Shown one piece after another: positions 1 through 64,000 of a DNA stretch of 64,000 bases. Source of the stretch: Carnobacterium divergens (lineage in GTDB: Bacteria; Bacillota; Bacilli; Lactobacillales; Carnobacteriaceae). The stretch spans positions 2,354,835 through 2,418,834 of the forward strand of contig NZ_LT992558.1 of assembly GCF_900258435.1 (NCBI RefSeq), given 5' to 3'. The position numbers and the translations under genes are program-made. How positions within the stretch are numbered: position 1 is the stretch's first letter; the number at the start of each line of letters is the position of its first letter. The notes under the pieces are model-generated. The model was given only the letters and a program-made list of their open reading frames with translations, did not search any database and was not told where the DNA came from.

Positions 1-1
1 T

Positions 2-691
2 TATCAGTTATTAAAGCAAAAATGGCTTACCATTTTACTTGTCCAAATAAGCTTAAATTTGGTGAGTTTCAGCTTATTATTATCAAAAAATGGAAATAGA
101 GGCTTAGAACATGGTTTGGTCCTCCCTATTTTATTTACCTTAGGCAGTCTGCTCTCTTGTGTGGTGCAGGTGATGAAACTCGATACAAATGCTAAAACAA
201 AAACATTGGTTTCATTCACTCCTTTAAGCGAATTTAGAAAAACAATTACCAAATTTCTGATTATCTATATGTGGATTGTCTTATTCGTTTGCATCCAATT
301 TCTATTTTCACTAATTTTTCAAACCTTGCTAACCGCTAACTTCGATTGGCAAAGTCTCTTATATCTCCCACAGTTGCTTCTCTTTTTGTGCTTATTCGCA
401 ACTATGTTTAGCTGTTATATTTTGCTTCCTTTTTATTGGTTGAGTCCCTTAATTCATTCTAAACCTTTTGCCTTTTTAAGTAGCCTTATATTCGCATTAA
501 CTTTCTTTCTTACCTTTCTCTTTGTTCAATCCCATTATGTCCCTTTTAGTTTTTCCCACACATTAACTATTTTACCAAATGTCCCCTTTTCTATTAGTCT
601 GGAATCTCTTATTTGGAATCTATTCTTCATAGTTTGTATTCTCTTCATTGATACAAAGCTTAAAGCTTACTTTGCAATTAAAAATCGTTAG
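2..691 (+). CDS. ABC transporter permease, C-terminal part (cut by window edge)
   Basis: The reading frame is open from base 2 with no convincing start: the TTG at 59 and GTG at 62 have no ribosome site, and codons before them are open. The gene therefore begins upstream of the window. About 229 codons remain, very hydrophobic, with roughly five membrane segments and short loops, as in ABC-2-type permease subunits. It ends 15 bases before the ATG of a MacB-like ATPase/permease on the same strand and probably shares its operon. The family assignment rests on hydropathy and context, since I see no diagnostic motif. Confidence 0.6.
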   Translation, partial: YQLLKQKWLTILLVQISLNLVSFSLLLSKNGNRGLEHGLVLPILFTLGSLLSCVVQVMKLDTNAKTKTLVSFTPLSEFRKTITKFLIIYMWIVLFVCIQFLFSLIFQTLLTANFDWQSLLYLPQLLLFLCLFATMFSCYILLPFYWLSPLIHSKPFAFLSSLIFALTFFLTFLFVQSHYVPFSFSHTLTILPNVPFSISLESLIWNLFFIVCILFIDTKLKAYFAIKNR

Positions 692-706
692 ATAGGAGTG
701 TCTGTT

Positions 707-2719
707 ATGTTAGAAATGAAAAATATTAATAAGTCCTACCCTATCCAAAATGGAGGAGTAGAGACGGTTTTAAAAAATATTAATTTTACTTTTGAAGCTG
801 GTGATTTTGCTGTTATTTTAGGACCAAGCGGGAGTGGAAAATCAACGTTGCTGAATATTATTAGTGGTTTAGACAATGACTATGAAGGAGAGGTATTGCT
901 TTCAGGAAAACCACTTTCTAAAAAAATGTTAGATGACTATCATAAAAATACGATTGGCTTTATTTTTCAAAGTTTCAATTTAGTTCCACATATGAGTATT
1001 TTAGAAAATGTCAAAATGCCACTTTATTTAGATAAATCCTTATCTAATGAAGCGCGCAATCAACGTGCACAAAGCTTGTTAGACAAAGTCGGCCTAGGAC
1101 CCTTTAGTAAAAAGAAACCTAATCAGCTATCTGGCGGTCAAAAACAGCGAGTAGCCATTGCCAGAGCGTTAGCAAATAATCCAGCTATCCTTTTTGCAGA
1201 TGAACCTACCGGCGCACTTGATTCTAAAACAGCCCATGAAATTATGACTCTTTTAAAAGAATTAGCAGCTGATGGAAAAACGGTTATAATCGTCACCCAT
1301 GAAGAAACGTATCTCAATGAAGCGACAAAAATTCTACGTTTAAAGGACGGCGTACTGGATGCTAGAGCAACCGATGCGCTCATTAAAAACAAGAAAATCC
1401 CTGTTTTAAATGAACAGAAAAAAACAAAATCAACACTGTCTATCTGGGCCATTTTAAAACTGGGTTTTAAAAACTTTATGAATCGAAAACTAAGAAATAT
1501 CCTTGTAGCTTTTGGGACATCAATTGGAATTATTGCAATTTTAATCGCCTTAGGATTAGGAAATGGAGTAAATCGAGTAGTGGCTGATTTGTTCAATAAT
1601 GCTTACTCTCCAAATCAACTAACTGCTTTTTTTAGAGCAGAAGGCACGAGCGGTCCACCTAGACCAACCACACCTTTAACAGCAAAAGAAATTGAAAAAC
1701 TCGAAGCAATGTATGTCAAAGAGCACATAACAGAAACCTATCAAACCTCTTCTGTTGCAGGGATTAAATTTGAATACGAGGGTCATTTATTAGAAAAAGT
1801 CCCCCCTGCTAGCGCGCAAGAAGCTGTGTTATCGGCTAAACGTTATGAACAATATTCAATAGATGAAGGCTATTTATTAGCAGGTCATATGTTTTCTAAA
1901 TCGGAAGAAGGAATACTACTCCCATCAGAAGCTGCCAAAGCTATTTTGAATTTAGACAATTCAGATGAATTAACTAAAGGAAATACTAAGGGACTGGTTG
2001 GGGAAAAAATTACTATCGTTGCTTCATCAAGAAATTCACAGGCAGGTACAGTTAAAATCGACACTCAAATAAGTGGCGTCCTTAACCCTGAATCGGAAGG
2101 TATGTCTCAAGGATTTTTAATGAGTCAACCTAGTTATGATAAATTACTAACAACAGGTTCACTGACAAAAGACATCTATACAGTTGATGGTTTTGCGACT
2201 TCCCCCGATGAAGTAGAGCCCTTAATTGAAAAATACCGTGAGGATCCTGCATTTAAAAATTATCAAATTACTAACGGCGTTGCCTTTCTTGATATGATTA
2301 CTCAATTTACAACCATTATTGTGTATCTAATTGCTTTCATTGCAGGGCTATCACTAATTGTTGCAGGGGTAATGATTGCCGTTGTGCTGTATATCGGAGT
2401 TGTAGAACGTACCAAAGAAATTGGTGTCTTACGAGCGATCGGTTATAAAAAGAAACATATACGCTATTTGTTTATCAGTGAAGCCCTTTACATTATGATT
2501 GCGTCTAACATTCTTTCTGCCGGAATTGCTATAGGATTAAGTTTGCTAGCCAATCCCATCATTCAAAATCAAATTGGTTTTAGCCAGATGATTCACATTA
2601 GTTTGGTAAATATAGCAGTGACACTAGGCATTACACTCACATTAGGTATTTTATTTGCACTTTATCCAGCAAGCAAAGGTGCAAAATTAGATCCAACAGA
2701 AGCTTTACGTTATGAATAA
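707..2719 (+). CDS. MacB-like ABC exporter, ATPase fused to FtsX-type permease
   Basis: The N-terminal half (about residues 1-225) is an ABC ATPase with Walker A GPSGSGKST, signature LSGGQKQR and Walker B ILFADEPTGAL followed by an H-loop ('VTHEE'). The C-terminal half has one membrane helix near residue 265, a large outside domain, and three helices at the end with the FtsX-type sequence 'GVVERTKEIGVLRAIGYKK'. MacB-family proteins export peptides or act by mechanotransmission. The ATG at 707 is chosen over an upstream GTG (698) because ATAGGAG at 692-698 lies eight bases before it. The gene lies between a partial permease and a small anchored protein. The substrate is unknown; antimicrobial peptide export or resistance is the usual guess. 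Confidence 0.88.
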   Translation: MLEMKNINKSYPIQNGGVETVLKNINFTFEAGDFAVILGPSGSGKSTLLNIISGLDNDYEGEVLLSGKPLSKKMLDDYHKNTIGFIFQSFNLVPHMSILENVKMPLYLDKSLSNEARNQRAQSLLDKVGLGPFSKKKPNQLSGGQKQRVAIARALANNPAILFADEPTGALDSKTAHEIMTLLKELAADGKTVIIVTHEETYLNEATKILRLKDGVLDARATDALIKNKKIPVLNEQKKTKSTLSIWAILKLGFKNFMNRKLRNILVAFGTSIGIIAILIALGLGNGVNRVVADLFNNAYSPNQLTAFFRAEGTSGPPRPTTPLTAKEIEKLEAMYVKEHITETYQTSSVAGIKFEYEGHLLEKVPPASAQEAVLSAKRYEQYSIDEGYLLAGHMFSKSEEGILLPSEAAKAILNLDNSDELTKGNTKGLVGEKITIVASSRNSQAGTVKIDTQISGVLNPESEGMSQGFLMSQPSYDKLLTTGSLTKDIYTVDGFATSPDEVEPLIEKYREDPAFKNYQITNGVAFLDMITQFTTIIVYLIAFIAGLSLIVAGVMIAVVLYIGVVERTKEIGVLRAIGYKKKHIRYLFISEALYIMIASNILSAGIAIGLSLLANPIIQNQIGFSQMIHISLVNIAVTLGITLTLGILFALYPASKGAKLDPTEALRYE

Positions 2720-2741
2720 AACACAGAAAAGAGGAAAAATT

Positions 2742-3254
2742 ATGAAAAAATCAGTAAAAATAAGTTTAATCACAGTTGGTGTATGCGTTCTATTATTTGG
2801 TGCAAGTGCCGTAGCTTATCGGATTATCAGAACACAAGGGTTCGCCAATAGTTACACGATTAATCAAAAGGAAAAGGCCCAGTCGAAGGTGTTGATTCTC
2901 ACTCAACAAAGTCATTTTAAAGATTCGGTAATGGCTAAAGTAAAAGATACGTTTGAAGGACAACCACTTTTTATTCAAGTGCAAGATATTTCCACGATTG
3001 ACAACGTCAAACAAAAAGATTGGGATCGCATCCTCCTTATAACCACGGTTCAAAGTAGTGATTTGCCAGAAAAAGCAGTGCACTTCATAAAAAAAGAAGC
3101 AAATTTTTCTAAAGTGCATTTATTTGTAACTGCTGATTCAGGCAGATGGCCAAAGAAACCAAAAGAGGTTGATGTCGTTACAACAACTTCTAAAAAATCG
3201 AATATAGACACTTTTAGTAACGCGATTAATCAAGTAATTCAAAAAAACGACTAG
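2742..3254 (+). CDS. Small membrane-anchored protein of the ABC cluster
   Basis: About 170 residues with a lysine-rich start, one membrane helix (about residues 5-25) and an outside domain of about 140 residues. That domain alternates beta and alpha elements ('KVLILTQQSHF', 'DRILLITTV', 'VHLFVTADSG'), suggesting a flavodoxin-like fold. The start at 2742 is preferred to the in-frame ATG at 2712 because GAGGAAAAA lies just before it; the 2712 start would overlap the ABC gene. It follows the MacB-like gene closely and ends at a strong terminator. I do not recognise the family. It may be an accessory subunit of the exporter, which is only an inference from position. Confidence 0.6.
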   Translation: MKKSVKISLITVGVCVLLFGASAVAYRIIRTQGFANSYTINQKEKAQSKVLILTQQSHFKDSVMAKVKDTFEGQPLFIQVQDISTIDNVKQKDWDRILLITTVQSSDLPEKAVHFIKKEANFSKVHLFVTADSGRWPKKPKEVDVVTTTSKKSNIDTFSNAINQVIQKND

Positions 3255-3266
3255 CTCATTTTCACA

Positions 3267-3310
3267 TAAAAAATCACCCCAGTTAGTTGCTTGTTGGGGT
3301 GATTTTTTTT
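3267..3310. terminator. Strong bidirectional terminator
   Basis: A 13-bp stem pairs AAAAAATCACCCC with GGGGTGATTTTTT and is followed by T's. It lies between the ABC cluster (+) and the VOC gene (-) and can end both transcripts. Confidence 0.85.
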
Positions 3311-3322
3311 TTAAGGATTGGT

Positions 3323-3703
3323 CTACTCATGCAACTCCAACGGCAAGCCGTCTGGATCAAAGAAAAAGGTCATTTTTTCACCTGTATAGTCATCAATTCG
3401 AATCGGTTCACAAGGAATTCCTAAAGCCGTTAATTCTGCAATCGTTTCCTCGATTTCCTCAACCTTAAAGGCTAAATGTCGTAAGCCGCATGCTTCTGGC
3501 TGTGATACCCGTTTTGGACTGTTTGGCATTGCAAAGATTTCTAGCTCGCTCGCGCCTAATTTTAAATCTAATTTCACATCGTTGCGTTCTTTTCGATGGT
3601 TTTCGCGGATAATTTTAAAGCCTAGTTTTTCTACATAAAATTCTTTTGATCGTTGGTAATCCGACACAATAATTGCGACATGATGGATGGTTTGTAAGTT
3701 CAT
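3323..3703 (-). CDS. VOC-family protein (glyoxalase I-like, YaeR/GloA2 type)
   Basis: 126 residues forming one complete vicinal-oxygen-chelate unit of two beta-alpha-beta-beta-beta modules. The family hallmarks are 'IHHVAIIVSDYQRSKEFY' at the start, 'GLRHLAFKVEEIEET' in the middle and 'FFFDPDGLPLELHE' at the end. These place the usual metal ligands (His near residue 7, Glu in the central strand, His in 'LRHLAF', final Glu) where expected. It probably acts on small electrophiles such as methylglyoxal adducts, but VOC proteins vary too much to name the substrate. AGGAGCG lies before the ATG. It is monocistronic, between a terminator and metQ. Confidence 0.82.
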   Translation of the reverse strand: MNLQTIHHVAIIVSDYQRSKEFYVEKLGFKIIRENHRKERNDVKLDLKLGASELEIFAMPNSPKRVSQPEACGLRHLAFKVEEIEETIAELTALGIPCEPIRIDDYTGEKMTFFFDPDGLPLELHE

Positions 3704-3760
3704 AAGTACGCTCCTTTTTCCTAAATCATTCAGTTAAGTTTAACATAATTGGAACGCAAT

Positions 3761-3801
3761 AAAAAAGAAAGTACGCTTTAAAAGCCTACTTTCTCATTTT
3801 T
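3761..3801 (-). terminator. Terminator of the metNIQ operon
   Basis: Read on the minus strand, GAAAGTA..GCTTTTAAAGC..TACTTTC forms a long hairpin followed by TTTTTT, directly after the metQ stop. Confidence 0.75.
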
Positions 3802-3807
3802 TATTCA

Positions 3808-4638
3808 TTAGTCAACCGGTACAACGGCACCTTTCCACTTGTCTAAAATCCATTTTTTCACATCTTCTGATTTCAATACTTCTACTAGTTTTTTGATACG
3901 TGGATCGTCTTTATCTTCAGAGCGAACTGCAATAATATTTGCATAAGGTGAACTTGTTTTTTCAAGAGCAACTGCGTCTTTTAATGGATCTAATCCGGCA
4001 TCAACAGCAAAGTTAGAGTTGATTGCAATCAAGTCTCCTTCGTCATTGTCTAGGAATGTTGTCATTAATGCAGGGTCACTTTCATATGTGAATTTTAGCT
4101 TTTTAGGGTTTTCAGCGATATCGTCAAAGGTTGCTGTTGTAATATCCACACCTTTTTTAACTTTTACGAGACCGGCATCTTGTAAAATGCTGATCACTCG
4201 ACCCCAATCGGTTTGTGAATTGCTTACAATTACGGTTGAGCCTTCTTTAACATCTTTTAACTCTTTCACGCGTTTTGAATACAAGCCAAGAGGTTCAATA
4301 TGAATCTCTCCAGCATTTTCAAATTTGTAATTGTTTTCTTTGACTTGATTTTTAAAATAAGGAATATGTTGGAAATAGTTCGCATCAATTTCCCCGTCTG
4401 CTAAGGCTTTATTTGGAATCACATAATCCGTATAGGTCTTAATATCCAATTTAACCCCTTCTTTTTCAAGAATTGGTTTCACATGTTCTAAAATTTCAGC
4501 ATGAGGGACGTTACTTGCCCCAATTTTCAAGGTATCTTCGTCGCTTTTTTTACTGTCTTTGCCGCCATTTCCACAAGCTGCTAGTGTTCCTACTAAACCT
4601 AATGTTAAAATGATTCCAAAAATTTTCGATTTTTTCAT
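3808..4638 (-). CDS. metQ: D/L-methionine ABC transporter, substrate-binding lipoprotein MetQ
   Basis: About 276 residues. The N terminus is a lipoprotein signal (MKKSKIFGIILTLGLVGTLA followed by the lipobox cysteine), so the protein is lipid-anchored outside the membrane. The rest is a NLPA/MetQ binding domain ('LKIGASNVPHAEIL', 'DANYFQHIPYF', 'NANY'-type hinge). It captures methionine for MetI/MetN. The start at 4638 is preferred to the in-frame GTG at 4653, because that GTG falls inside the GTGGGGGAA ribosome site. It is the last gene of metN-metI-metQ, whose leader is a T-box with a methionine specifier, supporting methionine as substrate. Confidence 0.93.
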   Translation of the reverse strand: MKKSKIFGIILTLGLVGTLAACGNGGKDSKKSDEDTLKIGASNVPHAEILEHVKPILEKEGVKLDIKTYTDYVIPNKALADGEIDANYFQHIPYFKNQVKENNYKFENAGEIHIEPLGLYSKRVKELKDVKEGSTVIVSNSQTDWGRVISILQDAGLVKVKKGVDITTATFDDIAENPKKLKFTYESDPALMTTFLDNDEGDLIAINSNFAVDAGLDPLKDAVALEKTSSPYANIIAVRSEDKDDPRIKKLVEVLKSEDVKKWILDKWKGAVVPVD

Positions 4639-4668
4639 AATAAATTCCCCCACATTCTCATTTTTTTA

Positions 4669-5352
4669 TTATCGTTTGTCAATACGTTTTACTGCAATAT
4701 CGCCAATCGCTTGAATACAAAAGACGATAATTAAAATCACTAGTGTGGCTACAATTGTCACTGCGGTTTGATTGCGTTGGAAGCCTTCTAGGTAAGCTAG
4801 ATTTCCTAAACCACCTGCTCCAATCACACCCGCCATTGCAGTATAGCCCACTAAAGAAATGGCGGTTACGGTTAAGCCTGAAACGATGGCTGGTAAACTT
4901 TCTGGCAATAGTACTTTGTAAATAATTTGAAATTTATTGGCTCCCATTGCTTCTGCTGCTTCAATGACACCTTTATCAATTTCTCTAAAACCAATTTCCA
5001 CCATCCGTGCATAGAATGGAGCTGCTGAAATAATTAGGGCAGGTAACGCAGCGGTTGGTCCGATAATGCTTCCTACAAGTGCTTTGGTGAAAGGCAATAA
5101 TAAAACAATTAAAATAATAAAAGGAATTGAACGGAACACATTGACTAAGATCGCAACGACCCAATACAATAGTCGCGCCAACGGGTTGCTTTTTCCACTT
5201 GTTTGATAGAGTAGCAAGCCTAGTAAAATACCTAATACAAAGACCAATATCAAAGAACCTGCTGTCATTCCTAAGGTTTGAAGTGTCGCACCTTTGATTT
5301 TTTCTGGATCTACTTGTGAAAAATCAACGGTTCCTATTTTAAGATTCTGCAT
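4669..5352 (-). CDS. metI: Methionine ABC transporter permease MetI
   Basis: 227 residues with five predicted membrane helices and the permease EAA loop ('EAAEAMGANKFQIIYKVLLP') that contacts the ATPase. Length and sequence fit MetI/MetP. The start codon overlaps the end of metN by 14 bases, which indicates translational coupling. MetI forms the membrane channel of the MetNIQ importer and is controlled with metN by the upstream T-box. Confidence 0.93.
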   Translation of the reverse strand: MQNLKIGTVDFSQVDPEKIKGATLQTLGMTAGSLILVFVLGILLGLLLYQTSGKSNPLARLLYWVVAILVNVFRSIPFIILIVLLLPFTKALVGSIIGPTAALPALIISAAPFYARMVEIGFREIDKGVIEAAEAMGANKFQIIYKVLLPESLPAIVSGLTVTAISLVGYTAMAGVIGAGGLGNLAYLEGFQRNQTAVTIVATLVILIIVFCIQAIGDIAVKRIDKR

Positions 5353-6376
5353 TTGTAATCACCTCAACTTCAACACGTAATGTTCGTAAATTTTTAATTG
5401 CATCGTCAATTTTAAGCGACTCTCCTGTTAATTGAACGTAAAGAGAACCGATGGCACCTTCTTGTGTCTGTTGGATACTGCCTTGAATAATGCTCAAATC
5501 AATGCCATCTTCTTTGACAACCTTTGAAATGATTGGCAATTTTGCTTGCTCTCCGTGGAAGGTTAGACGAACAACCTTTCCTTCTGGATATTGCTGTACT
5601 AACTCCTCGACCACTAAATTGGTATCTCCAAGATCTGGATTGCTGTCTTGTTGAATGAAGCGCTTGGTCACAGCTTCTTTTGGTTTTGTAAAAATATCTA
5701 ACACGTTTCCTTGTTCAACAATTTTCCCGTCTTCCATCACAGCCACTTGATCACAGATTTTGCGAATCACATGCATTTCGTGAGTAATCAGTACAATTGT
5801 TAGGTTTAGTCGTTTGTTGATATCTAATAATAAATCTAACACTTCATCCGTTGTTTGTGGATCTAAAGCACTTGTAGCCTCGTCACAAAGGAGCAAACTA
5901 GGATCATTCGCAAGTGCCCGCGCAATTCCCACACGTTGCTTTTGGCCACCAGATAATTGAGCAGGATAAGCATTTTCACGGCCTTCTAAACCGACAAGCT
6001 GAATCAGCTCTTTGGCTTTTTTTAAGCGTAATGCTTTTGGGAATTGTGCGATTTCAAGAGGAAACATGATGTTTTCAATCACGGTTCTTGACCATAATAA
6101 ATTGAAATGCTGGAAAACCATGCCGATATTTTGACGTGCTTTACGTAGCGCTCCGCCTTTTAGGCTTGAAATCACTTGCCCATCCACTGAAACGGTTCCT
6201 GTTGTTGGCGTTTCTAATCCGTTAAACATGCGGATAAGCGTGCTTTTCCCAGCCCCAGAATACCCAACGACTCCATAAATTTCGCCGCTTTTAATTGCTA
6301 AATCAACGCCATTTACTGCATTGATTGTTCCATTTTTTGTTTGAAACGATTTTTTAATTGCTTTTAATTCAATCAT
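5339..6376 (-). CDS. metN: Methionine ABC transporter ATPase MetN
   Basis: 345 residues. The ATPase domain has Walker A GYSGAGKST, signature LSGGQKQRVGIARAL, Walker B LLLCDEATSAL and the switch 'LITHEMHVI'. A C-terminal NIL/ACT-like domain follows (about residues 265-340, 'VVRLTFHGEQAKLPIISKV'), which in MetN proteins binds methionine and inhibits transport when methionine is plentiful. It is the first gene of the operon, about 350 bases downstream of its promoter, with a T-box in between. Control is thus twofold: transcription by uncharged tRNA-Met and activity through NIL. Confidence 0.95.
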   Translation of the reverse strand: MIELKAIKKSFQTKNGTINAVNGVDLAIKSGEIYGVVGYSGAGKSTLIRMFNGLETPTTGTVSVDGQVISSLKGGALRKARQNIGMVFQHFNLLWSRTVIENIMFPLEIAQFPKALRLKKAKELIQLVGLEGRENAYPAQLSGGQKQRVGIARALANDPSLLLCDEATSALDPQTTDEVLDLLLDINKRLNLTIVLITHEMHVIRKICDQVAVMEDGKIVEQGNVLDIFTKPKEAVTKRFIQQDSNPDLGDTNLVVEELVQQYPEGKVVRLTFHGEQAKLPIISKVVKEDGIDLSIIQGSIQQTQEGAIGSLYVQLTGESLKIDDAIKNLRTLRVEVEVITNAES

Positions 6377-6419
6377 GTCCTTAACCGACCTTTCCTCTTT
6401 TTTACTTATGGAAAAATAA

Positions 6420-6728
6420 AAAAACTCCCATCCCTAAATCAAGTTTCACTTGATTCAAGGACGAAAGTTTTGACGTTTCGTGTTACCACCTTGGTTTATT
6501 GATTCATCACTAAATCAACCTCAATCAGTACTTGAGCTTTCATGCAACTCGTTATACTGTGGCACTGTAACGGGTGCACCCGTAATAGATTTACGATTAT
6601 TCGCTCATCTACTCTGCTCAAAGACCATCTTCAGTTCTACGTACATTTCCTCTTTTCAGCTACCGAGGCTCTCTTATTAAATGCGTGTCAAAACTTACTC
6701 TTCTTATCATTGCTTTGTTATTTGAATT
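6420..6728 (-). promoter_or_regulatory. T-box leader of metNIQ (specifier AUG, methionine)
   Basis: On the minus strand a stem I region with GAGAGC and GGTAGCTGAAAAGAGG precedes a specifier loop reading GAAG-ATG-GTC (ATG at 6626-6628). The T-box core AAGGTGGTAACACG is at 6479-6492. A 12-bp terminator stem (CCTTGAATCAAG with CTTGATTTAGGG) and a T-run end at about 6420. Uncharged tRNA-Met should stabilise the antiterminator and allow transcription of metN. The same GAAG-codon context occurs in the second T-box of this window, supporting the specifier assignment. Confidence 0.92.
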
Positions 6729-6734
6729 GTTCTT

Positions 6735-6764
6735 AGTGTAGCAGAATGGAAAGTTATCTGTCAA
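6735..6764 (-). promoter_or_regulatory. Promoter of metNIQ
   Basis: A perfect -35 TTGACA (6759-6764), an 18-bp spacer and an extended -10 TGC-TACACT (6735-6740). The -35 box overlaps the gcvH stop codon. The predicted start is near 6728. Confidence 0.8.
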
Positions 6765-7117
6765 CCTATTTGTGGTTCTTTTTCAGATAGGGCATTAAAT
6801 TCCGTTTCATCTACGTCACTTAATACAGCAATCCAGTTCTCACTAAAGTCGGTACTATTTAAAGCTTCTGGATTTTCAGACAAGCCTTCATTTTTTTTAA
6901 CTAATTTACCCGCAAAAGGCGCGGTTAATTCTGTTACTGCTTTTGCTGCTTCCACACCGATTAAGGTTTCGTTTTTTTCGATTTTAGCTGCTGTATCTGT
7001 TAAATCAACGAACATCACTTCACCTAAATCGTCTTGTCCTTTAATAGACAACCCTAAAGTATATTCATTTCCTGCTTTTTGAACCCAAAGTCCATTGTCG
7101 CTATATCTGATTGTCAT
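6761..7117 (-). CDS. gcvH: GcvH-like lipoyl carrier protein
   Basis: 118 residues with the H-protein/lipoyl fold. 'GVEAAKAVTELTAPFAG' aligns with the canonical lipoylation loop, so the lysine of EAAKA is the probable lipoyl site. GGAGCG precedes the ATG. No glycine decarboxylase, T-protein or lipoate ligase lies nearby. In many firmicutes a lone GcvH serves as a lipoate relay to the E2 subunits of 2-oxoacid dehydrogenases rather than in glycine cleavage; that role is an inference here. It follows an ArsC/Spx-like gene after 16 bases, probably as one transcript. Confidence 0.85.
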   Translation of the reverse strand: MTIRYSDNGLWVQKAGNEYTLGLSIKGQDDLGEVMFVDLTDTAAKIEKNETLIGVEAAKAVTELTAPFAGKLVKKNEGLSENPEALNSTDFSENWIAVLSDVDETEFNALSEKEPQIG

Positions 7118-7133
7118 GAATTATCGCTCCACT

Positions 7134-7487
7134 CTATTTCCAATTTGCTTCGTAATCTGCTTCTTTGAAACCTAAGGTCAATTTTTTTCCATCGGTTGTT
7201 AACGGACGTTTGATCAACATTCCATCTGAAGCCAGTAATTCGCAAGCTTCTTCTAAATCCATCTCATCCAATTTATCTTTTAAACCTAACTCACGGTATT
7301 TCCCACCACTTGTATTAAAAAAGCGACGTATTGGCAAGCCTGACTGCTCAATCCAAGTCTTTAACTCCGCTTTTGTTGGGGGTGTTTCTAATAAATTGAT
7401 TGGCTGATAAGCGATTTCGTTTTGATTTAACCATGCTCTGGCTTTTTTACAAGTTGAGCATCTTGGGTGTTCGTAAAATTGAATCAT
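7134..7487 (-). CDS. ArsC/Spx-family thioredoxin-fold protein (YffB-like)
   Basis: 118 residues from the start at 7487, chosen because GGGAGGAA lies just upstream; an in-frame ATG at 7538 would add 17 unlike residues. Near the N terminus is 'EHPRCSTCKKARAWL', a CxxC redox pair in the usual ArsC-family place. 'LIKRPLTTDGKKLTLGFKE' matches the conserved RP motif region. The family includes arsenate reductases, Spx and MgsR regulators, and uncharacterised YffB-like reductases. Spx has a similar CxxC, so a regulatory role cannot be excluded, but length and C terminus favour the reductase-like group. Confidence 0.78.
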   Translation of the reverse strand: MIQFYEHPRCSTCKKARAWLNQNEIAYQPINLLETPPTKAELKTWIEQSGLPIRRFFNTSGGKYRELGLKDKLDEMDLEEACELLASDGMLIKRPLTTDGKKLTLGFKEADYEANWK

Positions 7488-7553
7488 TATTTGGTTCCTC
7501 CCGTTTGTCATTTTATTTAGTATAACATGAGGGTGCATTTCATTGTACTTATT

Positions 7554-8738
7554 TTAAAATTCTCGTTCTTCATCTGAGAACATGTAACTCTTATAATGAT
7601 ACCGCATCGACATAATCAAACCGATGCCCATCATATTGCCAAGTAACGCCGTTCCACCTTGAGAAATAAAAGGTAGCGGAATTCCTGTTAATGGCAACAG
7701 CCCGATACTCATTCCAATATTTTCCAATACGTGGAACAAAATCATCATAATCACACCCGTCGCAATGTAGGCATAAAATTCATTTTTTGTGTCAAAACAA
7801 ATGCGAATCATTTGATAAATTAATAGGAAATAAATAAAAATCAATAAACAGCTGCCAATGAAACCAAAATTTTCAGCAACTGTTGAGAAAATCATGTCTG
7901 ACTCTCGGACAGGTACATAGACTTCAAAAATGCCGTAGCCTTTACCAAATACCTTCCCAGAACCAATTGCCTTCATACTTTGAACAAGCTGGTATGCTGC
8001 GTCTGCTGCATCGTGATACGGATCTAACCATGAATCAATTCGGTCAAATTGATATTCATGAAACCCCATTTTTAGTAAGAAGGGTCTATCGTTCATTACG
8101 AGCCACAATGCTCCGCCAAATATCCCAAAAGCAGCAATAAACAGAGGCGCAATAATACGCCAAGTAACCCCTGACATTAAGACCATTCCACCAATAATCG
8201 CTAAAAATACAAGCGTCGTTCCTAAATCATTTTGCAATTGAACTAACACTAATGGGACTAATGACGTCAACAACATTTTCCCTAATAATAGAAAATCCGT
8301 TGAAACCTGATGCCTGGCATACTCGCTATTGTGCTTTGTTACCACTCGCGCCATCATTAAGATAAACGCAACTTTCATGACTTCTGATGGTTGAAAGGTT
8401 AAAGGACCAATCTTGAACCAACTCTTTGCACCGGTTACTTTTTCGGTATCTCGATCGTATAAGAAGAGAACAAGAACCAGTAAAATAATACCGCCCCAAT
8501 ACGCAATGGGGGCGAGCTTCCATAACTGCTCCGAATCAAACTGCATAATAACAGCAATTGCTGCTGCACCAACAACATACCACGCAATATGCATGATGGT
8601 TGGTTTTAGACCGTTGTCTTGAGCGATTACGGTCGTTGAATAAATTGTTGCGATACTGATGACACACAACAACATAACCGATAAAATAATGCCGTAATCT
8701 ATTTTAGACTCTCTTTTTCTTTCAATGTTATCAGTCAT
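7554..8738 (-). CDS. rodA: SEDS peptidoglycan polymerase RodA
   Basis: 394 residues with about ten membrane helices. SEDS hallmarks are 'GAKSWFKIGPLTFQPSEVMKVAFIL', 'LQNDLGTTLVFLAI' (the loop with the catalytic Asp) and 'GIPLPFISQGGTALLGNMMGIG'. RodA polymerises lipid II for lateral wall growth with a class B PBP. The match to RodA rather than FtsW is by overall resemblance and the solo position away from a division cluster. The 245-bp gap upstream holds no other gene that I can see. Confidence 0.9.
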   Translation of the reverse strand: MTDNIERKRESKIDYGIILSVMLLCVISIATIYSTTVIAQDNGLKPTIMHIAWYVVGAAAIAVIMQFDSEQLWKLAPIAYWGGIILLVLVLFLYDRDTEKVTGAKSWFKIGPLTFQPSEVMKVAFILMMARVVTKHNSEYARHQVSTDFLLLGKMLLTSLVPLVLVQLQNDLGTTLVFLAIIGGMVLMSGVTWRIIAPLFIAAFGIFGGALWLVMNDRPFLLKMGFHEYQFDRIDSWLDPYHDAADAAYQLVQSMKAIGSGKVFGKGYGIFEVYVPVRESDMIFSTVAENFGFIGSCLLIFIYFLLIYQMIRICFDTKNEFYAYIATGVIMMILFHVLENIGMSIGLLPLTGIPLPFISQGGTALLGNMMGIGLIMSMRYHYKSYMFSDEEREF

Positions 8739-8931
8739 CTTTTCAAAAATCTCCTTGTTTTAAGCATTTATCTAATCATACCTTATTTTTATTGCTATTT
8801 CTATTAGAAACCAGAACTTCTAGAATGCATTTATTCCAAAAATTGGCTAGAATTCGATTCCTATATTATATAAGACTCTCTCTTTAAAAAAAAGAATCCC
8901 TTGCAATTCTTAGCAAATTCTTACAACATCA

Positions 8932-8969
8932 AAAAGAGTTTGTTCACATTTTATGAACAAACTCTTTTG
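8932..8969 (-). terminator. Terminator after the AI-2E-family gene
   Basis: A perfect 15-bp stem (AAAAGAGTTTGTTCA and its complement) around a 7-base loop, followed by T's on the minus strand. Confidence 0.85.
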
Positions 8970-8985
8970 ATTGATTGAACGCATT

Positions 8986-10188
8986 TTACGTAGACTTTTC
9001 AGGTTCTTTTGCGGCTGGGTCGGGTGCTGGGTTGTGATCGTGCTTGTACAATCCAGAGACTTCCTTGTACCAGTCGAATAAATAGGTGATTAAGACTTTT
9101 AAAACAGCGTATCCAGGAATTCCTAAAATAACCCCTACGACACCAAATAATTTCCCTGACGTCAATAACACGATAATAATCGTTACCGGATGGATGTCTA
9201 AATTGCTCCCCAAAACCTGTGGAGAAATCACGCGACTTTCAATCGTTTGCTCAATTGCAAAAACAATTAAGACTTTAATTAACATTCCTGGTGAATCAAC
9301 CAAGCCAATAATAACGGCTGGAACCATCGCTAAAAATGAACCCAAATAGGGAATCAAATTTAAAAAGCCTGCTAAAATTCCTAACGTCACTGCGTACTCC
9401 AAACCACTAATAGCATACCCAACGACAAACATCAGCGCTACAAAAAAGGCTACTGTTAACTGACCGCGAATATATTGACTGATTTGGGTATTCATTTCTT
9501 TTAAAACGTTATAGGTCGTGTCTCGCATTTTACTTGGAACTAATGGCATTAAAAAATGTGGCAAGCGCTTGCCATCTTTTAACAAGTAAAACAAGATAAA
9601 TGGCATTGTTACTAACGCCACAATAATGTTGGTCACTGTTCCAACAATACTCCCAATACTTGAAAAAGTTGAGTTCACCACGCCATTTACTTTTCCTGTT
9701 GTTGATGAAAGAAAATCTTGATTGACTGAACTGATTTGAGCTTGAATTTGTGAAAATAAATCACTGTTTAATAGACCATCTATCTCAGTGTTGATTTTTT
9801 TCCAATAATCAGGCCAGTTCTCAATAAAGCTCATTGTTTGTTTTTGCATCAACGGAATTAAAATAGCGATCCCCCAAACAATCAATCCAATAATTAAAAT
9901 AAAGACAATCGTGATGCCTAAATTTCTGGATACATGATGTTTTTCCAGCCAATCAATCAATGGGTTAATTAAATAGTATAAAATACCGGCTAAAATAATT
10001 GGCAACCCAACAACACTAAAAAAGCTGCCAATGGGTTCAAAAAGATAACTCATCTTAGAAAGCGTAAAGACATTAAGTAAAATCAATAAATTGACTAATA
10101 AAACCGTTACGAATTTATTATTTAAAAACCATTTCCAAAACCACGAAAAGGGTTTACGGTTCACTCCTGTTTCTTCTGGATTTTCCAT
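8986..10188 (-). CDS. AI-2E family transporter (PerM/YdbI-like)
   Basis: 400 residues with the topology of the PF01594 family: an N-terminal helix pair, a long outside helical region (about residues 110-190) and a C-terminal bundle with 'GFLNLIPYLGSFLAMVPAVIIGL' and 'LGSNLDIHPVTIIIVLLTSGKLFGV'. Members have been linked to autoinducer-2 export, Na+/H+ exchange and other solutes, so the substrate is not known. The C-terminal tail is charged and proline-rich. It precedes an orphan PTS IIA gene's stop by about 30 bases and may be cotranscribed with it. Confidence 0.85.
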   Translation of the reverse strand: MENPEETGVNRKPFSWFWKWFLNNKFVTVLLVNLLILLNVFTLSKMSYLFEPIGSFFSVVGLPIILAGILYYLINPLIDWLEKHHVSRNLGITIVFILIIGLIVWGIAILIPLMQKQTMSFIENWPDYWKKINTEIDGLLNSDLFSQIQAQISSVNQDFLSSTTGKVNGVVNSTFSSIGSIVGTVTNIIVALVTMPFILFYLLKDGKRLPHFLMPLVPSKMRDTTYNVLKEMNTQISQYIRGQLTVAFFVALMFVVGYAISGLEYAVTLGILAGFLNLIPYLGSFLAMVPAVIIGLVDSPGMLIKVLIVFAIEQTIESRVISPQVLGSNLDIHPVTIIIVLLTSGKLFGVVGVILGIPGYAVLKVLITYLFDWYKEVSGLYKHDHNPAPDPAAKEPEKST

Positions 10189-10218
10189 TAATTCCAGCCC
10201 CCCTTTTTGATTGTAATG

Positions 10219-10581
10219 TTAATCTTGATAGTAATGAATCGTCGTTCCTTCTTTTATCTCTGGCAAGGCGAATGGGGTTAAGTAGATTCCATTTCCAAGC
10301 ATGTCCTCTGTTGGTACTTCTGTAAAGCTCAAAGTAATATGTCCAATGCTGTTTAAATTATCAGAAGCTAAACTGCCTACCGCAGTAATCGTGTACACAG
10401 TGTCGTCAAAGGCTACCTTTTGGCCTACTTCTAAAGTAATCGCTTCTTTATCTGATGGAAAAGCTTGGATGACTGAAACTTCTCGAATATCTTCTGTTGC
10501 TTCTTCTCCAAATAAAATAATAATAGGATCTTTTTGACTGATGGCTTGCGGGCCAATACTCGTTACGGTTCCGGTTAACAT
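10219..10581 (-). CDS. Orphan glucitol/sorbitol-type PTS IIA protein
   Basis: 120 residues resembling GutA/SrlB-type IIA proteins, especially 'ITAVGSLASDNLNSIGHITLSF', which parallels the SrlB pattern TAVGS-DNL-GH-TL-F. No IIB, IIC or sorbitol dehydrogenase gene is near, so it is not part of a sugar-uptake operon here. The central region, where SrlB has a HCH cluster, contains no histidine. The only histidines are in GHITL and close to the C terminus, so phosphotransfer is uncertain. It may be a regulatory or diverged relative. Confidence 0.72.
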   Translation of the reverse strand: MLTGTVTSIGPQAISQKDPIIILFGEEATEDIREVSVIQAFPSDKEAITLEVGQKVAFDDTVYTITAVGSLASDNLNSIGHITLSFTEVPTEDMLGNGIYLTPFALPEIKEGTTIHYYQD

Positions 10582-10810
10582 GATGTGTTTCCTTCTTTCT
10601 ATAAATCGTTTTAGTTCCTTTTATTTTAGCATAGAATGAATAGATTTGTTAGGCAGGGGCACTCAACTACGAGCTTCTATTAAGAAAATCGGTTTTCTAG
10701 TCACATTACAGTTCCTTTACATTCCCTAGATTTATTTGCCACAGGTTCTGGATACTGGTATTATTAACATTGGATAATTAGGTAGCAAATCGATATCGGA
10801 GGAAACTATT

Positions 10811-12937
10811 ATGTCATTGAGAACATCAATTAGAGATTCTCACTTATTATTAAAAAAGAAAGCTAATGAACCAAGTCTTACCCACCCCACGTTTTCTATC
10901 AGTAAACAGGAAGAAGACATTGTCACGAGTGTTTCACTGTCGAAAGAACATCCGGTTTATTTTAAAGAATTCTTTATTTTACATAGAGAAACTGGAAAGC
11001 GCTATACCTTTGAAACCATCGTCAGCCAAACGGATACCTTTTCTTTCCGTTTTAATTTAATAGCGTTTATCCATCAAGTATTATCAACTGGGGAACGTGC
11101 CCATTTTGAATTTTATTTTGAGATAAGCTATTTTATCGATGGTGAGTGGATTGAAAAACAAGAACCTCTTTCACTTGATTTATTTGATTACTTTGATTCC
11201 TATGGAATTACTCAATTTAAAGATCGTGAAGACTATATCTATCCTTATATTAGTCGTAAAACAAATGGGTTTTGCTTTACTGTAAATATTCCGGTTCGAA
11301 GCATTCGTTATATTCAAGATAGCCATATTACTCAGATTAAAACGAAGAAACATAAAATAGCAATTTCTGGAGAAATTGTATCAAAAGCCATTGCCATCAA
11401 CCGGATTGATACAGTTATGGTGGGTCGTAAATCAGGCTTAACCCATGTGATTCATTCAAATCATATGCTTGAAGAATTAGAAGCTGGGACACATTTGTAC
11501 CGTTATGGATATGATCTTTTAATTGATGTAAAAGATTTTGCAATGGAGTTGCTTTTAAATGACTTAGCAGACGAAGAATTTGATCTCTATTTTGAGGTGT
11601 ACTTGAATGGACTTTTTGACCCGACGATTGTTCGCGTTGCAAATCCTGAAAAAATGCATTCACAAAAAATTTATAAGCACACTTATTTTTCATACGGCCA
11701 TACCACGTTTGCCTTTTCACCTAAGTTTAGTACGCAATACCAAGGGCTAAGCATTTGTTCGACTCGTTTTGAAAAAGAAGTGTTTGATTACTTTAAAGAG
11801 TTGTTATGGACTTTTTGGTTTATTCGTCCTTTTTATTTACGTCGAAAAATTTGGATTGTGGGCGAAAAACCTACGCAAGCGTCTTCTAACGGTTTTGATT
11901 TTTATCGTTACTTACGCCAGCAGCATCCTGAAAAGGAAGTTTATTATGTCATTGATCCAGCTTCTGATGCGTATCAAAAGCTTCAGCCATTTGGTGAAGA
12001 CCATTTGTTAAAATACAAATCTAAAGAATACATTTGGCACTTATTGATGAGCGAGACTTTGTTGACAGCCTTCGCCCCTTACGACATTTATCCAACCAGA
12101 ACCAAGCCTTTATTAAACTTTGTTCGCGCTAAAAAAGTGTACTTGCAAAACGGCATCGTTGGCTTGCAAGATGAGACCAAGACGCTAGGTCGCATCTCCC
12201 TTCAATTTGAAACAGATTTATTTTTGGTGAGTTCTAAAAATGAAAAACGACTCGTACAAGATGTTTTAGGCTATACTGATAAAGAAGTAGCTATTACAGG
12301 CTTGTCACGCTATGATCGTCTTTTTGATAATAAGGAAACGCCTGAAATGAAGCAGCAATTGCTCTTTTACCCTATCGATCATGAAACAGGTTTGCATTTC
12401 CAAACTGAGTTTATCGATGTCCTTGCTAAAAATTATTTGACTTTGATTGCTAGCACTGACATGCAAGAGTTTTTAGCTCGTCATAAGCTTGAATTTGTCA
12501 TCGCTTTACCTCATGCTTTTGAAACATATGTAACAGAATTTGAGGCCTTAAATTGCACTGTTCGTTTGCAACGTATGGAGGATCCTATGACTTTAATCAA
12601 AGAAAGCAAACTGATGATTACTGATTATGCTTCAGAAGCCTTTGATTTTAGCTTCTTAACTAAACCGGTTGTCTTTTATCAATTTGAAAATAATTTTTAC
12701 CAACAAAAAGATTCCCTTCAATTGCAGCAGGCGTACCAAAATGAATTGCCGGGTGAAGTAACCGTAAATGCAGATGATTTGATTTGTATTCTTGAGCGTA
12801 TTGCCTCTGATAACTTTAAAATGAGCAAAGCCAATCAACAAAAAGCAAATTTACTGATTGAGCATAAAGATACGGCGTCAAATGAACGGATTTTTGAAGC
12901 AGTTACGCATTTAAAAAAAGGAATGCCTTTCTTATAA
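10811..12937 (+). CDS. TagB/TagF-like glycerophosphotransferase family protein, possibly inactive
   Basis: 708 residues. The N-terminal half (to about 330) is beta-rich and unlike anything I can name. The C-terminal half resembles CDP-glycerol:poly(glycerophosphate) glycerophosphotransferases: 'WIVGEKPTQASSNGFDFYRY', 'ITGLSRYDRL' and the hallmark 'LMITDYASEAFDFSFLTKPVVFY'. Where active TagF proteins have a His-Gly pair, this protein reads L-Q-N-G (Asn447), while the second family histidine seems present (His568 in 'ALPHAFE'). It may be a degenerate or altered-specificity enzyme for teichoic acid or glycan assembly. AGGA precedes the ATG. The gene stands alone and ends at a strong terminator. 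Confidence 0.75.
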   Translation: MSLRTSIRDSHLLLKKKANEPSLTHPTFSISKQEEDIVTSVSLSKEHPVYFKEFFILHRETGKRYTFETIVSQTDTFSFRFNLIAFIHQVLSTGERAHFEFYFEISYFIDGEWIEKQEPLSLDLFDYFDSYGITQFKDREDYIYPYISRKTNGFCFTVNIPVRSIRYIQDSHITQIKTKKHKIAISGEIVSKAIAINRIDTVMVGRKSGLTHVIHSNHMLEELEAGTHLYRYGYDLLIDVKDFAMELLLNDLADEEFDLYFEVYLNGLFDPTIVRVANPEKMHSQKIYKHTYFSYGHTTFAFSPKFSTQYQGLSICSTRFEKEVFDYFKELLWTFWFIRPFYLRRKIWIVGEKPTQASSNGFDFYRYLRQQHPEKEVYYVIDPASDAYQKLQPFGEDHLLKYKSKEYIWHLLMSETLLTAFAPYDIYPTRTKPLLNFVRAKKVYLQNGIVGLQDETKTLGRISLQFETDLFLVSSKNEKRLVQDVLGYTDKEVAITGLSRYDRLFDNKETPEMKQQLLFYPIDHETGLHFQTEFIDVLAKNYLTLIASTDMQEFLARHKLEFVIALPHAFETYVTEFEALNCTVRLQRMEDPMTLIKESKLMITDYASEAFDFSFLTKPVVFYQFENNFYQQKDSLQLQQAYQNELPGEVTVNADDLICILERIASDNFKMSKANQQKANLLIEHKDTASNERIFEAVTHLKKGMPFL

Positions 12938-12943
12938 TCATTT

Positions 12944-12982
12944 ACACACGTTGAAATCGTCTGTTTCAACGTGTGTTTTTTT
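12944..12982 (+). terminator. Terminator after the TagF-like gene
   Basis: ACACACGTTGAAA pairs with TTTCAACGTGTGT, followed by TTTTTT. Confidence 0.85.
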
Positions 12983-13078
12983 CATACGCCTTCTCCAATA
13001 AATTGTTAACCCTTTCAAAATTTTATGCTATACTAAAAGAGTTCAGATGAATACGCAAACATTGGGAGGAATTCAAAC

Positions 13079-14110
13079 ATGAAAGAGACTATTTATTTAG
13101 GAACTTACACCAAACGCGCTAGTGAAGGTGTTTATCAAATTACATTAGATACTGAGAAAAAACAATTAGAAAATTTAACCGTTGTCGCTAAGGCGGATAG
13201 TCCAACTTATCTTGGCTTATCCCCTGACTACAAGACGCTTTATCCTGTTGTAAAAATCGACGGAAAAGGCGGCATGGCATCTTACCGTAAAAATGAAAAC
13301 GGCGAATTTGTTTTCGTCAATGGGGTTACTGCTGAAGGCGCTCCGCCTTGTTACGTTGGAGTAGATGCAACTAGAAACTTCTTATATACGGCTAACTACC
13401 ACAAAGGCGAAATTGCTGTCTTGCAAACAGCTGCTGATGGCACTTTAACGTTGCTGGATACAGTGACTCATCAAGGTTCAAGTGTTCATGAAAATCAACA
13501 AACGCCTCATGCTCATTATGCCGACTTAACTCCAGATCAACACTATGTTGTCGCTTGCGATTTAGGAACTGATGAAGTTTATACTTACAGCGTTTCAACC
13601 GAAGGAAAGCTAACTGAAGTGGCGCGCTTTAAAGCTGCTCCTGGAACTGGTCCTCGTCATCTTGTTTTCCATCCAAATGGAAAAGTAGCTTATCTTTTTG
13701 GTGAATTAGCAAGCGTTGTCGTTGTCTTAAGTTATGATGCTGCGACTGGTCGTTTTAAAGAATTAGAAACCGTGCCGACAATTCCTGAAAATTTCACTGA
13801 TTTTAACGGTGGCGCTGCTATTCGCCTATCAAAAGATGGAAAATTCCTTTATGCATCCAATCGCGGACATGATTCAATCGTTGTTTACGAAGTTCAAAAT
13901 GACGGTATTTCACTAAAACAAATCCAGTTGATTGGTACAGAAGGTCAAATCCCTCGTGATTTCAATTTAACTGCAAGAGATGAGTTTGTGGTTGTAGGTC
14001 ATCAAGAATCTGACAACTTAACCTTATTTGAACGTGACCCTCAGACTGGATTATTAAGTCTTGTTCAAAAGGACGTTTACGCTCCTGAATGTGTTTGTGT
14101 CTACGTTTAA
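13079..14110 (+). CDS. pgl: 6-phosphogluconolactonase, YbhE-type beta-propeller
   Basis: 343 residues of the lactonase/YbhE family, a seven-bladed propeller. Typical signatures are 'YLGTYTKRASEGVYQI' at the start, 'TPHAHYADLTPDQHYVVACDLGTDEV' in the middle, 'GTGPRHLVFHPNGKVAYLFGEL' and 'GGAAIRLSKDGKFLYASNRGHDSI'. It hydrolyses 6-phosphogluconolactone in the oxidative pentose phosphate pathway. GGGAGGAATTC lies eight bases before the ATG. It is monocistronic, between two terminators, with an extended -10 (ATGCTATACT) about 50 bases upstream. The family also holds other lactonases, so the exact substrate is inferred. Confidence 0.87.
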   Translation: MKETIYLGTYTKRASEGVYQITLDTEKKQLENLTVVAKADSPTYLGLSPDYKTLYPVVKIDGKGGMASYRKNENGEFVFVNGVTAEGAPPCYVGVDATRNFLYTANYHKGEIAVLQTAADGTLTLLDTVTHQGSSVHENQQTPHAHYADLTPDQHYVVACDLGTDEVYTYSVSTEGKLTEVARFKAAPGTGPRHLVFHPNGKVAYLFGELASVVVVLSYDAATGRFKELETVPTIPENFTDFNGGAAIRLSKDGKFLYASNRGHDSIVVYEVQNDGISLKQIQLIGTEGQIPRDFNLTARDEFVVVGHQESDNLTLFERDPQTGLLSLVQKDVYAPECVCVYV

Positions 14111-14128
14111 AAAAATTTCCTTTTTTAT

Positions 14129-14164
14129 AAAACACTGAAACCTCTTGGTTTTCAGTGTTTTTTT
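14129..14164 (+). terminator. Terminator after pgl
   Basis: AAAACACTGAAA-loop-TTTTCAGTGTTTT with a following T-run. Confidence 0.85.
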
Positions 14165-14216
14165 ACATACAAAAAACAATTCACTTCCTTTTTGTAAGTA
14201 AATAAGGTATACTCTA

Positions 14217-14229
14217 TTTATCAGATAAA
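14217..14229. promoter_or_regulatory. Small palindrome before the VOC/hydrolase operon
   Basis: TTTATC-A-GATAAA, a perfect 13-bp palindrome between a TATACT box (14209-14214) and the AAGGAGG ribosome site. Its position suits a repressor site. No regulator gene is adjacent, so this is only a candidate. Confidence 0.35.
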
Positions 14230-14243
14230 AAGGAGGTTCTTTT

Positions 14244-15137
14244 ATGATCAACCAACTTCATCACATTTCAGCATTTACAAAAAATGCCACTGAAAATTTT
14301 GACTTTTACGCAACTGTTTTAGGTTTACGTCTTGTAAAAAATACAGTAAACCAAGAAAATACAACGATGCGTCATTTATTTTATGGAGATTACGAAGGAA
14401 CACCTGGAACCTTGCTGACTTTTTTTGAAATTCCTAAGCTAGGCCATCGTGTCGACAAAAAAAGTTATTTTTCGACGGTTTCATTAGCTGTCCCTTCTCA
14501 CAGTCTAGAGTATTGGCAACGTCGCTTTGCTGACTTTAACATTTCAACAACGCTTAAAAACCATGAGCTTTTAGTAGAAGACAACGATGGTTTTAAAATC
14601 GCCTTAGTTGAAATGGAGGAACAAATTGCGCCCCACAAGGCTACAAAGCACACTTCTATTCCTGCTAACAAGCAAATTATTCGGATTGCTAAAGTAAGCA
14701 TTGTTGCAGATCAATTTAAAGAAACGCAACGCTTTCTTTCTGATTATTTAAATCTAAAACAAGAAAATGACACTTTTTTTACGGAGCAACATTTGGATCA
14801 AACAACCGTCCTTGCCAGTCAGTCAAAAGATCGAACTCGCTTTGGTCGTGGAACAATTGACCACATCGCCTATGGAGTTGACAGCAACGATGAACTCGAA
14901 GGCTTCTATCAACAAGCATTAACGGATCAATGGACTGTTGAAGAATACGTCGATCGTGGTTACTTTAAAAGTTTGTATATTAAAGAGCCTAGTGGCTTAA
15001 GAATTGAATTAGCTACTCTCTCTCCTGGCTTTCAATTAGATGAATCCCTTGAAGAATTAGGAACCCATTTAGCGTTACCCCCATTTTTAGAAAAAAATAG
15101 AACAGCCATTGAGGCTCAACTGGAGGAAATAAAATGA
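14244..15137 (+). CDS. Ring-cleavage dioxygenase-like VOC protein 1 (MhqO type)
   Basis: 297 residues made of two VOC modules. 'INQLHHISAFTKNATENFDFYATVLGLRLVKNTVNQ' opens the first (quoted in outline; key residues are His6-His7 and the VNQ). 'IDHIAYGVDSNDELEGF' and 'LYIKEPSGLRIELAT' supply the metal ligands of the second. It resembles the MhqA/MhqO proteins of Bacillus, induced by quinones and diamide and thought to cleave hydroquinone rings. AAGGAGG precedes the ATG, and four bases overlap with the next gene. It is the first gene of a four-gene operon ending at 17323. Confidence 0.83.
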   Translation: MINQLHHISAFTKNATENFDFYATVLGLRLVKNTVNQENTTMRHLFYGDYEGTPGTLLTFFEIPKLGHRVDKKSYFSTVSLAVPSHSLEYWQRRFADFNISTTLKNHELLVEDNDGFKIALVEMEEQIAPHKATKHTSIPANKQIIRIAKVSIVADQFKETQRFLSDYLNLKQENDTFFTEQHLDQTTVLASQSKDRTRFGRGTIDHIAYGVDSNDELEGFYQQALTDQWTVEEYVDRGYFKSLYIKEPSGLRIELATLSPGFQLDESLEELGTHLALPPFLEKNRTAIEAQLEEIK

Positions 15138-16093
15138 ACGAATTAAAAGGAATACACCATGTAACAGCAATGACAAGCAGCGCTGAAAAAAATTACCATT
15201 TTTTCACTGAGGTATTAGGGATGCGTTTAGTAAAGAAAACGGTAAATCAAGATGATATTCAAACATACCATACTTTTTTTGCAGATGATCGAGGAAGCGC
15301 CGGAACTGATATGACTTTTTTTGATTTCCCTGGGATTCCAAAGGGAACAAAAGGAACAAACAGTATTTCAAAAACTTCTTTTCGTGTTCCAAGTGATCAA
15401 GCGTTAGACTACTGGTTAGCGCGTTTTGATCAACATAACGTGACTCATACGGGTCTTACCTCTCAATTTGGCAATAAAAGCATTCAATTTGTCGATTTTG
15501 ATGGTCAGCTGTATCAATTGATTTCTGATGAACACAATCCTGGTGTTCCTGCAGGAATTCCTTGGCAAAAAGGTCCTGTTCCCTATGATTACGCTATTGT
15601 TGGCTTAGGACCAATTTTTCTTACAGTTTCTTCTCTTGATGCAATGCGTTTAATGCTTGTTGAAGTGATGAAAATGAAGGAAATTGCTCAAGAAGACAAT
15701 GCCTATTTATTTGAAGTTGGTGAAGGTGGAAATGGCGGTCAAGTGATTGTGGAGCATCGTGACGATTTACCACAAGCAATGGAAGGGTTTGGCAATGTGC
15801 ATCATGTCGCTTTTCGAGTTGAAGATCGTGCTGCTCTTGAAGATTGGATTAGTCGGATTCAAGATTATAGTTTGCCTCAATCAGGTTACGTCGATCGTTT
15901 TTACTTTGAGTCCCTTTACGTTCGAGTAGGTCCGCATATTTTATTTGAGTTTGCAACCGATGGTCCTGGCTTTATGCAAGATGAGCCTTATGAAACGATG
16001 GGGGAAAAATTATCATTGCCGCCATTTTTAGAAGCTGAACGTGCAGAAATTGAAAGAATGGTACGCCCATTTGATACAACAAGGAGAGATTAA
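15134..16093 (+). CDS. Ring-cleavage dioxygenase-like VOC protein 2 (MhqO type)
   Basis: 319 residues, a paralogue of the preceding gene with the same two-module architecture. 'LKGIHHVTAMTSSAEKNYHF' starts it, 'VHHVAFRVEDRAALEDWISR' begins the second module, and 'LYVRVGPHILFEFATDGPGF' carries the C-terminal ligand. The ATG overlaps the upstream stop (ATGA-type coupling), and GGAGG lies upstream. Two adjacent copies suggest either a heteromer or two related substrates. MhqO-like proteins detoxify quinone-type electrophiles; that role is inferred from similarity and from the hydrolase and flavin reductase downstream. Confidence 0.83.
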   Translation: MNELKGIHHVTAMTSSAEKNYHFFTEVLGMRLVKKTVNQDDIQTYHTFFADDRGSAGTDMTFFDFPGIPKGTKGTNSISKTSFRVPSDQALDYWLARFDQHNVTHTGLTSQFGNKSIQFVDFDGQLYQLISDEHNPGVPAGIPWQKGPVPYDYAIVGLGPIFLTVSSLDAMRLMLVEVMKMKEIAQEDNAYLFEVGEGGNGGQVIVEHRDDLPQAMEGFGNVHHVAFRVEDRAALEDWISRIQDYSLPQSGYVDRFYFESLYVRVGPHILFEFATDGPGFMQDEPYETMGEKLSLPPFLEAERAEIERMVRPFDTTRRD

Positions 16094-16094
16094 G

Positions 16095-16706
16095 ATGGAA
16101 TATATTTATCAAGAAGGCCTTCAAACTGCTCCACCTCTACTGTTGCTTCATGGAACGGGGGGAGATGAGCACTCTTTAATTGATTTGGCTAGTGCCTTGT
16201 CTCCAGACTCAGCCGTTTTATCTTTACGTGGAAGGGTTTCTGAAGCAGGGGCAAATCGTTTCTTCCGTCGGTTTGCTGAAGGACAATTTGATTTAGTTGA
16301 CTTAGAGATCCAAACTGATTATCTGCTTGCCTTTTTAGTTGAATTCTCTAATACCCACAATATTGCTCTTTCAGATTGGGTAGTTGTAGGTTATTCTAAC
16401 GGGGCTAATATTGGTGCGCATCTTTTGTTGGAACGAATGGAGAGTCCAAATCGAGGGATTTTCTTTCACGGGATGTCTCTTGGAAAACACGAAGCTGATT
16501 TTGACTTAGCTAAAAAAAGTGTTTGGTTTTCGGCTGGAATTAACGACCCTATTGTTCCCCAAGAGGCAACGAGCGCTCTTGTCGATGCTTTTCAAATGCG
16601 ACACGGACAAACCGACGTTCTCTGGACCAAACAAGGACATCAACTGACCTATGAAGAAGTCACTGCTGCTAAGGAATGGCTTGCAAGTAACGGAGCACTA
16701 AAATGA
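16095..16706 (+). CDS. Alpha/beta hydrolase, MhqD/YcjY carboxylesterase-like
   Basis: About 204 residues. The oxyanion loop is 'LLLLHGTGGDEHSLIDLA', the nucleophile elbow 'GYSNGAN' (Ser), the acid lies in 'SAGINDPIVP' (Asp), and the His in 'KQGHQLT'. This is the compact dienelactone hydrolase/phospholipase-carboxylesterase type. The start at 16095 is chosen over an in-frame ATG at 16041 because AAGGAGA lies just upstream and the earlier start would overlap the previous gene. In Bacillus mhqNOD the equivalent gene, mhqD, accompanies mhqO, supporting a shared quinone-detoxification role. Confidence 0.85.
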   Translation: MEYIYQEGLQTAPPLLLLHGTGGDEHSLIDLASALSPDSAVLSLRGRVSEAGANRFFRRFAEGQFDLVDLEIQTDYLLAFLVEFSNTHNIALSDWVVVGYSNGANIGAHLLLERMESPNRGIFFHGMSLGKHEADFDLAKKSVWFSAGINDPIVPQEATSALVDAFQMRHGQTDVLWTKQGHQLTYEEVTAAKEWLASNGALK

Positions 16707-17323
16707 TTCATTATCGTAGCCAAGATCTTTCAAAGAAGCAGCAGTACAAATTTTTAAGTGGCAGTGTGATTCCGCGACCCATTGCGTGGCTAACAACCCA
16801 ATCAAAGGATGCGGGTGTGTTAAATATTGCTCCCTTTAGCTTTTTTAGTGGTGTTTCTAACGAGTTGCCCTTGCTTTCTATCGCTATTTTAAGAAGAGAT
16901 GGCAAATGCAAGGACTCTGCGCGAAATATTTTAGAGACTAAAGAGTTGGTGGTTCATATTGTGGATGAAACGCTTGTCACTGAAATGAACCAGACGGCTG
17001 CTTCGCTTGCTTTTGATGAGAGCGAACTCGCCTTAACCTCTCTTACTACGACCCCTAGTAAAACGGTAGCTGTGCCAAGTATCGCTGAAGCTAACATTCG
17101 TTTTGAAGCTACTTTGCATCAGCACATCCCGGTAACCAATGAGGATGGACAAGTGATTACCGATCTTTTTTTGATAAACGTTACTGATTTTTACTTTAAG
17201 GAATCTGTATTTGATCAAGAGCGTGACTATATTTTATCCGATAAATTACAACCTGTGGCGCGTTTAGCAGGGAATCAATACGCTACTCTCAAAAAAGAAT
17301 ACACGATTACTCGACCTGAGTAA
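16703..17323 (+). CDS. Flavin reductase-like (flavoredoxin/DIM6-NTAB) protein
   Basis: 206 residues with an FMN-binding split-barrel fold. 'SGSVIPRPIAWLTTQSKDAG' and 'NIAPFSFFSGVSNELPLLSI' are the family's FMN-contact segments. It overlaps the hydrolase stop by four bases, so translation is coupled. It probably provides reduced flavin or reduces a small substrate in the same pathway as the two VOC proteins. The MhqN nitroreductase of Bacillus may be its functional counterpart; this is an inference. The transcript ends at the hairpin at 17326. Confidence 0.84.
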   Translation: MIHYRSQDLSKKQQYKFLSGSVIPRPIAWLTTQSKDAGVLNIAPFSFFSGVSNELPLLSIAILRRDGKCKDSARNILETKELVVHIVDETLVTEMNQTAASLAFDESELALTSLTTTPSKTVAVPSIAEANIRFEATLHQHIPVTNEDGQVITDLFLINVTDFYFKESVFDQERDYILSDKLQPVARLAGNQYATLKKEYTITRPE

Positions 17324-17325
17324 TC

Positions 17326-17363
17326 CAAAAAGACTCCCTTCACATGTGTGAAGGGAGTCTTTC
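17326..17363. terminator. Bidirectional terminator
   Basis: AAAGACTCCCTTCACA faces TGTGAAGGGAGTCTTT, a 16-bp stem with almost no loop, between convergent genes. Confidence 0.85.
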
Positions 17364-17366
17364 TTA

Positions 17367-18155
17367 TTAGTTAATTAAGCTATTGCCTTTCTTATCTTCC
17401 AACCATTTTTCTTTTAATTGACTGAAGGGAATCGCTGCATCAAAATAAAATCCTTGGTAAATATCGCAACCTAAATCATCCAGAAACTGCAATTGTTCGA
17501 TTGTTTCAACACCTTCTGCAACGACTTTAATGTTGAGGTTGTGGCTTAATTGGATGATTGCACGAATGATTTCTTGCGTCTTCCAACTGACCAATGCCTC
17601 TTGAATAAAAGATTGATCAATCTTTAACGTATCGATGGGAAAAGCTTTTAAATAGGCTAATGAGCTGTAGCCTTTTCCAAAATCATCTAAACTCAATTTG
17701 ATCTCAAGTTCTTTTAATTTAGTCACATTTTTTTGTGCCTTCATCAAGTTTACAATTTCTTTTTTTTCAGTAATTTCTAATTCAAGTTGGGTTGGATTAA
17801 GCAGTTCTTTCTTTAACTTCTTGCTAATCTCTTCAATATAAGGTTCATTTACCAAGTCTTCTGCATTCATATTCACTGAAATAGAGAATTCTTTATGGAT
17901 AAGCGTTTCAGAATTGAGTTTTTCAACAACTTCTTTGAACAGATACGCTTGCATCTCAGCCATTTTTCCTAAATGAATTACCTCATTTATAAATTCAAAT
18001 GGAAAAACAATATCGGATTCAACTTTTAAGCGCATTAAGGCTTCTGCTCCAATGATTTTTCTAGTTTGTTTTTCAATTTTAGGTTGGTAATAGACACTAT
18101 ATTGTTTTTGTATGATGGCCTTTTGAATCGCTTTGGTTTTATGAAGTTGTTCCAT
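17367..18155 (-). CDS. Stand-alone EAL-domain protein 1 (c-di-GMP phosphodiesterase-like)
   Basis: 262 residues, almost exactly one EAL domain with no sensor or GGDEF part. The catalytic set looks intact: EALMR motif, Asn in 'SVNMN', Glu in 'LELEITE', the DD of 'LDDFGKGYSSL', Lys in 'KIDQSF', Glu in 'VAEGVET' and Gln in 'YQGF'. It should hydrolyse c-di-GMP to pGpG if that messenger is made. A second EAL-only protein lies at 38994-39764. No GGDEF protein is in the window. A role in exopolysaccharide or biofilm control is an inference. Confidence 0.88.
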   Translation of the reverse strand: MEQLHKTKAIQKAIIQKQYSVYYQPKIEKQTRKIIGAEALMRLKVESDIVFPFEFINEVIHLGKMAEMQAYLFKEVVEKLNSETLIHKEFSISVNMNAEDLVNEPYIEEISKKLKKELLNPTQLELEITEKKEIVNLMKAQKNVTKLKELEIKLSLDDFGKGYSSLAYLKAFPIDTLKIDQSFIQEALVSWKTQEIIRAIIQLSHNLNIKVVAEGVETIEQLQFLDDLGCDIYQGFYFDAAIPFSQLKEKWLEDKKGNSLIN

Positions 18156-18251
18156 TAGCCTGCTCCTTTCTGACGCTTTTCTTATGTAATGAGGCTATGT
18201 ATTATCATAGCATATTTGCTTTTAATAAAACATTCAAAAGTGAAGAAATCA

Positions 18252-18286
18252 AAAAAAACTTGCTATCTTAGGATAACAAGTTTTCC
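18252..18286 (-). terminator. Terminator after crr
   Basis: AAAACTTG..TATC pairs with GATAGCAAGTTTT on the minus strand, followed by a run of T's. Confidence 0.75.
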
Positions 18287-18293
18287 TTTTAAA

Positions 18294-18800
18294 CTAGGCA
18301 ACTGTATACGAAGCAACTTCTGTGCTCGCTTTTGCTTCACCAGTAACGGTAAGATGATAGTCGGCTACTTTTTCCATATTCGTAATAACAACGACCATGG
18401 CATTGTCTTTACCTGATGCTTTTAATTGCTCCAAGTCAACAATTGAAATCAATGTTTCTGGCGTAATTAGTTGTCCTTCTGTCACGACTGTATCAAATGG
18501 CGCTCCATTTAATTCAACTGTATCTAACCCCATGTGCAACAAAATTTCTACGCCATTATCCATCAAAATTCCCACAGCGTGTTTCGTTGGAAAAACGCTT
18601 AACACTTTGCCATTTACTGGAGAGTAAATTTTTCCGTCAGTTGGAATTACTGCATAACCGTCTCCCATCATTTTTTGTGAAAAGACAGGATCACTAACCT
18701 TATCAATTGCAATCACTTCGCCATTTGCTGGTGAAAACAATTTCCCTTTTAATTCTGAGACTTCTTTTTGCGCTTCTTTTTTCTTAAATAATCCAAACAT
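18294..18800 (-). CDS. crr: Glucose-type PTS IIA protein (Crr)
   Basis: 168 residues forming a stand-alone IIA-Glc domain. 'LFSPANGEVIAIDKVSDPVF' is the N-terminal strand region, 'GDGYAVIPTDGKIYSPVNG' the core, and 'VEILLHMGLDTVELNG' carries the phosphorylated histidine. Such proteins receive phosphate from HPr and pass it to IIB domains of permeases that lack their own IIA. The MurNAc permease at 22990-24450 has only IIB and IIC, so this Crr is a plausible partner. It stands alone with its own terminator. Confidence 0.92.
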   Translation of the reverse strand: MFGLFKKKEAQKEVSELKGKLFSPANGEVIAIDKVSDPVFSQKMMGDGYAVIPTDGKIYSPVNGKVLSVFPTKHAVGILMDNGVEILLHMGLDTVELNGAPFDTVVTEGQLITPETLISIVDLEQLKASGKDNAMVVVITNMEKVADYHLTVTGEAKASTEVASYTVA

Positions 18801-18987
18801 CTAAATCCCTCACTTCATTTGTTTAAATTTTAACTAATTCGTCTAGGCTTACGCTTTATCATACCATAAAGTGACCAGTGTTGAGAATCAAAAAGCGAGC
18901 AATTTAACAATTCCTTAATTGCTTTTTAAATCAATTTGATTTAGCATTAGAAGTGATTAAATTTAGGACTTAGGAAGGATTTTCTCA

Positions 18988-19758
18988 ATGAAAAACAAGT
19001 TGCTTTTTTTTACTTACGCTGTGGTGAATACAACTTTATTTTTACCTTATTTTTTATACTTACTAATTGGCAATCATTATCCTACTTTTTTAAACGGTTG
19101 GTTTCCATTAATTATCTTTTATGTGTGTAATTTAACTGGCACTTTTTTGGTTCGTTCTTTTGGAAAAAAGGTCTCCACTAGAGAATTACTGCTCTTCTTC
19201 TTACTTCTGGCTTCTGTTGGCTCTTTCTTAGGGGTATTGGTTTTTGTAAATGCTTTATGGTTAGATTTATCGGCTATTTTACTTGGCTTATCATGCAGCC
19301 TTTTACTACCTCTTTATTTAACGATTCAATACCATGAACGCCGGTTATTTCATCGGTCTTTTTCTGGCAAAGATTACGGACTCGCTTTTTTAACCATGCT
19401 CTTATTCATGCCCCTATTTATTTTTTTAGTAAAAGTAAATCTTCCTGAATTAGCCTTTGGTTTATATGGCATCGCCTTTTTAGTCAGTTTCTTTTTATTA
19501 AGAGATTTGCCTCATTACGATCATGGAAACATGCCTAGTACCTCCTTTGATAGCCGGTTCTTTCTTTTATTTTTAGTTTTAACGGGAATAACCTTTGCTG
19601 TAAAATCATTAAGAGTCTTAACGGACAATCATTTTAGCTTGATTTTAATCACCTTGATTGTCATTCTTTTAATCGGAGTTTTTTATTTAATTCAACACTC
19701 TGCTTTTGAATTTAGCTTACCTCGTTACGTTTACTGGTTTGGTTTTTACAGGGAATGA
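18988..19758 (+). pseudogene. MFS-like transporter, N-terminal part (probable frameshift)
   Basis: 256 codons with seven or eight membrane helices, ending in a short odd tail (YVYWFGFYRE). The next frame resumes at once with four or five more helices, and together they give about 455 residues, the size of a 12-helix major-facilitator protein. One added T in the T-run at 19743-19747 would continue the frame as G-F-L-Q-G-M-I-T without interruption. AGGAAGG lies before the start. I do not recognise the substrate. It may be a genuine mutation, a sequencing or assembly slip in a homopolymer, or a phase-variable site. Confidence 0.65.
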
Positions 19759-20354
19759 TCACCAACTTCTTTATTTTATTTGGAACCTTTTATCTTTTCT
19801 CTTTACAAAAAGGAGTCTATCTCTATTCATTTATCTACTTAGCTTATGGGTTAGGGATTATCAGTTCGTTATTTGTAGGTGGGAAAGTTTTGAGGTTATT
19901 TCCAAAAGTTGAAAAAGTAACGCTTTGTGGCATTGCTTTGTTAATCGGAGCTGGACTGATTTTTATTCCTTATTGCATTCCCATTAGTGGATTTTTAATT
20001 GGGTTTTTTAGTAATCTTAATAGCTCTTTGCTTAATAAAGTAGCCTATACTGAAACGACAGGGCTTAAAGATAATAGCTTATTAGTGAAAAACCGATGGG
20101 GAAAATTAGGCAGTATTTTTCAACAAAGTCTTTTGTTTTTATTGTTTATTAGTTTTTGTTATTTCTTTAAAATTCCTATCCTTTCTTTACTAGAAACGAT
20201 TACAGGTAAATCGATTGCGCCTCATTTAACAGACATTGTGTTTGTTTTAAGAATGACTGGTGGAGTTATTTTATTTGGAATTGCGGTTTGTTACTTAATC
20301 ACGCTTTTCTTTTACGAAAAGGGACTAAAGGCAACACAAAAACCTGTTGAGTAG
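19755..20354 (+). pseudogene. MFS-like transporter, C-terminal part (same gene, shifted frame)
   Basis: 199 codons of hydrophobic sequence with about five helices ('FFILFGTFYLFSLQKGVYLY', 'ILFGIAVCYLITLFFYEKG'). The nominal ATG overlaps the previous stop (ATGA), but the only purine-rich sequence, AGGGA, touches the ATG directly, too close to act as a ribosome site. Independent translation is therefore unlikely, which supports a single split gene. The conserved-looking loop just after the join ('KGVYLYSFIYLAYGLG') fits the helix 7-8 region of an MFS protein. Confidence 0.62.
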
Positions 20355-20436
20355 CTATTTAAGGGTTATGAGAAGAATTTTTTTGCTTCTTATAGTATGC
20401 TTATTAAGTACTTAATTAACTAGGAGGCGAAAACAC

Positions 20437-20958
20437 ATGAAGAATTTTTTTAAAACCTTATTATTACTAAGTGGCATCTTAATGATCGTCTTAGGTTTTT
20501 GGTTTATTTTCAACCCAAGCGGTTCTCTGAAAACAGCTATTATCTTAATTGGGTTATTGTTAGCTGCAAATGGTGTGATTGAAATCTTTTCTTATATTCA
20601 AGAACGCAGAGTCTGGAATATTTCGAATTGGGTTTTATTTGATGGGATTGCTTCTCTTGTAGCCGGTGGCTTTATTTTATTCGATACGGCAATCGCTCAA
20701 AAAACTTTGGTCTTATTATTTGCTATTTGGGTGTTATTCTCAGGTATCATGCGTTTAATGACTGCTGTTGCAATGAAGAATTTCCCAGGCTGGACTTGGA
20801 TTTTAACTTTAGGTGTTATTGCTGTGATTGTAGCCATTATTTCTTTCTTTAGTCCCATTTTGATTGGAATTGGGATTGGTTTAATTTTAGGCGCATTCTT
20901 TATTATTCAAGGATTTAGCTGCATTATGGTTTATCTTGCAATTAAAAATTATCGTTAA
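20437..20958 (+). CDS. HdeD/DUF308-family membrane protein
   Basis: 173 residues, six predicted membrane helices in two repeats of three. Typical sequences are 'LMIVLGFWFIFNPSGSLKTAI' and 'LASLVAGGFILFD'-like patterns of the DUF308 repeat. HdeD has been linked to acid resistance in E. coli, but most family members have no known role. TAGGAGG precedes the ATG. It is monocistronic and followed by a clear terminator. Confidence 0.82.
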   Translation: MKNFFKTLLLLSGILMIVLGFWFIFNPSGSLKTAIILIGLLLAANGVIEIFSYIQERRVWNISNWVLFDGIASLVAGGFILFDTAIAQKTLVLLFAIWVLFSGIMRLMTAVAMKNFPGWTWILTLGVIAVIVAIISFFSPILIGIGIGLILGAFFIIQGFSCIMVYLAIKNYR

Positions 20959-20964
20959 ACAAAG

Positions 20965-20997
20965 AATCGTTTGTCTTTAGAGGCAAACGATTTTTTT
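20965..20997 (+). terminator. Terminator after the HdeD-like gene
   Basis: AATCGTTTG faces CAAACGATT, followed by TTTTTTT. Confidence 0.85.
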
Positions 20998-21167
20998 ATG
21001 AATTATTTCCGGGGAAATAATTTACGGTTTTTTTAAGGTTTAGGATTTCTTAAAAATCTATAAATATTCATTATTTCATTAGGAATATTTACAAAAAAAG
21101 CTTATACTAATAGTTACTGAGCCTATTTTAAAATAGGAAATAATTTTGAAAGGAAGATATATCACGT

Positions 21168-21986
21168 ATGATTGAAATTCTAAAAGCCGTACTTTTAGGA
21201 ATCGTTGAGGGAATTACTGAATGGTTACCGATTAGTAGTACAGGTCATATGATTTTAGTGGATGAATTTATTAAGTTAGATACTTCTGCAGCCTTTAAAG
21301 AAATGTTTTTTGTTGTGATTCAATTAGGAGCTATTTTAGCAGTTGTTGTCCTCTATTTTCACAAGTTAAATCCTTTTTCCCCTAAAAAAACAAAGGAGGA
21401 AAAATCAGATACCTTCTCCCTTTGGTTTAAAGTAATCGTAGCTGTATTACCTGCTGCTGTTATTGGGTTAAAGTTTGACGATATGTTAGAAGCTAAGTTC
21501 TATAACTTTCAAACCGTTGCATTCACGTTGATTATTTATGGTATTTTATTTATTGTTATTGAAAATTGGAATAAGAACAGAAAGTCAGCAATTACTACCT
21601 TCAATCAATTGACTTATAAAACAGCTTTATTGATTGGTGTTTTCCAAGTATTGGCTTTAATTCCTGGAACTTCTCGTTCTGGTGCGACCATTATCGGTGC
21701 AATTATTTTAGGAACATCCCGTTACATTGCTGCTGAATTTTCATTCTTCTTATCAATTCCAGTTATGTTTGGTGCAAGTTTACTAAAACTTGTGAAATTC
21801 GGGTTCCACTTTACTGGTATGGAATATGCTATTCTGTTTACCGGCATGATTGTGGCCTTTATCGTCTCTATTATCGCAATTAAATTCTTAATGAGCTATA
21901 TCAAACAAAATGACTTTAAAGCCTTTGGGTACTATCGTATTATTTTAGGTGCGATTTTGATTGGGTATATGGTCTTATTTAAATAA
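21168..21986 (+). CDS. uppP: Undecaprenyl-diphosphatase UppP (BacA)
   Basis: 272 residues, a polytopic membrane protein. The two catalytic signatures are clear: '[18 protein letters not shown]' (residues about 10-27, with the E of EGITE and the SSTGH) and '[16 protein letters not shown]' (about 165-180). It dephosphorylates undecaprenyl diphosphate so that the lipid carrier can be reused in peptidoglycan and other wall polymers, and gives bacitracin tolerance. AAAGGAAG precedes the ATG. It is monocistronic and converges on murR. Confidence 0.95.
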
Positions 21987-21993
21987 GTAAGTA

Positions 21994-22037
21994 AAAACGA
22001 ACCAGCAGTCAGAAATGACTGTCAGTTCGTTTTTTTA
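21994..22037. terminator. Terminator between uppP and murR
   Basis: AAACGAAC..AGCAGTCA pairs imperfectly with TGACTGTCAGTTCGTTT, followed by T's. It can serve both convergent genes. Confidence 0.78.
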
Positions 22038-22880
22038 ATTCAATAATTTAATTCCCGCTTTCGATTTTTCTAATCGCTCTAAAATGGTTTCATAATTTTT
22101 AGTAGCAAAATCATAGAAAAGCAAATCGATTGCGTATAGTTGTGTTAGTAGGGAACTGGTAGCGGCACTTCTTAAAGGTGCTTCACCACTAATGCCTGTT
22201 TGTAAGGAAATCGTCGACAATTTCTTTAAGGAATTCTCGCCTAGCTCTGTTAATGAAATGGTTTGAAGGCCAAATTTTTGAGCTGCCTTCATCAATTGAA
22301 TGACTTCTTTTGTTTCTCCGCTATTGGAAATACCAAAGAAAATCGCCTCTTTTGGAGCTGTTGACATTGAAGCCACCAAGGAATGTGTATCTAGCGTGCT
22401 CATGACATGTTTGCCAATTCGACTGTACTTTTGTTGGATATCTAGCGCCACTAAATGAGAGGCTCCTAGCCCATAGGTATAGATAATGGGGCTTTGATTG
22501 AAGGCTTTGGTTACTTCTTCCACTTGAGCGGTCTCTAGTAATTTACTGGTTTCTCTTAAAACATGTTCAGTTGTTAATAATAATTTTTTCTTCATTTGTT
22601 CAAATTCTTCGTCTGGTAATATCTCGGTGTATAGCTTTTCTTCAATCATTTTTGATTCAGCCGACAATTGGAGCTTTAATTCGGTAAAGCCTTTTAGACC
22701 GATTGAATGGCAAAAACGAATGATTGCAGCTGGACTTGAATTGGCTGATTTCCCTAATTGAGTCGCATTCATTTGGATAATTTTTTGGGGATCCTTTAAA
22801 ATTGCTTCGCCAATTTTTTGTTCTGATTTAGGTAATGAAGCAAGTTTTTCTTGGATAACAAATAGAATATTAGGTTGCAT
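22035..22880 (-). CDS. murR: RpiR-family regulator of MurNAc recycling (MurR-like)
   Basis: 281 residues. The N-terminal HTH (about 1-77, 'LPKSEQKIGEAILKDPQKI', 'QLGKSANSSPAAIIRFC') is of RpiR type. A SIS domain follows (about 125-255, 'IIYTYGLGASHLVALDIQQK', 'ISNSGETKEVIQLM'), which binds a sugar phosphate. As the last gene after murP it should respond to MurNAc-6-phosphate or GlcNAc-6-phosphate. Three similar palindromes before mupG (26501-26637) are the probable operators. An inverted repeat in the murP-murR gap may lower its expression relative to the enzymes. Confidence 0.88.
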   Translation of the reverse strand: MQPNILFVIQEKLASLPKSEQKIGEAILKDPQKIIQMNATQLGKSANSSPAAIIRFCHSIGLKGFTELKLQLSAESKMIEEKLYTEILPDEEFEQMKKKLLLTTEHVLRETSKLLETAQVEEVTKAFNQSPIIYTYGLGASHLVALDIQQKYSRIGKHVMSTLDTHSLVASMSTAPKEAIFFGISNSGETKEVIQLMKAAQKFGLQTISLTELGENSLKKLSTISLQTGISGEAPLRSAATSSLLTQLYAIDLLFYDFATKNYETILERLEKSKAGIKLLN

Positions 22881-22903
22881 AAAATCCCTCTCTTTTTAAC
22901 TTT

Positions 22904-22940
22904 AAAAGACATCTGAACCTTACATTCACATGTCTTTTAA
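22904..22940 (-). repeat. Hairpin in the murP-murR gap
   Basis: AAAAGACAT and ATGTCTTTT form an inverted repeat of at least 11 bp around a 17-base loop. It has only a short T-run on the minus strand, so it is a weak terminator or a processing site. Confidence 0.5.
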
Positions 22941-22989
22941 GTTTATTCATTTATCCTATCATTAATTTATTAGAGAAACAATCCTAATT

Positions 22990-24450
22990 TTATAGTTCAG
23001 TTGGTTCCATTGCTTCTTTTGGGACACCAAAGAAATACGTAGCAATAAATCCACCTGCGTAAGCTGCTAACAAGCCTAGAATATAGCCAATCCATTGTCC
23101 ATTTGCAATAAGAGGAATTAAAGCTACTCCACTTGGACCAATGGCAATTGCGCCAATTCCACCTAAAGCGCCAATTACAGCTCCACCGATACCGCCACCA
23201 ATACAAGCGGTTACAAAAGGTCTCCCTAGTGGTAACGTCACGCCGTAAATCAATGGCTCACCAATTCCTAAAATACCTACTGGCAATGCGCCTTTAATCA
23301 TGTTGGTCAATTGCTTGTTCTTTTTACATTTCAACCACAGTGCGCAGGCTGCTCCAACTTGACCGCCACCAGCCATAGCTAAAATAGGCAATAGTAACGT
23401 CATTCCAGTTGAACTAATCATTTCAATATGAATTGGGGTTAAGACTTGATGCAAACCAAACATCACCATCGGTAAGAATAAAGCACCTAAAACAAAACCT
23501 GCAAATGCGCCACCAATGGTTAAGACCCAGTTAATTGCACCTACTAGCGCTGTTGAGATTGCTCCTGCAACAGGCATAATTAAGAAAATCGTCAATAAGC
23601 CAATCGTCAATAACGCAATCGTTGGGGTTACGATAATATCAATTGCTTCTGGAATTACTTTATGCAAACGTTTTTCAAGTAAAGCAATCAACCAAACTGC
23701 TAGAATGACACCAATAATCCCACCTTGCCCAGGTGAAAGTGTCCCACCGGTTAAGATATTAGGCAATGGTGCTTCAGGTGTCATACCGCTTAGATAAACG
23801 ATTCCACCAACAATTCCACCTAACGCTTCAGTTGCACCAAATTCTCTAGCTGCATTGATCCCAACATAAATTTGCAAGTACGTAAACAAACCGTTTTTAA
23901 TAATGTTTAACACAAGGATACTATTTGCCCAATTGTCACCACTAATCGTTCCTGCAACCATCATATTGGATAAAACAGCTGCTATTCCGCCAATAATACC
24001 TGCACCAACAAATGCTGGAATCATCGGAACAAAAATATTTGAGATTGATTTTAAAGCTCTTTTAAAAGGTGTGTTGTTTTTCTTTTTCTGTTTAGCTTTC
24101 GTTTCACGAGCTAGTTCTTCAGCTGCTTCTAAGCCTGTTTTATTTTCTTTGACAGCTTGATTCTTTTCTTGAATCATGATTGGATCACCTAATCGAACGC
24201 CTGCCATGTCTACCATTTTATTGGCTACTTTATTCACCGTTCCAGGGCCAACAATGACTTGTAATGTATCATCTTCAACAACGCCCATTACGCCATCAAT
24301 TGCTTTTAATCCAACTAAGTCAACCTTCTCTTCATCATTTAATGACATTCGTACACGAGTCATACAATGAATAATTTTATTGACGTTCCCCATTCCACCA
24401 ACTTTTTCATAAATCTCTCTTGCCAAACGCTCTTCTTTTAATTCAGCCAT
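22990..24450 (-). CDS. murP: N-acetylmuramic acid PTS permease, IIBC (MurP)
   Basis: 486 residues. The IIB domain (about 1-90) has the phospho-cysteine in '[14 protein letters not shown]'. A linker of charged residues (about 95-125) leads to a IIC domain with about ten helices and the conserved '[21 protein letters not shown]', close to the GIGEP-type sugar-binding motif. There is no IIA domain, so a separate IIA such as Crr (18294-18800) must donate phosphate. The product is cytoplasmic MurNAc-6-phosphate, or its disaccharide when GlcNAc-MurNAc is taken up. Neighbouring murQ and mupG specify the assignment. Confidence 0.92.
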
Positions 24451-24479
24451 TTTCTATTCCCCTTTTCTTTCTAAAGTGG

Positions 24480-25367
24480 TTAAATCGTTTTGCGAATAAA
24501 GCCATTTGCTTTTGTTAATTTTTCAGTTGCCTCTTCTTTCGTGCTATCTGTCAAAATCATTACAATTGCTAATTTCACCTGCTGGTCTGCTTCAATAAAT
24601 GTAAGACTAGCTTTTTCATAGCTACATTCAGTGGCTTGCATGATGATTCGTTTTGATCGTTCTTCTAATTTTTCATTCGTTGGTTTTACATCTACCATTA
24701 AATTTTGATACACTTTGCCAATCCCAATCATCGAGATGGTTGATAGCATATTCAGAACTAATTTTTGCGCGGTTCCTGATTTTAAGCGTGTTGAACCGGT
24801 TAAAATTTCAGGACCTGCATCCACTTCAATTGGATAAGTCGCATATTGGCTAATTTCAGCTTCTTTATTACATGAAAGTGTTGCCGTTGTAGCACCTACT
24901 TTAGTTGCGTACTCTAACCCACCAATCACATATGGCGTCCGTCCACTGGCAGCAATTCCGATTACCATATCCTCAGCGGTTAGGGAAATTGCTTTTAAAT
25001 CAGATTCTCCAAACTCTTTTGAATCCTCTGCGCCTTCAACAGCTACCGTCATGGCTTCCATTCCACCCGCTATTAACCCTTGAACCATTGATGGATCTGC
25101 ACTAAAGGTTGGTACACATTCGGCTGCATCTAGTACGCCTAAACGACCACTTGTTCCAGCTCCCATGTAAATTAAGCGTCCGCCTGCTTTAAATGATTTA
25201 ATAATGTTATCAATGACTGTCGTGATACTTGGCAATTCTTTTTCAACAGCTACGGCTACTTTTTGGTCTTCTTGGTTCATAATACGAGCAACTTCTGCAG
25301 TAGAAAGTTCATCCAATCGCATGGTTTCTTCGTTTCTTGTCTCTGTGGTTAATTTCTCTAAATTCAT
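24480..25367 (-). CDS. murQ: N-acetylmuramic acid 6-phosphate etherase MurQ
   Basis: About 295 residues of the SIS-fold etherase family. Signatures are '[20 protein letters not shown]' at the start, '[21 protein letters not shown]', '[14 protein letters not shown]' and '[20 protein letters not shown]'. It splits the lactyl ether of MurNAc-6-phosphate to GlcNAc-6-phosphate and D-lactate. The start at 25367 is chosen because GTAGGAAAT lies just before it; an in-frame ATG at 25385 would overlap mupG. It lies between mupG and murP in one operon. Confidence 0.95.
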
Positions 25368-25381
25368 TTTATTTCCTACTT

Positions 25382-26449
25382 TCAATTCATTGGTTTTAGT
25401 TTAAATTGCTGACCTGCAAGACACCAATCGATTAAATCTAAATCAGTCTCTACAACTTTTGCAATCGTATTCACTTTTTCGTCTGCTTTTAAATCTAGTT
25501 TGGTAATTTGAATCTCTCCCATATAGCGCCCATATAATTCGTTATCAATTGTGATACTTCCTTTTGAGCGGAGTTGAAGATTTTCTTCTGGTTTGATCTC
25601 TACTCTTGGCTTAAATCGTGCTTCTGCACTTCGTAGAACGTCTCTAGCTGGATCCATTCGGTTCCAATGATTTCCAGTAATTAAATCTAAATAAATGGGA
25701 TTGCGGCTCACTTGCGTATACTTTAAAATAAGCACCTGTTCTTGATAGTAGGCTTTAAACTGTTCTCTTGTTTCATCTATTATGGAAGGATCTCCAATAT
25801 AAATATCATCTACCGATCCTGTTTTAGTCAATTCAATGCTACATGCTAGCGGATGCTTAAAACGATGATCTTCTAAAGTTGGCAACTGTTGAAAGAGTGG
25901 CCCTCTTAATTTTCCATCACCGGGTACAAAAGCCATTATCCTAAAACCCAAATTTTTTAGCCAGTTATTCTTTTCAAGAAATGTCGGCATGTCTAAGCCT
26001 GTTTCTGGTCGTGGATAATAGTTGTGCCAAGCTTCCATATTTTCAAAATTTGCTCCAAATTCCCTTAATTCACGAACGTCTTGTTCACTAATGGTACTCG
26101 CGTTAAGAGCTACTTTTAAATGATTGCTAACAGCTGCGATGGTTTTATTGGAGATTGCATAATCCATTCGTAACCCTGTAATACCAGTTGCTAAAATTTC
26201 AGTTGGTCGATCAAAGGATAAGCCGATCTTCGTTAAGGCTTCACCAGAAATATCCACCATTAACTCCATGTTCAGTTTTTTAGCGAACGAACTTAGTTTT
26301 GCTAAGCGCTTACGATAATGGCTGACATTGTCTTCTGGAATATGAAGAGATGAGAAGATTCCAGAGAATCCGCTTTCATTCATTTTATAAAGATACTGCT
26401 CTGTTTCCTCTGTCAACTCTTCACCTAAAAAGATGGAAATACCTAACAT
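25382..26449 (-). CDS. mupG: 6-phospho-N-acetylmuramidase MupG (DUF871 family)
   Basis: 355 residues. The N-terminal TIM-barrel part (about 1-235) has '[18 protein letters not shown]', '[15 protein letters not shown]' and '[14 protein letters not shown]', typical of DUF871/MupG. A smaller C-terminal beta domain (about 240-355) follows. MupG cuts intracellular MurNAc-6P-GlcNAc taken up through MurP. Finding it directly before murQ and murP matches the recycling operon described for Staphylococcus aureus. TAAGGAGGGAG precedes the ATG. It is the first gene of the operon, downstream of three palindromic sites. Confidence 0.93.
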
Positions 26450-26500
26450 ATTCTCCCTCCTTAAAAAATCTTTTTCTTACTTGAACTTATCATAACTCTT

Positions 26501-26517
26501 TTGAAATAAAATTTCAA
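26501..26517. promoter_or_regulatory. MurR-like operator 1
   Basis: TTGAAAT-AAA-ATTTCAA, a perfect palindrome about 50 bases before the mupG start. The core TGAAATnnnATTTCA also occurs in site 3, with a close variant in site 2. Confidence 0.65.
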
Positions 26518-26524
26518 GCTATTC

Positions 26525-26541
26525 ATGAAACTTTATTTCAT
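26525..26541. promoter_or_regulatory. MurR-like operator 2
   Basis: ATGAAA-CTTTA-TTTCAT, 24 bases centre-to-centre from site 1, close to two helical turns. Confidence 0.6.
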
Positions 26542-26618
26542 TAAAAATAAATAAAATCTATTAAAATAAGAATTTTTGTTAGTTCCAGTATTTTAAAATA
26601 AGTTAGAAACCACAACTA

Positions 26619-26637
26619 AATGAAATTTAATTTCATT
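26619..26637. promoter_or_regulatory. MurR-like operator 3
   Basis: AATGAAAT-TTA-ATTTCATT, a perfect 19-bp palindrome about 180 bases before mupG and about 190 before the divergent ATPase gene. Looping between sites is possible. Confidence 0.62.
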
Positions 26638-26721
26638 ACATTTATCTAAAATAGACTCTTCCTCTCACTTAATTGATATCCGTTCTCATTAAGAGATAAT
26701 CTTTTGTCTTAAATATAGACA

Positions 26722-26744
26722 TTGATAGTAATTATCACTATCAA
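26722..26744. promoter_or_regulatory. Fur-like palindrome 1
   Basis: TTGATAGT-7-ACTATCAA, a perfect 8-bp inverted repeat that includes TAATTATCACTATCA, close to a Fur/PerR-type box. It lies 79 bases before the metal ATPase start. Confidence 0.6.
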
Positions 26745-26752
26745 CTAATTAG

Positions 26753-26765
26753 AATGATTATCATT
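26753..26765. promoter_or_regulatory. Fur-like palindrome 2
   Basis: AATGAT-T-ATCATT, a perfect 6-1-6 palindrome, matching the core of the Fur box TGATAATnATTATCA arranged as overlapping NAT triplets. It lies 58 bases before the ATPase start. Confidence 0.65.
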
Positions 26766-26822
26766 TAGTTTTTGATTTTGGTATGCTTGGTTTATCAAAA
26801 AATAGTTTAGGAGGAATTTTTA

Positions 26823-28700
26823 ATGACTTTTATTAAGAACAACAAAGCCATGACTGCGACTATCCTTAGCGGGATTCTTATTTTAGTAGGATGGCTATTC
26901 AAACTAAATCATTTCGAAACTACTGCCATCATTATTTTTCTAACTTCATTTGTCATTGGAGGATTTAAACAAGCTGTAGAAGGCATTCAAGATACTTGGG
27001 TCAACAAACACTTAAATGTTGATATTTTAATGGTCTTGGCTGCCATCGGTGCGTCGATTATTGGTTATTGGATGGAAGGGGCTTTATTGATCTTTATTTT
27101 TTCATTAAGCGGTTCGCTAGAAGAATACGCAACTGAAAAAAGTTCAAAGGCCATTGCCAGTTTAATGCACATGCAGCCAGAAACCGCCCTTAAAGTCCAA
27201 CCCGATGGTTCATTTCTGGAGGTTTCTATTAATGAGTTAACAATTGGCGATACCTTATTTGTACCAAAAGGAGGCAGTATTCCAATTGATGGTCTATTAA
27301 AGACGGACAATGCTTTAATTGATGAAGCAGCCATTACTGGTGAGCCTATTCCGGTCTCTAAAGACACTGGCGCTGAATTGTTTGGCGGAACGATTAATTT
27401 AAATGATGCGCTGACAATGAATGTCACTAAAATTGCAGACGACACTCTTTTTGCTAAAATTATTCGATTAGTAAACGAAGCTCAGAACACCCCTTCAAAA
27501 ACAGCTACAATGATTGAACGCATTGAAAATATCTATGTAAAAATTGTTTTGATTTTTGTGCCGATTATGATTGCGGTCTTCTATTTTATTTTCCAATGGG
27601 GTTGGAACGAATCTTTTTATCGCGGCATGGTGCTATTAGTTGTTGCGTCACCTTGTGCTTTAGTTGCATCCGCAACACCCGCTACCCTAGCAGCCATTTC
27701 AAATGGTGCAAAACGCGGGATTTTATTTAAAGGAGGCGCGTATTTAGAAAATTTTAGCCAACTAAAAGCGATTGCCTTTGATAAAACCGGAACCTTAACA
27801 AAAGGCATTCCTGTTGTAACAGATTCCTTTTTTGATGAACAAATAGACACTCAAAAGCTCTTAAATGTTTGTGTGGCTCTTGAAAAAACGTCTACTCATC
27901 CATTAGCAAAAGCCATTGTAACAAAATTCAACGATCAAACGACTGAGACTTTAGAGGGTATCGTTGTTAAAGATATTACTGGACACGGTCTAGAGTGTGT
28001 TGCTTATAATCAATTGTGGCGAATTGGGAAAAAAGAGTTTATTTTTAATGAGCAAAATCTCAATCGACCTTTTTTATCAACAGCCGAAGCTTTGCAGTTA
28101 GAAGGAAAAACCGTTACGTATATTAGTTGCGACCATCAAATCGTAGGCTATATTGGACTTCTTGATGTAGCAAAAGCAGATGCAAAAGAGATGATTGCCT
28201 TCTTTAAAAAGCAAGGTATTCACACCGTTATGTTGACTGGTGATAATGAGCAGACTGGAAAAACGATTGGAACAGAATTGGGAATTGATGAAATTAAGGC
28301 GAATTGCTTACCAGAAGATAAAACTGCCATCATCAAAGAACTTAAGGAACACTATGGAACGATTGGTATGGTAGGCGATGGCATCAATGACGCCCCTGCT
28401 TTGGCAAATGCTTCAATTGGAATTGCCATGGGAAATGGTACAGATATTGCAATGGATGTGGCTGACGTTGTACTCATGAAAAATCAACTGGATAAATTGA
28501 CTTATAGTTATCAGCTTTCTGAAAAACTAAAAAAAGTTACGTTGCAAAATATGATTTTTTCAATTTCTGTTATCTCCTTATTAATTTTATCCAATTTATT
28601 CCAAATGATTAATTTGCCACTTGGAGTTGTAGGACATGAAGGAAGTACCATTTTGGTTATTTTAAATGGACTCCGCCTGTTAAAAACGTTAAAAGCATAA
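26823..28700 (+). CDS. P1B-4-type metal-transporting ATPase (PfeT/FrvA-like)
   Basis: 625 residues with no N-terminal metal-binding domain. Visible are the actuator 'ITGEPIPVSK', the membrane motif S-P-C in 'VVASPCALVASATPATLAAI', the phosphorylation site 'AFDKTGTLTKG', HP locus 'KTSTHPLAKAI', hinge 'MVGDGINDAPAL' and the last helix 'GHEGSTILVILNGLRLL'. SPC together with HEG-T marks the P1B-4 group, which exports Fe(II), Co(II) or Zn(II). PfeT in Bacillus and FrvA in Listeria are Fe(II) exporters under PerR and Fur. The two Fur-like palindromes upstream fit iron efflux. TAGGAGGAA precedes the ATG. Confidence 0.88.
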   Translation: MTFIKNNKAMTATILSGILILVGWLFKLNHFETTAIIIFLTSFVIGGFKQAVEGIQDTWVNKHLNVDILMVLAAIGASIIGYWMEGALLIFIFSLSGSLEEYATEKSSKAIASLMHMQPETALKVQPDGSFLEVSINELTIGDTLFVPKGGSIPIDGLLKTDNALIDEAAITGEPIPVSKDTGAELFGGTINLNDALTMNVTKIADDTLFAKIIRLVNEAQNTPSKTATMIERIENIYVKIVLIFVPIMIAVFYFIFQWGWNESFYRGMVLLVVASPCALVASATPATLAAISNGAKRGILFKGGAYLENFSQLKAIAFDKTGTLTKGIPVVTDSFFDEQIDTQKLLNVCVALEKTSTHPLAKAIVTKFNDQTTETLEGIVVKDITGHGLECVAYNQLWRIGKKEFIFNEQNLNRPFLSTAEALQLEGKTVTYISCDHQIVGYIGLLDVAKADAKEMIAFFKKQGIHTVMLTGDNEQTGKTIGTELGIDEIKANCLPEDKTAIIKELKEHYGTIGMVGDGINDAPALANASIGIAMGNGTDIAMDVADVVLMKNQLDKLTYSYQLSEKLKKVTLQNMIFSISVISLLILSNLFQMINLPLGVVGHEGSTILVILNGLRLLKTLKA

Positions 28701-28745
28701 AACGACCGACAGATAAAAGAATTTTTTATCTGTCGGTCGTTTTTC
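28699..28745. terminator. Very strong bidirectional terminator
   Basis: A 20-bp stem (AAAACGACCGACAGATAAAA with its complement) with T-runs on both sides, between convergent genes. Confidence 0.92.
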
Positions 28746-30094
28746 TAGTTGAAAAATGCTTGGTAAAGTGCTTTTAGTGCCTTGTCTTCATCTACTTCTT
28801 GAACGCCAAACATCATGCTGACTTCTGAAGACCCTTGATTGATCATTTCAATATTGATTCCATGTTCCGCTAATGCCTCTGATGCTTTTGCCATCGTTCC
28901 TACATTACAGCGCATCTCTTCTCCCACAACCATCATTAAGGCTAAGTTATGTTGAATCACAACTTTATCAGCATGTAAATCTTCTTTTAATCGATTTAAC
29001 AACTCATTTTCCTGACTTTCTGAAAGCTGATTGCTACGAAGAATTACTGTCAAATCATCAATGCCAGAAGGAGTGTGTTCATAGCTTAAACCGGCATCTT
29101 CAAGAATTTCGAGCATTTTTCGTCCAAAACCAATTTCTCTATTCATCAAATATTTTTCAATATAAATACTGCTAAATCCTGGTGAGCTGGCAATTCCAAC
29201 GACAGCTCCTGAGCTTTTTTCTCGTGTGGTGGCAATTCTAGTTCCAACTGCATGTGGGTTATTCGTGTTTTTAATTTGAACCGGTACGCCCGCCTTAAAA
29301 GCTGGGTAAAGAGCTTCGTCGTGAAACACGGAAAATCCAGCGTAAGAAAGTTCACGCATTTCTTTATACGTTAGTGTCTCAATTTCTTGAGGTTTGTCTA
29401 CGACATTAGGATTTGCTGCATAAATTGCGTCTACATCGGTAAAATTTTCGTAGAGCTCTGCTTGCAGTCCATTGGCTAAAATAGCCCCCGTGATATCTGA
29501 ACCGCCACGGGAAAATGTAATTAATTTGCCTTCTTTTGTATAGCCAAAAAAACCCGGAACAATTAAAACACCTGCTTGCTTTCTTAATTCATACAAACGC
29601 TCATAGGATTCTGGAAGCACTTGTGCATTTCCTGGCTCATCTGTGACAAATAAACCGGCTTCCATCGGATTTACATAGGTAGCTTCAAGCCCTTCATGGT
29701 TGAAGTAGGCTGCAATTAATTTTGCGTTATTGTTCTCTCCGCTTGCCTTAAAAGCATCTAAAAAATAGTCTGGCTGAGATTTATCCCCTAATGCAAGTGT
29801 TTCTAAATCCCTTTTAATTTCATCAATAATTGCTAAATCTAAGTTCAAATCAACCGCCATTTCTTCATAACGCGAGATTATTTTGACTAAAACAGGTTGA
29901 TAGGCTTCATTCAAAAGTGCTTTTGTGCCGCAATCAATTAATAAATCCGTTACTTTGTCATCAGCTTTTGAGCGTTTACCTGGAGCAGATACGACAACCA
30001 CCTTACGTTGCGAATCCTCTTTTACAATCTGAAATACTTTTTTTAATTGGGTTGCCGAAGCTAAAGAACTCCCGCCGAATTTAATCACTTTCAT
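28745..30094 (-). CDS. Aspartate kinase
   Basis: 449 residues. The kinase domain starts 'MKVIKFGGSSLASATQLKKV' and has 'VVVSAPGKRSKADDKVTDLL', 'ITFSRGGSDITGAILA' and 'TDVDAIYAANP'. Two ACT regulatory modules follow from about residue 300 ('ASSPGFSSIYIEKYLMN', 'INIEMINQGSSEVSMMFGV'). It makes aspartyl phosphate, the first step to lysine, threonine, methionine and diaminopimelate. It resembles the monofunctional YclM type. The leader of about 290 bp shows no lysine riboswitch that I can recognise. The gene stands alone. Confidence 0.93.
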   Translation of the reverse strand: MKVIKFGGSSLASATQLKKVFQIVKEDSQRKVVVVSAPGKRSKADDKVTDLLIDCGTKALLNEAYQPVLVKIISRYEEMAVDLNLDLAIIDEIKRDLETLALGDKSQPDYFLDAFKASGENNNAKLIAAYFNHEGLEATYVNPMEAGLFVTDEPGNAQVLPESYERLYELRKQAGVLIVPGFFGYTKEGKLITFSRGGSDITGAILANGLQAELYENFTDVDAIYAANPNVVDKPQEIETLTYKEMRELSYAGFSVFHDEALYPAFKAGVPVQIKNTNNPHAVGTRIATTREKSSGAVVGIASSPGFSSIYIEKYLMNREIGFGRKMLEILEDAGLSYEHTPSGIDDLTVILRSNQLSESQENELLNRLKEDLHADKVVIQHNLALMMVVGEEMRCNVGTMAKASEALAEHGINIEMINQGSSEVSMMFGVQEVDEDKALKALYQAFFN

Positions 30095-30388
30095 TGCGTC
30101 ACATCCTTTTTCTCATTTTTTTTTAACATACTTATCATTTTCCCTCTTTTTTACGAAAGAATCAATCTTTTTTTGCATTAAAATCCACTTTTTTAGTATT
30201 TTATCGAAAATTGATCACGATATTCAAAAAATAGTAGTTTTCCATTCAATTTTTAACAAAAAAATAAAAAGAAAACGATAGTCCCTCTTCGTTTTATTAT
30301 AATAATATTCATTAGATAACTTCTATTTTCTCATCAATTAGATTATAATAGAAAGAGGTACTTATCTTTGTAACGGGAAGGTGACATC

Positions 30389-30781
30389 ATGGCAAAAAAG
30401 AAACATTTACAAGTTATTCTTGGTTTATCTATGCTTGCAGGAATTACCGGCTCATTCTTTTTAAAAAATCAAAAAGTTCAAGCTCCTACGCTTTCAACTA
30501 AATCTAAATTTATCGGATCTTGGAAAGGTCATTTTATCAATCAGTCAACCGAAACAATTTTAGAGATTTCACCCAAAATGGAATTCTTTTTAAATAACCT
30601 CCCCATTGAAGGGCATTTATTAAAACAAAGTAGTTCTAAACTTATTTTTGAAGATCACTATGGCTATCAACTTATTTTTACTTTAACAAGCAACGATACG
30701 CTAGATCTTTATGACGATGCCGAAGAAAAAATTTACGCGCTTCAACGTGTTGTCGCTAACCAAATAGAAAATGAAAGTTAA
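30389..30781 (+). CDS. Small exported or anchored protein, lipocalin-like (DUF4828-like)
   Basis: 130 residues with a basic start, one membrane helix or signal (about 8-26) and a domain of about 95 residues rich in beta strands. The motif 'KFIGSWKGHFINQSTETILEI' recalls lipocalin-like domains and, from memory, DUF4828 of lactic acid bacteria. GGGAAGGTGAC precedes the ATG. It stands alone and is followed by a terminator. No function is known to me. Confidence 0.62.
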   Translation: MAKKKHLQVILGLSMLAGITGSFFLKNQKVQAPTLSTKSKFIGSWKGHFINQSTETILEISPKMEFFLNNLPIEGHLLKQSSSKLIFEDHYGYQLIFTLTSNDTLDLYDDAEEKIYALQRVVANQIENES

Positions 30782-30816
30782 AAAGCGCCTCTCTGTTCTA
30801 GAGTAGCGCTTCTTTT
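30781..30816 (+). terminator. Terminator after the DUF4828-like gene
   Basis: AAGCGC..CTCT pairs with AGAG..GCGCTT, followed by a T-rich tract. It lies between convergent genes. Confidence 0.7.
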
Positions 30817-31274
30817 TATTCTACAAGTTTCGTTTGGTAAATACGGCTACTTTCGCCCCAAGGATGGTAACCTACTCCTACATAGTCAAATTGATACTTT
30901 TCATAGTAAGAGGTATGGTCTGTACATAAATACAATGTTTCAAACCCTAATTTTTTAGTTTCAGTCTTAACATACTCAATCAACCATTCTCCATAGTTAT
31001 TTCCACGAAATTCTTCTTCAATATATAGCCCGCAGAGCCATGGATATAAGTCCATCCGACTAATAAAATCATTTGGAATCAATCCTGCACACCCTACAAT
31101 CGTCTCGTCTTTTAGCAATAAATACCATTGTGGCAACTTTGATGGTGATGTGAGACAAGAGGTAATGCAGTCTTCGTACAACAAATTCGTCTCTTCACTT
31201 CCCCACTTTTCTTGAAAGTAGCAAATGGCTTTCTCCGCATACGCCGGATTCTCTCTAATCGATACATACTTCAT
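30816..31274 (-). CDS. GNAT-family N-acetyltransferase
   Basis: 152 residues. The acetyl-CoA pyrophosphate loop is present as 'LYIEEEFRGNNYGEWLIEYV' (R/QxxGxG/A variant), followed by 'KLGFETLYLCTDHTSYYEKYQFDYVG', the usual motif B region. The substrate is unknown. It lies 12 bases after a VOC gene on the same strand and is probably cotranscribed with it. Confidence 0.82.
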   Translation of the reverse strand: MKYVSIRENPAYAEKAICYFQEKWGSEETNLLYEDCITSCLTSPSKLPQWYLLLKDETIVGCAGLIPNDFISRMDLYPWLCGLYIEEEFRGNNYGEWLIEYVKTETKKLGFETLYLCTDHTSYYEKYQFDYVGVGYHPWGESSRIYQTKLVE

Positions 31275-31286
31275 TTTATTCTCCCT

Positions 31287-31676
31287 TCAACTTTCAATAG
31301 CGACCAATTCCATCTTCATTCCTTCTGGATCTTGGAAATACAAGGCATAGTGATGAGGCCCGCCTGCAAATGGATACTCATCATCGTACAAAAGCGTTCC
31401 ACCAAAGGACGGTATCTGTTTTCTTAAAGTATCTACTTGTTTTTTTGTTTCAGTTGCAAATGCGACATGGTTCAAACCGATCCCACCTTTTACGTAAGGC
31501 GTTTCAATCATTTTACGCTCTCCAATTGAAATCACAAAATAAAAGTTTTCTTTTTTCCAGCTGATCCCCGTAGCCCAATTTTGGTATTCTTGATACCCTA
31601 AGGCTTTTAAAAATTGGCTCCAAAAGGCTGTTTGCTTCGGCAAATCTTTGACGTATAAATCAAGATGATGTAACAT
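31287..31676 (-). CDS. VOC-family (glyoxalase/bleomycin resistance-like) protein
   Basis: About 129 residues, one VOC unit: 'MLHHLDLYVKDLPKQTAFWS' at the start, 'GLNHVAFATETKKQVDTLRK' in the middle and 'LYFQDPEGMKMELVAIES' at the end. The start at 31676 is chosen because AAAGGAGGAA lies just upstream; the longer frame from 31736 runs through a terminator region. It is cotranscribed with a GNAT acetyltransferase. The substrate cannot be named. Confidence 0.8.
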   Translation of the reverse strand: MLHHLDLYVKDLPKQTAFWSQFLKALGYQEYQNWATGISWKKENFYFVISIGERKMIETPYVKGGIGLNHVAFATETKKQVDTLRKQIPSFGGTLLYDDEYPFAGGPHHYALYFQDPEGMKMELVAIES

Positions 31677-31714
31677 TTGATTCCTCCTTTTAGCCCCATT
31701 TCTTTTTAGTATAA

Positions 31715-31755
31715 CAAAAAAACAAGATAAAACCATTTAGGTTTTATCTTGTTTC
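31715..31755 (-). terminator. Terminator after the YhgE/Pip gene
   Basis: AAACAAGATAAAACC faces GGTTTTATCTTGTTT with a following T-run on the minus strand. Confidence 0.85.
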
Positions 31756-31759
31756 AAGT

Positions 31760-34570
31760 TTAGTCTTCTAAAGCTTGTAATTTTTGATTGTCATCAAGTT
31801 GTGAGACATCCTCTAAATGTCTTTTTTGTAACCAGTTCATTGAAAGGAATAATAATCCACTGAAGACAACGAAGATTGCCAACAAGATCAATGCGCTACT
31901 TACAAAGACACCTTGTCCTAATCCACCACTGATTGCTTCTCTAAATCCATAAATTGAATGAGACATTGGCAAGTATGGGTGAATCGCTTTGAAGAAGTTA
32001 TTTGTTAATGGAATTGGGAATGTACCACCAGCTCCACCAAGTTGAACAATTAATAAGACCATTCCGATGAAACGTCCTGGGTTATCAAATGTCATGGCTA
32101 ACGTCATAATCAAGAACATGTAAGCAATTGAGGTTACGATTGCCATTGTCATAAATTGTGCTACAGACTCAACATGTAAGCCTAATGCTAGGATTAAGCC
32201 TGCTTCAACCACTGCCATTGCAACTGCTGCAACTAAACCGATTGAGAATTTGCTTAACCACCATGAGAAGCTTGATTGACCTGTCATTGAAATTTTACGG
32301 ATTGGGAAGATAAAGTTGAAGACTAACGCTCCAACATATAAAGCTAATGATAAAACGTATGGAGCAAGAGCTGCACCGTAGTTTTCAACATGGCTGTATT
32401 CTTTATGAGTCAATTTATCTGGACTCGCAAGCATATCGAAGGTTTTATCTGTTGCTGTAATTCCGTTTACTTCTTTAGCACCATCTTTTAATTTAGATGA
32501 TAATTCTTTTGTACCGTCTTTTAGGGTTCCTAAACCAGTACCTAATGTACCTGAACCGTCAGCTAATTGGCTTGAGCCTGATTGGATTTGTGTTGACCCA
32601 TCAGCTAATTGACCAATCCCGCTATTTAATTGTGGAGAGTTTTCAGTTAATTTAGCTGTTCCTTGTGCTAATTGACTTGAGCCGTCATTTAGTTGAGTCA
32701 CGCCACTGATTAAGTCTGGTAATTTACCAGAAATTTGACCGATTCCGCCGTTTAGAGCGTTGGCTCCACTGTTAAGAGCGCTAGAGTTTGCTGTTAATTG
32801 TTGGCTTCCTGATTTAAGGGATGCTACACCATTTGTGTAAGCATTGATTCCTGAAACCAAACCAGTATCACCTTTTAATCCATTTTGGATTTGACCTAAA
32901 CCTGGTGCTAGTTGTTGATCTAAAGCCGTTTTAATATCAATTAAACCTTGCGTTGCAGATGTAGCACCTGGTAAAGCTACATTTGAAACTGCTGCTAATT
33001 TATCGACCCCTGCTTTTAATTGACTTAATTGGGCAGTTAGGCCTGCTGCTAATGTTTGAATATCTGCTCCAGTTGCTTGAGTAGCTTCCCCTGCTGCTGC
33101 TGCTTTTCCACCAATTGCTGTTGCTTTTTCACCAATTGCTGTTGCTTTTCCACCAATTGCTGTTGCTTTTTCACCAATCGCTGTTGCTGTTGCTCCTTGC
33201 GTTTGTGCTTGCGTACCTAATTCAGTTTTAACTGCATTATCTAATTCTTGTTTTTCAGCATCTGATAAACTTTGATAAGCTGCTGTTTTTTGAATGGCTG
33301 TTACTGTTTTTGTTGGATTTTCTTGGATTTGATTACCTAAGTTTGTTAAATCGTCTCTAATTCCATCTTTGTTTGTTAAATCTTCTTTAATTTCACCTAA
33401 GTTTGTTTCAATAGTTGTTAAATCTTCTTTAATTCCGCCTAAGTTTGTTCCAATAGTTGTTAAATCTTCTTCAATTTTTGATTGATCAATTGTTCCACTA
33501 TTTGCTAATTGAGTTTGCAATTCATCAATACCATCATTTAATTTAGGCAATACTTTAATCAATTGAGATAATTCAGCTAGTTTTTTGGGGTCAATTTTGT
33601 TAGACATTTCTTGAACACCATTTGCTAGTTGATCAACACCACCGTTTAATTGTGCAACACCTGCTTGTAATTTGCCATTGTTTGCAACTAATTGATTGCT
33701 TCCATCGGCTAACTGACCCACACCTGCTGTATAAGCGCCAACGCCATTTGCTAAGGTTTGTGAACCGTCGCTTAATTGACCGACACCTGCTTGAAGGGGT
33801 CCAACGTTAGAAGCTAATTGTCCGATTCCATCATTTAATTTGGTTGCTCCTGAATCAAGTTGAGCCACACCGTCTGTATATTGATTTAAACCGACTTCTA
33901 GTTTTTCTGCACCTTCGCTGAAGGTTACGGTACTTGATGCTAATTTTTGTAAGTTTTCTGTGATTTGTTTGTTTCCATCAGTTAATTGTTTTGTTCCGTC
34001 ATCTAGTTTTTTAGAACCATCTGCCGCTTGTGTAAAGCCGTCTCCAACTTTTTCAATTTGACCGAAAATGGATTCTGCATAGGCTTTTGTTACGTTAGCT
34101 GAAACTTCGCTTTTTAATTGCTTAGCCGCCGTCTCGCCAATAACTTCACCGATATAGTTTAATGAGCCATTTGTTTCATAAGTGATATTCATTTTCTTTG
34201 GTTCTTTGTCTAATAGTGTTGAAGCATTTTTAGAAAAATTCTTTGGTAACGTCACGACCATATAGTACTTACGATCTTTAATACCTTCTTTAGCGGCTTT
34301 TTCTGAAACGAAATGCCAATCTAATAAATCATTTTTCTTTAAATTCTCAACTAGTTGATCCCCGACATCTAATGTTTTCCCTTGATAGTCGACTGATTCA
34401 TCTAAGTTTACAACTGCAACAGGTAATTCACCTGTTTTACCATATGGATCCCACACTGATTTCAAGAAGAATCCTGCGTATAAGATAGGAATAAACATAA
34501 TCACGACAAATGAGATTAGTAATAATTTATTGCCGGCAAGTTTTTTCCATTCATTTTTCATCATTTCCAT
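31760..34570 (-). CDS. YhgE/Pip-family membrane protein with long repeat-rich outer region
   Basis: 936 residues. An N-terminal helix (about 12-35) and Pip-type segment ('LPVAVVNLDESVDYQGK') are followed by about 600 outside residues of repeats of the type 'LADGSNQL/LNGGIGQL'. A C-terminal block of five or six helices starts near residue 730 ('YVLSLALYVGALVFNFIFPI'). Relatives include Lactococcus Pip (phage c2 receptor) and EsaA-type proteins of type VII secretion. The repeat region should form a long helical or coiled stalk reaching through the wall. Its start overlaps the Rrf2-like regulator gene by 20 bases, suggesting coupled expression. The ATG at 34570 has only a weak ribosome site. Confidence 0.87.
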   Translation of the reverse strand: MEMMKNEWKKLAGNKLLLISFVVIMFIPILYAGFFLKSVWDPYGKTGELPVAVVNLDESVDYQGKTLDVGDQLVENLKKNDLLDWHFVSEKAAKEGIKDRKYYMVVTLPKNFSKNASTLLDKEPKKMNITYETNGSLNYIGEVIGETAAKQLKSEVSANVTKAYAESIFGQIEKVGDGFTQAADGSKKLDDGTKQLTDGNKQITENLQKLASSTVTFSEGAEKLEVGLNQYTDGVAQLDSGATKLNDGIGQLASNVGPLQAGVGQLSDGSQTLANGVGAYTAGVGQLADGSNQLVANNGKLQAGVAQLNGGVDQLANGVQEMSNKIDPKKLAELSQLIKVLPKLNDGIDELQTQLANSGTIDQSKIEEDLTTIGTNLGGIKEDLTTIETNLGEIKEDLTNKDGIRDDLTNLGNQIQENPTKTVTAIQKTAAYQSLSDAEKQELDNAVKTELGTQAQTQGATATAIGEKATAIGGKATAIGEKATAIGGKAAAAGEATQATGADIQTLAAGLTAQLSQLKAGVDKLAAVSNVALPGATSATQGLIDIKTALDQQLAPGLGQIQNGLKGDTGLVSGINAYTNGVASLKSGSQQLTANSSALNSGANALNGGIGQISGKLPDLISGVTQLNDGSSQLAQGTAKLTENSPQLNSGIGQLADGSTQIQSGSSQLADGSGTLGTGLGTLKDGTKELSSKLKDGAKEVNGITATDKTFDMLASPDKLTHKEYSHVENYGAALAPYVLSLALYVGALVFNFIFPIRKISMTGQSSFSWWLSKFSIGLVAAVAMAVVEAGLILALGLHVESVAQFMTMAIVTSIAYMFLIMTLAMTFDNPGRFIGMVLLIVQLGGAGGTFPIPLTNNFFKAIHPYLPMSHSIYGFREAISGGLGQGVFVSSALILLAIFVVFSGLLFLSMNWLQKRHLEDVSQLDDNQKLQALED
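33101..33192 (-). repeat. 21-nt tandem repeat inside the YhgE/Pip gene
   Basis: About four near-identical 21-bp units encode alternating ATAIGEK and ATAIGGK heptads. The heptad length keeps the coiled-coil register. Unit number may vary between strains. Confidence 0.85.
33355..33480 (-). repeat. Second repeat block inside the YhgE/Pip gene (14-residue units)
   Basis: Units of the form E-D-L-T-T-I-x-T-N-L-G-x-I-K recur two to three times with high DNA similarity, again a multiple of seven residues. Confidence 0.7.
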
Positions 34571-35078
34571 TGACGTTTTTCAACACCTTTCTTAGTAACC
34601 CTTTTTTTTCAGCTAAATCGTTCCAGTTTAAAACTGGAATTTCACGAAGACCTAACGTTTCTTGGATCAACTCTTCAACTGTCTGCTTCCCTAAATAATC
34701 CGAGTAATACTTGTCCGCTTCGTGAAATACATCCATTAATACCAAATCTCCTTGATTGGCAACAGGCTGCATATCTTGAAATACCATGTTGATTAAACCT
34801 GTATTTGGATACGTGATCACAGGTCCTTCTAACGCTTCAATAATTTCCAATATCGTTATTTTTTCAGGTGCTTTCGCCAGTGAAAATCCACCATTGATAC
34901 CTGATACTGATGTTACAAGATTATTGACTACCAACTTGCGCATTAATTTTTTCAAATAGGTTGGTGAGCCTTGTAACCGATAATTGATAATGTGTGAAGA
35001 AACGGGTATCTCTTGATCTTGGGTTGCTAATAACGCAATCACACAGACAGCTTGTTCCAAGCCTTTTGTCAGCTTCAT
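34551..35078 (-). CDS. Rrf2-family transcriptional regulator
   Basis: About 175 residues. The winged-helix part is of Rrf2 type: 'MKLTKGLEQAVCVIALLATQ', 'SHIINYRLQGSPTYLKKLMRKLV', 'SGINGGFSLAKAPEKITILEIIEALEG'. The cysteine cluster that binds Fe-S in IscR and NsrR is absent, so it probably does not sense iron-sulphur status. The start at 35078 is chosen over 35126 because AAAGAGGCG lies upstream. It overlaps the large YhgE/Pip gene and probably controls it. An inverted repeat at 35110-35143 upstream is a candidate site. Confidence 0.83.
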   Translation of the reverse strand: MKLTKGLEQAVCVIALLATQDQEIPVSSHIINYRLQGSPTYLKKLMRKLVVNNLVTSVSGINGGFSLAKAPEKITILEIIEALEGPVITYPNTGLINMVFQDMQPVANQGDLVLMDVFHEADKYYSDYLGKQTVEELIQETLGLREIPVLNWNDLAEKKGLLRKVLKNVNGNDEK

Positions 35079-35109
35079 GATTTCGCCTCTTTTCAGCTTT
35101 AAAATAATG

Positions 35110-35143
35110 TCTCTAATCAGATACATCTTCTATCCATTAGAGA
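35110..35143. promoter_or_regulatory. Inverted repeat before the Rrf2 gene
   Basis: TCTCTAAT (35110-35117) and ATTAGAGA (35136-35143), a perfect 8-bp repeat with an 18-bp gap, directly upstream of the Rrf2 start. Possible autoregulatory site. Confidence 0.4.
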
Positions 35144-35230
35144 TATTCTATATCCATGAATAAATTTACTCCTTTTTGAACTAAATTGCAAGCATTTAAA
35201 TCAACTTTTTTTATTTTTTTATGTATTTAT

Positions 35231-35280
35231 AAAAAAAAGAGGTTAAAATCACTTTTTTTTGTGATTTTAACCTCTTTTTT
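35231..35280 (-). terminator. Terminator after the serine hydrolase gene
   Basis: AAAAAGAGGTTAAAATCAC faces GTGATTTTAACCTCTTTTT, a stem of about 19 bp. Confidence 0.9.
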
Positions 35281-36466
35281 AATCGATGGTTTCTACTTTG
35301 TCTGCTTCTTTTAAAATAGCACCCGCTGTTTGAAGAATATCAAAGGGCGTTTTTTCATTTGCCATCACAACAACGCCATCGTTGCCATCCTTTGAAATCA
35401 ATATTAAACTATGATATCCACCAAGCACACCGTGGCTATATTTTGTTTTTTCTCCAAGGTACATGCCAAAACCGTAGGAAGATTCTGATGATCCTGGCGT
35501 TTGCATTTGATCTAAACTTGTTTTACTGATTAATTTCCCATCCACTAACGCTTGGTTGAATTTAACTAAATCGCCTGCTGTCATGTACATATTTCCAGCT
35601 CCAAATTCTTCAGACAGGCTTCCTTTGGTGATAGGAAGTGGCTGATAGGCTTGATTTCCTACTTTTTGGTAAGCTACCGTATGAAAGAGGGCCGTATCAA
35701 AGCTATCGTAAAAACCGGTATGGGATAAATTGGCTTTTTCGATAATGTTCTTAGTCACGTAGGTGCTATAATCTGTACCTGAAGCACGTTCAATGATTCC
35801 TGCTAATAAAATATAATCATCATCGGTATAGTGCCAGTGGCCGTTATTGACAATTTTTAGTTGATCTAACACCTCTTGAACTGCGCCATTGTGGGTCACT
35901 TGTTGCCCTGTTTTTTTCATTCCGACAATTCCTGATGTATGGGTTAATAATTGTTTGACTGTGATGACGCCGTTGTCGTTAATGGTAGGGTAATACTTTT
36001 TGATGGGATCGGTTAATTTTATTTTCTCTTCGTCTACTAGTTTCATAATCGCTGTTGCCGTAATGCTTTTTTCAATTGAGCCTATATAATAAAGGGATTG
36101 AAAAGTATTTAATTGATTCGTTTCTTTATTCGCATATCCGTAGCCTTTGTTTAACAAGACTTTCCCATTTTTTATGACGAGTAACGTTCCGTTAAATTCT
36201 TTTGATTGAATCAAGTTTTCAATTTTTTTCGTTAACTCAGGGGTTTTATCTCCACTATTTGGGTTATCAAGATCTGGTGCTAACTTTTCTGGTTCATTCG
36301 TGTCCAGCGCTAAGCCATTTTCTTTCAACTTGTAGCGTCCTATCTTTAAATGTGTAGGGCTTGCGGCGAAACTCTCTTTTTTTGTCGCTGTTACCAGAAC
36401 TGCTCCACCTATAATAACTAAACTTAATAATGCCATTACTAGAAGAATTTTCCGCATTTTCCTCAC
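35279..36466 (-). CDS. Serine hydrolase, beta-lactamase/class C PBP family
   Basis: 395 residues. A signal or anchor helix (about 6-28) precedes an outside domain. The SxxK motif is 'YIGSIEKSITATAIMKL' (S-I-E-K), with 'LLTHTSGIVGM', 'HYTDDDYILLAGIIE' at the usual YxN position, and 'YSHGVLGGYHS' replacing the KTG motif. This is the AmpC-like/D-aminopeptidase superfamily, often unrelated to antibiotic resistance. It may act on peptidoglycan peptides. It is monocistronic. Confidence 0.83.
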   Translation of the reverse strand: MRKMRKILLVMALLSLVIIGGAVLVTATKKESFAASPTHLKIGRYKLKENGLALDTNEPEKLAPDLDNPNSGDKTPELTKKIENLIQSKEFNGTLLVIKNGKVLLNKGYGYANKETNQLNTFQSLYYIGSIEKSITATAIMKLVDEEKIKLTDPIKKYYPTINDNGVITVKQLLTHTSGIVGMKKTGQQVTHNGAVQEVLDQLKIVNNGHWHYTDDDYILLAGIIERASGTDYSTYVTKNIIEKANLSHTGFYDSFDTALFHTVAYQKVGNQAYQPLPITKGSLSEEFGAGNMYMTAGDLVKFNQALVDGKLISKTSLDQMQTPGSSESSYGFGMYLGEKTKYSHGVLGGYHSLILISKDGNDGVVVMANEKTPFDILQTAGAILKEADKVETID

Positions 36467-36527
36467 CTCTAGCCCCTATTATAAACTCAATTCTTCTATA
36501 TCATTACTTAAATTTTTTTAAAATTTC

Positions 36528-36563
36528 TTTACATCACTAAGTGTACTAGTTATAATAGTACAC
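36528..36563 (+). promoter_or_regulatory. Promoter and operator of the YtrA-like operon
   Basis: TTTACA (36528-36533), a 17-bp spacer, and TATAAT (36551-36556). A perfect inverted repeat, GTGTACTA-7-TAGTACAC (36541-36563), covers the spacer end and -10. This resembles known YtrA-subfamily operators, so autorepression is expected. Confidence 0.82.
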
Positions 36564-36600
36564 ATAATACAAATAACGAATGCACAAAAGGAGTCTGACT

Positions 36601-36981
36601 ATGATTAAAATCGATCCCCGCAGCCCTCATCCTTACTATGAACAAATCATATCAGCAATTAAACAACAATGTTTGGCAAAAGTATTATTGCCTGGTGATA
36701 AGCTTCCTTCTGTACGTGAAATGGCTGGAACTATTTTAGTAAATCCAAATACAATCAGTAAAGCTTATCAGGAATTAGAACGTCAAGGCGTGATTGAAAC
36801 GTTACGAGGCAAAGGAACGTATATAGCGGAACGACAAGCAACTCCCTTAAATAAGGAATTAGAATTAAAACTTCAAAAACAATTGGAAGAATTTTGTTTA
36901 GAAGCACTCTACTTGGAAATTCCCAAAGAAACATTAACCAAGTGGATTGAAGACAACTATCAAAAACTAAAAAAGGAGTAG
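36601..36981 (+). CDS. GntR-family repressor, YtrA subfamily
   Basis: About 126 residues. The HTH has 'SPHPYYEQIISAIKQQCLAK', 'GDKLPSVREMAGTILVNPNT', 'YQELERQGVIETLRGKGTYI'. Only a short helical tail follows, as in YtrA-type members that lack a large effector domain. The start at 36601 is preferred to 36580 because AAAGGAGTC is eight bases upstream. It should repress its own operon through the palindrome overlapping the -10 box. Such operons often respond to wall-active antibiotics or membrane stress. Confidence 0.9.
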   Translation: MIKIDPRSPHPYYEQIISAIKQQCLAKVLLPGDKLPSVREMAGTILVNPNTISKAYQELERQGVIETLRGKGTYIAERQATPLNKELELKLQKQLEEFCLEALYLEIPKETLTKWIEDNYQKLKKE

Positions 36982-36986
36982 ACCCT

Positions 36987-37886
36987 ATGGACATCCAACA
37001 TTTATCAAAAAAGATTAGTCCCTCATTTTCATTAAGCGCTATTACATTCACTTTAAAAACAGGGGAAATCACGGGGCTGATTGGCCGCAACGGAAATGGA
37101 AAATCAAGTTTATTTAAAACAATGGTTGGACTTTACCAAAAAGATACTGGAGCAGTTTTAATTGATGGTCAGGAAATTGAACACTTTACTGAACAAAAAG
37201 AACATGTTTTTTTACTACAAGATTCGATTGCCTATTTTGATTCATTAAAATTAAAAGAAATCAGCGCTTACTACCAACTTGCTTATCCTCGTTTTAATCA
37301 CGATTTATTTCAACGAGAATTAAAAAAAATTAAACTGACATTAGATGAACGTTATGGAAAATTATCGAAAGGGACAAAAACAATGGTTCGTTTGATTAGT
37401 GCTTTTGCTACTGGAGCCACTTACCTTTTTTTAGATGAACCTTTAGATGGACTAGATACAATTCAGCGCAAGCGGGCATTAGGTTTTATTTTAAAGCAGG
37501 CTACATCCACTCAGGTTAGTATTTTAATTGCTTCTCATCAACTTCAAGAATTAGAATCAATTGCCGATCGTATTTTAGTCTTAAAACAAGGTTCTTTAGT
37601 GAAAGATTTTTATTTAGAAAGATTACGTTCAACTGCTATTAAAGTTCAATTTGTTTTTGTAACAAAAGAGATTCCTTCTATTATCAGAGAAAACGCTACA
37701 CTTTTATCTGTTGAAGGACGTGTTTTAACTTACTTATTTGAAGAACTGCCTCAAGAATTAGAAGAAAACATTAAAGAAACGAAACCTGTCTTATTTGAAC
37801 GACTTCCTGTTTCGATTGAAGATATTATCCGTAGTCAATCAACCAAAGATCCAGATTACCAAATGATGAATCAGGAGGAATGCTAA
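36987..37886 (+). CDS. ABC transporter ATPase of the YtrA-type operon
   Basis: 299 residues. Walker A is 'GLIGRNGNGKSSLFKTMVGL', Walker B 'YLFLDEPLDGLD', switch 'LIASHQLQELES'. The signature is degenerate, 'YGKLSKGTKTMVRLI', replacing LSGGQ with LSKGT, which is common in this group (YtrB/EcsA-like). It starts five bases after the regulator's stop, with AAAAAGGAG before the ATG. It pairs with the next gene's permease. Confidence 0.88.
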   Translation: MDIQHLSKKISPSFSLSAITFTLKTGEITGLIGRNGNGKSSLFKTMVGLYQKDTGAVLIDGQEIEHFTEQKEHVFLLQDSIAYFDSLKLKEISAYYQLAYPRFNHDLFQRELKKIKLTLDERYGKLSKGTKTMVRLISAFATGATYLFLDEPLDGLDTIQRKRALGFILKQATSTQVSILIASHQLQELESIADRILVLKQGSLVKDFYLERLRSTAIKVQFVFVTKEIPSIIRENATLLSVEGRVLTYLFEELPQELEENIKETKPVLFERLPVSIEDIIRSQSTKDPDYQMMNQEEC

Positions 37887-38972
37887 ATGAACAAAGATTT
37901 GCACACCTTACTTTGGAAGCACCATTGGAAATTATTGAGTTTGTTTTTTGCAACAGTAGTTGGAAGCTATTTATATAGCGGACTTAGTCAGGTGACTACA
38001 TGGAATAAAAACTATCAATCAACACTGGAACAAATCAAATTATCTGAAGGCTCAGAAACGATAAAAGATTATGATTTTTCCTTATTTTATACGATGGGAC
38101 AGTCTTCAAATAAAATTTTTACAACCTTTATTCATGAACCTACTCTTATTTTATGGAGTGCTGTTGCACTATTAAGTTTCGGATTGTTCTTTTTTGATAA
38201 AATGTCAAATTTTGATCACTTCTTATTTGCTAGTCGTTTTTCGAAAAAAGAGCTCTTTTTAACAAAACTATTTTTTGGCTTTTCTACTCTTTTTAGTAGT
38301 TTAATCATTGGAAAAATACTTTTTATGAGCTTGCTTTATTTGAAAATCCCTACAGCCTTTTTCAATGCCTCCTTCGTTGATTTATTCCCTAACCAATTAT
38401 TAAGCGTCCTATTTTATATTTTTATTTTTTCCATTATGATGTTTTTTGCGATCGTCATTGGGGATGCTTTCTTTCTGTTTTTTGTCAGTGTTGGTTTTTC
38501 AATTAGTATTGGCTTTTTTATGGATACCTTTCGTACTCTTCTCAATAAATGGGACTATTATCACCATGGTTTTTTTTCGACAATTGCAAATGATTTCTGG
38601 CTTTTTACTTTATTTAAACACCCACCAATTCAAATAGAGCAACTGCCAATTTGGTATTACTTAGTTTATAGTATGGGAATTATTGGATTCGTGGCATTGT
38701 CACTCTATTCCTATAAGAAACTTTCTTTAGAAAATGGCCGAAAATTTATTTTAATTACAGCGCTAAAAAAACCACTTATTGTAATTGCTAGTGTCTACGT
38801 TCCTTATATTCTTGTAAGCAACTGGCTGTATGCTGATTTTTACAATCTGCAGCTTACTCGTTTTTTCTGGCTTAATCATTTACTTTGCTTTGGATTCGGT
38901 ATCGCTTTGTGTGGAACGCTTTCTTGGTTCCTACTATATAAGAAAGAATCTTTAAAAAAAAGCGGCATTTAA
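37887..38972 (+). CDS. ABC transporter permease of the YtrA-type operon
   Basis: 361 residues, with an N-terminal helix, an outside loop and about seven further helices, no catalytic motifs. It begins directly after the ATPase stop, with CAGGAGGAA inside the ATPase gene's end, so the two are translationally linked. It forms the membrane part of the transporter. The exported substrate is unknown. Confidence 0.83.
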   Translation: MNKDLHTLLWKHHWKLLSLFFATVVGSYLYSGLSQVTTWNKNYQSTLEQIKLSEGSETIKDYDFSLFYTMGQSSNKIFTTFIHEPTLILWSAVALLSFGLFFFDKMSNFDHFLFASRFSKKELFLTKLFFGFSTLFSSLIIGKILFMSLLYLKIPTAFFNASFVDLFPNQLLSVLFYIFIFSIMMFFAIVIGDAFFLFFVSVGFSISIGFFMDTFRTLLNKWDYYHHGFFSTIANDFWLFTLFKHPPIQIEQLPIWYYLVYSMGIIGFVALSLYSYKKLSLENGRKFILITALKKPLIVIASVYVPYILVSNWLYADFYNLQLTRFFWLNHLLCFGFGIALCGTLSWFLLYKKESLKKSGI

Positions 38973-38976
38973 TCAA

Positions 38977-39016
38977 AAAAGCGCAAGGTTCTTTTAAGAG
39001 AACCTTGCGCTTTTTC
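38977..39016. terminator. Bidirectional terminator
   Basis: AAAAGCGCAAGGTTCT faces AGAACCTTGCGCTTTT. The stem includes the last codons of the EAL gene. Confidence 0.9.
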
Positions 39017-39764
39017 TAGTTTTAGTTGTTAGTTCACGAAGACTTAACGGGCAATCAAATAGATATCCTTGAAATACATCGCAACCTAGCTCGTGAACTT
39101 GTTTTAATTGAGTTAGTGTTTCTACGCCTTCTGCCACCACTGATAAATTCAAACTGTGAGCCAATTTGATTGTTGATTCAATAATTTTCATGGCCTTTAA
39201 TTCTGTAGAGCGAATGAATGCTTGATCTATTTTTAAGCAATCAACCGGTAAGGAGTGTAAATATTGCAACGAGCAGGAACCTTGCCCGAAATCATCTAAA
39301 CTAATTTTGATTCCTAAAGCTTTTAATTTAACTAAATTTTGATGGGCTCGCTCTAAATTTTGTATCTCTGGTCGTTCGACAATTTCAAGCTCTAAACGTT
39401 CTGGCGCATGTAAATGGGCTTGCAAATAATGGCAAAGTCCTTCTATATAAGTATCATCTGTCACATCACTAGATGGAATATTGACAGCAATCGTTCGCTT
39501 CTCAAAAAAGGGATTTGTATTTAACAACATCACAATTTCTTGAATCAAATAATTTTGTAACTTTCGGCTATCTTCTGCCGTTAGAAATGAGAAAAAAAGA
39601 TTTGGGGTTAAAATACGATTTCCTACCTTCAACCTAATTAACGCTTCGACACCCACTGTTTCTAATTGGTTACGACTCACTTTAGGTTGAAAATAAACTT
39701 GATATTGTTGATTTCGAATCCCCTTTACAATTTCGGTATCCGTAGTTGTAGAACACACTGTCAT
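38994..39764 (-). CDS. Stand-alone EAL-domain protein 2
   Basis: 256 residues, a single EAL domain. EALIR, Asn of 'AVNIPSSD', Glu of 'ELEIVE', the DD of 'LDDFGQGSCSLQYL', Lys of 'KIDQAFI', Glu of 'VAEGVET' and Gln of 'FQGYLF' are all present, so catalysis is plausible. It is a paralogue of the EAL protein at 17367-18155, with the same size and domain limits. No sensor domain or GGDEF partner is visible. The 3' end lies within the terminator stem. Confidence 0.87.
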   Translation of the reverse strand: MTVCSTTTDTEIVKGIRNQQYQVYFQPKVSRNQLETVGVEALIRLKVGNRILTPNLFFSFLTAEDSRKLQNYLIQEIVMLLNTNPFFEKRTIAVNIPSSDVTDDTYIEGLCHYLQAHLHAPERLELEIVERPEIQNLERAHQNLVKLKALGIKISLDDFGQGSCSLQYLHSLPVDCLKIDQAFIRSTELKAMKIIESTIKLAHSLNLSVVAEGVETLTQLKQVHELGCDVFQGYLFDCPLSLRELTTKTRKSARFS

Positions 39765-39893
39765 TCCTCATTTCAATAATGATATTCTAAAGCTTATTTT
39801 ACCCTTATTATATTATAGAACCCTGCTAATAATCGCAACTATTTACACTTTTTTAGAACTATTTTTATTTAGCTCTATTCGTTAATAAGCTAA

Positions 39894-39933
39894 AAAACGA
39901 TCAGAATCAACATACGATTCTGATCGTCTTTTT
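39894..39933 (-). terminator. Terminator after the SHOCT-protein gene
   Basis: GACGATCAGAATC faces GATTCTGATCGTT and is followed by T's on the minus strand. Confidence 0.82.
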
Positions 39934-40432
39934 AAAAATTAAGCCATTCATTCTTTTTCTTTTCGTATTCATCTTTAGTAATCATACCCTCATCGTATAA
40001 TTTTTTTAAATGAGACAAATCGTCTGTCAGTAAGTCTGGATTTTCATTGATTTTATTCGTTCTAGTTAACGTCATAATTCCTGCAATCACCCACAAAATC
40101 CCGTGAATGGAGGTAATTGAAAGACCTCCTAGAACTAAAATCGCTATTCCCCAGCCTAAACGGCCTTTTTTTAGTTTAAAAGCCGCAATAAAACCAAAGA
40201 TAGAGGTTGCAACTAACCAAATGACTACTACAATCAAAATTCCGACTATAAAGGCTCCCTCAGATCCATCATAATAGCTTGTATTATAATAATCCGTATC
40301 GTACATTTGATTCATTTGAGAGGACATTCCAATTCCTGCTAAACCTGTAATGAGTATCACTACAAAAGCAAATAAAGCATTAAGAATAGCTCCTATCAGC
40401 GTTAATAGATATTCAGTTTGACGATTCATCAT
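39932..40432 (-). CDS. Membrane protein with C-terminal SHOCT domain
   Basis: About 166 residues. Three or four membrane helices (about residues 8-115) are followed by a short cytoplasmic SHOCT motif, 'LKKLYDEGMITKDEYEKKKNEWL'-type (key residues L, L, G-I/M-T/I, E-Y/F, K-K, L). The start at 40432 is preferred to 40456 because AAAGGAG lies upstream in the end of the preceding gene, giving a 20-base overlap. SHOCT motifs mediate oligomerisation. Function unknown. Confidence 0.77.
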   Translation of the reverse strand: MMNRQTEYLLTLIGAILNALFAFVVILITGLAGIGMSSQMNQMYDTDYYNTSYYDGSEGAFIVGILIVVVIWLVATSIFGFIAAFKLKKGRLGWGIAILVLGGLSITSIHGILWVIAGIMTLTRTNKINENPDLLTDDLSHLKKLYDEGMITKDEYEKKKNEWLNF

Positions 40433-40748
40433 ACTCACGATCTCCTTTTTCTCCAATTTCTTCTTTTGGCACCTCTTCTTTTATGCTTATTTCCTCTACC
40501 TTTTCAACTTGTTCTTCTTTAGGTGTATCTGTAAGCTGTTGTGCTGTTTTTAACCCTTTTAATTCTTGTTTTAATAAATAAATTTCCCGATCATGCTCTA
40601 GACTATTTTTAACTAATTTTGATTCATTAATGCCTTTAACAATTGCTTTTTTGATGATAAAATACCACATAAAAAACATGCCTACAATTAGTGCGATATA
40701 AAATAGTCCAAGAAACATAAAGAAATATGCACCTATCAGTGAACTCAT
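40413..40748 (-). CDS. Small single-span membrane protein with acidic tail
   Basis: 111 residues. One long membrane helix (about 5-33) precedes a helical, highly charged cytoplasmic tail with many K/E pairs ('EEISIKEEVPKEEIGEKG'). No family recognised. GGGGGAATT precedes the ATG. It overlaps the SHOCT gene by 20 bases, so the two may act together. Confidence 0.65.
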   Translation of the reverse strand: MSSLIGAYFFMFLGLFYIALIVGMFFMWYFIIKKAIVKGINESKLVKNSLEHDREIYLLKQELKGLKTAQQLTDTPKEEQVEKVEEISIKEEVPKEEIGEKGDREYDESSN

Positions 40749-40829
40749 TTTAATTCCCCCTATCTTTTATAGTTCTAGTATACCTTTTTTTAAAGGAACC
40801 GTCATTTTTTATTTGTTCCATAAATCATT

Positions 40830-40864
40830 AAAAAAAAGACCTGTTCCTCAAAGAAACAGGCCTA
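40830..40864 (-). terminator. Terminator after the GH1 gene
   Basis: GGCCTGTTT-loop-AACAGGTC with a T-run on the minus strand. Confidence 0.8.
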
Positions 40865-40871
40865 GCAGTGC

Positions 40872-42317
40872 TTATTCTAAATTTTTCCCATTTGAAGCTA
40901 TCACGCGTTGATACCAATAATAACTTTCTTTTGGAATACGGCGTAACGTTTTTTCATCGTGCTCGTCACGATCAATATAAACCATTCCATAACGTTTTTG
41001 GTATCCATTTAACCAACTCAATAAATCTGTATAGCTCCATGTGCAGTACCCTAATACTGTAACGCCATCGGTAATTGATTCTTGAATAGCTTTTACATGG
41101 CGTTTTAAATAATCGATACGGTATTCATCATTGATTTTATCATCTGATTCAAGCTTATCAAAGGCTCCTAAACCATTTTCAGTAATTAAAATTGGCAATT
41201 GATAGCGATTTTCAATACGACGCAACGCTACATGCAGTCCTTCTGGGTCAATGGTCCAATCCCAATCTGTTGTTTCAGTAAACGGATTTGCAGTTGTTTT
41301 AAATAAACCTGGAATGCCACTGTCTTTACTGCTTCCTTTTTTTCCAGTAAAATTCGGTTTTGCTTCCCCAATGCCTCCATTTAATGGATTGTACTCTACA
41401 GTTGCCGTTTGATAATAGTTTAATCCCATAAAATCAGGCGTTGCTGCTTTTAACAGCTCTAAATCTCCTGGCAAAATAGTTGGAGCAATTCCTTCTTTGA
41501 CTAAATGATTCATCACCACTCTTGGATATTCTCCCCAAGCATAAACATCCATCCAAAAATGAGACAATAGTTCTTCTGCATTTTCAGCAGCTAAAATATC
41601 CTTTGGATTCGGCGATTTTGGATAAACTGGCGTATAAGCAAAACTTGGTCCAATTAATGCATCTTCAATCGCTAACTCTCTAAACGATTGGATTACCTTA
41701 GCATTCGCCACATTAGCTATGTGATTGACTTCGTAAAATCGTTTTTCATCACGAACAGCAGGCGGATGAGTTCCCGTTTTATAACCTTGTCCCACAAAAA
41801 CATTTTGTTCATTTAAGGTTACCCAATGTTTTACTCGATCCCCGTATCGCTTAAATAGAATAACCGCATAATTGTTGAAATCTTCAATGACCTCTCGACT
41901 TTCCCAACCACCATAACGCTCCATTAAAGCTTGTGGAATATCCCAATGATACAAAGTCACGACCGGTGTAATTTGGTAAGAAAGTAGTTCATCAATTAAA
42001 CGATCGTAAAAATCCAATCCTGCTTCATTGATTTCTCCTGTTCCACTTGGTAAAATTCTGCTCCACGCAATCGAAAAACGGTAGGCTTTCAAACCTTGTT
42101 CTGCCATTAACTTGACGTCTTCCTTATAACGGTGGTAATGATCCACTGCAACGTCTCCATTAGTATCTTGAAAGGTAGCTCCTGGAACTTTCGCATAAAC
42201 ATCCCAAACAGACTCCCCTTTCCCATCACTATTCCATGCGCCTTCAACTTGATAGGCTGCGCTTGCACTCCCCCATAAAAAATCAGTTGGAAAATCGTTT
42301 AAATCCTTGTGCTCCAT
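40872..42317 (-). CDS. 6-phospho-beta-glucosidase, glycoside hydrolase family 1
   Basis: About 481 residues. 'FPTDFLWGSASAAYQVEGAW' starts the barrel, the acid/base is Glu in 'HWVTLNEQNVF', and the nucleophile Glu in 'PILITENGLG'. NEQ and 'LGYCTWSYTDLLSWLNGYQKRYG' favour the phospho-glucosidase branch, in which a PTS supplies phosphorylated beta-glucosides; no such PTS is adjacent. The start at 42317 is preferred to 42326 because TAGGAG is eight bases upstream. It stands alone between a terminator and a 1.1 kb gap. Confidence 0.9.
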   Translation of the reverse strand: MEHKDLNDFPTDFLWGSASAAYQVEGAWNSDGKGESVWDVYAKVPGATFQDTNGDVAVDHYHRYKEDVKLMAEQGLKAYRFSIAWSRILPSGTGEINEAGLDFYDRLIDELLSYQITPVVTLYHWDIPQALMERYGGWESREVIEDFNNYAVILFKRYGDRVKHWVTLNEQNVFVGQGYKTGTHPPAVRDEKRFYEVNHIANVANAKVIQSFRELAIEDALIGPSFAYTPVYPKSPNPKDILAAENAEELLSHFWMDVYAWGEYPRVVMNHLVKEGIAPTILPGDLELLKAATPDFMGLNYYQTATVEYNPLNGGIGEAKPNFTGKKGSSKDSGIPGLFKTTANPFTETTDWDWTIDPEGLHVALRRIENRYQLPILITENGLGAFDKLESDDKINDEYRIDYLKRHVKAIQESITDGVTVLGYCTWSYTDLLSWLNGYQKRYGMVYIDRDEHDEKTLRRIPKESYYWYQRVIASNGKNLE

Positions 42318-42326
42318 TCCAATCAC

Positions 42327-43382
42327 TCCTAAAATTAGACTATACTTTTATATTTAAATTATAGATGATTACTCAAAAAAATGCTAGTTCGAATAGTTGT
42401 TTCGACGTAAATAAGGTTAAATTCCTTCTGATTCATTGGAATAATCCCACTACTCATACAATCATTTACATACGCTTAGTTTAATTGAAGCTACTTTCTT
42501 ACTGATTCCATCATTATTAAAAAAAAATGAACAACCGCGCTTCATTCTCATTTAAACTCTATCTAATATTTAGCACAACTAACTCCTTGATACGCCATTT
42601 ATCCTTTTTTATTAACAACTTGTTAAGATAAAAAAAAACAAGCATAAATCAATATACTTTACTTTTATATTTTGTCATTCACTTTTGTTCTTAAGTTCTG
42701 AACATCCTTTCATCTGATTGTTTGTAAACAGCTTAAACTAAGCTTTCCATTAAATTACCTTCTCTGTTTTTCTTCTGAAAGAAACTTTTTCGGAACAAGA
42801 ATGTGTTCATTCTACAAAAAAATGAATACGCATTTTTTTCTTTAACGAGCGCAACTACATTTGTTATAATTTGATAATCAAACTAGCTATTAAACATCAA
42901 AAACGTCATCAAATTCGCTCTCATTTTATTCATATTCGCTATTTTTTAATTATTCTTTTATTTAACGACACATTTTGTTCACAAATTCTACACTAAGCTA
43001 AATAGAAAAATAGTGAATACACTCACATGTTTTATTATAGATATATATAAAGATAATCATTATTTTTATGTATACAAAAAATGAATAAAACCCACTTTAT
43101 TCAACAAAAAAATATAGGATTGTTTTAAAATAAGCATTTCCAATAATTAAACGGGTCTTAATTATTCATTTTTTATATAAATCAGTTTTTCTTTTTTAGG
43201 CTTCCCTTACTAAGGTTGATCTATTTTTCACATTTCTGTAGTTTATCATTTTTAGTTATTATATTATTTATGGATATTATTCTATCTAATAGTTGGATTC
43301 ACAATGATAATAAGATTAAAATTCCAACACAAATAGCTAACGTTTATGCTATAATATTGAACAGTAATTGATTATTATAATA
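42327..43382. other. AT-rich gap of about 1.1 kb with no recognisable gene
   Basis: I find no frame longer than about 60 codons with a ribosome site on either strand. The sequence is very AT-rich, with poly-A/T tracts. The only distinct signal is an extended -10 (TATGC-TATAAT, 43345-43354) on the plus strand, leading within about 60 bases to the hairpin at 43383-43421. The rest may be decayed DNA or promoter territory for the GH1 gene. Confidence 0.5.
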
Positions 43383-43421
43383 AAAAAACTTCGATGTTAA
43401 TAATACACACAGAAGTTTTTG
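43383..43421. terminator. Terminator after the 23-residue peptide gene
   Basis: AAAAACTTC faces GAAGTTTTT around a 20-base loop. On the minus strand it is followed by TTTTTTT and lies about 25 bases after the peptide stop. It also works on the plus strand. Confidence 0.75.
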
Positions 43422-43444
43422 GAATAAATTCAAAGTTAATTGAA

Positions 43445-43516
43445 CTATATATAGCTGATATTGCCGTAGGTTGAAATTGAACCTTCTGCTAAACTCACTA
43501 ATTCTTCAAATAACAT
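43445..43516 (-). CDS. 23-residue peptide gene, candidate signal peptide of the adjacent RNPP-type regulator
   Basis: ATG at 43514-43516, stop TAG at 43445-43447. The peptide begins MLFEELVSLAEG and ends STYGNISYI. The ribosome site is GGGAGGGAGGAAT, among the strongest in the window. A sigma-A promoter is upstream (TTGATT, 17 bp, TATTAT at 43632-43604) and a terminator downstream, so this is a complete transcription unit. The N-terminal half is an acidic amphipathic helix and the C-terminal half is polar and aromatic with no charge. There is no signal sequence and no Cys. It is divergent from an HTH-TPR regulator of the type that senses peptides. A pheromone, a leaderless bacteriocin or a precursor of a modified peptide are possible; I recognise no known family. 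Confidence 0.68.
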   Translation of the reverse strand: MLFEELVSLAEGSISTYGNISYI

Positions 43517-43603
43517 ATTTATTCCTCCCTCCCAAAAAAAATAATCTTTGCTTTTTGGAAAAATAAAAATAGAAAATAGCAAAACATTCGTTTTACTAAC
43601 TCT

Positions 43604-43632
43604 ATAATATAACATTTATTAATAAAAATCAA
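43604..43632 (-). promoter_or_regulatory. Promoter of the 23-residue peptide gene
   Basis: -35 TTGATT (43627-43632), a 17-bp spacer and -10 TATTAT (43604-43609). The same bases on the plus strand read TATAAT (43603-43608), a possible -10 for the regulator gene, so the two promoters would overlap. Confidence 0.7.
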
Positions 43633-43654
43633 CTATAGAAGGGAATTTTTTATA

Positions 43655-44533
43655 ATGATTATCTTAGGAGATAAAGTTAAAAAATTAAGAATCGAAAAAA
43701 AATTAACACAAAGTCAATTAGCAGAAGGCATCTGTACTCAAGTTACTATCAGTAAAATTGAGAATCACAATAATATTCCAACGATGAATATTTTAAGCAA
43801 AATTTGTGATCGTTTAGGCGCAGAAATCAACGATGTTTGTATCGTTGAAGGAGATTCAAATACAAATTACAACCTATTTAAAAAAGTAGATACTCTTTGC
43901 AATCAATTGCAACATAAAGAAGCTTATGATTTATTAGTAAGTAGCATCAACGAAGATGAACTAGATAATATTCACGATAAAAAACTTTATTACTACTATG
44001 TTGGAATCACTCGCTTAATTGGTTTTAACGAGTTTGAAGAAGCTTTGCATTACTTTAATTTAGAATTAATCTTAGAACGTTCTTCTAATCTTGATTTTGT
44101 GGATGTTTTAGTTACAAATTCAATTGGGATTGCTTATGATTCAAAAAATGACATCAAAAAAGCTAAAGTTTATTTCGATAAATCAATTGATGATATTCAA
44201 GAATTAAACAAAGTTGAAGCAGATAACTTTACTAAATTATTGAAAATTTATTACAATGCAGCTAAATTCTATTCAAAAATTGAAATCTACGATAAAGCTA
44301 TTAGTTTATCTGACATCGGAATTGACTTGTTGCAAAAAGACAAATCATACTACATGCTTGATTTCTTGTACTATGAAAAAGGCTTTAACTTATTGAAAAA
44401 AGGCAATAAAAAAGAAGCAGAAGAATTCTACTTCTTAGCAATGGCTTGTGCGATTATGAATGGCAATGACAATATTGTTACTGGCATTAAAGAAGATATC
44501 AAACAATATAAATTAACACCTTACAAATTCTAA
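43655..44533 (+). CDS. RNPP-type regulator: HTH plus TPR repeats
   Basis: 292 residues. An N-terminal XRE-type HTH (about 5-60: 'VKKLRIEKKLTQSQLAEGI', 'TQVTISKIENHNNIPTMNIL') is followed by five or six TPR-like helix pairs, such as 'ALHYFNLELILE', 'NSIGIAYDSKNDIKKAKVYF' and 'YNAAKFYSKIEIYDKAISLS'. This is the architecture of PlcR, ComR, PrgX and related regulators that bind short peptides in the TPR groove. The start has GAAGGGA at a somewhat long spacing. It is divergent from a 23-codon peptide gene, the natural candidate ligand or target. A terminator follows, shared with mvaA. Confidence 0.88.
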   Translation: MIILGDKVKKLRIEKKLTQSQLAEGICTQVTISKIENHNNIPTMNILSKICDRLGAEINDVCIVEGDSNTNYNLFKKVDTLCNQLQHKEAYDLLVSSINEDELDNIHDKKLYYYYVGITRLIGFNEFEEALHYFNLELILERSSNLDFVDVLVTNSIGIAYDSKNDIKKAKVYFDKSIDDIQELNKVEADNFTKLLKIYYNAAKFYSKIEIYDKAISLSDIGIDLLQKDKSYYMLDFLYYEKGFNLLKKGNKKEAEEFYFLAMACAIMNGNDNIVTGIKEDIKQYKLTPYKF

Positions 44534-44535
44534 AG

Positions 44536-44571
44536 AAAAAACCTTCTCAACTTTGAGAAGGTTTTTTTCTT
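44536..44571. terminator. Bidirectional terminator
   Basis: AAAAACCTTCTC faces GAGAAGGTTTTT, between the regulator and the HMG-CoA reductase gene. Confidence 0.87.
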
Positions 44572-45848
44572 TAGTTTATTTTTTTTAAAATAGCTTGTGC
44601 AGTAGCTAGGTTCATTTGAGGTGCTTTCCGTAATTCTGCTACTACTTGTTCGATTTCATCACCAGTTGCGCCTGCGTGGATTGCCAGTGCCTTTGCTTGT
44701 AGTGACATATGCCCTCTTTGGATTCCTTCTGTTACTAACGCTTTTAATGCGGCTAAATTTTGCGCTAATCCAACTGAAACAATAATACTTGCTAGCTCTG
44801 TCGCCTGATGAATTTGCAGCAATTCTTGATTTGCTTTCACAAGTGGCAAGACACTAATAGCGCCACCAACGGTTCCTACCGGCATGGGCAGGGTCAATTC
44901 TCCTGCTAAATTTCCCGCTTCATTCATAAACCAATTAGACATTCCTTTATAACGCCCTGTTCGACTCGCATAGGCATGGGCTCCTGCTTCAATGGCTCTT
45001 GTGTCATTCCCTGACGCCATTACTACTGCGTCAATTCCATTCATGATGCCTTTATTATGAGTAGCTGCTCGGTAAGGATCCAACTGAGCATAATAAGTTG
45101 CTTCTGAAATCCGTTTAGCAACTTCTGCTCCGCTGTATTCTCCAGTTGCTAGTCCGGTTACTGGTATCTCACATTTAGCGGTCACCAATGAAGCATCTCC
45201 ATAGTTGCTTAGGATTTGCATCAAGGTACTTCCTTTAATCCAATTGGAAATCGGTTCAACTGTTGCTTCTAAAATTGTATTGATTGTATTGGCTCCCATC
45301 GCTTCTTGAACATCTACAATTAGATGCACCGTTAAGTATTCAGGCTCCAACGCTTCATTTTTAATGATTCTTGTCTCAACACGCTTTACGCCACCACCTC
45401 GCTTCACAATAGAAGGATGGGCACAGGACGCGATTTCAATAATTTCTTGTTCTTTATCTCGAATCATTTTTGCAGCAGCTTCGATATCTAGCACGTCTTT
45501 AAAAATCAATTGTCCAATCATCGCGCGCTCATGAATTTCAGTGGTAAATCCACCGCCACTTCGAATCATTTTTGCGCCATTGCTGCTGGCTGCAATTACA
45601 GAAGGTTCTTCCGTCACCATCGGCACAATCACATCTTTTTGATCAACTAAAAAATTTAACGCCACACCTATTGGCAATGGAAATTGGCTTAGTTGATTTT
45701 CAATCATATTGTCTGCAATTGTTGCATCTAGTAGCTGCTCTTCCATAAATAATTGTTCGCCATTTTCAGTTAAAAATCCCTTTTCAGCTAACAGCTTAAT
45801 GCGCTCTTGGCGACTTTTTTGATAAAATTTTGAAATAGTTGAATCCAT
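44571..45848 (-). CDS. mvaA: HMG-CoA reductase, class II
   Basis: 425 residues. Class II features are 'ADNMIENQLSQFPLPIGVAL' with the catalytic Glu, 'DVQEAMGANTINTI', 'RAATHNKGIMNGIDAVVMAS' with the catalytic Lys region, and a His near the C terminus ('QAKALAIHAGATG'). It reduces HMG-CoA to mevalonate for isoprenoid synthesis. It follows the thiolase gene in one operon. In enterococci these two activities are fused in MvaE; here they are separate, in the same order. Confidence 0.94.
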   Translation of the reverse strand: MDSTISKFYQKSRQERIKLLAEKGFLTENGEQLFMEEQLLDATIADNMIENQLSQFPLPIGVALNFLVDQKDVIVPMVTEEPSVIAASSNGAKMIRSGGGFTTEIHERAMIGQLIFKDVLDIEAAAKMIRDKEQEIIEIASCAHPSIVKRGGGVKRVETRIIKNEALEPEYLTVHLIVDVQEAMGANTINTILEATVEPISNWIKGSTLMQILSNYGDASLVTAKCEIPVTGLATGEYSGAEVAKRISEATYYAQLDPYRAATHNKGIMNGIDAVVMASGNDTRAIEAGAHAYASRTGRYKGMSNWFMNEAGNLAGELTLPMPVGTVGGAISVLPLVKANQELLQIHQATELASIIVSVGLAQNLAALKALVTEGIQRGHMSLQAKALAIHAGATGDEIEQVVAELRKAPQMNLATAQAILKKIN

Positions 45849-45872
45849 TTCAATTCCCCTCTTTCAACTAGT

Positions 45873-47042
45873 TTAGTGACGTTCAACAACCATGGCAACG
45901 CCTAATCCGCCACCAATACATAATGATGCCACACCCGTTTGTTGCTTCGTTTGTTTCAATTCGTATAATAAGGTCGTCAATACTCGCGCACCTGACGCGC
46001 CAATGGGGTGCCCTAAGGCGATTGCTCCACCGTATATATTGGTTTTTGCTGGATCAATTTTTAAATCTTTTACAACAGCTACTGATTGTGAGGCGAATGC
46101 TTCATTCAATTGGAATAAATCAATTTCTGATAAGCTATAGTCGCTTTTTTTAACAGCTTCTTTGACTGCATAATAGGGAGCGTATCCCATAATCGCAGGA
46201 TCAATTCCAATTTCAGCGGTTGCTTTGATGGTTGCTAAATAAGGAATTCCTTTCGCTTCTGCTCGTTCTTTGGACATTAACACTAATGCCGAAGCACCGT
46301 CATTGATTCCAGAAGCATTTCCAGCTGTGACGGTGCCGTCTTTTTTAAAGGCGGGCTTCAAACGTTCTAATTTTTCCATTGATGTATCATAACGAATCGT
46401 TTCATCTTTTTCCATTAAAGTGCCATTTTTTAGTAAAACGGGAACTATTTCTTCTTGAAAGAAACCTTGTTCTTCTGCTTGTTTAGCTTTCATTTGTGAG
46501 TGATAAGCAAAAGCATCTTGTTCCTTACGGCTAACTTGAAATTGTTCAGCTACATTTTCTGCAGTAATTCCCATGTGGTACTGACCAAAGGCGTCAGATA
46601 ATCCATCATTAATCATACTGTCAACCACTTGATCGTTGCCAAATTTGTGACCAAAGCGATGATTCTCCATTAAAAAGGGTGCCTGTGACATGTTTTCAGT
46701 TCCGCCAACCACAACGACTTCTGCTTCGCCAAGTTGAATTGCTTGTCTGCCTAACATCACAGCTTTTAAACCGGAACCGCACACTTCATTAATCGTCATT
46801 GCAGGAACTTCAAAAGGAATCCCTGCATGAATTGCAATTTGTCTAGCGGGATTTTGTCCTAGCCCTGCTTGTAATACATTTCCAAAAATAACTTGTTGAA
46901 TATCTGATGTTTCTATATTGGCTCTCTTTAATGCATTTTCCACCACAATTTTACCTAGTTCAACAGCTGAGCTATCTTTTAAGCTACCACCGAATCTTCC
47001 AATTGGTGTTCGAACCGCACTTACAATTACAACTTCTTTCAT
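45873..47042 (-). CDS. Acetyl-CoA acetyltransferase (thiolase)
   Basis: About 389 residues. The acylated cysteine is in 'INEVCGSGLKAV' (about residue 88), followed by 'VVVGGTENMSQAPF', 'LNEAFASQSVAVVKDL', 'GHPIGASGARVL' and 'SLCIGGGLG' with the second catalytic Cys. It condenses two acetyl-CoA to acetoacetyl-CoA, the first mevalonate step. The start at 47042 is preferred to 47063 because GGAGAGGGC lies just upstream. It is divergent from mvaS. Confidence 0.94.
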   Translation of the reverse strand: MKEVVIVSAVRTPIGRFGGSLKDSSAVELGKIVVENALKRANIETSDIQQVIFGNVLQAGLGQNPARQIAIHAGIPFEVPAMTINEVCGSGLKAVMLGRQAIQLGEAEVVVVGGTENMSQAPFLMENHRFGHKFGNDQVVDSMINDGLSDAFGQYHMGITAENVAEQFQVSRKEQDAFAYHSQMKAKQAEEQGFFQEEIVPVLLKNGTLMEKDETIRYDTSMEKLERLKPAFKKDGTVTAGNASGINDGASALVLMSKERAEAKGIPYLATIKATAEIGIDPAIMGYAPYYAVKEAVKKSDYSLSEIDLFQLNEAFASQSVAVVKDLKIDPAKTNIYGGAIALGHPIGASGARVLTTLLYELKQTKQQTGVASLCIGGGLGVAMVVERH

Positions 47043-47072
47043 AGCCCTCTCCTTTGAAAACATTTTGCCTTT

Positions 47073-47100
47073 ATTATACCATTATTGATAGTCAAAACAA
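47073..47100 (-). promoter_or_regulatory. Promoter of the thiolase-mvaA operon
   Basis: -35 TTGTTT (47095-47100), a 16-bp spacer and -10 TATAAT (47073-47078). It lies about 30 bases before the thiolase start. Confidence 0.65.
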
Positions 47101-47302
47101 CTTGTTGAATGCGGCCCTTTAAAAATTTATTAAAACCTTTAGGTTAACTAATGAAAACGCATTCTAAAATGAAAAAAAGAGCTTTTTTTTAAAGATTTTA
47201 CTAATTTATGATGAAATTTTCTTCTTTCGGTTGTCTTTTAAAGTTATTTTTAATAAACTGGTAGTGTGAATCAAAAATATATAATAGAAAAAGGTAATGA
47301 TA

Positions 47303-48469
47303 ATGAAGATAGGAATCGATAAAATTAGTTTTTATACACCTGCTTTTTATGTTGACATGGTTGAGCTTGCTCATGCAAGAGGAATTGATCCAGATAAATT
47401 TACCATCGGCATTGGACAAGATAAAATGGCATTTCCGCCCGTTACGCAAGACGCTGTAACAATGGCAGCTAATGCGGCCCTATCGCTATTAGATGACGTC
47501 GATAAAGAAAAAATTGATTTGATTATTCTAGGAACAGAATCAGGAATCGATCAATCAAAAGCTGGCGCAGTTTATATCCATCGCTTACTTGGCTTAAATC
47601 CATTTGCGCGCTCAATTGAAATTAAAGAAGCTTGTTATGGCGCAACTGCAGGCATTCAGATGGCAAAGGAATACGTTGCAAACCATCCTGAAAGCAAGGT
47701 TTTGGTTATGGGTTCTGATATCGCTCGTTACGGATTAGATACACCTGGTGAATCCACTCAAGGAGCTGGTGCCGTCGCTGTCTTGATTACAAAAGACCCT
47801 CGCGTGATTGCCTTAGAAGATGACAATGTCTTTTTAACAGGGGATATTATGGATTTCTGGCGTCCTGTTTACTCAGAAACAGCCGTTGTAAATGGTAAAT
47901 ATTCAACTGAACAATACATTCAATTTTTTGAAACAATCTGGGCTGAACATCAACGTAAATTTAATGATTCATTAGCTGACTTTACTGCAATTTGCTTCCA
48001 CCTACCTTATACAAAAATGGGACGTAAAGCATTAAATACAGTGATTGATTCCGTTTCTAGTGAGGATCAAGAACGCTTATTGGAAAATTATCGTTTAAGT
48101 ACGCTGTACAGTCGCCAAATCGGCAATATCTACACAGGCTCTCTGTATTTAAGTGTGATTTCTTTACTCGATCACCAAACATCATTGAAAGCCGGAGATC
48201 GTTTAGGATTCTTTAGTTATGGCTCTGGTGCTGTGGCCGAGTTCTTTAGTGGGACACTCCAAGAAAACTTCCAAGATTATATTAACGCTAAAGGCCATCA
48301 AGATTTGTTAGATAAACGTAAAAAATTATCCATTTCAGAATATGAAAAACGATTCAATCAACAGTTGCCAACCGATGGTTCAACAATGAAAATTGAAAGT
48401 ACCGATGATCCAGCGGCGATTGTTTTAACCGGAATTACAGAACACATGCGTCAATATTTAAAAAAATAA
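47303..48469 (+). CDS. mvaS: HMG-CoA synthase
   Basis: About 388 residues. Catalytic residues are in 'LIILGTESGIDQSKAG' (Glu), 'EIKEACYGATAGIQMA' (Cys) and 'AICFHLPYTKMG' (His). It makes HMG-CoA from acetoacetyl-CoA and acetyl-CoA. The ATG at 47303 fits AAAAAGG at about eight bases better than the ATG at 47297. It is transcribed away from thiolase-mvaA, so the three genes cover the route from acetyl-CoA to mevalonate. Mevalonate kinase genes are not in the window. Confidence 0.95.
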   Translation: MKIGIDKISFYTPAFYVDMVELAHARGIDPDKFTIGIGQDKMAFPPVTQDAVTMAANAALSLLDDVDKEKIDLIILGTESGIDQSKAGAVYIHRLLGLNPFARSIEIKEACYGATAGIQMAKEYVANHPESKVLVMGSDIARYGLDTPGESTQGAGAVAVLITKDPRVIALEDDNVFLTGDIMDFWRPVYSETAVVNGKYSTEQYIQFFETIWAEHQRKFNDSLADFTAICFHLPYTKMGRKALNTVIDSVSSEDQERLLENYRLSTLYSRQIGNIYTGSLYLSVISLLDHQTSLKAGDRLGFFSYGSGAVAEFFSGTLQENFQDYINAKGHQDLLDKRKKLSISEYEKRFNQQLPTDGSTMKIESTDDPAAIVLTGITEHMRQYLKK

Positions 48470-48478
48470 ACACACCCG

Positions 48479-48513
48479 TCCAATTAAGATTTTTCTTAAT
48501 TGGACTTTTTTTG
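48479..48513 (+). terminator. Terminator after mvaS
   Basis: GTCCAATTAAGA faces TCTTAATTGGAC, then TTTTTTT. Confidence 0.9.
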
Positions 48514-48588
48514 GGAATTTTAAAAATAGTTCTATAGATACCATTCGTTATTAAAATGAAGTATACTTAATTCATAAGGAGGTGCGCA

Positions 48589-48846
48589 ATGAAAAAGAAA
48601 ACATACCGCAATACACCAGCTTTTACTTTACTCGCATGGGGATCATTTATTTTCTTTATTATCTTGATTACAATTGGTCTTTATACGCTAAAAGAACCGT
48701 TGATGGTAAAAGGCTATTACTTAATGGGAACCGTTGGAATTATTTCTTCTTCTTTCACTGTAGCAAAAGTTGTTCGTGATAATCAAGAAGACGAAGAACG
48801 TTATAAACAAATGTTTAAAGCTGTAGATGACGACGTGCATTTATAG
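48589..48846 (+). CDS. YiaA/YiaB two-helix membrane protein
   Basis: 85 residues. Two membrane helices (about 12-34 and 44-64: 'LLAWGSFIFFIILITIGLYT', 'GYYLMGTVGIISSSFTVAKV') and a charged tail ending 'FKAVDDDVHL'. This is the YiaAB pattern. Function unknown. AAGGAGGTGC gives a near-perfect ribosome site. Confidence 0.78.
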   Translation: MKKKTYRNTPAFTLLAWGSFIFFIILITIGLYTLKEPLMVKGYYLMGTVGIISSSFTVAKVVRDNQEDEERYKQMFKAVDDDVHL

Positions 48847-48855
48847 TCTAAACAT

Positions 48856-48891
48856 AGTCGCTAAAAAGATACTTTTTTAGTGGCTTTTTTA
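48856..48891 (+). terminator. Terminator after the YiaA-like gene
   Basis: GTCGCTAAAAAG faces CTTTTTTAGTGGC (with G-T pairs), then TTTTTT. Confidence 0.8.
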
Positions 48892-48961
48892 GTTCAGTTC
48901 TTTCTTCTTATTCTTTTTTCCGTTATAATCGAAGCAAGACTTTTTTTAGGAGGGATACGTC

Positions 48962-49582
48962 ATGATTCATATCGAAAAAATACCTAATGGTGCATTACAA
49001 GAAAATTGTTATATTATAGCCGATGGCACAGATGCTTTGATTATCGATCCTGGTTCTGAAGCGGAAAGAATCATTGCAACCATTCAAACATTAAAGGTGA
49101 TTCCTCAAGCTATTTTATTGACTCATACTCACCATGATCATATTGGCGCTGTCGATCAAGTACGGGATGCCTTTTCAATTCCTGTCTATGTTCATGAATC
49201 AGAACAAGCTTGGTTGAGTGATCCTGAAATGAATCTATCAGCACAATTTATGTCCGTTCCAGTTACTGCTCGACCTGCAGAATTTGAATTTACGTTATAT
49301 AAAGAGTATGATTTTGGCAAACTGCATTTTAAAGTTGTACCGACACCAGGACATTCATTTGGTAGTGTTAGTTTTCTCTTTGGGGATTTCGTCATTGCTG
49401 GAGATGCTTTATTTAAAGGCAGTGTTGGGCGACCTGACTTGCCAACAGGGAATCTAGATCAGCTACTTAAAGGCATTAGAACTGAACTATTCTCATTACC
49501 ACCAGAAACAATCGTATACGCTGGGCACGGTGATGACACCACTATCGGATACGAACAAAAAACCAATCCCTATTTTAATTAA
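48962..49582 (+). CDS. MBL-fold metallohydrolase (YqgX/glyoxalase II-like)
   Basis: 206 residues. The metal site is 'LLTHTHHDHIGAVDQV' (HxHxDH), with a further His in 'PTPGHSFGSV', the bridging Asp in 'VIAGDALFKGSVGRPDL' and the last His in 'VYAGHGDDTTIG'. It is the YqgX/GloB-like group that hydrolyses thioesters such as S-lactoylglutathione or bacillithiol adducts; the exact substrate is unknown. TAGGAGGGA precedes the ATG. It converges on the second regulator. Confidence 0.88.
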   Translation: MIHIEKIPNGALQENCYIIADGTDALIIDPGSEAERIIATIQTLKVIPQAILLTHTHHDHIGAVDQVRDAFSIPVYVHESEQAWLSDPEMNLSAQFMSVPVTARPAEFEFTLYKEYDFGKLHFKVVPTPGHSFGSVSFLFGDFVIAGDALFKGSVGRPDLPTGNLDQLLKGIRTELFSLPPETIVYAGHGDDTTIGYEQKTNPYFN

Positions 49583-49587
49583 TCCGT

Positions 49588-49617
49588 TGCTTCCTTAATT
49601 TTAAGGAAGCTTTTTTG
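49588..49617. terminator. Bidirectional terminator
   Basis: GCTTCCTTAA faces TTAAGGAAGC, followed by TTTTTT. Confidence 0.85.
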
Positions 49618-50463
49618 CTAAATTTTTTCCAAATAATTTTTATAGTAGCTCGCGTACTCTTTCATTCCTAAGCGCTTAAAGACTTCAAGTGAAAAGATAC
49701 ACATTTCTTCTCCTGCGATTTTATGACCTGTTTTAATGAGAAAGATTCCATTTAAAAATTCAATCGTTACTTTTTCAAAAAAAGCGGTCTCTTTTACTCC
49801 AATTGATTCAATTGTCTTTAAATACTTTTGTGCTTTTCTAATATTGTTATGATTAAAACAACACAGTACCATATTGATTAACATTCGCGCTAAGTCATCT
49901 TGATTTGCATTTAAATCACGGTATAGATAAACTTCCTTTAAGGCTTTTTCAATTAAGAATTCCAATGTTTCTAAATCGTAAATAAACATCATATTAGTGA
50001 AAAGTCGCAATTCATAATAGCCCCAATATTGAGTATTAAAAAGATAATACTTAATCGGCAACACTTTTTCTTCATTAATTTTTTCGTTCTTTACCCGACA
50101 AATCAAAGAATATACGAGCAAATGATTGTGTAAAAAGAAAATATCTTCCGTTGTTTCTAGTGCCGTAACCAACTCATCGTTTAATTTTTCTAATTCAACT
50201 AAATCAATTTGTTGAAAAGCTGCAATGATGCGTTCTTCCAATCTTCTTTTAGAAGACAAGCGGTACCCGTTTTTTATATAGTCAATCTCATCGTATTCGA
50301 CATTTAAGTTATCTAATAGTTTAAAAAATTTCGTTACTGAAATATTTACTTTTTCCCGTTCATATTTAGATAAAAAAGATTTTGTCATTGTATTTCTACA
50401 GGCATTTTCTAAAGAATAATTTTTATTTTTTCGGAGTTTTGAAACAATTTTTCCATACGACAT
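49618..50463 (-). CDS. Rgg/RNPP-like regulator, orphan
   Basis: 281 residues. HTH at about 5-60 ('IVSKLRKNKNYSLENACRNT', 'SKYEREKVNISVTKFFKLL') and a helical C-terminal region of about 220 residues ('LLVYSLICRVKNEK', 'ARMLINMVLCCFNHNNIRKA'), as in Rgg/MutR proteins. Such regulators bind short hydrophobic peptides. I found no convincing partner peptide gene next to it. GAGGTGATAAA precedes the ATG. Upstream lies a gap of about 580 bp with a decayed reading frame. Confidence 0.83.
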   Translation of the reverse strand: MSYGKIVSKLRKNKNYSLENACRNTMTKSFLSKYEREKVNISVTKFFKLLDNLNVEYDEIDYIKNGYRLSSKRRLEERIIAAFQQIDLVELEKLNDELVTALETTEDIFFLHNHLLVYSLICRVKNEKINEEKVLPIKYYLFNTQYWGYYELRLFTNMMFIYDLETLEFLIEKALKEVYLYRDLNANQDDLARMLINMVLCCFNHNNIRKAQKYLKTIESIGVKETAFFEKVTIEFLNGIFLIKTGHKIAGEEMCIFSLEVFKRLGMKEYASYYKNYLEKI

Positions 50464-50910
50464 TTTATCACCTCTGTTATATTTTCAAGAAAAGAAATCG
50501 TTGTTATCTATAAGAATAGTGATCTTTTTTATTTCTGATAGAAGTGGTTTATTATTTAATTATTTTAGTTTAAATGTATTTGGTATAGATTCATTTTGTT
50601 CAACTTCAAACATACGCAGTTTCAATCCATGTTTAAACAACCAACTTAAAATAGGAGGACTAAATTTCTTGATGTGCAGTGGTGTATCTGCATTTTAAAA
50701 TAGACTTACCTCTCTTTATTTAAACATTTCTTTGTACGAGCTTCTTTCATAGTGTATTATATGACACTTCAAAATACTTATGTTATATATATGCATACTA
50801 TTAAAAATTAGAATTACGAACCTTTTAGTTTGAATAATTGAATTTAATTTTTTATTTTTTCTTATTTTACAAATTTTATTTAATTTTCTAATTCAATAAA
50901 AGTCCAATAA
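50464..50910. other. Gap between the second regulator and the SMR operon terminator
   Basis: AT-rich. Apart from the possible remnant above, it has an AGGAGG at 50653-50658 on the plus strand before TTG-ATG at 50669-50674, which opens only eight or nine codons (ending CSGVSAF). No clear gene. Confidence 0.45.
50560..50694 (-). pseudogene. Possible gene remnant of 45 codons
   Basis: A 45-codon frame without a start reads plausibly as protein: NADTPLHIKKFSPPILSWLF and then a stretch ending IPNTFKLK. An ATG one base out of frame stands right at its beginning, so one indel may have broken a small gene. I cannot name the family. The opposite strand is also open here, so chance is not excluded. 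Confidence 0.3.
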
Positions 50911-50959
50911 AAAAAAAAGCTAGAAATACTGATTAAAAACAGTATTTCTAGCTTTTTTT
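50911..50959 (-). terminator. Terminator after the SMR pair
   Basis: GCTAGAAATACTG faces CAGTATTTCTAGC, a perfect 13-bp stem with T-runs on both sides. Confidence 0.9.
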
Positions 50960-51042
50960 ATTAGGCTAAACTTTGATGGATGAAGTTACACTCAACTCCA
51001 CCGATTTTGTTCTCTATTTACTGATCCTAATTCGTTAGTCAA

Positions 51043-51354
51043 TCAACTGATTAATTTTAATCCAATCGTCGAAACTAAAATAATGCCAATAAAAAATAAA
51101 CGCAACGCACTTTTTGAATCACGATAAAATAAAATCCCTACAATCGTCGTTCCTACCGTGCCAATTCCTGTCCAAATTCCATAACCTGTTCCCATCGGAA
51201 TCGTTTGAAGAGCATATGACAGCAACACTAAACTAATGCCCATTAAAATAACAGCAAAGAAAATCGCATTTTTTTTACCAATAGCCAATCTTTTTAAATT
51301 TATGACTCCAATAATTTCAATTAAGCCTGCAACAAATAATGCCAACCAATCCAA
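51043..51354 (-). CDS. ykkD: SMR-family exporter subunit, YkkD-like
   Basis: About 103 residues with four membrane helices. It matches YkkD from memory at 'AGLIEIIGVINLKRLA', 'IPMGTGYGIWTGIGTVGT' and 'ILFYRDSKSALRLFFIGIIL'. The TTG at 51354 is chosen as start: AAGGAG lies eight bases upstream, it removes the overlap with the partner gene, and the N terminus then aligns with YkkD. An ATG at 51390 would add 12 charged residues. The conserved Glu in 'LIEII' is in place. It forms a heteromeric exporter with the upstream YkkC-like subunit. Confidence 0.85.
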   Translation of the reverse strand: MDWLALFVAGLIEIIGVINLKRLAIGKKNAIFFAVILMGISLVLLSYALQTIPMGTGYGIWTGIGTVGTTIVGILFYRDSKSALRLFFIGIILVSTIGLKLIS

Positions 51355-51367
51355 ATGTCCCCACTCC

Positions 51368-51694
51368 TTATGCCTCTTTTTTTGTTTCAACCATTTTCAG
51401 TCCAACAATTCCTATCAATAATGAAATCATTAAAAAGGCTTTTAAAGGATAGATCGCTTCATCAAATAGCCAAATTCCTGTTAAAATCGTTCCTACTGTT
51501 CCAAGCCCTGTATAAACAGCGTATAACGTACCCATTGGCAACTCTTTTGCAGCCATCGTAAACAAACCATAACTTAAAATAACGCTCATAATCGTAATAG
51601 CCCATTCACCTATGTTAGTGGCATGTGCCAGACCTGTTACCCAGCCAATTTCTAAAATTGCACCTAAAATTACTAATAGCCAACTTTTATTCAT
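51368..51694 (-). CDS. ykkC: SMR-family exporter subunit, YkkC-like
   Basis: About 108 residues with four membrane helices. 'WLLVILGAILEIGWVTGLAHA' holds the essential Glu of helix 1, and 'LPMGTLYAVYTGLGTVGTIL' is the helix 3 signature. The start at 51694 is chosen because TTGGAGGAAA lies just before it. Paired SMR proteins YkkC/YkkD act as guanidinium or drug exporters. I see no guanidine riboswitch in the short upstream region, so the natural substrate is open. Confidence 0.86.
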   Translation of the reverse strand: MNKSWLLVILGAILEIGWVTGLAHATNIGEWAITIMSVILSYGLFTMAAKELPMGTLYAVYTGLGTVGTILTGIWLFDEAIYPLKAFLMISLLIGIVGLKMVETKKEA

Positions 51695-51751
51695 AATTTC
51701 CTCCAATAATCTCATTGTTTCGCTTTCTATCTTACCATATTTTTACCTATG

Positions 51752-51778
51752 AAAAAAACTCCTTAACGGAGTTTTTTT
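51752..51778 (-). terminator. Terminator after the nitroreductase gene
   Basis: AAAAACTCC faces GGAGTTTTTTT, upstream of the SMR operon and after the nitroreductase stop. Confidence 0.8.
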
Positions 51779-51789
51779 GTAAGTCTTTT

Positions 51790-52428
51790 TTATTTCCATT
51801 CAGTGATTTTTTCAATTGGCAAACGAACAGAAGCATAACCTTCTTCATTTGCTTTTCCTATTGACAATACCATCACTGGTACATAACGATTTGCATCTAA
51901 TCCAAAAGCTTCAGCTAACTGATCTTCTTCAAAACCACCGATTGGATTTGTATCATATCCGTATTTACGGGCAACAAGCATCAATTGCATTGCAACAATT
52001 CCGCCATCAATTAATAAAATTTCTTTTAATTTATCATCTGAAATGGTATTGTAGTGATTCGTTAACGCTGCGATTTGACGGTCTTTTACTTCTTGCGGCA
52101 TTAAACCACGTTCAACTGCCGTTCCGTAAATTTCTTCACCAAAATCAAAACAGTTTCGATCGCCAAAGATTAAAATCATCGCGGATGACGTATCATTTTG
52201 TAAGGTATTAAAACGAATGATTGGTTTTAACGTTGCTTTTCCTTCGTCACTTTCGACAACTACAAAGCGCCATGGTTGCATATTCACTGATGAGGGTGCT
52301 AACGTTGCTTCTGTTAAGATTGCATTCATTTCTTCTTTTGATATTTTAACAGCAGGATCGTAATTTCGGATTGAACGGCGACCCGCTAAAATAGTATTAA
52401 AATCGTTTGTTAACATTTTTTCTGACAC
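51790..52428 (-). CDS. Nitroreductase-family flavoprotein
   Basis: 212 residues. 'ILAGRRSIRNYDPAVKISKE' and 'LAPSSVNMQPWRFVVVES' are FMN-binding signatures, with 'GIVAMQLMLVARKYGYDTNPIGGF' forming the dimer core. It reduces nitro-aromatics or quinones with NAD(P)H. It follows an ABM-type monooxygenase gene by 15 bases and is probably under the divergent ArsR regulator. Confidence 0.88.
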   Translation of the reverse strand: MSEKMLTNDFNTILAGRRSIRNYDPAVKISKEEMNAILTEATLAPSSVNMQPWRFVVVESDEGKATLKPIIRFNTLQNDTSSAMILIFGDRNCFDFGEEIYGTAVERGLMPQEVKDRQIAALTNHYNTISDDKLKEILLIDGGIVAMQLMLVARKYGYDTNPIGGFEEDQLAEAFGLDANRYVPVMVLSIGKANEEGYASVRLPIEKITEWK

Positions 52429-52443
52429 AATTTATTCCTTCTT

Positions 52444-52737
52444 TCAGTTTGGTTTTAATTCAGTTAGTAATGTGATGCTTAAAGGAGCAGCTAACCAGCT
52501 TGCTGCTTGTTGTTGAAACGTTTTAAAATGTTCACTTTGGTTGTGTGCCTCAATTGTAGCTTGATCTTCCCAAGTTTCTAACATCTTAAATTCATTTTCT
52601 TCACCTACAACTGCAACTAGCTCATATTGATGGTTTCCTGCTTCTTTTTTTGAAGCATTCACCAACAACTTAATCTCTTTTAAGAATTCAGCTTTTGCTT
52701 CTGGTTTTAGAGTCATCTTTGCTTGGATATGAATCAT
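52444..52737 (-). CDS. ABM-domain protein (putative quinol monooxygenase, YgiN-like)
   Basis: About 97 residues, one antibiotic-biosynthesis-monooxygenase domain: 'IHIQAKMTLKPEAKAEFLKE', 'HQYELVAVVGEENEFKMLETW' and 'HFKTFQQQAASWL'. Such small dimeric proteins oxidise quinols or act in quinone cycles. The start at 52737 is preferred over 52743 because GGGAG is nearer the usual distance. Together with the nitroreductase it suggests response to quinone-type or electrophile stress. Confidence 0.8.
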   Translation of the reverse strand: MIHIQAKMTLKPEAKAEFLKEIKLLVNASKKEAGNHQYELVAVVGEENEFKMLETWEDQATIEAHNQSEHFKTFQQQAASWLAAPLSITLLTELKPN

Positions 52738-52841
52738 TCTCACATTACTCCCTTATTTATATTGTTCGATTTTTTTCGAACTAAAAGCATCATATCATAG
52801 TTTACTATTCATTTGCAAGTGACTAATTTAAAAGAATGAAA

Positions 52842-52877
52842 TTTACTATCACTTTTTCCTAAAATATGATAAAGTGA
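52842..52877 (+). promoter_or_regulatory. Promoter and candidate operator of the ArsR-type gene
   Basis: TTTACT (52842-52847), a 17-bp spacer and TATGAT (52865-52870). TCACTTT (52849-52855) and AAAGTGA (52871-52877) form an inverted repeat around the -10. The start codon is at 52882, so the transcript would have a leader of about five bases. Confidence 0.58.
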
Positions 52878-52881
52878 CTAT

Positions 52882-53199
52882 ATGAAAAATCAACCTACAG
52901 CTATTGAACCCACTAAAGAGTCGGACTTGCTTCATATTTTTCAAGCTTTGGGTGATCCCCTTCGATTAAATATTGTGATGTGCCTGTTAGATACAGATGG
53001 AAAGGGTTTGAAAAAAGAAGATTATCCAATTGCAAAATCAACGTTGTCACATCATATTAAAATTTTAAGAGAAGCTGGCTTGATTCATTGTGAAAAATCA
53101 GGAACTGCCCACTATTACTCTGTTCAAAAAACAGAATTAAACAACAAATTCCCAGGCTTACTGGAATTGATTCGCCAAGAAAAAATAGGAAAGCATTGA
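52882..53199 (+). CDS. ArsR-family regulator
   Basis: 105 residues with the winged-helix ArsR signature: 'HIFQALGDPLRLNIVMCLLD', 'IAKSTLSHHIKILREAGLIH' and 'GTAHYYSVQKTEL'. The metal-binding CxC of helix 3 is absent, so it probably senses an organic or redox signal. There is no ribosome site before the ATG, and the predicted promoter lies so close that the mRNA may be leaderless. It is divergent from the ABM/nitroreductase operon, which it probably controls. Confidence 0.84.
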   Translation: MKNQPTAIEPTKESDLLHIFQALGDPLRLNIVMCLLDTDGKGLKKEDYPIAKSTLSHHIKILREAGLIHCEKSGTAHYYSVQKTELNNKFPGLLELIRQEKIGKH

Positions 53200-53221
53200 A
53201 AAAATTTTCAATGCTTTTTTG
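53190..53221 (+). terminator. Terminator of the ArsR gene
   Basis: AAGCATTGAAAA faces TTTTCAATGCTT, then TTTT. The stem overlaps the stop codon. Confidence 0.8.
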
Positions 53222-53248
53222 TTTTATTTTTTACTTAAATGATGACAT

Positions 53249-53449
53249 AAAAAAAGCACTGACAAAAGTCAGTGCTTCTTCGACAGTATTTATTTGCATA
53301 AATAGGTCCCGTGAATTCCACAAAACAGAGGGGTCCAAACATCTACATCTTGTAGTTGTACTCGAAGTACATATGCCCTGCCTTTGTTCAATCACTAGCC
53401 GCCGCAGCGGAATAACTAAAAGTTATCTGATTGAGTCAACTCATCGCAT
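53249..53449 (-). ncRNA. Unidentified structured small RNA, about 200 nt
   Basis: No protein frame fits. On the minus strand the RNA can form: TCAATCA/TGATTGA enclosing two hairpins (GATAAC-TTTTA-GTTAT and CCGCTGCGG); TGTACT-TCG-AGTACA; CTACA-AGA-TGTAG; GTG-GAATT-CAC; TATTTA-TGCAAA-TAAATA; and a 9-bp terminator stem AGCACTGAC/GTCAGTGCT with TTTTTTT. A promoter precedes it at 53456-53484. Size would suit 6S RNA, but I cannot form the long closing rod that 6S needs. It lacks tmRNA, RNase P and SRP RNA hallmarks. It may be a trans-acting sRNA or a new class. Confidence 0.68.
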
Positions 53450-53455
53450 GTAAGT

Positions 53456-53484
53456 AATATACCATGTTCTGATTGTGATTACAA
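53456..53484 (-). promoter_or_regulatory. Promoter of the small RNA
   Basis: -35 TTGTAA (53479-53484), a 17-bp spacer and -10 TATATT (53456-53461) preceded by TGG. The -35 contains the hemH stop codon. Confidence 0.72.
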
Positions 53485-54465
53485 GCTTTCCTTTTCAATC
53501 TCATTCGATTGTTGCTCTACTGCTAAGGTTTTTATTAATTCCGCAAATCTAGGGTCTTCATTAAAAGGATGAATGTAATGAAACTCACTTCCTCCGTTTT
53601 CCATAAAATAACCATAATTTTCAGATTCTATTTCTTCAATTGTCTCTAGACAGTCTGAAACGAAGCCTGGTGTAATCACCATTACTCGTTTAATCCCTTT
53701 ACTCGGCAATGCTTTTAAAGTCGCATCAGTTGCTGGCGTTAGCCATTCGGAAGGACCAAATTTCGATTGATAGGTTTCAATATAAGGAATGTCTCCCACC
53801 AACTGCATCACAGCTTTAGTGGTCTGTTGACATTTAATCGGATAATCATCGCCTTTTTCTACATAGGAAACCGGGATGCCATGATAAGAAAAGAGTAATT
53901 GATCAATGTCGTGTTCTTTTAAAGCTTCTTTAATTTGGCTTGCTACTAATTGAATATACAGCGGATGATCGCTATAATCACTTACAAAATGAATCGTCGG
54001 GATTTTCTGATTTTTCAAATAGTATGTTGCAATCGAGTCGTAAATTGAAGCCGTCGTTGTTGTTGAGTATTGTGGGTATAGTGGAATAACCGTCAAATCG
54101 GTTACGCCTTCTGCTTCCATTTCGGCTAAAACGCTTGGGATATCTGGATGGCTATAAGACATAGCAAAACGCACAACTTGATTGGGTACTAGATTTTGCA
54201 ATAATTCTGCTTGAGCTTTGGTGTAAATAAGTAAGGGAGAGCCTGCTTCTCGCCATATTTCTTTATAAAGTAAGGCCGACTTTTTAGGTCGTGTGTTTAA
54301 AATAATACCATGTAAAAGCGGCAACCACAGCCAGCGTGGCGTGTCAATGACACGAGAATCCCCTAAGAAACGTTTCAAAAAGGCACGTACTTCTTTTTTT
54401 TCTGGTTTATCAGGTGTTCCTAAATTGGCAATCAAAATTCCTTTTTTACGGATAGGCTGTTCCAT
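53479..54465 (-). CDS. hemH: Ferrochelatase HemH/CpfC
   Basis: 328 residues. 'GILIANLGTPDKPEKKEVRA' opens the domain, the metal-site His is in 'LFSYHGIPVSYVEKGDDYP', and the Glu region is 'YQSKFGPSEWLTPATD'. 'ITPGFVSDCLETIEEIE' is the C-terminal signature. In firmicutes this enzyme inserts iron into coproporphyrin III. No other haem gene is in the window. Many Lactobacillales lack the pathway but keep hemH, possibly to use porphyrins from outside. A small RNA follows directly. Confidence 0.94.
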   Translation of the reverse strand: MEQPIRKKGILIANLGTPDKPEKKEVRAFLKRFLGDSRVIDTPRWLWLPLLHGIILNTRPKKSALLYKEIWREAGSPLLIYTKAQAELLQNLVPNQVVRFAMSYSHPDIPSVLAEMEAEGVTDLTVIPLYPQYSTTTTASIYDSIATYYLKNQKIPTIHFVSDYSDHPLYIQLVASQIKEALKEHDIDQLLFSYHGIPVSYVEKGDDYPIKCQQTTKAVMQLVGDIPYIETYQSKFGPSEWLTPATDATLKALPSKGIKRVMVITPGFVSDCLETIEEIESENYGYFMENGGSEFHYIHPFNEDPRFAELIKTLAVEQQSNEIEKESL

Positions 54466-54523
54466 TTTCCCACTCCTTTTCTTTTAACTTTATTAAGTAT
54501 ATCACAATGTTTTTATTGTTCTC

Positions 54524-54558
54524 AAAAAAAGTCGTCGTTTAGAAACTAAACGACGACT
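54524..54558 (-). terminator. Terminator after the NhaC-family gene
   Basis: GTCGTCGTTTAG-TTT-CTAAACGACGAC followed by TTTTTTT on the minus strand. Confidence 0.92.
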
Positions 54559-54567
54559 GCTACTTTT

Positions 54568-55974
54568 TTATTGGTTTACAACGGTTTCCTCGATTGATGC
54601 TTTTTTCACTTTTTGTTTTTGAATGCCAATTCCTGTGAACCCACAGAAAACGGTAATCACTGGACAAAGCAAGCAGAAAAATGCAAATGGCAAGTAATCG
54701 ACGGTTGGAATACTCAAAGCTCCTGCAATAAATACCCCACTAACACTCCATGGAACAAGCGAATTAACGACCGCTCCCGCGTCTTCTAACACTCTCGACA
54801 TCGCTAATGGGTGCAACCCTGCATCATCAAATGATTTTTTAAAGGCTTTACCTGGTAAGATAATCGACAGGTATTGTTCTCCAACTAACAGATTCACTCC
54901 AATACAAGAAAGTGCGGTTGCTAAAATTAATTTACCAGTTGAGTTCAATGAAGTGGATAAAGGTTTCATTACTGAATCAATGATTTTAAATTCCACTAAA
55001 AGTCCACCCAAGGCTAAGGCTAAAATAATAAGAGAGATGGACCACATCATACTTTGAACCCCACCACGTGTTAGCAAAGCATCAATGCTAGCATCTCCCG
55101 TTTGAGAAACAAAGCCATCTTGTAAAATAGACGATAATTCACTAAACTTGGTCATTGGTTTTTCAATGAAGAACATGACAACGGCTACAATGATGCTTAG
55201 AAGTAGTGTTGGAATTGCTGGGATTTTCCGCCATGAACAAAAGAACATGACAAGAATTGGGATTAAGGCAAAGAAACTAACTGAGAAGTTCGCTTTTAAC
55301 GTTTGAACAAGTTTCGTAATATCCGCTGTATCTGCATGCTGTTGACCGTTTCCTAAGATAAAGAATAAAACTAAGGCAATTAGCAGTGCTGGAATCGTTG
55401 TCCACATTAGATTTTTAATGTGACGGAATAAATCCACACCTGAAACTGCTGCTGATAAATTCGTACTGTCTGATAAAGGCGACATTTTATCGCCAAATAC
55501 AGCTCCTGAAACAATTGCTCCTGCTACTAAAGCTGGATTAAAGCCCATTGTGGTTCCCATTCCTAGTAAGGCAATCCCAACGGTTGACACCGTTGTAAAA
55601 GCACTCCCTATTGACGTTCCAACAATGGCACAAATAATAAAAACTGATGGGACAAAGATACTTGGATTTAAAATTTTAAACCCAAACACCATCATTGAAG
55701 GAATAATTCCTGCCGCAATCCAAACACCAATCAAGGCTCCAATTAAGATAAAGATAATCATCGGCACAAGACCCGTGGAAATTCCTTCTTGAATTCCTTT
55801 GTGGATATCGTCCCAAGAATGTTTTTTGATTCTTCCCCATAAGATTAATAATCCAATGGATATAATTAAAGGCGTTTGAGGTGCCACGCCAAACTTAATC
55901 ACACTTACCCCAATAATCAGTAAAATTAAAACCAGTATTCCTAACGCTTGTTTAAAACTTTGTTTTGTTTTCAT
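54568..55974 (-). CDS. NhaC-family transporter, predicted tyrosine importer
   Basis: 468 residues with about 11 membrane helices. NhaC-type sequences are 'GTSIGSAFTTVSTVGIALLG', 'GAIVSGAVFGDKMSPLSDST' and 'NLLVGEQYLSIILPGKAF'. The family includes Na+/H+ antiporters and Na+-coupled organic solute exchangers such as MleN. A T-box with a UAC specifier lies upstream, so expression should rise when tRNA-Tyr is uncharged. This points to tyrosine or a precursor as substrate and agrees with my memory of YheL-type genes under Tyr T-boxes. It is monocistronic. Confidence 0.88.
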   Translation of the reverse strand: MKTKQSFKQALGILVLILLIIGVSVIKFGVAPQTPLIISIGLLILWGRIKKHSWDDIHKGIQEGISTGLVPMIIFILIGALIGVWIAAGIIPSMMVFGFKILNPSIFVPSVFIICAIVGTSIGSAFTTVSTVGIALLGMGTTMGFNPALVAGAIVSGAVFGDKMSPLSDSTNLSAAVSGVDLFRHIKNLMWTTIPALLIALVLFFILGNGQQHADTADITKLVQTLKANFSVSFFALIPILVMFFCSWRKIPAIPTLLLSIIVAVVMFFIEKPMTKFSELSSILQDGFVSQTGDASIDALLTRGGVQSMMWSISLIILALALGGLLVEFKIIDSVMKPLSTSLNSTGKLILATALSCIGVNLLVGEQYLSIILPGKAFKKSFDDAGLHPLAMSRVLEDAGAVVNSLVPWSVSGVFIAGALSIPTVDYLPFAFFCLLCPVITVFCGFTGIGIQKQKVKKASIEETVVNQ

Positions 55975-56130
55975 CTTGTATCGCTCCTAAATAATTTTTT
56001 TGTTTTTCCTATGAATTATTTAGTCAAACGATAACTTGTTAATCCTCCATTGGTACACCTTAAACTTCCCATTTTACAGACCCCTTTCGTGAAACGTTTT
56101 TTATACGTTTTACTCGTTCCATTTTTTTAC

Positions 56131-56385
56131 ACTAAAAAGCCCCTGCTGTAATTTCTTACAACAGGGACGAATTTGATTATTCGCGGTACCACCCAGTTTA
56201 GAAATGAATGACTCATTTCTCGCTTCATTGGTGTAACGGACCTCTCCGTCTTTAGTTTCCTAAAGATGCTCCAAGTTTGTACTTCAAATAAAAATCCCGA
56301 TTGGTTCGCAGCGTCCACCAATTTTCTGAACTAAGATTTAGATTCTACTGTAACTCTTCAACGCGTTAAAGTATTGATGTTGATA
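56131..56385 (-). promoter_or_regulatory. T-box leader of the NhaC-family gene (specifier UAC, tyrosine)
   Basis: On the minus strand the specifier loop reads GAAG-TAC-AAAC (TAC at 56279-56281). The T-box core TGGGTGGTACCGCG is at 56182-56195. The terminator CCCTGTTGTAAG/TTACAGCAGGG with TTTTT ends near 56131. About 155 more leader bases, T-rich on the plus strand, separate it from the ATG at 55974. Confidence 0.93.
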
Positions 56386-56391
56386 AATTGT

Positions 56392-56420
56392 ATTTTAGCA
56401 CGTTCTATTCTAAAGGTCAA
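56392..56420 (-). promoter_or_regulatory. Promoter of the Tyr T-box transcript
   Basis: TTGACC (56415-56420), a 17-bp spacer ending in TGC, and TAAAAT (56392-56397), an extended -10 promoter. Confidence 0.78.
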
Positions 56421-56545
56421 TTTATTTTAATTTCTTTTTTTGTTAATGGATGCCTCCCCTTAATTTAAAAGCTTTTTAGTTTCTTTATTTAATCAATTTG
56501 TTATACTTAAACGTAACTAATCTATTCGTTAATGGAGGTGTAAAA

Positions 56546-57220
56546 ATGCCAACTAACAAAAAAATACTGATTATTGGTGGAAGTGGTTTTTTAGGGCAAG
56601 AACTTTGTTTGGCAGCCTTAAAGAAGGACTTTACGGTAGCCAGCCTTTCTAAACATGGCAAGCCAACCCATTTATCAAAAGAGCTATCCGACGCGCCAAT
56701 CGATTGGATTACCTGTGATCTTTTTGCTACCAATCAATTAGAAAAGATTATTAGTCAATTCGATATCGTTATTCATCTTGTGGCCATTCTCAAAGAACAG
56801 CCTAAAAAAGGACTTACTTATCAAAAAATGATTTTAGATGCAGCGATGATTGTTGGAAATGCTAGTAAAAATACAGCAATTGAACGATTTGTTTTTTTAT
56901 CTGCAAATGCTGGCAGTCCATTTATACCAAAAAAATACCTTGAAAATAAACAGCTTGCTGAAAATTACTTAAAGCGACTTCCGTTTCCTTTAACGGTCGT
57001 TCGACCTGGTCTTTTATATGGAAAAGGTCGGCCTTCTTCCTTAACGCTTGCAAATTTACTCTTTTTCTTTTTAAAAATTCCACTGTTGAAATGTTTTTTC
57101 ATTCCCCTCAAACCAACTCCTGTAACGGTTTGTGCAACGAACATTGTTGCTAGTTTAGACGACGTTCCAAAAAAAGCTTACCGGATACTAACACTTGAAG
57201 ACTTGCAAACTAAAACCTAA
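56546..57220 (+). CDS. NAD(P)-binding epimerase-like protein (atypical SDR)
   Basis: About 224 residues. The Rossmann motif is 'KKILIIGGSGFLGQELCLAA', followed by 'DIVIHLVAILKEQPKKG', 'IERFVFLSANAG' and 'FPLTVVRPGLLYGKGRP'. It resembles YfhF/NDUFA9-like atypical SDRs that bind NAD(P) without a full Tyr-x-x-x-Lys site. The start at 56546 is preferred to 56498 because ATGGAGGTG lies just upstream. The role is unknown. It stands alone. Confidence 0.83.
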   Translation: MPTNKKILIIGGSGFLGQELCLAALKKDFTVASLSKHGKPTHLSKELSDAPIDWITCDLFATNQLEKIISQFDIVIHLVAILKEQPKKGLTYQKMILDAAMIVGNASKNTAIERFVFLSANAGSPFIPKKYLENKQLAENYLKRLPFPLTVVRPGLLYGKGRPSSLTLANLLFFFLKIPLLKCFFIPLKPTPVTVCATNIVASLDDVPKKAYRILTLEDLQTKT

Positions 57221-57270
57221 AACCCAACCAAAAGATAGAGACACTTCTAGCTTTTGGTTGGGTTTTAATT
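57219..57270. terminator. Bidirectional terminator
   Basis: AAAACCCAACCAAAAG faces CTTTTGGTTGGGTTTT, a 16-bp perfect stem. Confidence 0.92.
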
Positions 57271-58689
57271 GTCTTTTTTAATAGTAACCGATTGAATTCC
57301 TTTGCCTATATAAAGTGGTGTGTCTTTTGTTTGATAGCCCATTAAGACATGGTGAGCTATCAACACATCCCTTGCTCGGTATTGAACGGCAATGCCGACT
57401 CTTTTTTCTAAAGATGAATGTTGGTTCGTCCCTACAAAGTGATTGATAACCACTCCTTGATAAGCTGAAATCACTAAATTTCTAGGACTCGATTCTTGAT
57501 ACAATGGGGTAAATTGAGGCTCGATAGATACTAAAAAAGTCCCTCTAATACCTTTCGCTGTTTTTGAAGGGCTGTCCTCTCCTTGATGGTGTCCAATATG
57601 TCTGAAATTATATGAACGGTTGTCGAAAGAAGAGTAATGCCCAATAATTTGAACGTCATTTGCAGCTGAACTATCTTCATGGGCTTTGATTTCAATTCCC
57701 CCAAAGCACGCTTGCGTTCGATTATTCACTAAGATGACATGACTAGAACCGTCGTCGATTTCTATCCCATTTGAATTAGAAAAACCTTTTTGATGGGCTT
57801 TACCACTTGGATGATGTAGATAAGAATTGCTGATAAGCAGATAGTCACTATGATGAGTTGTGATGCCATCGTCGCCAAAACCAACGGCTTCAATTTCATC
57901 TGCCCAAATATACTTACTTCCTAGTCTTGAACGGGTTCCATCTCCTCGGTAGCTATAATAGGCAGCAGTCAAATCAATTCCATGCAGTCCAGCGTTTAAT
58001 GTTTTGATAGTTTGAATCACGCCGTAGGTTACATGTGCAAAGGTTAAACAACTAGAGGCGGTTCCCCCTTTTGCAGTCATTTCAGTGTTTCCTAAACGTT
58101 CTACGTTCCAGTCTAATGTCATATTTTTGATGACTAAATGATGATTGCCTCGTAATCTATTTTTATTACGGACTACTCGTTCACCAATTGGGGCATTAGG
58201 ATGTAATTTGATGATGGTTTGATCAACCCCGCTACCTATCAAAGTCGTATTGGAAGGCATCCGCACTTCTCTAGTGAGGTAGGTTCCTGGTGGAATAATA
58301 ATTTTACGATTGCCTTTTTTTAAGGCTTTGCGAAAGGCTTTTGTTGAATCTGTCACACCATCTCCAATTGCACCAAAGGATTCAATGGAATAGGTTTTTT
58401 GCTGCAATTTGTGTTGCTTGATTTCGCTTTTTAACAGTTGAAACCACCAAGGAACTAAAAAGCGAGATGCTCCAATTGCAACTGGTACATCCGCTTTAAA
58501 CGCCGGACTTTTTTTAGTGATTAAAGAATAGAAATCCCCTGTTTCAGTTGGATTTGCTAGTGATTCTTTTCGCTTTAATTGGTTAAAATATCGTTCCGTT
58601 TCTTTAATGGCTTGTAACTGTTTAGTGCGTGTTTGATACGTTGGAAAATAGTTGGTTAGGAGCTCTTTTGTTTTTTCTCCTAAGTGCAT
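57265..58689 (-). CDS. Right-handed beta-helix protein (pectate lyase 3-like) without signal peptide
   Basis: 474 residues. After about 105 helical residues, a beta-helix of the pectate-lyase-3/GH28-like group begins: 'SIESFGAIGDGVTDSTKAFR', 'RKIIIPPGTYLTREVRMPSN', then 'GFGDDGITTHHSDYLLISNS' and 'SNGIEIDDGSSHVILVNNRT' with paired Asp residues typical of the active groove. No signal peptide or wall anchor is visible. It follows the DUF916/DUF3324 gene by 15 bases in the same operon. Polysaccharide depolymerisation or capsule remodelling is possible. How it would leave the cell is unclear. Confidence 0.78.
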   Translation of the reverse strand: MHLGEKTKELLTNYFPTYQTRTKQLQAIKETERYFNQLKRKESLANPTETGDFYSLITKKSPAFKADVPVAIGASRFLVPWWFQLLKSEIKQHKLQQKTYSIESFGAIGDGVTDSTKAFRKALKKGNRKIIIPPGTYLTREVRMPSNTTLIGSGVDQTIIKLHPNAPIGERVVRNKNRLRGNHHLVIKNMTLDWNVERLGNTEMTAKGGTASSCLTFAHVTYGVIQTIKTLNAGLHGIDLTAAYYSYRGDGTRSRLGSKYIWADEIEAVGFGDDGITTHHSDYLLISNSYLHHPSGKAHQKGFSNSNGIEIDDGSSHVILVNNRTQACFGGIEIKAHEDSSAANDVQIIGHYSSFDNRSYNFRHIGHHQGEDSPSKTAKGIRGTFLVSIEPQFTPLYQESSPRNLVISAYQGVVINHFVGTNQHSSLEKRVGIAVQYRARDVLIAHHVLMGYQTKDTPLYIGKGIQSVTIKKDN

Positions 58690-58704
58690 TCTTTTTCTTC
58701 CCTT

Positions 58705-59718
58705 CTAGTTTGAGTTTTTTCTCTTATTTTTCAAAATTAGGAATGCAATCACAATTAGTAAAGCGATAATAATACCACCCATTAACCAGTAAATCCACGG
58801 TGTTGATTTTTGAGCAATATGAACAGCTGTATTATTGTATTCTTTTGCTTCCTTCGCTTTGATTTTAAAGTTCTTTTTTAAATGCCAATTTTGATTGCCA
58901 TCTGTAGCGTCAATTTCGATGCGGTAGTCTCCTGTTTGAAATGCTTCATTTCCCCAAGAAACACTGTAATTGAAATTTGAATTTGGAGCCATTCGTAAGC
59001 TTGTTTGTTTTTCCTCGTGAAGCAATTGATTGCTATCTGCTTCATAAACTTTGGCGTCAACTGTTAAGTTACTGAGTAATGCAGCTTTTGGGTTTTGCAG
59101 GTTCGCTGTGATTACATTCCGCCCTACTTTTTGAGTGGCTTTCACGTCATTTAAAACTAAATCTGGTAGTACCATTTCTGGTGATTCTGCTAGTAACACG
59201 CCAATCGTATAAGAGAATTTATTTTCAATTTGCACATCGTCTTTACTTTTTTTTGTTTCTTGGTCGGTTTCTTTTTCTTTAAAATACAATCCGCCTAGAA
59301 TAACCCCATCAAATGATTTTTCTGGAATTTTTAATGTGATAGGTAGACGAAGACTGCTTTGTTTAGGTATTGTAATTTCCGATTGAACCGACGCTAGTTT
59401 ACTAAAAGGGGTAACTAAACTTTTATCCAGTTTTGGTTTTTCATTTGTGTATTCAACAATTCCATTATCGTTTGTTATCGCTGTATTTGCAACTGTTTGA
59501 ACAGTTACGTCTTTATCCGTTTCATTTTTAAGCTCTACTTCCACTACTTGAGTCGTGCCTGGTACAACATTTAAATCAAAATAAGTATGGGTATTATCTC
59601 GTTGATTTTCAGGTAAAATTGCTTTAACAGAAAAGTTCATTTCATTTGCATAGGCTAGTTTGGGTAGCACAACTAGTAAGCTGATTATTACTATAAATAA
59701 GTAGCTAAATCGTTTCAT
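58705..59718 (-). CDS. DUF916/DUF3324 WxL-interacting membrane protein
   Basis: About 337 residues. Signal peptide (1-27, ending 'PKLAYANE'), DUF916 part ('FSVKAILPENQRDNTHTYFD', 'VVPGTTQVVEVELKNETDKD'), DUF3324 part ('NKFSYTIGVLLAESPE', 'SNFNYSVSWGNEAFQTGDYR'), and a C-terminal membrane helix (about 310-330) with a basic tail. In enterococci such proteins bind WxL proteins and peptidoglycan. The start at 59718 is preferred to 59736 because AGAGGAGTA lies upstream. Confidence 0.9.
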   Translation of the reverse strand: MKRFSYLFIVIISLLVVLPKLAYANEMNFSVKAILPENQRDNTHTYFDLNVVPGTTQVVEVELKNETDKDVTVQTVANTAITNDNGIVEYTNEKPKLDKSLVTPFSKLASVQSEITIPKQSSLRLPITLKIPEKSFDGVILGGLYFKEKETDQETKKSKDDVQIENKFSYTIGVLLAESPEMVLPDLVLNDVKATQKVGRNVITANLQNPKAALLSNLTVDAKVYEADSNQLLHEEKQTSLRMAPNSNFNYSVSWGNEAFQTGDYRIEIDATDGNQNWHLKKNFKIKAKEAKEYNNTAVHIAQKSTPWIYWLMGGIIIALLIVIAFLILKNKRKNSN

Positions 59719-59744
59719 CTCTACTCCTCTTTTCAATTAAATTA

Positions 59745-59798
59745 GTAAAAAAGCCAAAGGGCAATCGTATCTAAAATTGATTTATTCCCTTTGGCTAA
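59745..59798 (-). terminator. Hairpin between the WxL and DUF916 genes
   Basis: AGCCAAAGGG faces CCCTTTGGCT with TTTTTT after it on the minus strand. It may lower expression of the DUF916 gene relative to the WxL protein. Confidence 0.75.
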
Positions 59799-59802
59799 TT
59801 GT

Positions 59803-60543
59803 TTAGTTCGGGCTATCTTCAAGGTTCCAAGTTAGCGTTGTTTTATATTGTACATTTGATACTTTTGTACTTACCATTGGGATATTCAATGAAACACCTG
59901 TCAAACCACCTACGTTATCAGCACCAAAAGAAGAAGTCCATGTTCCAAAACCTTTGTTTGCAATGGCTGTCATCACTGTTGAAGACGCGGCTCCTGTTGG
60001 ATCAAGATTAACGGCTGTTGTGGTGGGACTAAATAAAATTGGAACTACGGATAGTGGGGTTCCGGCGCTTAAATGTAGTTGCGCGTTATCTAATGGCGTT
60101 TTATTTGTATCTGTTGTTTTAAACTGTCCATTTTGTTTTACAAGTAATTTCCAACCTGCATTATTTCCGCGTTTATCTGTTACTTGTACATAGTTTGGTA
60201 CTTGCAAAGGCAATCCCGTTGTTTTATCTACAACCGAATCAAGTTGGGCATAATAAATCTTGTCAGCATCATCAATCGTTGCTGTCCCAAAATGAAAGTT
60301 AGAAACATAATCGATACTTAGAGGCCCTGCTGTTCCAGGTTCATGTGGATCAGAAGGATTAGGGGTAACAGGAGTACCTGGAATAAGTGGATTGGTAGGA
60401 TCTGTAATAGATGTCTCTGCTTGGAAAATAATATCTGTATTTGAATTCATCACTCCAACCGTTGCTGCTAAAACTGGAGTGCCTCCAAGTGTTACTGTAG
60501 CAAAGGTAGCCAAACTAAGAATTGCTGTTTTTGTCATTTTCAT
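59803..60543 (-). CDS. WxL-domain surface protein (small)
   Basis: 246 residues. Signal peptide (1-26, 'LATFATVTLGGTPVLAA'), a proline-rich spacer ('TNPLIPGTPVTPNPSDPHEP') and a WxL domain of about 165 residues. The two WxL motifs are 'AGWKLLVKQ' and the terminal 'TLTWNLEDSP'. WxL domains bind peptidoglycan without covalent linkage. AGAAGGAAT precedes the ATG. It probably forms a surface complex with the DUF916 protein and the larger WxL protein next to it. Confidence 0.92.
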   Translation of the reverse strand: MKMTKTAILSLATFATVTLGGTPVLAATVGVMNSNTDIIFQAETSITDPTNPLIPGTPVTPNPSDPHEPGTAGPLSIDYVSNFHFGTATIDDADKIYYAQLDSVVDKTTGLPLQVPNYVQVTDKRGNNAGWKLLVKQNGQFKTTDTNKTPLDNAQLHLSAGTPLSVVPILFSPTTTAVNLDPTGAASSTVMTAIANKGFGTWTSSFGADNVGGLTGVSLNIPMVSTKVSNVQYKTTLTWNLEDSPN

Positions 60544-60596
60544 TTTTTATTCCTTCTCTCTTTTTTATTTTCCCCTTTGAGCCTTGCTTTGACTTT

Positions 60597-62954
60597 TTAA
60601 ATCGGTGCGTCAGATAGATTCCATTCCAGTTTTCCTTGATAGCTTTGACCTGATTTAATATTCGGATTCGGGCCTATTTTCAGTCGAATCCCCTCACCTT
60701 TTGGCCATTGGATTACGGTTGCATTATCGTCGGTTGATGTAGCGGTGTAGATTTCTTGGTTGCTTTGATTTAATGGAATGTCTTGACCTGCTTTACTGTA
60801 AATTAACACTTGATTCAACACATTGATTCCAGCTGTTAAGGGCTGAGTTTCACGAACATATAAATGCCACTGGGCTTTTTGGACGCGTCCATCGGCAACT
60901 GAAAGTGCATTTGTAACAGAAGTTGGATTGTAAATTTTTGTGTCAGTTGGCACGGATACGGTACCGAAACTAATCTGACTAGGCACGCTAACTAAACGCA
61001 GTGTTCCCTCTCCAATGGGTAAATTGGCAACCGTTGATTGTTGTACAATCGCCGTCCCTCCACCATTTGTTCCATTCACAAAAAAACTATTTCCTAACGT
61101 GGTATTGGCGGCGTTTGGCGCAACCGTTGCAGTGTATTGAAGGATAAGCGCCTCATTGGCGGTTACCAAATTATTTCCAACAAGTACATTTTGGAACTGA
61201 TACGCTGTACCAGATGGACTGGAACTTTGTGGAACAACGACTGGAATGCCAATTACAGTTGAAACACCTGTTGAACTAACTTTACTCACTTGTGGATTCG
61301 TTAGATTGGTTAGTCCACTAGGAATCCAATTTAGTAAAAGTTGATTGTCCCAAATGGCATTGTTATTTTGTAATTGGACTTTCATTGTGAAACGTACTTG
61401 TTGGTTGGTGACAGCAGATGTAGCTGGAATCCACGTCCCATCTTTTGACCATTTTTCAACCACTTGAGTTACAGTTAATTGTGGGGTTACAAAGGCAACT
61501 GTACTTGAAACGCTGGTGCTAGTGATTAACACTTTGCTAGCTGTTCGACTACTGATTCCTTGAGTAACAACGCTAACTTGATCACCTCCTTTCAATGGAG
61601 TCACTCCTGTCAAAGCAAAGGTTCCATTTGCATTTAGTGGTACAATGGTTGTTTGATTGTTTACCGTTACTGCAACTTGATACAAACCCGTTGTAACAGT
61701 TTGAATGGCGGTTCCTGTAATTTGAGTATTTCCAACTGTAGGGCTAGTTAATGTTGGCGCTACAATAGGCCATTTTACAGTTGCTGTATTGCTGATAGTA
61801 CTTTGATATTGATCGGTTCCTGTAATAGCTTTTGCGTTGAGAACTGCCGTCACAGTATCCCCGTATTCATAGGCGTTTGTTGCATTTGTTGAAAAGTTCC
61901 CACTGCTATCTACTAAAACGCCTGTTGTAACAATAGGTGCGTGACTGCCATCTGGCGCAGATAGCGTAATATCAGCTGTGTAGGTGTAAGCTGGGTCTTT
62001 TGTTTGGTTAATCGTTCCTGTAATACTTTTATTCCCATGTTGCATTGTGTCGTTGATTACAGGAGGCTTAATAGCAAGTATTGGACAGCTTCCTAATCCC
62101 ATTGAAGGGGTGTTGATGCTTCCTGCTTTTGTATTTCCTAAACCTATCGTTAAATTAATTCCTTGCGAAGCAGATGTCATCGTCCCTTTGATTGGATAAT
62201 TGGTGCCGTTGATTGCTGGTGGGACGACAATTCCATTTTTATATAAAGCAACGGTATCAATTGACATATTTACAGACCACTCAATCAACAGCCCTAAACT
62301 TAAACTTGTTTTTGGAAATGTAATCACTACCGCTGAAAGGCTTTCATTGTAAGTTAACGTAAAGCCTTTGTCTGTCGCTTGAATAGCTGCAGTACTTGTC
62401 CCCCCTAAAATAGACTGGGTTGGATACGTCACATTCCCAGTTAAATTTTTTAAAAACAATGCTTGCTTAGCTGTGTTTCCAACTAATTGTGTTGCCATTT
62501 CAGAAGGAATTTGAACGGCTAGGATTGGAACCGTATTCAATCCAACTGCTACTAATGGAACATATTTGTAATTAATCGTCGTTACACCTTGTCCACAAGC
62601 TCCTGTTGTATAGTTTCCGGTTAGTGTACTTGTTCCAACATCTAAATCTAGAAGACGTGGACTGATTTGATTGGCATTGCTTTCAGTAATTATCGGTTCG
62701 CTTCTAACTAGTTCATCGTTTTTTTGATTATTACTAAATTCTAACGGCGGTGCATCGCTTATTGCGTCAGAGGCGGAATTGGATGTGGGGGCTGTTGAGT
62801 CAATCGGACAATTAGAATCTGGTTGGGTGGATAAAATTGTTTCATCTGTCTTTATTTCTTCATTTAAAGTAACTGCTTTCACAATATCTTGTAAATAAAA
62901 AATCACTAAAGTTACTATCATGAAAATAACAATACTAAACTTTTTATTATTCAA
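60597..62954 (-). CDS. Large WxL-domain surface protein
   Basis: 785 residues. A signal or anchor helix (about 6-26), a domain of about 250 residues ('VGTSTLTGNYTTGACGQGVT'), two or three Ig-like repeats ('KSITGTINQTKDPAYTYTAD', 'VGNTQITGTAIQTVTTGLYQ'), a DUF11-like part ('KVQLQNNNAIWDNQLLLNW'), and a C-terminal WxL domain with 'QKAQWHLYVRET' and 'KLEWNLSDAPI'. The start is TTG (62952-62954) with AAGGGG before it. It is likely an adhesin-type structural protein. Confidence 0.88.
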   Translation of the reverse strand: MNNKKFSIVIFMIVTLVIFYLQDIVKAVTLNEEIKTDETILSTQPDSNCPIDSTAPTSNSASDAISDAPPLEFSNNQKNDELVRSEPIITESNANQISPRLLDLDVGTSTLTGNYTTGACGQGVTTINYKYVPLVAVGLNTVPILAVQIPSEMATQLVGNTAKQALFLKNLTGNVTYPTQSILGGTSTAAIQATDKGFTLTYNESLSAVVITFPKTSLSLGLLIEWSVNMSIDTVALYKNGIVVPPAINGTNYPIKGTMTSASQGINLTIGLGNTKAGSINTPSMGLGSCPILAIKPPVINDTMQHGNKSITGTINQTKDPAYTYTADITLSAPDGSHAPIVTTGVLVDSSGNFSTNATNAYEYGDTVTAVLNAKAITGTDQYQSTISNTATVKWPIVAPTLTSPTVGNTQITGTAIQTVTTGLYQVAVTVNNQTTIVPLNANGTFALTGVTPLKGGDQVSVVTQGISSRTASKVLITSTSVSSTVAFVTPQLTVTQVVEKWSKDGTWIPATSAVTNQQVRFTMKVQLQNNNAIWDNQLLLNWIPSGLTNLTNPQVSKVSSTGVSTVIGIPVVVPQSSSPSGTAYQFQNVLVGNNLVTANEALILQYTATVAPNAANTTLGNSFFVNGTNGGGTAIVQQSTVANLPIGEGTLRLVSVPSQISFGTVSVPTDTKIYNPTSVTNALSVADGRVQKAQWHLYVRETQPLTAGINVLNQVLIYSKAGQDIPLNQSNQEIYTATSTDDNATVIQWPKGEGIRLKIGPNPNIKSGQSYQGKLEWNLSDAPI

Positions 62955-63178
62955 AATTATCGCCCCTTTTAAAATAAATTTATCGTTTACACAGGCTGTA
63001 TATTGACTAAACAGATTATTCGTATGTAATCTTTAATAATTTTCTCATATTAATTTAAATTCATTCTAACCGAATTAAATTGATTTTGCACCTTTTATCC
63101 CTTGAGTTTATAATAAAAATTTATTCTATAAAAATATAGTCATTAAACCTAAATGTGTTGTTATGTATTTCACAAAAA
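62955..63178. other. Gap upstream of the large WxL gene
   Basis: AT-rich, no reading frame of note. It must contain the WxL promoter on the minus strand, but I see no box pair clear enough to report. Confidence 0.4.
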
Positions 63179-63226
63179 AAATAAACTTACACCAAAATAA
63201 CCTAGTCATTATGTGTAAATTTATTT
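63179..63226 (-). terminator. Terminator after the Nudix gene
   Basis: AATAAATTTACAC pairs with GTGTAAGTTTATT (12 of 13), followed by T's on the minus strand. Confidence 0.75.
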
Positions 63227-63242
63227 TATTTAACTTATCTAT

Positions 63243-63917
63243 CTATTTTTTCAACTTATTTTTTAGCACTTCTAGTGAATGTGTTTTGCCAAATAAAGTT
63301 TCCAAGTGAGGGGGTTTTTCCATTAAAAATAATTTTTTAAAACCACTACGAATAATCGCCTCATGGTCAAAGGCTAAAGGGGTCTTATCAGATTTTGTAT
63401 TCGTTAAATCAATCGTCATTTTTTGCTCATTTAAACTCAGCAGCAACTGTTCGCCTTGAAGGGACACATCAAACCACTGGGCTTCTTTTGCATCATCTCC
63501 TGCTGTTGCAGTAGGCATTGTTGGCAAAAGGGCTAAGTAGCTAATGGTAATGGTCCAGCCACGTGGATCACGATTAGGTTGGCTAAATGAACCTATTTCA
63601 TAAATAGCCTCTTTTGTTAATTCAATTCCAGTTTCTTCTCTTGTTTCTCTTAGACAGGTTGCTGTGGTCGCTTCTTGTTTGTCAACAAAACCTCCTGGCA
63701 GTGCCCAACAATTTCTAAAAGGGTTGGCTATTCTTTTGATTAATAGCATTTTAAGTTGATGCGCTTCTTTATCATAGCAAAGCATCACATTATCGACTGT
63801 AACAGAAGGTTTTTCATATTGAGGCAAGTCTTCATTGGCGTACCACTCTAAAAAATCAGCTTCTGGTGCCACTCGTTCATAGTAATATTTTTCTTCTGCT
63901 TTTGAGTTAAATTTCAT
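63243..63917 (-). CDS. Nudix hydrolase (ADP-ribose pyrophosphatase/NrtR-like)
   Basis: 224 residues. The Nudix box is complete: G-G-F-V-D-K-Q-E followed by 'ATCLRETREETGIEL' (GX5EX7REUXEEXGU). 'VTVDNVMLCYDKEAHQLKML' precedes it and a helical region with 'FDHEAIIRSGFKKLF' follows, as in proteins related to NrtR. NrtR regulators carry a winged-helix C terminus, but here the C-terminal part is short, so an enzyme is more likely. AGGAAG precedes the ATG. Confidence 0.85.
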   Translation of the reverse strand: MKFNSKAEEKYYYERVAPEADFLEWYANEDLPQYEKPSVTVDNVMLCYDKEAHQLKMLLIKRIANPFRNCWALPGGFVDKQEATTATCLRETREETGIELTKEAIYEIGSFSQPNRDPRGWTITISYLALLPTMPTATAGDDAKEAQWFDVSLQGEQLLLSLNEQKMTIDLTNTKSDKTPLAFDHEAIIRSGFKKLFLMEKPPHLETLFGKTHSLEVLKNKLKK

Positions 63918-64000
63918 CTCTAAACTTCCTTTCTTTGTATCTCTCTCTCTTTAGTTTACTATACTTTTAAAGAATGTAACTAGTAAATAAAAATAGCACA

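Follow-up and report, generated by a model that had tools for sequence, protein, structure and literature searches.

What does a protein of the NhaC family, a class named for Na+/H+ antiport, do when its gene is placed behind a tyrosine T-box? The question is raised by a locus in a 64,000-nucleotide stretch of the Carnobacterium divergens genome (contig NZ_LT992558.1; hereafter the window), for which a first-pass annotation had proposed that a Tyr T-box precedes the gene and that the transporter is more likely an importer or exchanger of tyrosine. Such pairings, and the assignment of a substrate from them, are already published: across six Firmicutes, Table 1 of Wels et al. (2008; PMC2494555) records seven NhaC genes with a Tyr T-box, and among them is one of the two NhaC genes of E. 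faecalis V583. Absent from the first reading is a second element, a leader ORF with a Shine-Dalgarno (SD) hairpin, at 55984-56072.

The tyrosine T-box and its specifier

The nhaC transcription unit is encoded on the window's minus strand and runs from promoter through T-box, terminator, short ORF and SD hairpin to nhaC, with a divergent SDR-like gene upstream and hemH downstream. The promoter, found by eye with its letters checked, has a -35 hexamer TTGACC (56415-56420) and a -10 hexamer TAAAAT (56392-56397), separated by a spacer of 17 nt. Running the RF00230 covariance model on the leader bore out the T-box: the whole element, from Stem I to the antiterminator (56160-56370), matched the full model length (1-219) with 122.6 bits against a gathering score of 93 (E 1.2e-26). 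Its core, GGGTGGTACCGCG (56182-56194), carries the bulge UGGU, which conforms to UGGN and pairs with the discriminator A73 of tRNA-Tyr. The intrinsic terminator that follows, CCCTGTTGTAA-GAAA-TTACAGCAGGG and then CTTTTT (56134-56166), overlaps at its 5' end the 3' side of the antiterminator, giving two competing structures; the letters of core and terminator were likewise checked. As to the surroundings, the divergent neighbor (56546-57220, plus strand) is an SDR/NmrA-like gene, and a gene for a similar GGSGFVGQ protein stands directly 3' of nhaC in three other loci (L120, L126 and L133); a match to the Rfam Ref68/Lacto-3 RNA, an sRNA family named for Enterococcus, lies between an ArsR-like gene and hemH (53313-53448, minus strand, 71.1 bits).

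For comparison, we collected 147 nhaC loci, among the matches listed, from 295 genomes of Lactobacillales, 116 of which have a match listed; the loci are mutually related and the counts drawn from them are not independent. In 92 of the 147, the 700 nt upstream contain a T-box core with at most two mismatches, as against three in a downstream and one in an antisense control. The leader alignment holds 90 rows, leaving out L109 (a tyrosine decarboxylase, or tdc, locus) and L167 (with an NhaC 33% identical), each with two mismatches in the core, and retaining L113 and L116, which also have two. Beyond the order, a T-box was found in 15 of 60 chosen nhaC loci; the specifier was first read by a UAY-requiring pattern in 9 and by eye in 6, and after alignment with the 90 it is UAC in 15/15.

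The tyrosine specifier that had been read from GAAG-TAC holds in this wider frame. In the window, UAC occupies 56279-56281 in the context GAAG-UAC-A, and a UAY codon is found at this place in 90/90 aligned leaders (UAC 85, UAU 5). The single leader leaves the codon ambiguous: measured from the 3' GAG, the triplet would be ACA, a Thr codon, and the distance from codon to GAG is indeed 6 nt in most T-boxes of the genome, with UAC in the window leaving 7 (by eye). Yet the leuS, serS and pheS leaders likewise have 7 nt (by eye), the bases flanking UAY vary across the 90 leaders (U/A/G/C before, A/G/C/U after), and UGGU would be mismatched to U73 of tRNA-Thr(GGT); the bulge of the thrS T-box is UGGA, and a tRNA-Thr reading ACA was not among the tRNAs found. 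On the strength of the conserved UAY with its variable next base and of UGGU against U73, we dropped the Thr specifier, which we consider vanishingly improbable. The genome itself (2.8 Mb; 17 matches to RF00230, two nhaC genes) offers a further check. We read the specifier by eye, knowing the gene, as the triplet that starts 0-2 nt after GAA or at the corresponding position, and it is cognate in 11 of 12 tRNA-synthetase leaders (argS, valS, tyrS, leuS, cysS, ileS, serS, pheS, glyQ, thrS and alaS); the twelfth, hisS, reads GACAC, which contains both an Asp and a His codon. AUG stands at this place, again by eye, before the metN-like genes of the genome. The specifier of the window leader is cognate to the presumed amino acid of its gene, tyrosine. 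Apart from this, the window holds another T-box with the specifier AUG (6454-6719, minus strand, 102.3 bits; L009), which precedes a MetN-like methionine ABC transporter gene, and tandem T-boxes with AUG at both specifier places (by eye) precede a single metN-like gene at G000:C4:750832-751411 (L011, L016).

The leader ORF and the SD hairpin

The second element came to light in a group of close relatives without a T-box (L025-L032), where a conserved ORF of 22 codons that has Tyr codons in tandem, MFLCNTTGGIAYYRMTNFTS.., stands alone right before nhaC. A relative of this ORF lies 3' of the T-box terminator in the window (56016-56072, minus strand), with 18 codons, MGSLRCTNGGLTSYRLTK, its own SD AAAGGGG and, as codon 14, the Tyr codon TAT (56031-56033, letters checked). 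Defining a leader locus as an SD followed by a small ORF encoding GGxxxY, which leaves L129 (CGRMIRY) uncounted, we found one in 44 of the 61 T-box loci whose core and nhaC are 100 nt or more apart (0.02 expected from shuffling) and in 8 of the 25 loci with neither T-box nor tdc (0.04 expected). There is none in the 29 T-box loci with less than 100 nt of room or in the 32 tdc loci, and none was found in the 60 nhaC loci outside Lactobacillales. The total is 52 loci, the window's among them, from 19 genera and 6 families, with 43 distinct peptides that are mostly of the form C-GG-Phi-x-RY; 17 of the 61 roomy T-box loci, and 46 of all 90, are without a leader as so defined.

GG and Y are present in all 43 peptides because the filter required both. 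Hence, we removed each in turn among the 61 loci: of SD-bearing small ORFs with RY, 36/39 have GG four residues earlier, and of those with GG, 45/46 have Y at the expected place. Among the 43 distinct peptides, 28 have C just ahead of GG, 30 have R just ahead of Y and five stop right after the Tyr. All four Gly codons are used at both Gly positions; with third bases thus free, selection acts on the leader peptide. The Tyr codon, by contrast with this freedom, is UAU in 52/52 leaders, as against 69-70% in flanking genes, and it is mostly single at the site, with two in 8 loci. The strict core C-GG-Phi-I-R-UAU, outside which the window's own variant falls, has 26 matches in the 295 genomes, all 26 upstream of nhaC (25 assigned by coordinates, one to a broken nhaC), and the reversed-pattern control has none. 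The YY form was also found by scanning the named genome contigs, at six places in Desemzia, Carnobacterium and Lacticigenium; five stand before long nhaC matches, and the sixth (L210) before a fragment. As a separate observation, an nhaC remnant with stop codons (L219, G096) still keeps a CGG-Phi-IRY leader.

Named database records contain the same arrangement. That of E. faecalis has a T-box (98.0 bits) and the leader MSCGGVIRYHKIL, with letters as in L092; those of L. curvatus and of an L. helveticus plasmid have the leaders MFKIASCGGILRYQSFVAPA and MERSTNGGLARY, respectively, each with a T-box recognized by core and specifier only, below the Rfam gathering score. The leader is absent from the gene tables shown for all three. 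In E. faecalis (L308 2959), the start annotated for nhaC shares bases with the stop codon of the leader, and the homology-based start lies 42 nt downstream, in frame, after AGAGGAG. An Rfam scan of 55900-56480 at E<=1 returned the T-box and a chance-level match to SSRC10 (19.4 bits, gathering 56), so that leader and hairpin are covered by no Rfam family. Among the open-access papers listed, we found none on a GGxxxY nhaC leader and, as far as the searched literature reaches, the ORF between the T-box terminator and nhaC is new. Taken as a prediction from comparative sequence data, the leader ORF is well supported.

The distal part of the element is a hairpin that takes in the SD of nhaC. In the window RNA, pairing sets in immediately 3' of the Tyr codon, CGUUU..CUAAAUAAUU pairing with AAUUAUUUAG-GAGCG. 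Its 5' arm, CTAAATAATT (56014-56023), is preceded by these additional pairs, and its 3' arm, AATTATTTAG (55987-55996), extends into the SD AGGAG (55984-55988, letters checked); the fold has a z of -3.8. Its statistics rest on per-sequence shuffles and controls. Complementarity of the 24 nt after the Tyr codon to the SD segment is significant (p<=0.05) in 29 of the 52 leaders, compared with 4/52 for the 24 nt before the codon and 1/32 for tdc loci. Fold energy reaches the same threshold in 29/52 leaders, 4/32 tdc loci and 17/46 T-box loci without a leader, the last group perhaps owing its folds to the inclusion of the T-box terminator in the stretch. By genus, the median complementarity p is at most 0.05 in 6/19 and the median fold z is below -1.64 in 7/19. 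The hairpin, as predicted from pairing, is thus firm in some genera, that of the window included, and weak or absent elsewhere; it is not universal.

The transporter and its links to tyrosine

The gene behind this leader (54568-55974, minus strand, ATG at 55972-55974) encodes 468 amino acids, and its product passes the curated cut-offs of both TIGR00931 (428.3 bits, cut-off 370) and PF03553 (218.4 bits, cut-off 23). The second-best model, NF052307 for the arginine/ornithine antiporter ArcD, scored 348.4 bits, under its cut-off of 650; since the runner-up is of this kind, the NhaC family includes amino-acid carriers. Among solved structures (PDB) there was no sequence match to the window NhaC at E<=1, and an AlphaFold2 prediction from 4 sequences had a pLDDT of 33.

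The genomic associations of the family point more directly to tyrosine. Of the 147 listed nhaC loci, 90 have a Tyr T-box and 32 adjoin a tyrosine decarboxylase gene, with none having both, although tdc linkage could be missed in L022-L051, where at most 1500 nt per side were at hand; of the remaining 25, 8 have the leader ORF and 3 adjoin tyrS. The second nhaC of this genome, whose product is 54% identical to that of the window gene, belongs to a cluster that also comprises tyrP, tdc and a pyridoxine-kinase-like gene; the cluster is divergent from tyrS, itself preceded by its own Tyr T-box. The tyramine cluster at L052 6500-12266 (minus strand) has a pyridoxine-kinase-like gene between the tyrosine decarboxylase gene and nhaC; a similar kinase gene accompanies TDC and nhaC in L082, L093 and, outside Lactobacillales, L241.

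In a FastTree phylogeny of 206 NhaC proteins (which omits L147, of 389 aa; two duplicate G127 copies were not part of the nhaC sample), a clade of 141 rows contains 33 tdc-linked, 3 tyrS-linked, 8 leader-only, 89 of the 104 T-box and 8 unlinked rows, the remaining 15 T-box rows being those from outside Lactobacillales. Within this clade, the tdc-linked rows fall into a subclade of 40 and the window gene into the other, of 101 rows; the tree requires 12 changes of the T-box state and 2 of the tdc state. The tdc-linked proteins are not a strict single clade of their own, the smallest clade with all 33 being the one of 40 rows, which includes 3 tyrS-linked, 2 T-box and 2 unlinked ones.

The composition of the proteins adds a further strand. 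The window NhaC has 2 Tyr residues, both encoded by UAC, and T-box NhaC proteins of Lactobacillales have a median of 4 (0.85-0.89%), compared with 2.2% in tdc-linked NhaC, 2.2-2.5% in unlinked NhaC and 3.3-4% in the products of flanking genes. In 24/24 genomes (7 genera) that possess both, the T-box paralogue has fewer Tyr than the tdc-linked one (medians 5 vs 10; Wilcoxon p 1.7e-5, uncorrected for relatedness). Being nearly free of Tyr, NhaC could be made while Tyr-tRNA is scarce, and its low Tyr content is as expected of a protein needed under such scarcity, with relatedness and expression level as possible confounders. T-box NhaC proteins outside Lactobacillales are undepleted (2.04% Tyr), and both the depletion and the preference for UAC track clade rather than leader: leaderless T-box nhaC genes are also Tyr-poor, and the leaderless genus g22 uses mostly UAU. 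The idea that avoidance of UAU in nhaC is tied to the leader was not borne out by genus. In the tdc-linked nhaC genes (32 loci), UAU makes up 83% of Tyr codons, compared with 24-37% in the T-box paralogues.

Collectively, the conserved UAY in 90/90 leaders, the tdc and tyrS neighbors and the Tyr-poor T-box paralogue lend support to the earlier proposal of a transporter that serves tyrosine supply. Because tyrosine supply appears to switch its gene through the T-box and, apparently, through the leader as a second switch, the window NhaC is probably a tyrosine importer. Tyrosine auxotrophy as a background found no support: the genome has a prephenate dehydrogenase, and tyrosine uptake may therefore not be essential. 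Two close relatives without T-box, leader or tdc (L033 and L035) have before nhaC the near-palindrome TTTAACGCGKTAAAG, which resembles the first bases of the window T-box and could be a relic or an operator.

Proposed control by tyrosyl-tRNA charging and its alternatives

Based on these observations, we favor, as a likely if far from settled reading, an operon for an NhaC-family tyrosine-supply transporter that would be controlled twice in series by tyrosyl-tRNA charging, namely by the T-box at transcription and then by a Tyr-codon attenuator at translation. From the T-box anatomy, the Tyr specifier, the leader ORF and, in the window's genus, the SD hairpin, all of which are observed, we infer the switching function of both steps. 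Briefly, uncharged tRNA-Tyr would pair with the specifier UAC and the UGGU bulge to stabilize the antiterminator, allowing RNA polymerase to pass the terminator at 56134-56166. Ribosomes would then translate the 18-codon leader ORF downstream of it. When Tyr-tRNA is short, a ribosome would slow at the UAU at 56031-56033 and cover the hairpin 5' arm just 3' of it, leaving the nhaC SD, which lies in the 3' arm, free for translation of nhaC; its product, with 2 Tyr residues, both read from UAC, could still be synthesized under the scarcity. When tyrosine is ample, the ribosome would finish and depart, the hairpin would close and nhaC would stay untranslated. Pausing at the Tyr codon is probably aided by the conserved residues that precede it, namely GG and often C and R. 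Against this serial control stand the conservation of GG, C and R, which exceeds the need of codon-based attenuation, and the presence in most leaders of one Tyr codon at the site rather than a run.

Three other accounts deserve weighing. One would keep NhaC as a genuine Na+/H+ antiporter whose part in tyrosine-related states is merely to help keep ions or pH in balance. The top equivalog is after all TIGR00931, the Na+/H+ antiporter NhaC; passages of PMC6856193 and PMC12607914 call the nhaC-2 of tdc clusters a putative Na+/H+ antiporter of uncertain role, and a passage of PMC11477304 voices similar doubt on a lysine-riboswitch NhaC of C. difficile. However, there is no evident reason for ion exchange to be under Tyr starvation control, and an arginine/ornithine antiporter model comes second at 348 bits, though below its cut-off; we deem this account quite improbable. 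Another would let the T-box alone sense tyrosine, with the leader, a short translated ORF, serving only to couple its translation to that of nhaC. The 46 of 90 T-box nhaC loci without a GGxxxY leader and the hairpin's lack of universality agree with this, but the invariant UAU of the leader, the strict-pattern matches that all lie before nhaC and the doubled Tyr codon of leaders in relatives without a T-box make it unlikely.

The third takes the leader as an arrest peptide, the nascent ...C/T-GG-Phi-x-R-Y stalling the ribosome on tyrosine or a tyrosine-derived ligand and the stall setting the nhaC SD hairpin, much as nascent-chain arrest of TnaC occurs in response to tryptophan. It would account for the conservation of the residues before Tyr with their third bases free (C 28/43, R 30/43; GG 36/39 unfiltered), for the leaders that end immediately after Tyr (5/43) and for the keeping of leaders in genera without a significant hairpin. 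The tandem Tyr codons in T-box-less leaders and the fixed UAU favor a reading by codon, and we regard arrest as doubtful without dismissing it. In its general form, the thought that the GG-Phi-x-R-Y leaders are arrest peptides of a new family that senses tyrosine, so far seen only before nhaC in Lactobacillales and working with or replacing a T-box for the same amino acid, is one that we entertain tentatively, as a minority possibility.

Set beside known systems, the serial control by charging that we favor has partial counterparts. The ErmC-type attenuator has a short leader ORF, a hairpin hiding a downstream SD and ribosome position as the switch. The window shares with it the short leader ORF with an SD and the SD-sequestering hairpin (z -3.8 in the window; 29/52 among relatives), and differs in its fixed Tyr codon, the tyrosine-linked gene, the lack of an antibiotic and the position behind a T-box. 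It likewise departs from classical his/trp/ilv attenuators in having a single Tyr codon and a hairpin followed by an SD, with no U-run. An exchange of T-box for leader peptide in Firmicutes is known for histidine, with the His leader of hisS/hisZ (described in PMC2965389), and a Leu attenuator peptide for the ilv genes of S. aureus (described in PMC5794164). Like the nhaC leader, these belong to Gram-positive bacteria and to genes which, in other species, carry a T-box; in contrast, they act, in the passages that describe them, on terminators and through several cognate codons, whereas the nhaC leader has a single UAU at the site (a pair in 8 loci) and an SD hairpin, and 44 loci combine it with a T-box. 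The systems of Wels et al. share with the window the T-box, the Tyr specifier and the NhaC family; a leader ORF or SD hairpin was not found in the consulted parts of PMC2494555. Lastly, the nhaC of tdc clusters (nhaC-2, EF0636), of which the 54% identical copy in this genome is an example, is of the same subfamily as the window gene but differs in being without T-box and leader (0/32) and in having more Tyr; the passages of PMC6856193 and PMC12607914 that treat it leave its role uncertain.

These results offer a testable substrate for a class of transporters that annotation continues to label sodium pumps. They also provide a lead on nhaC-2, a gene of uncertain role in tyramine-producing clusters. 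If the proposed control is true, T-box and Tyr-codon leader would form an unusual pair of unlike charging sensors for one amino acid, arranged in series; if the arrest-peptide reading is true instead, two unlike sensors for one tRNA and its amino acid would be stacked on one mRNA. The relatives that have the leader alone suggest how one tyrosine sensor may come to replace the other.
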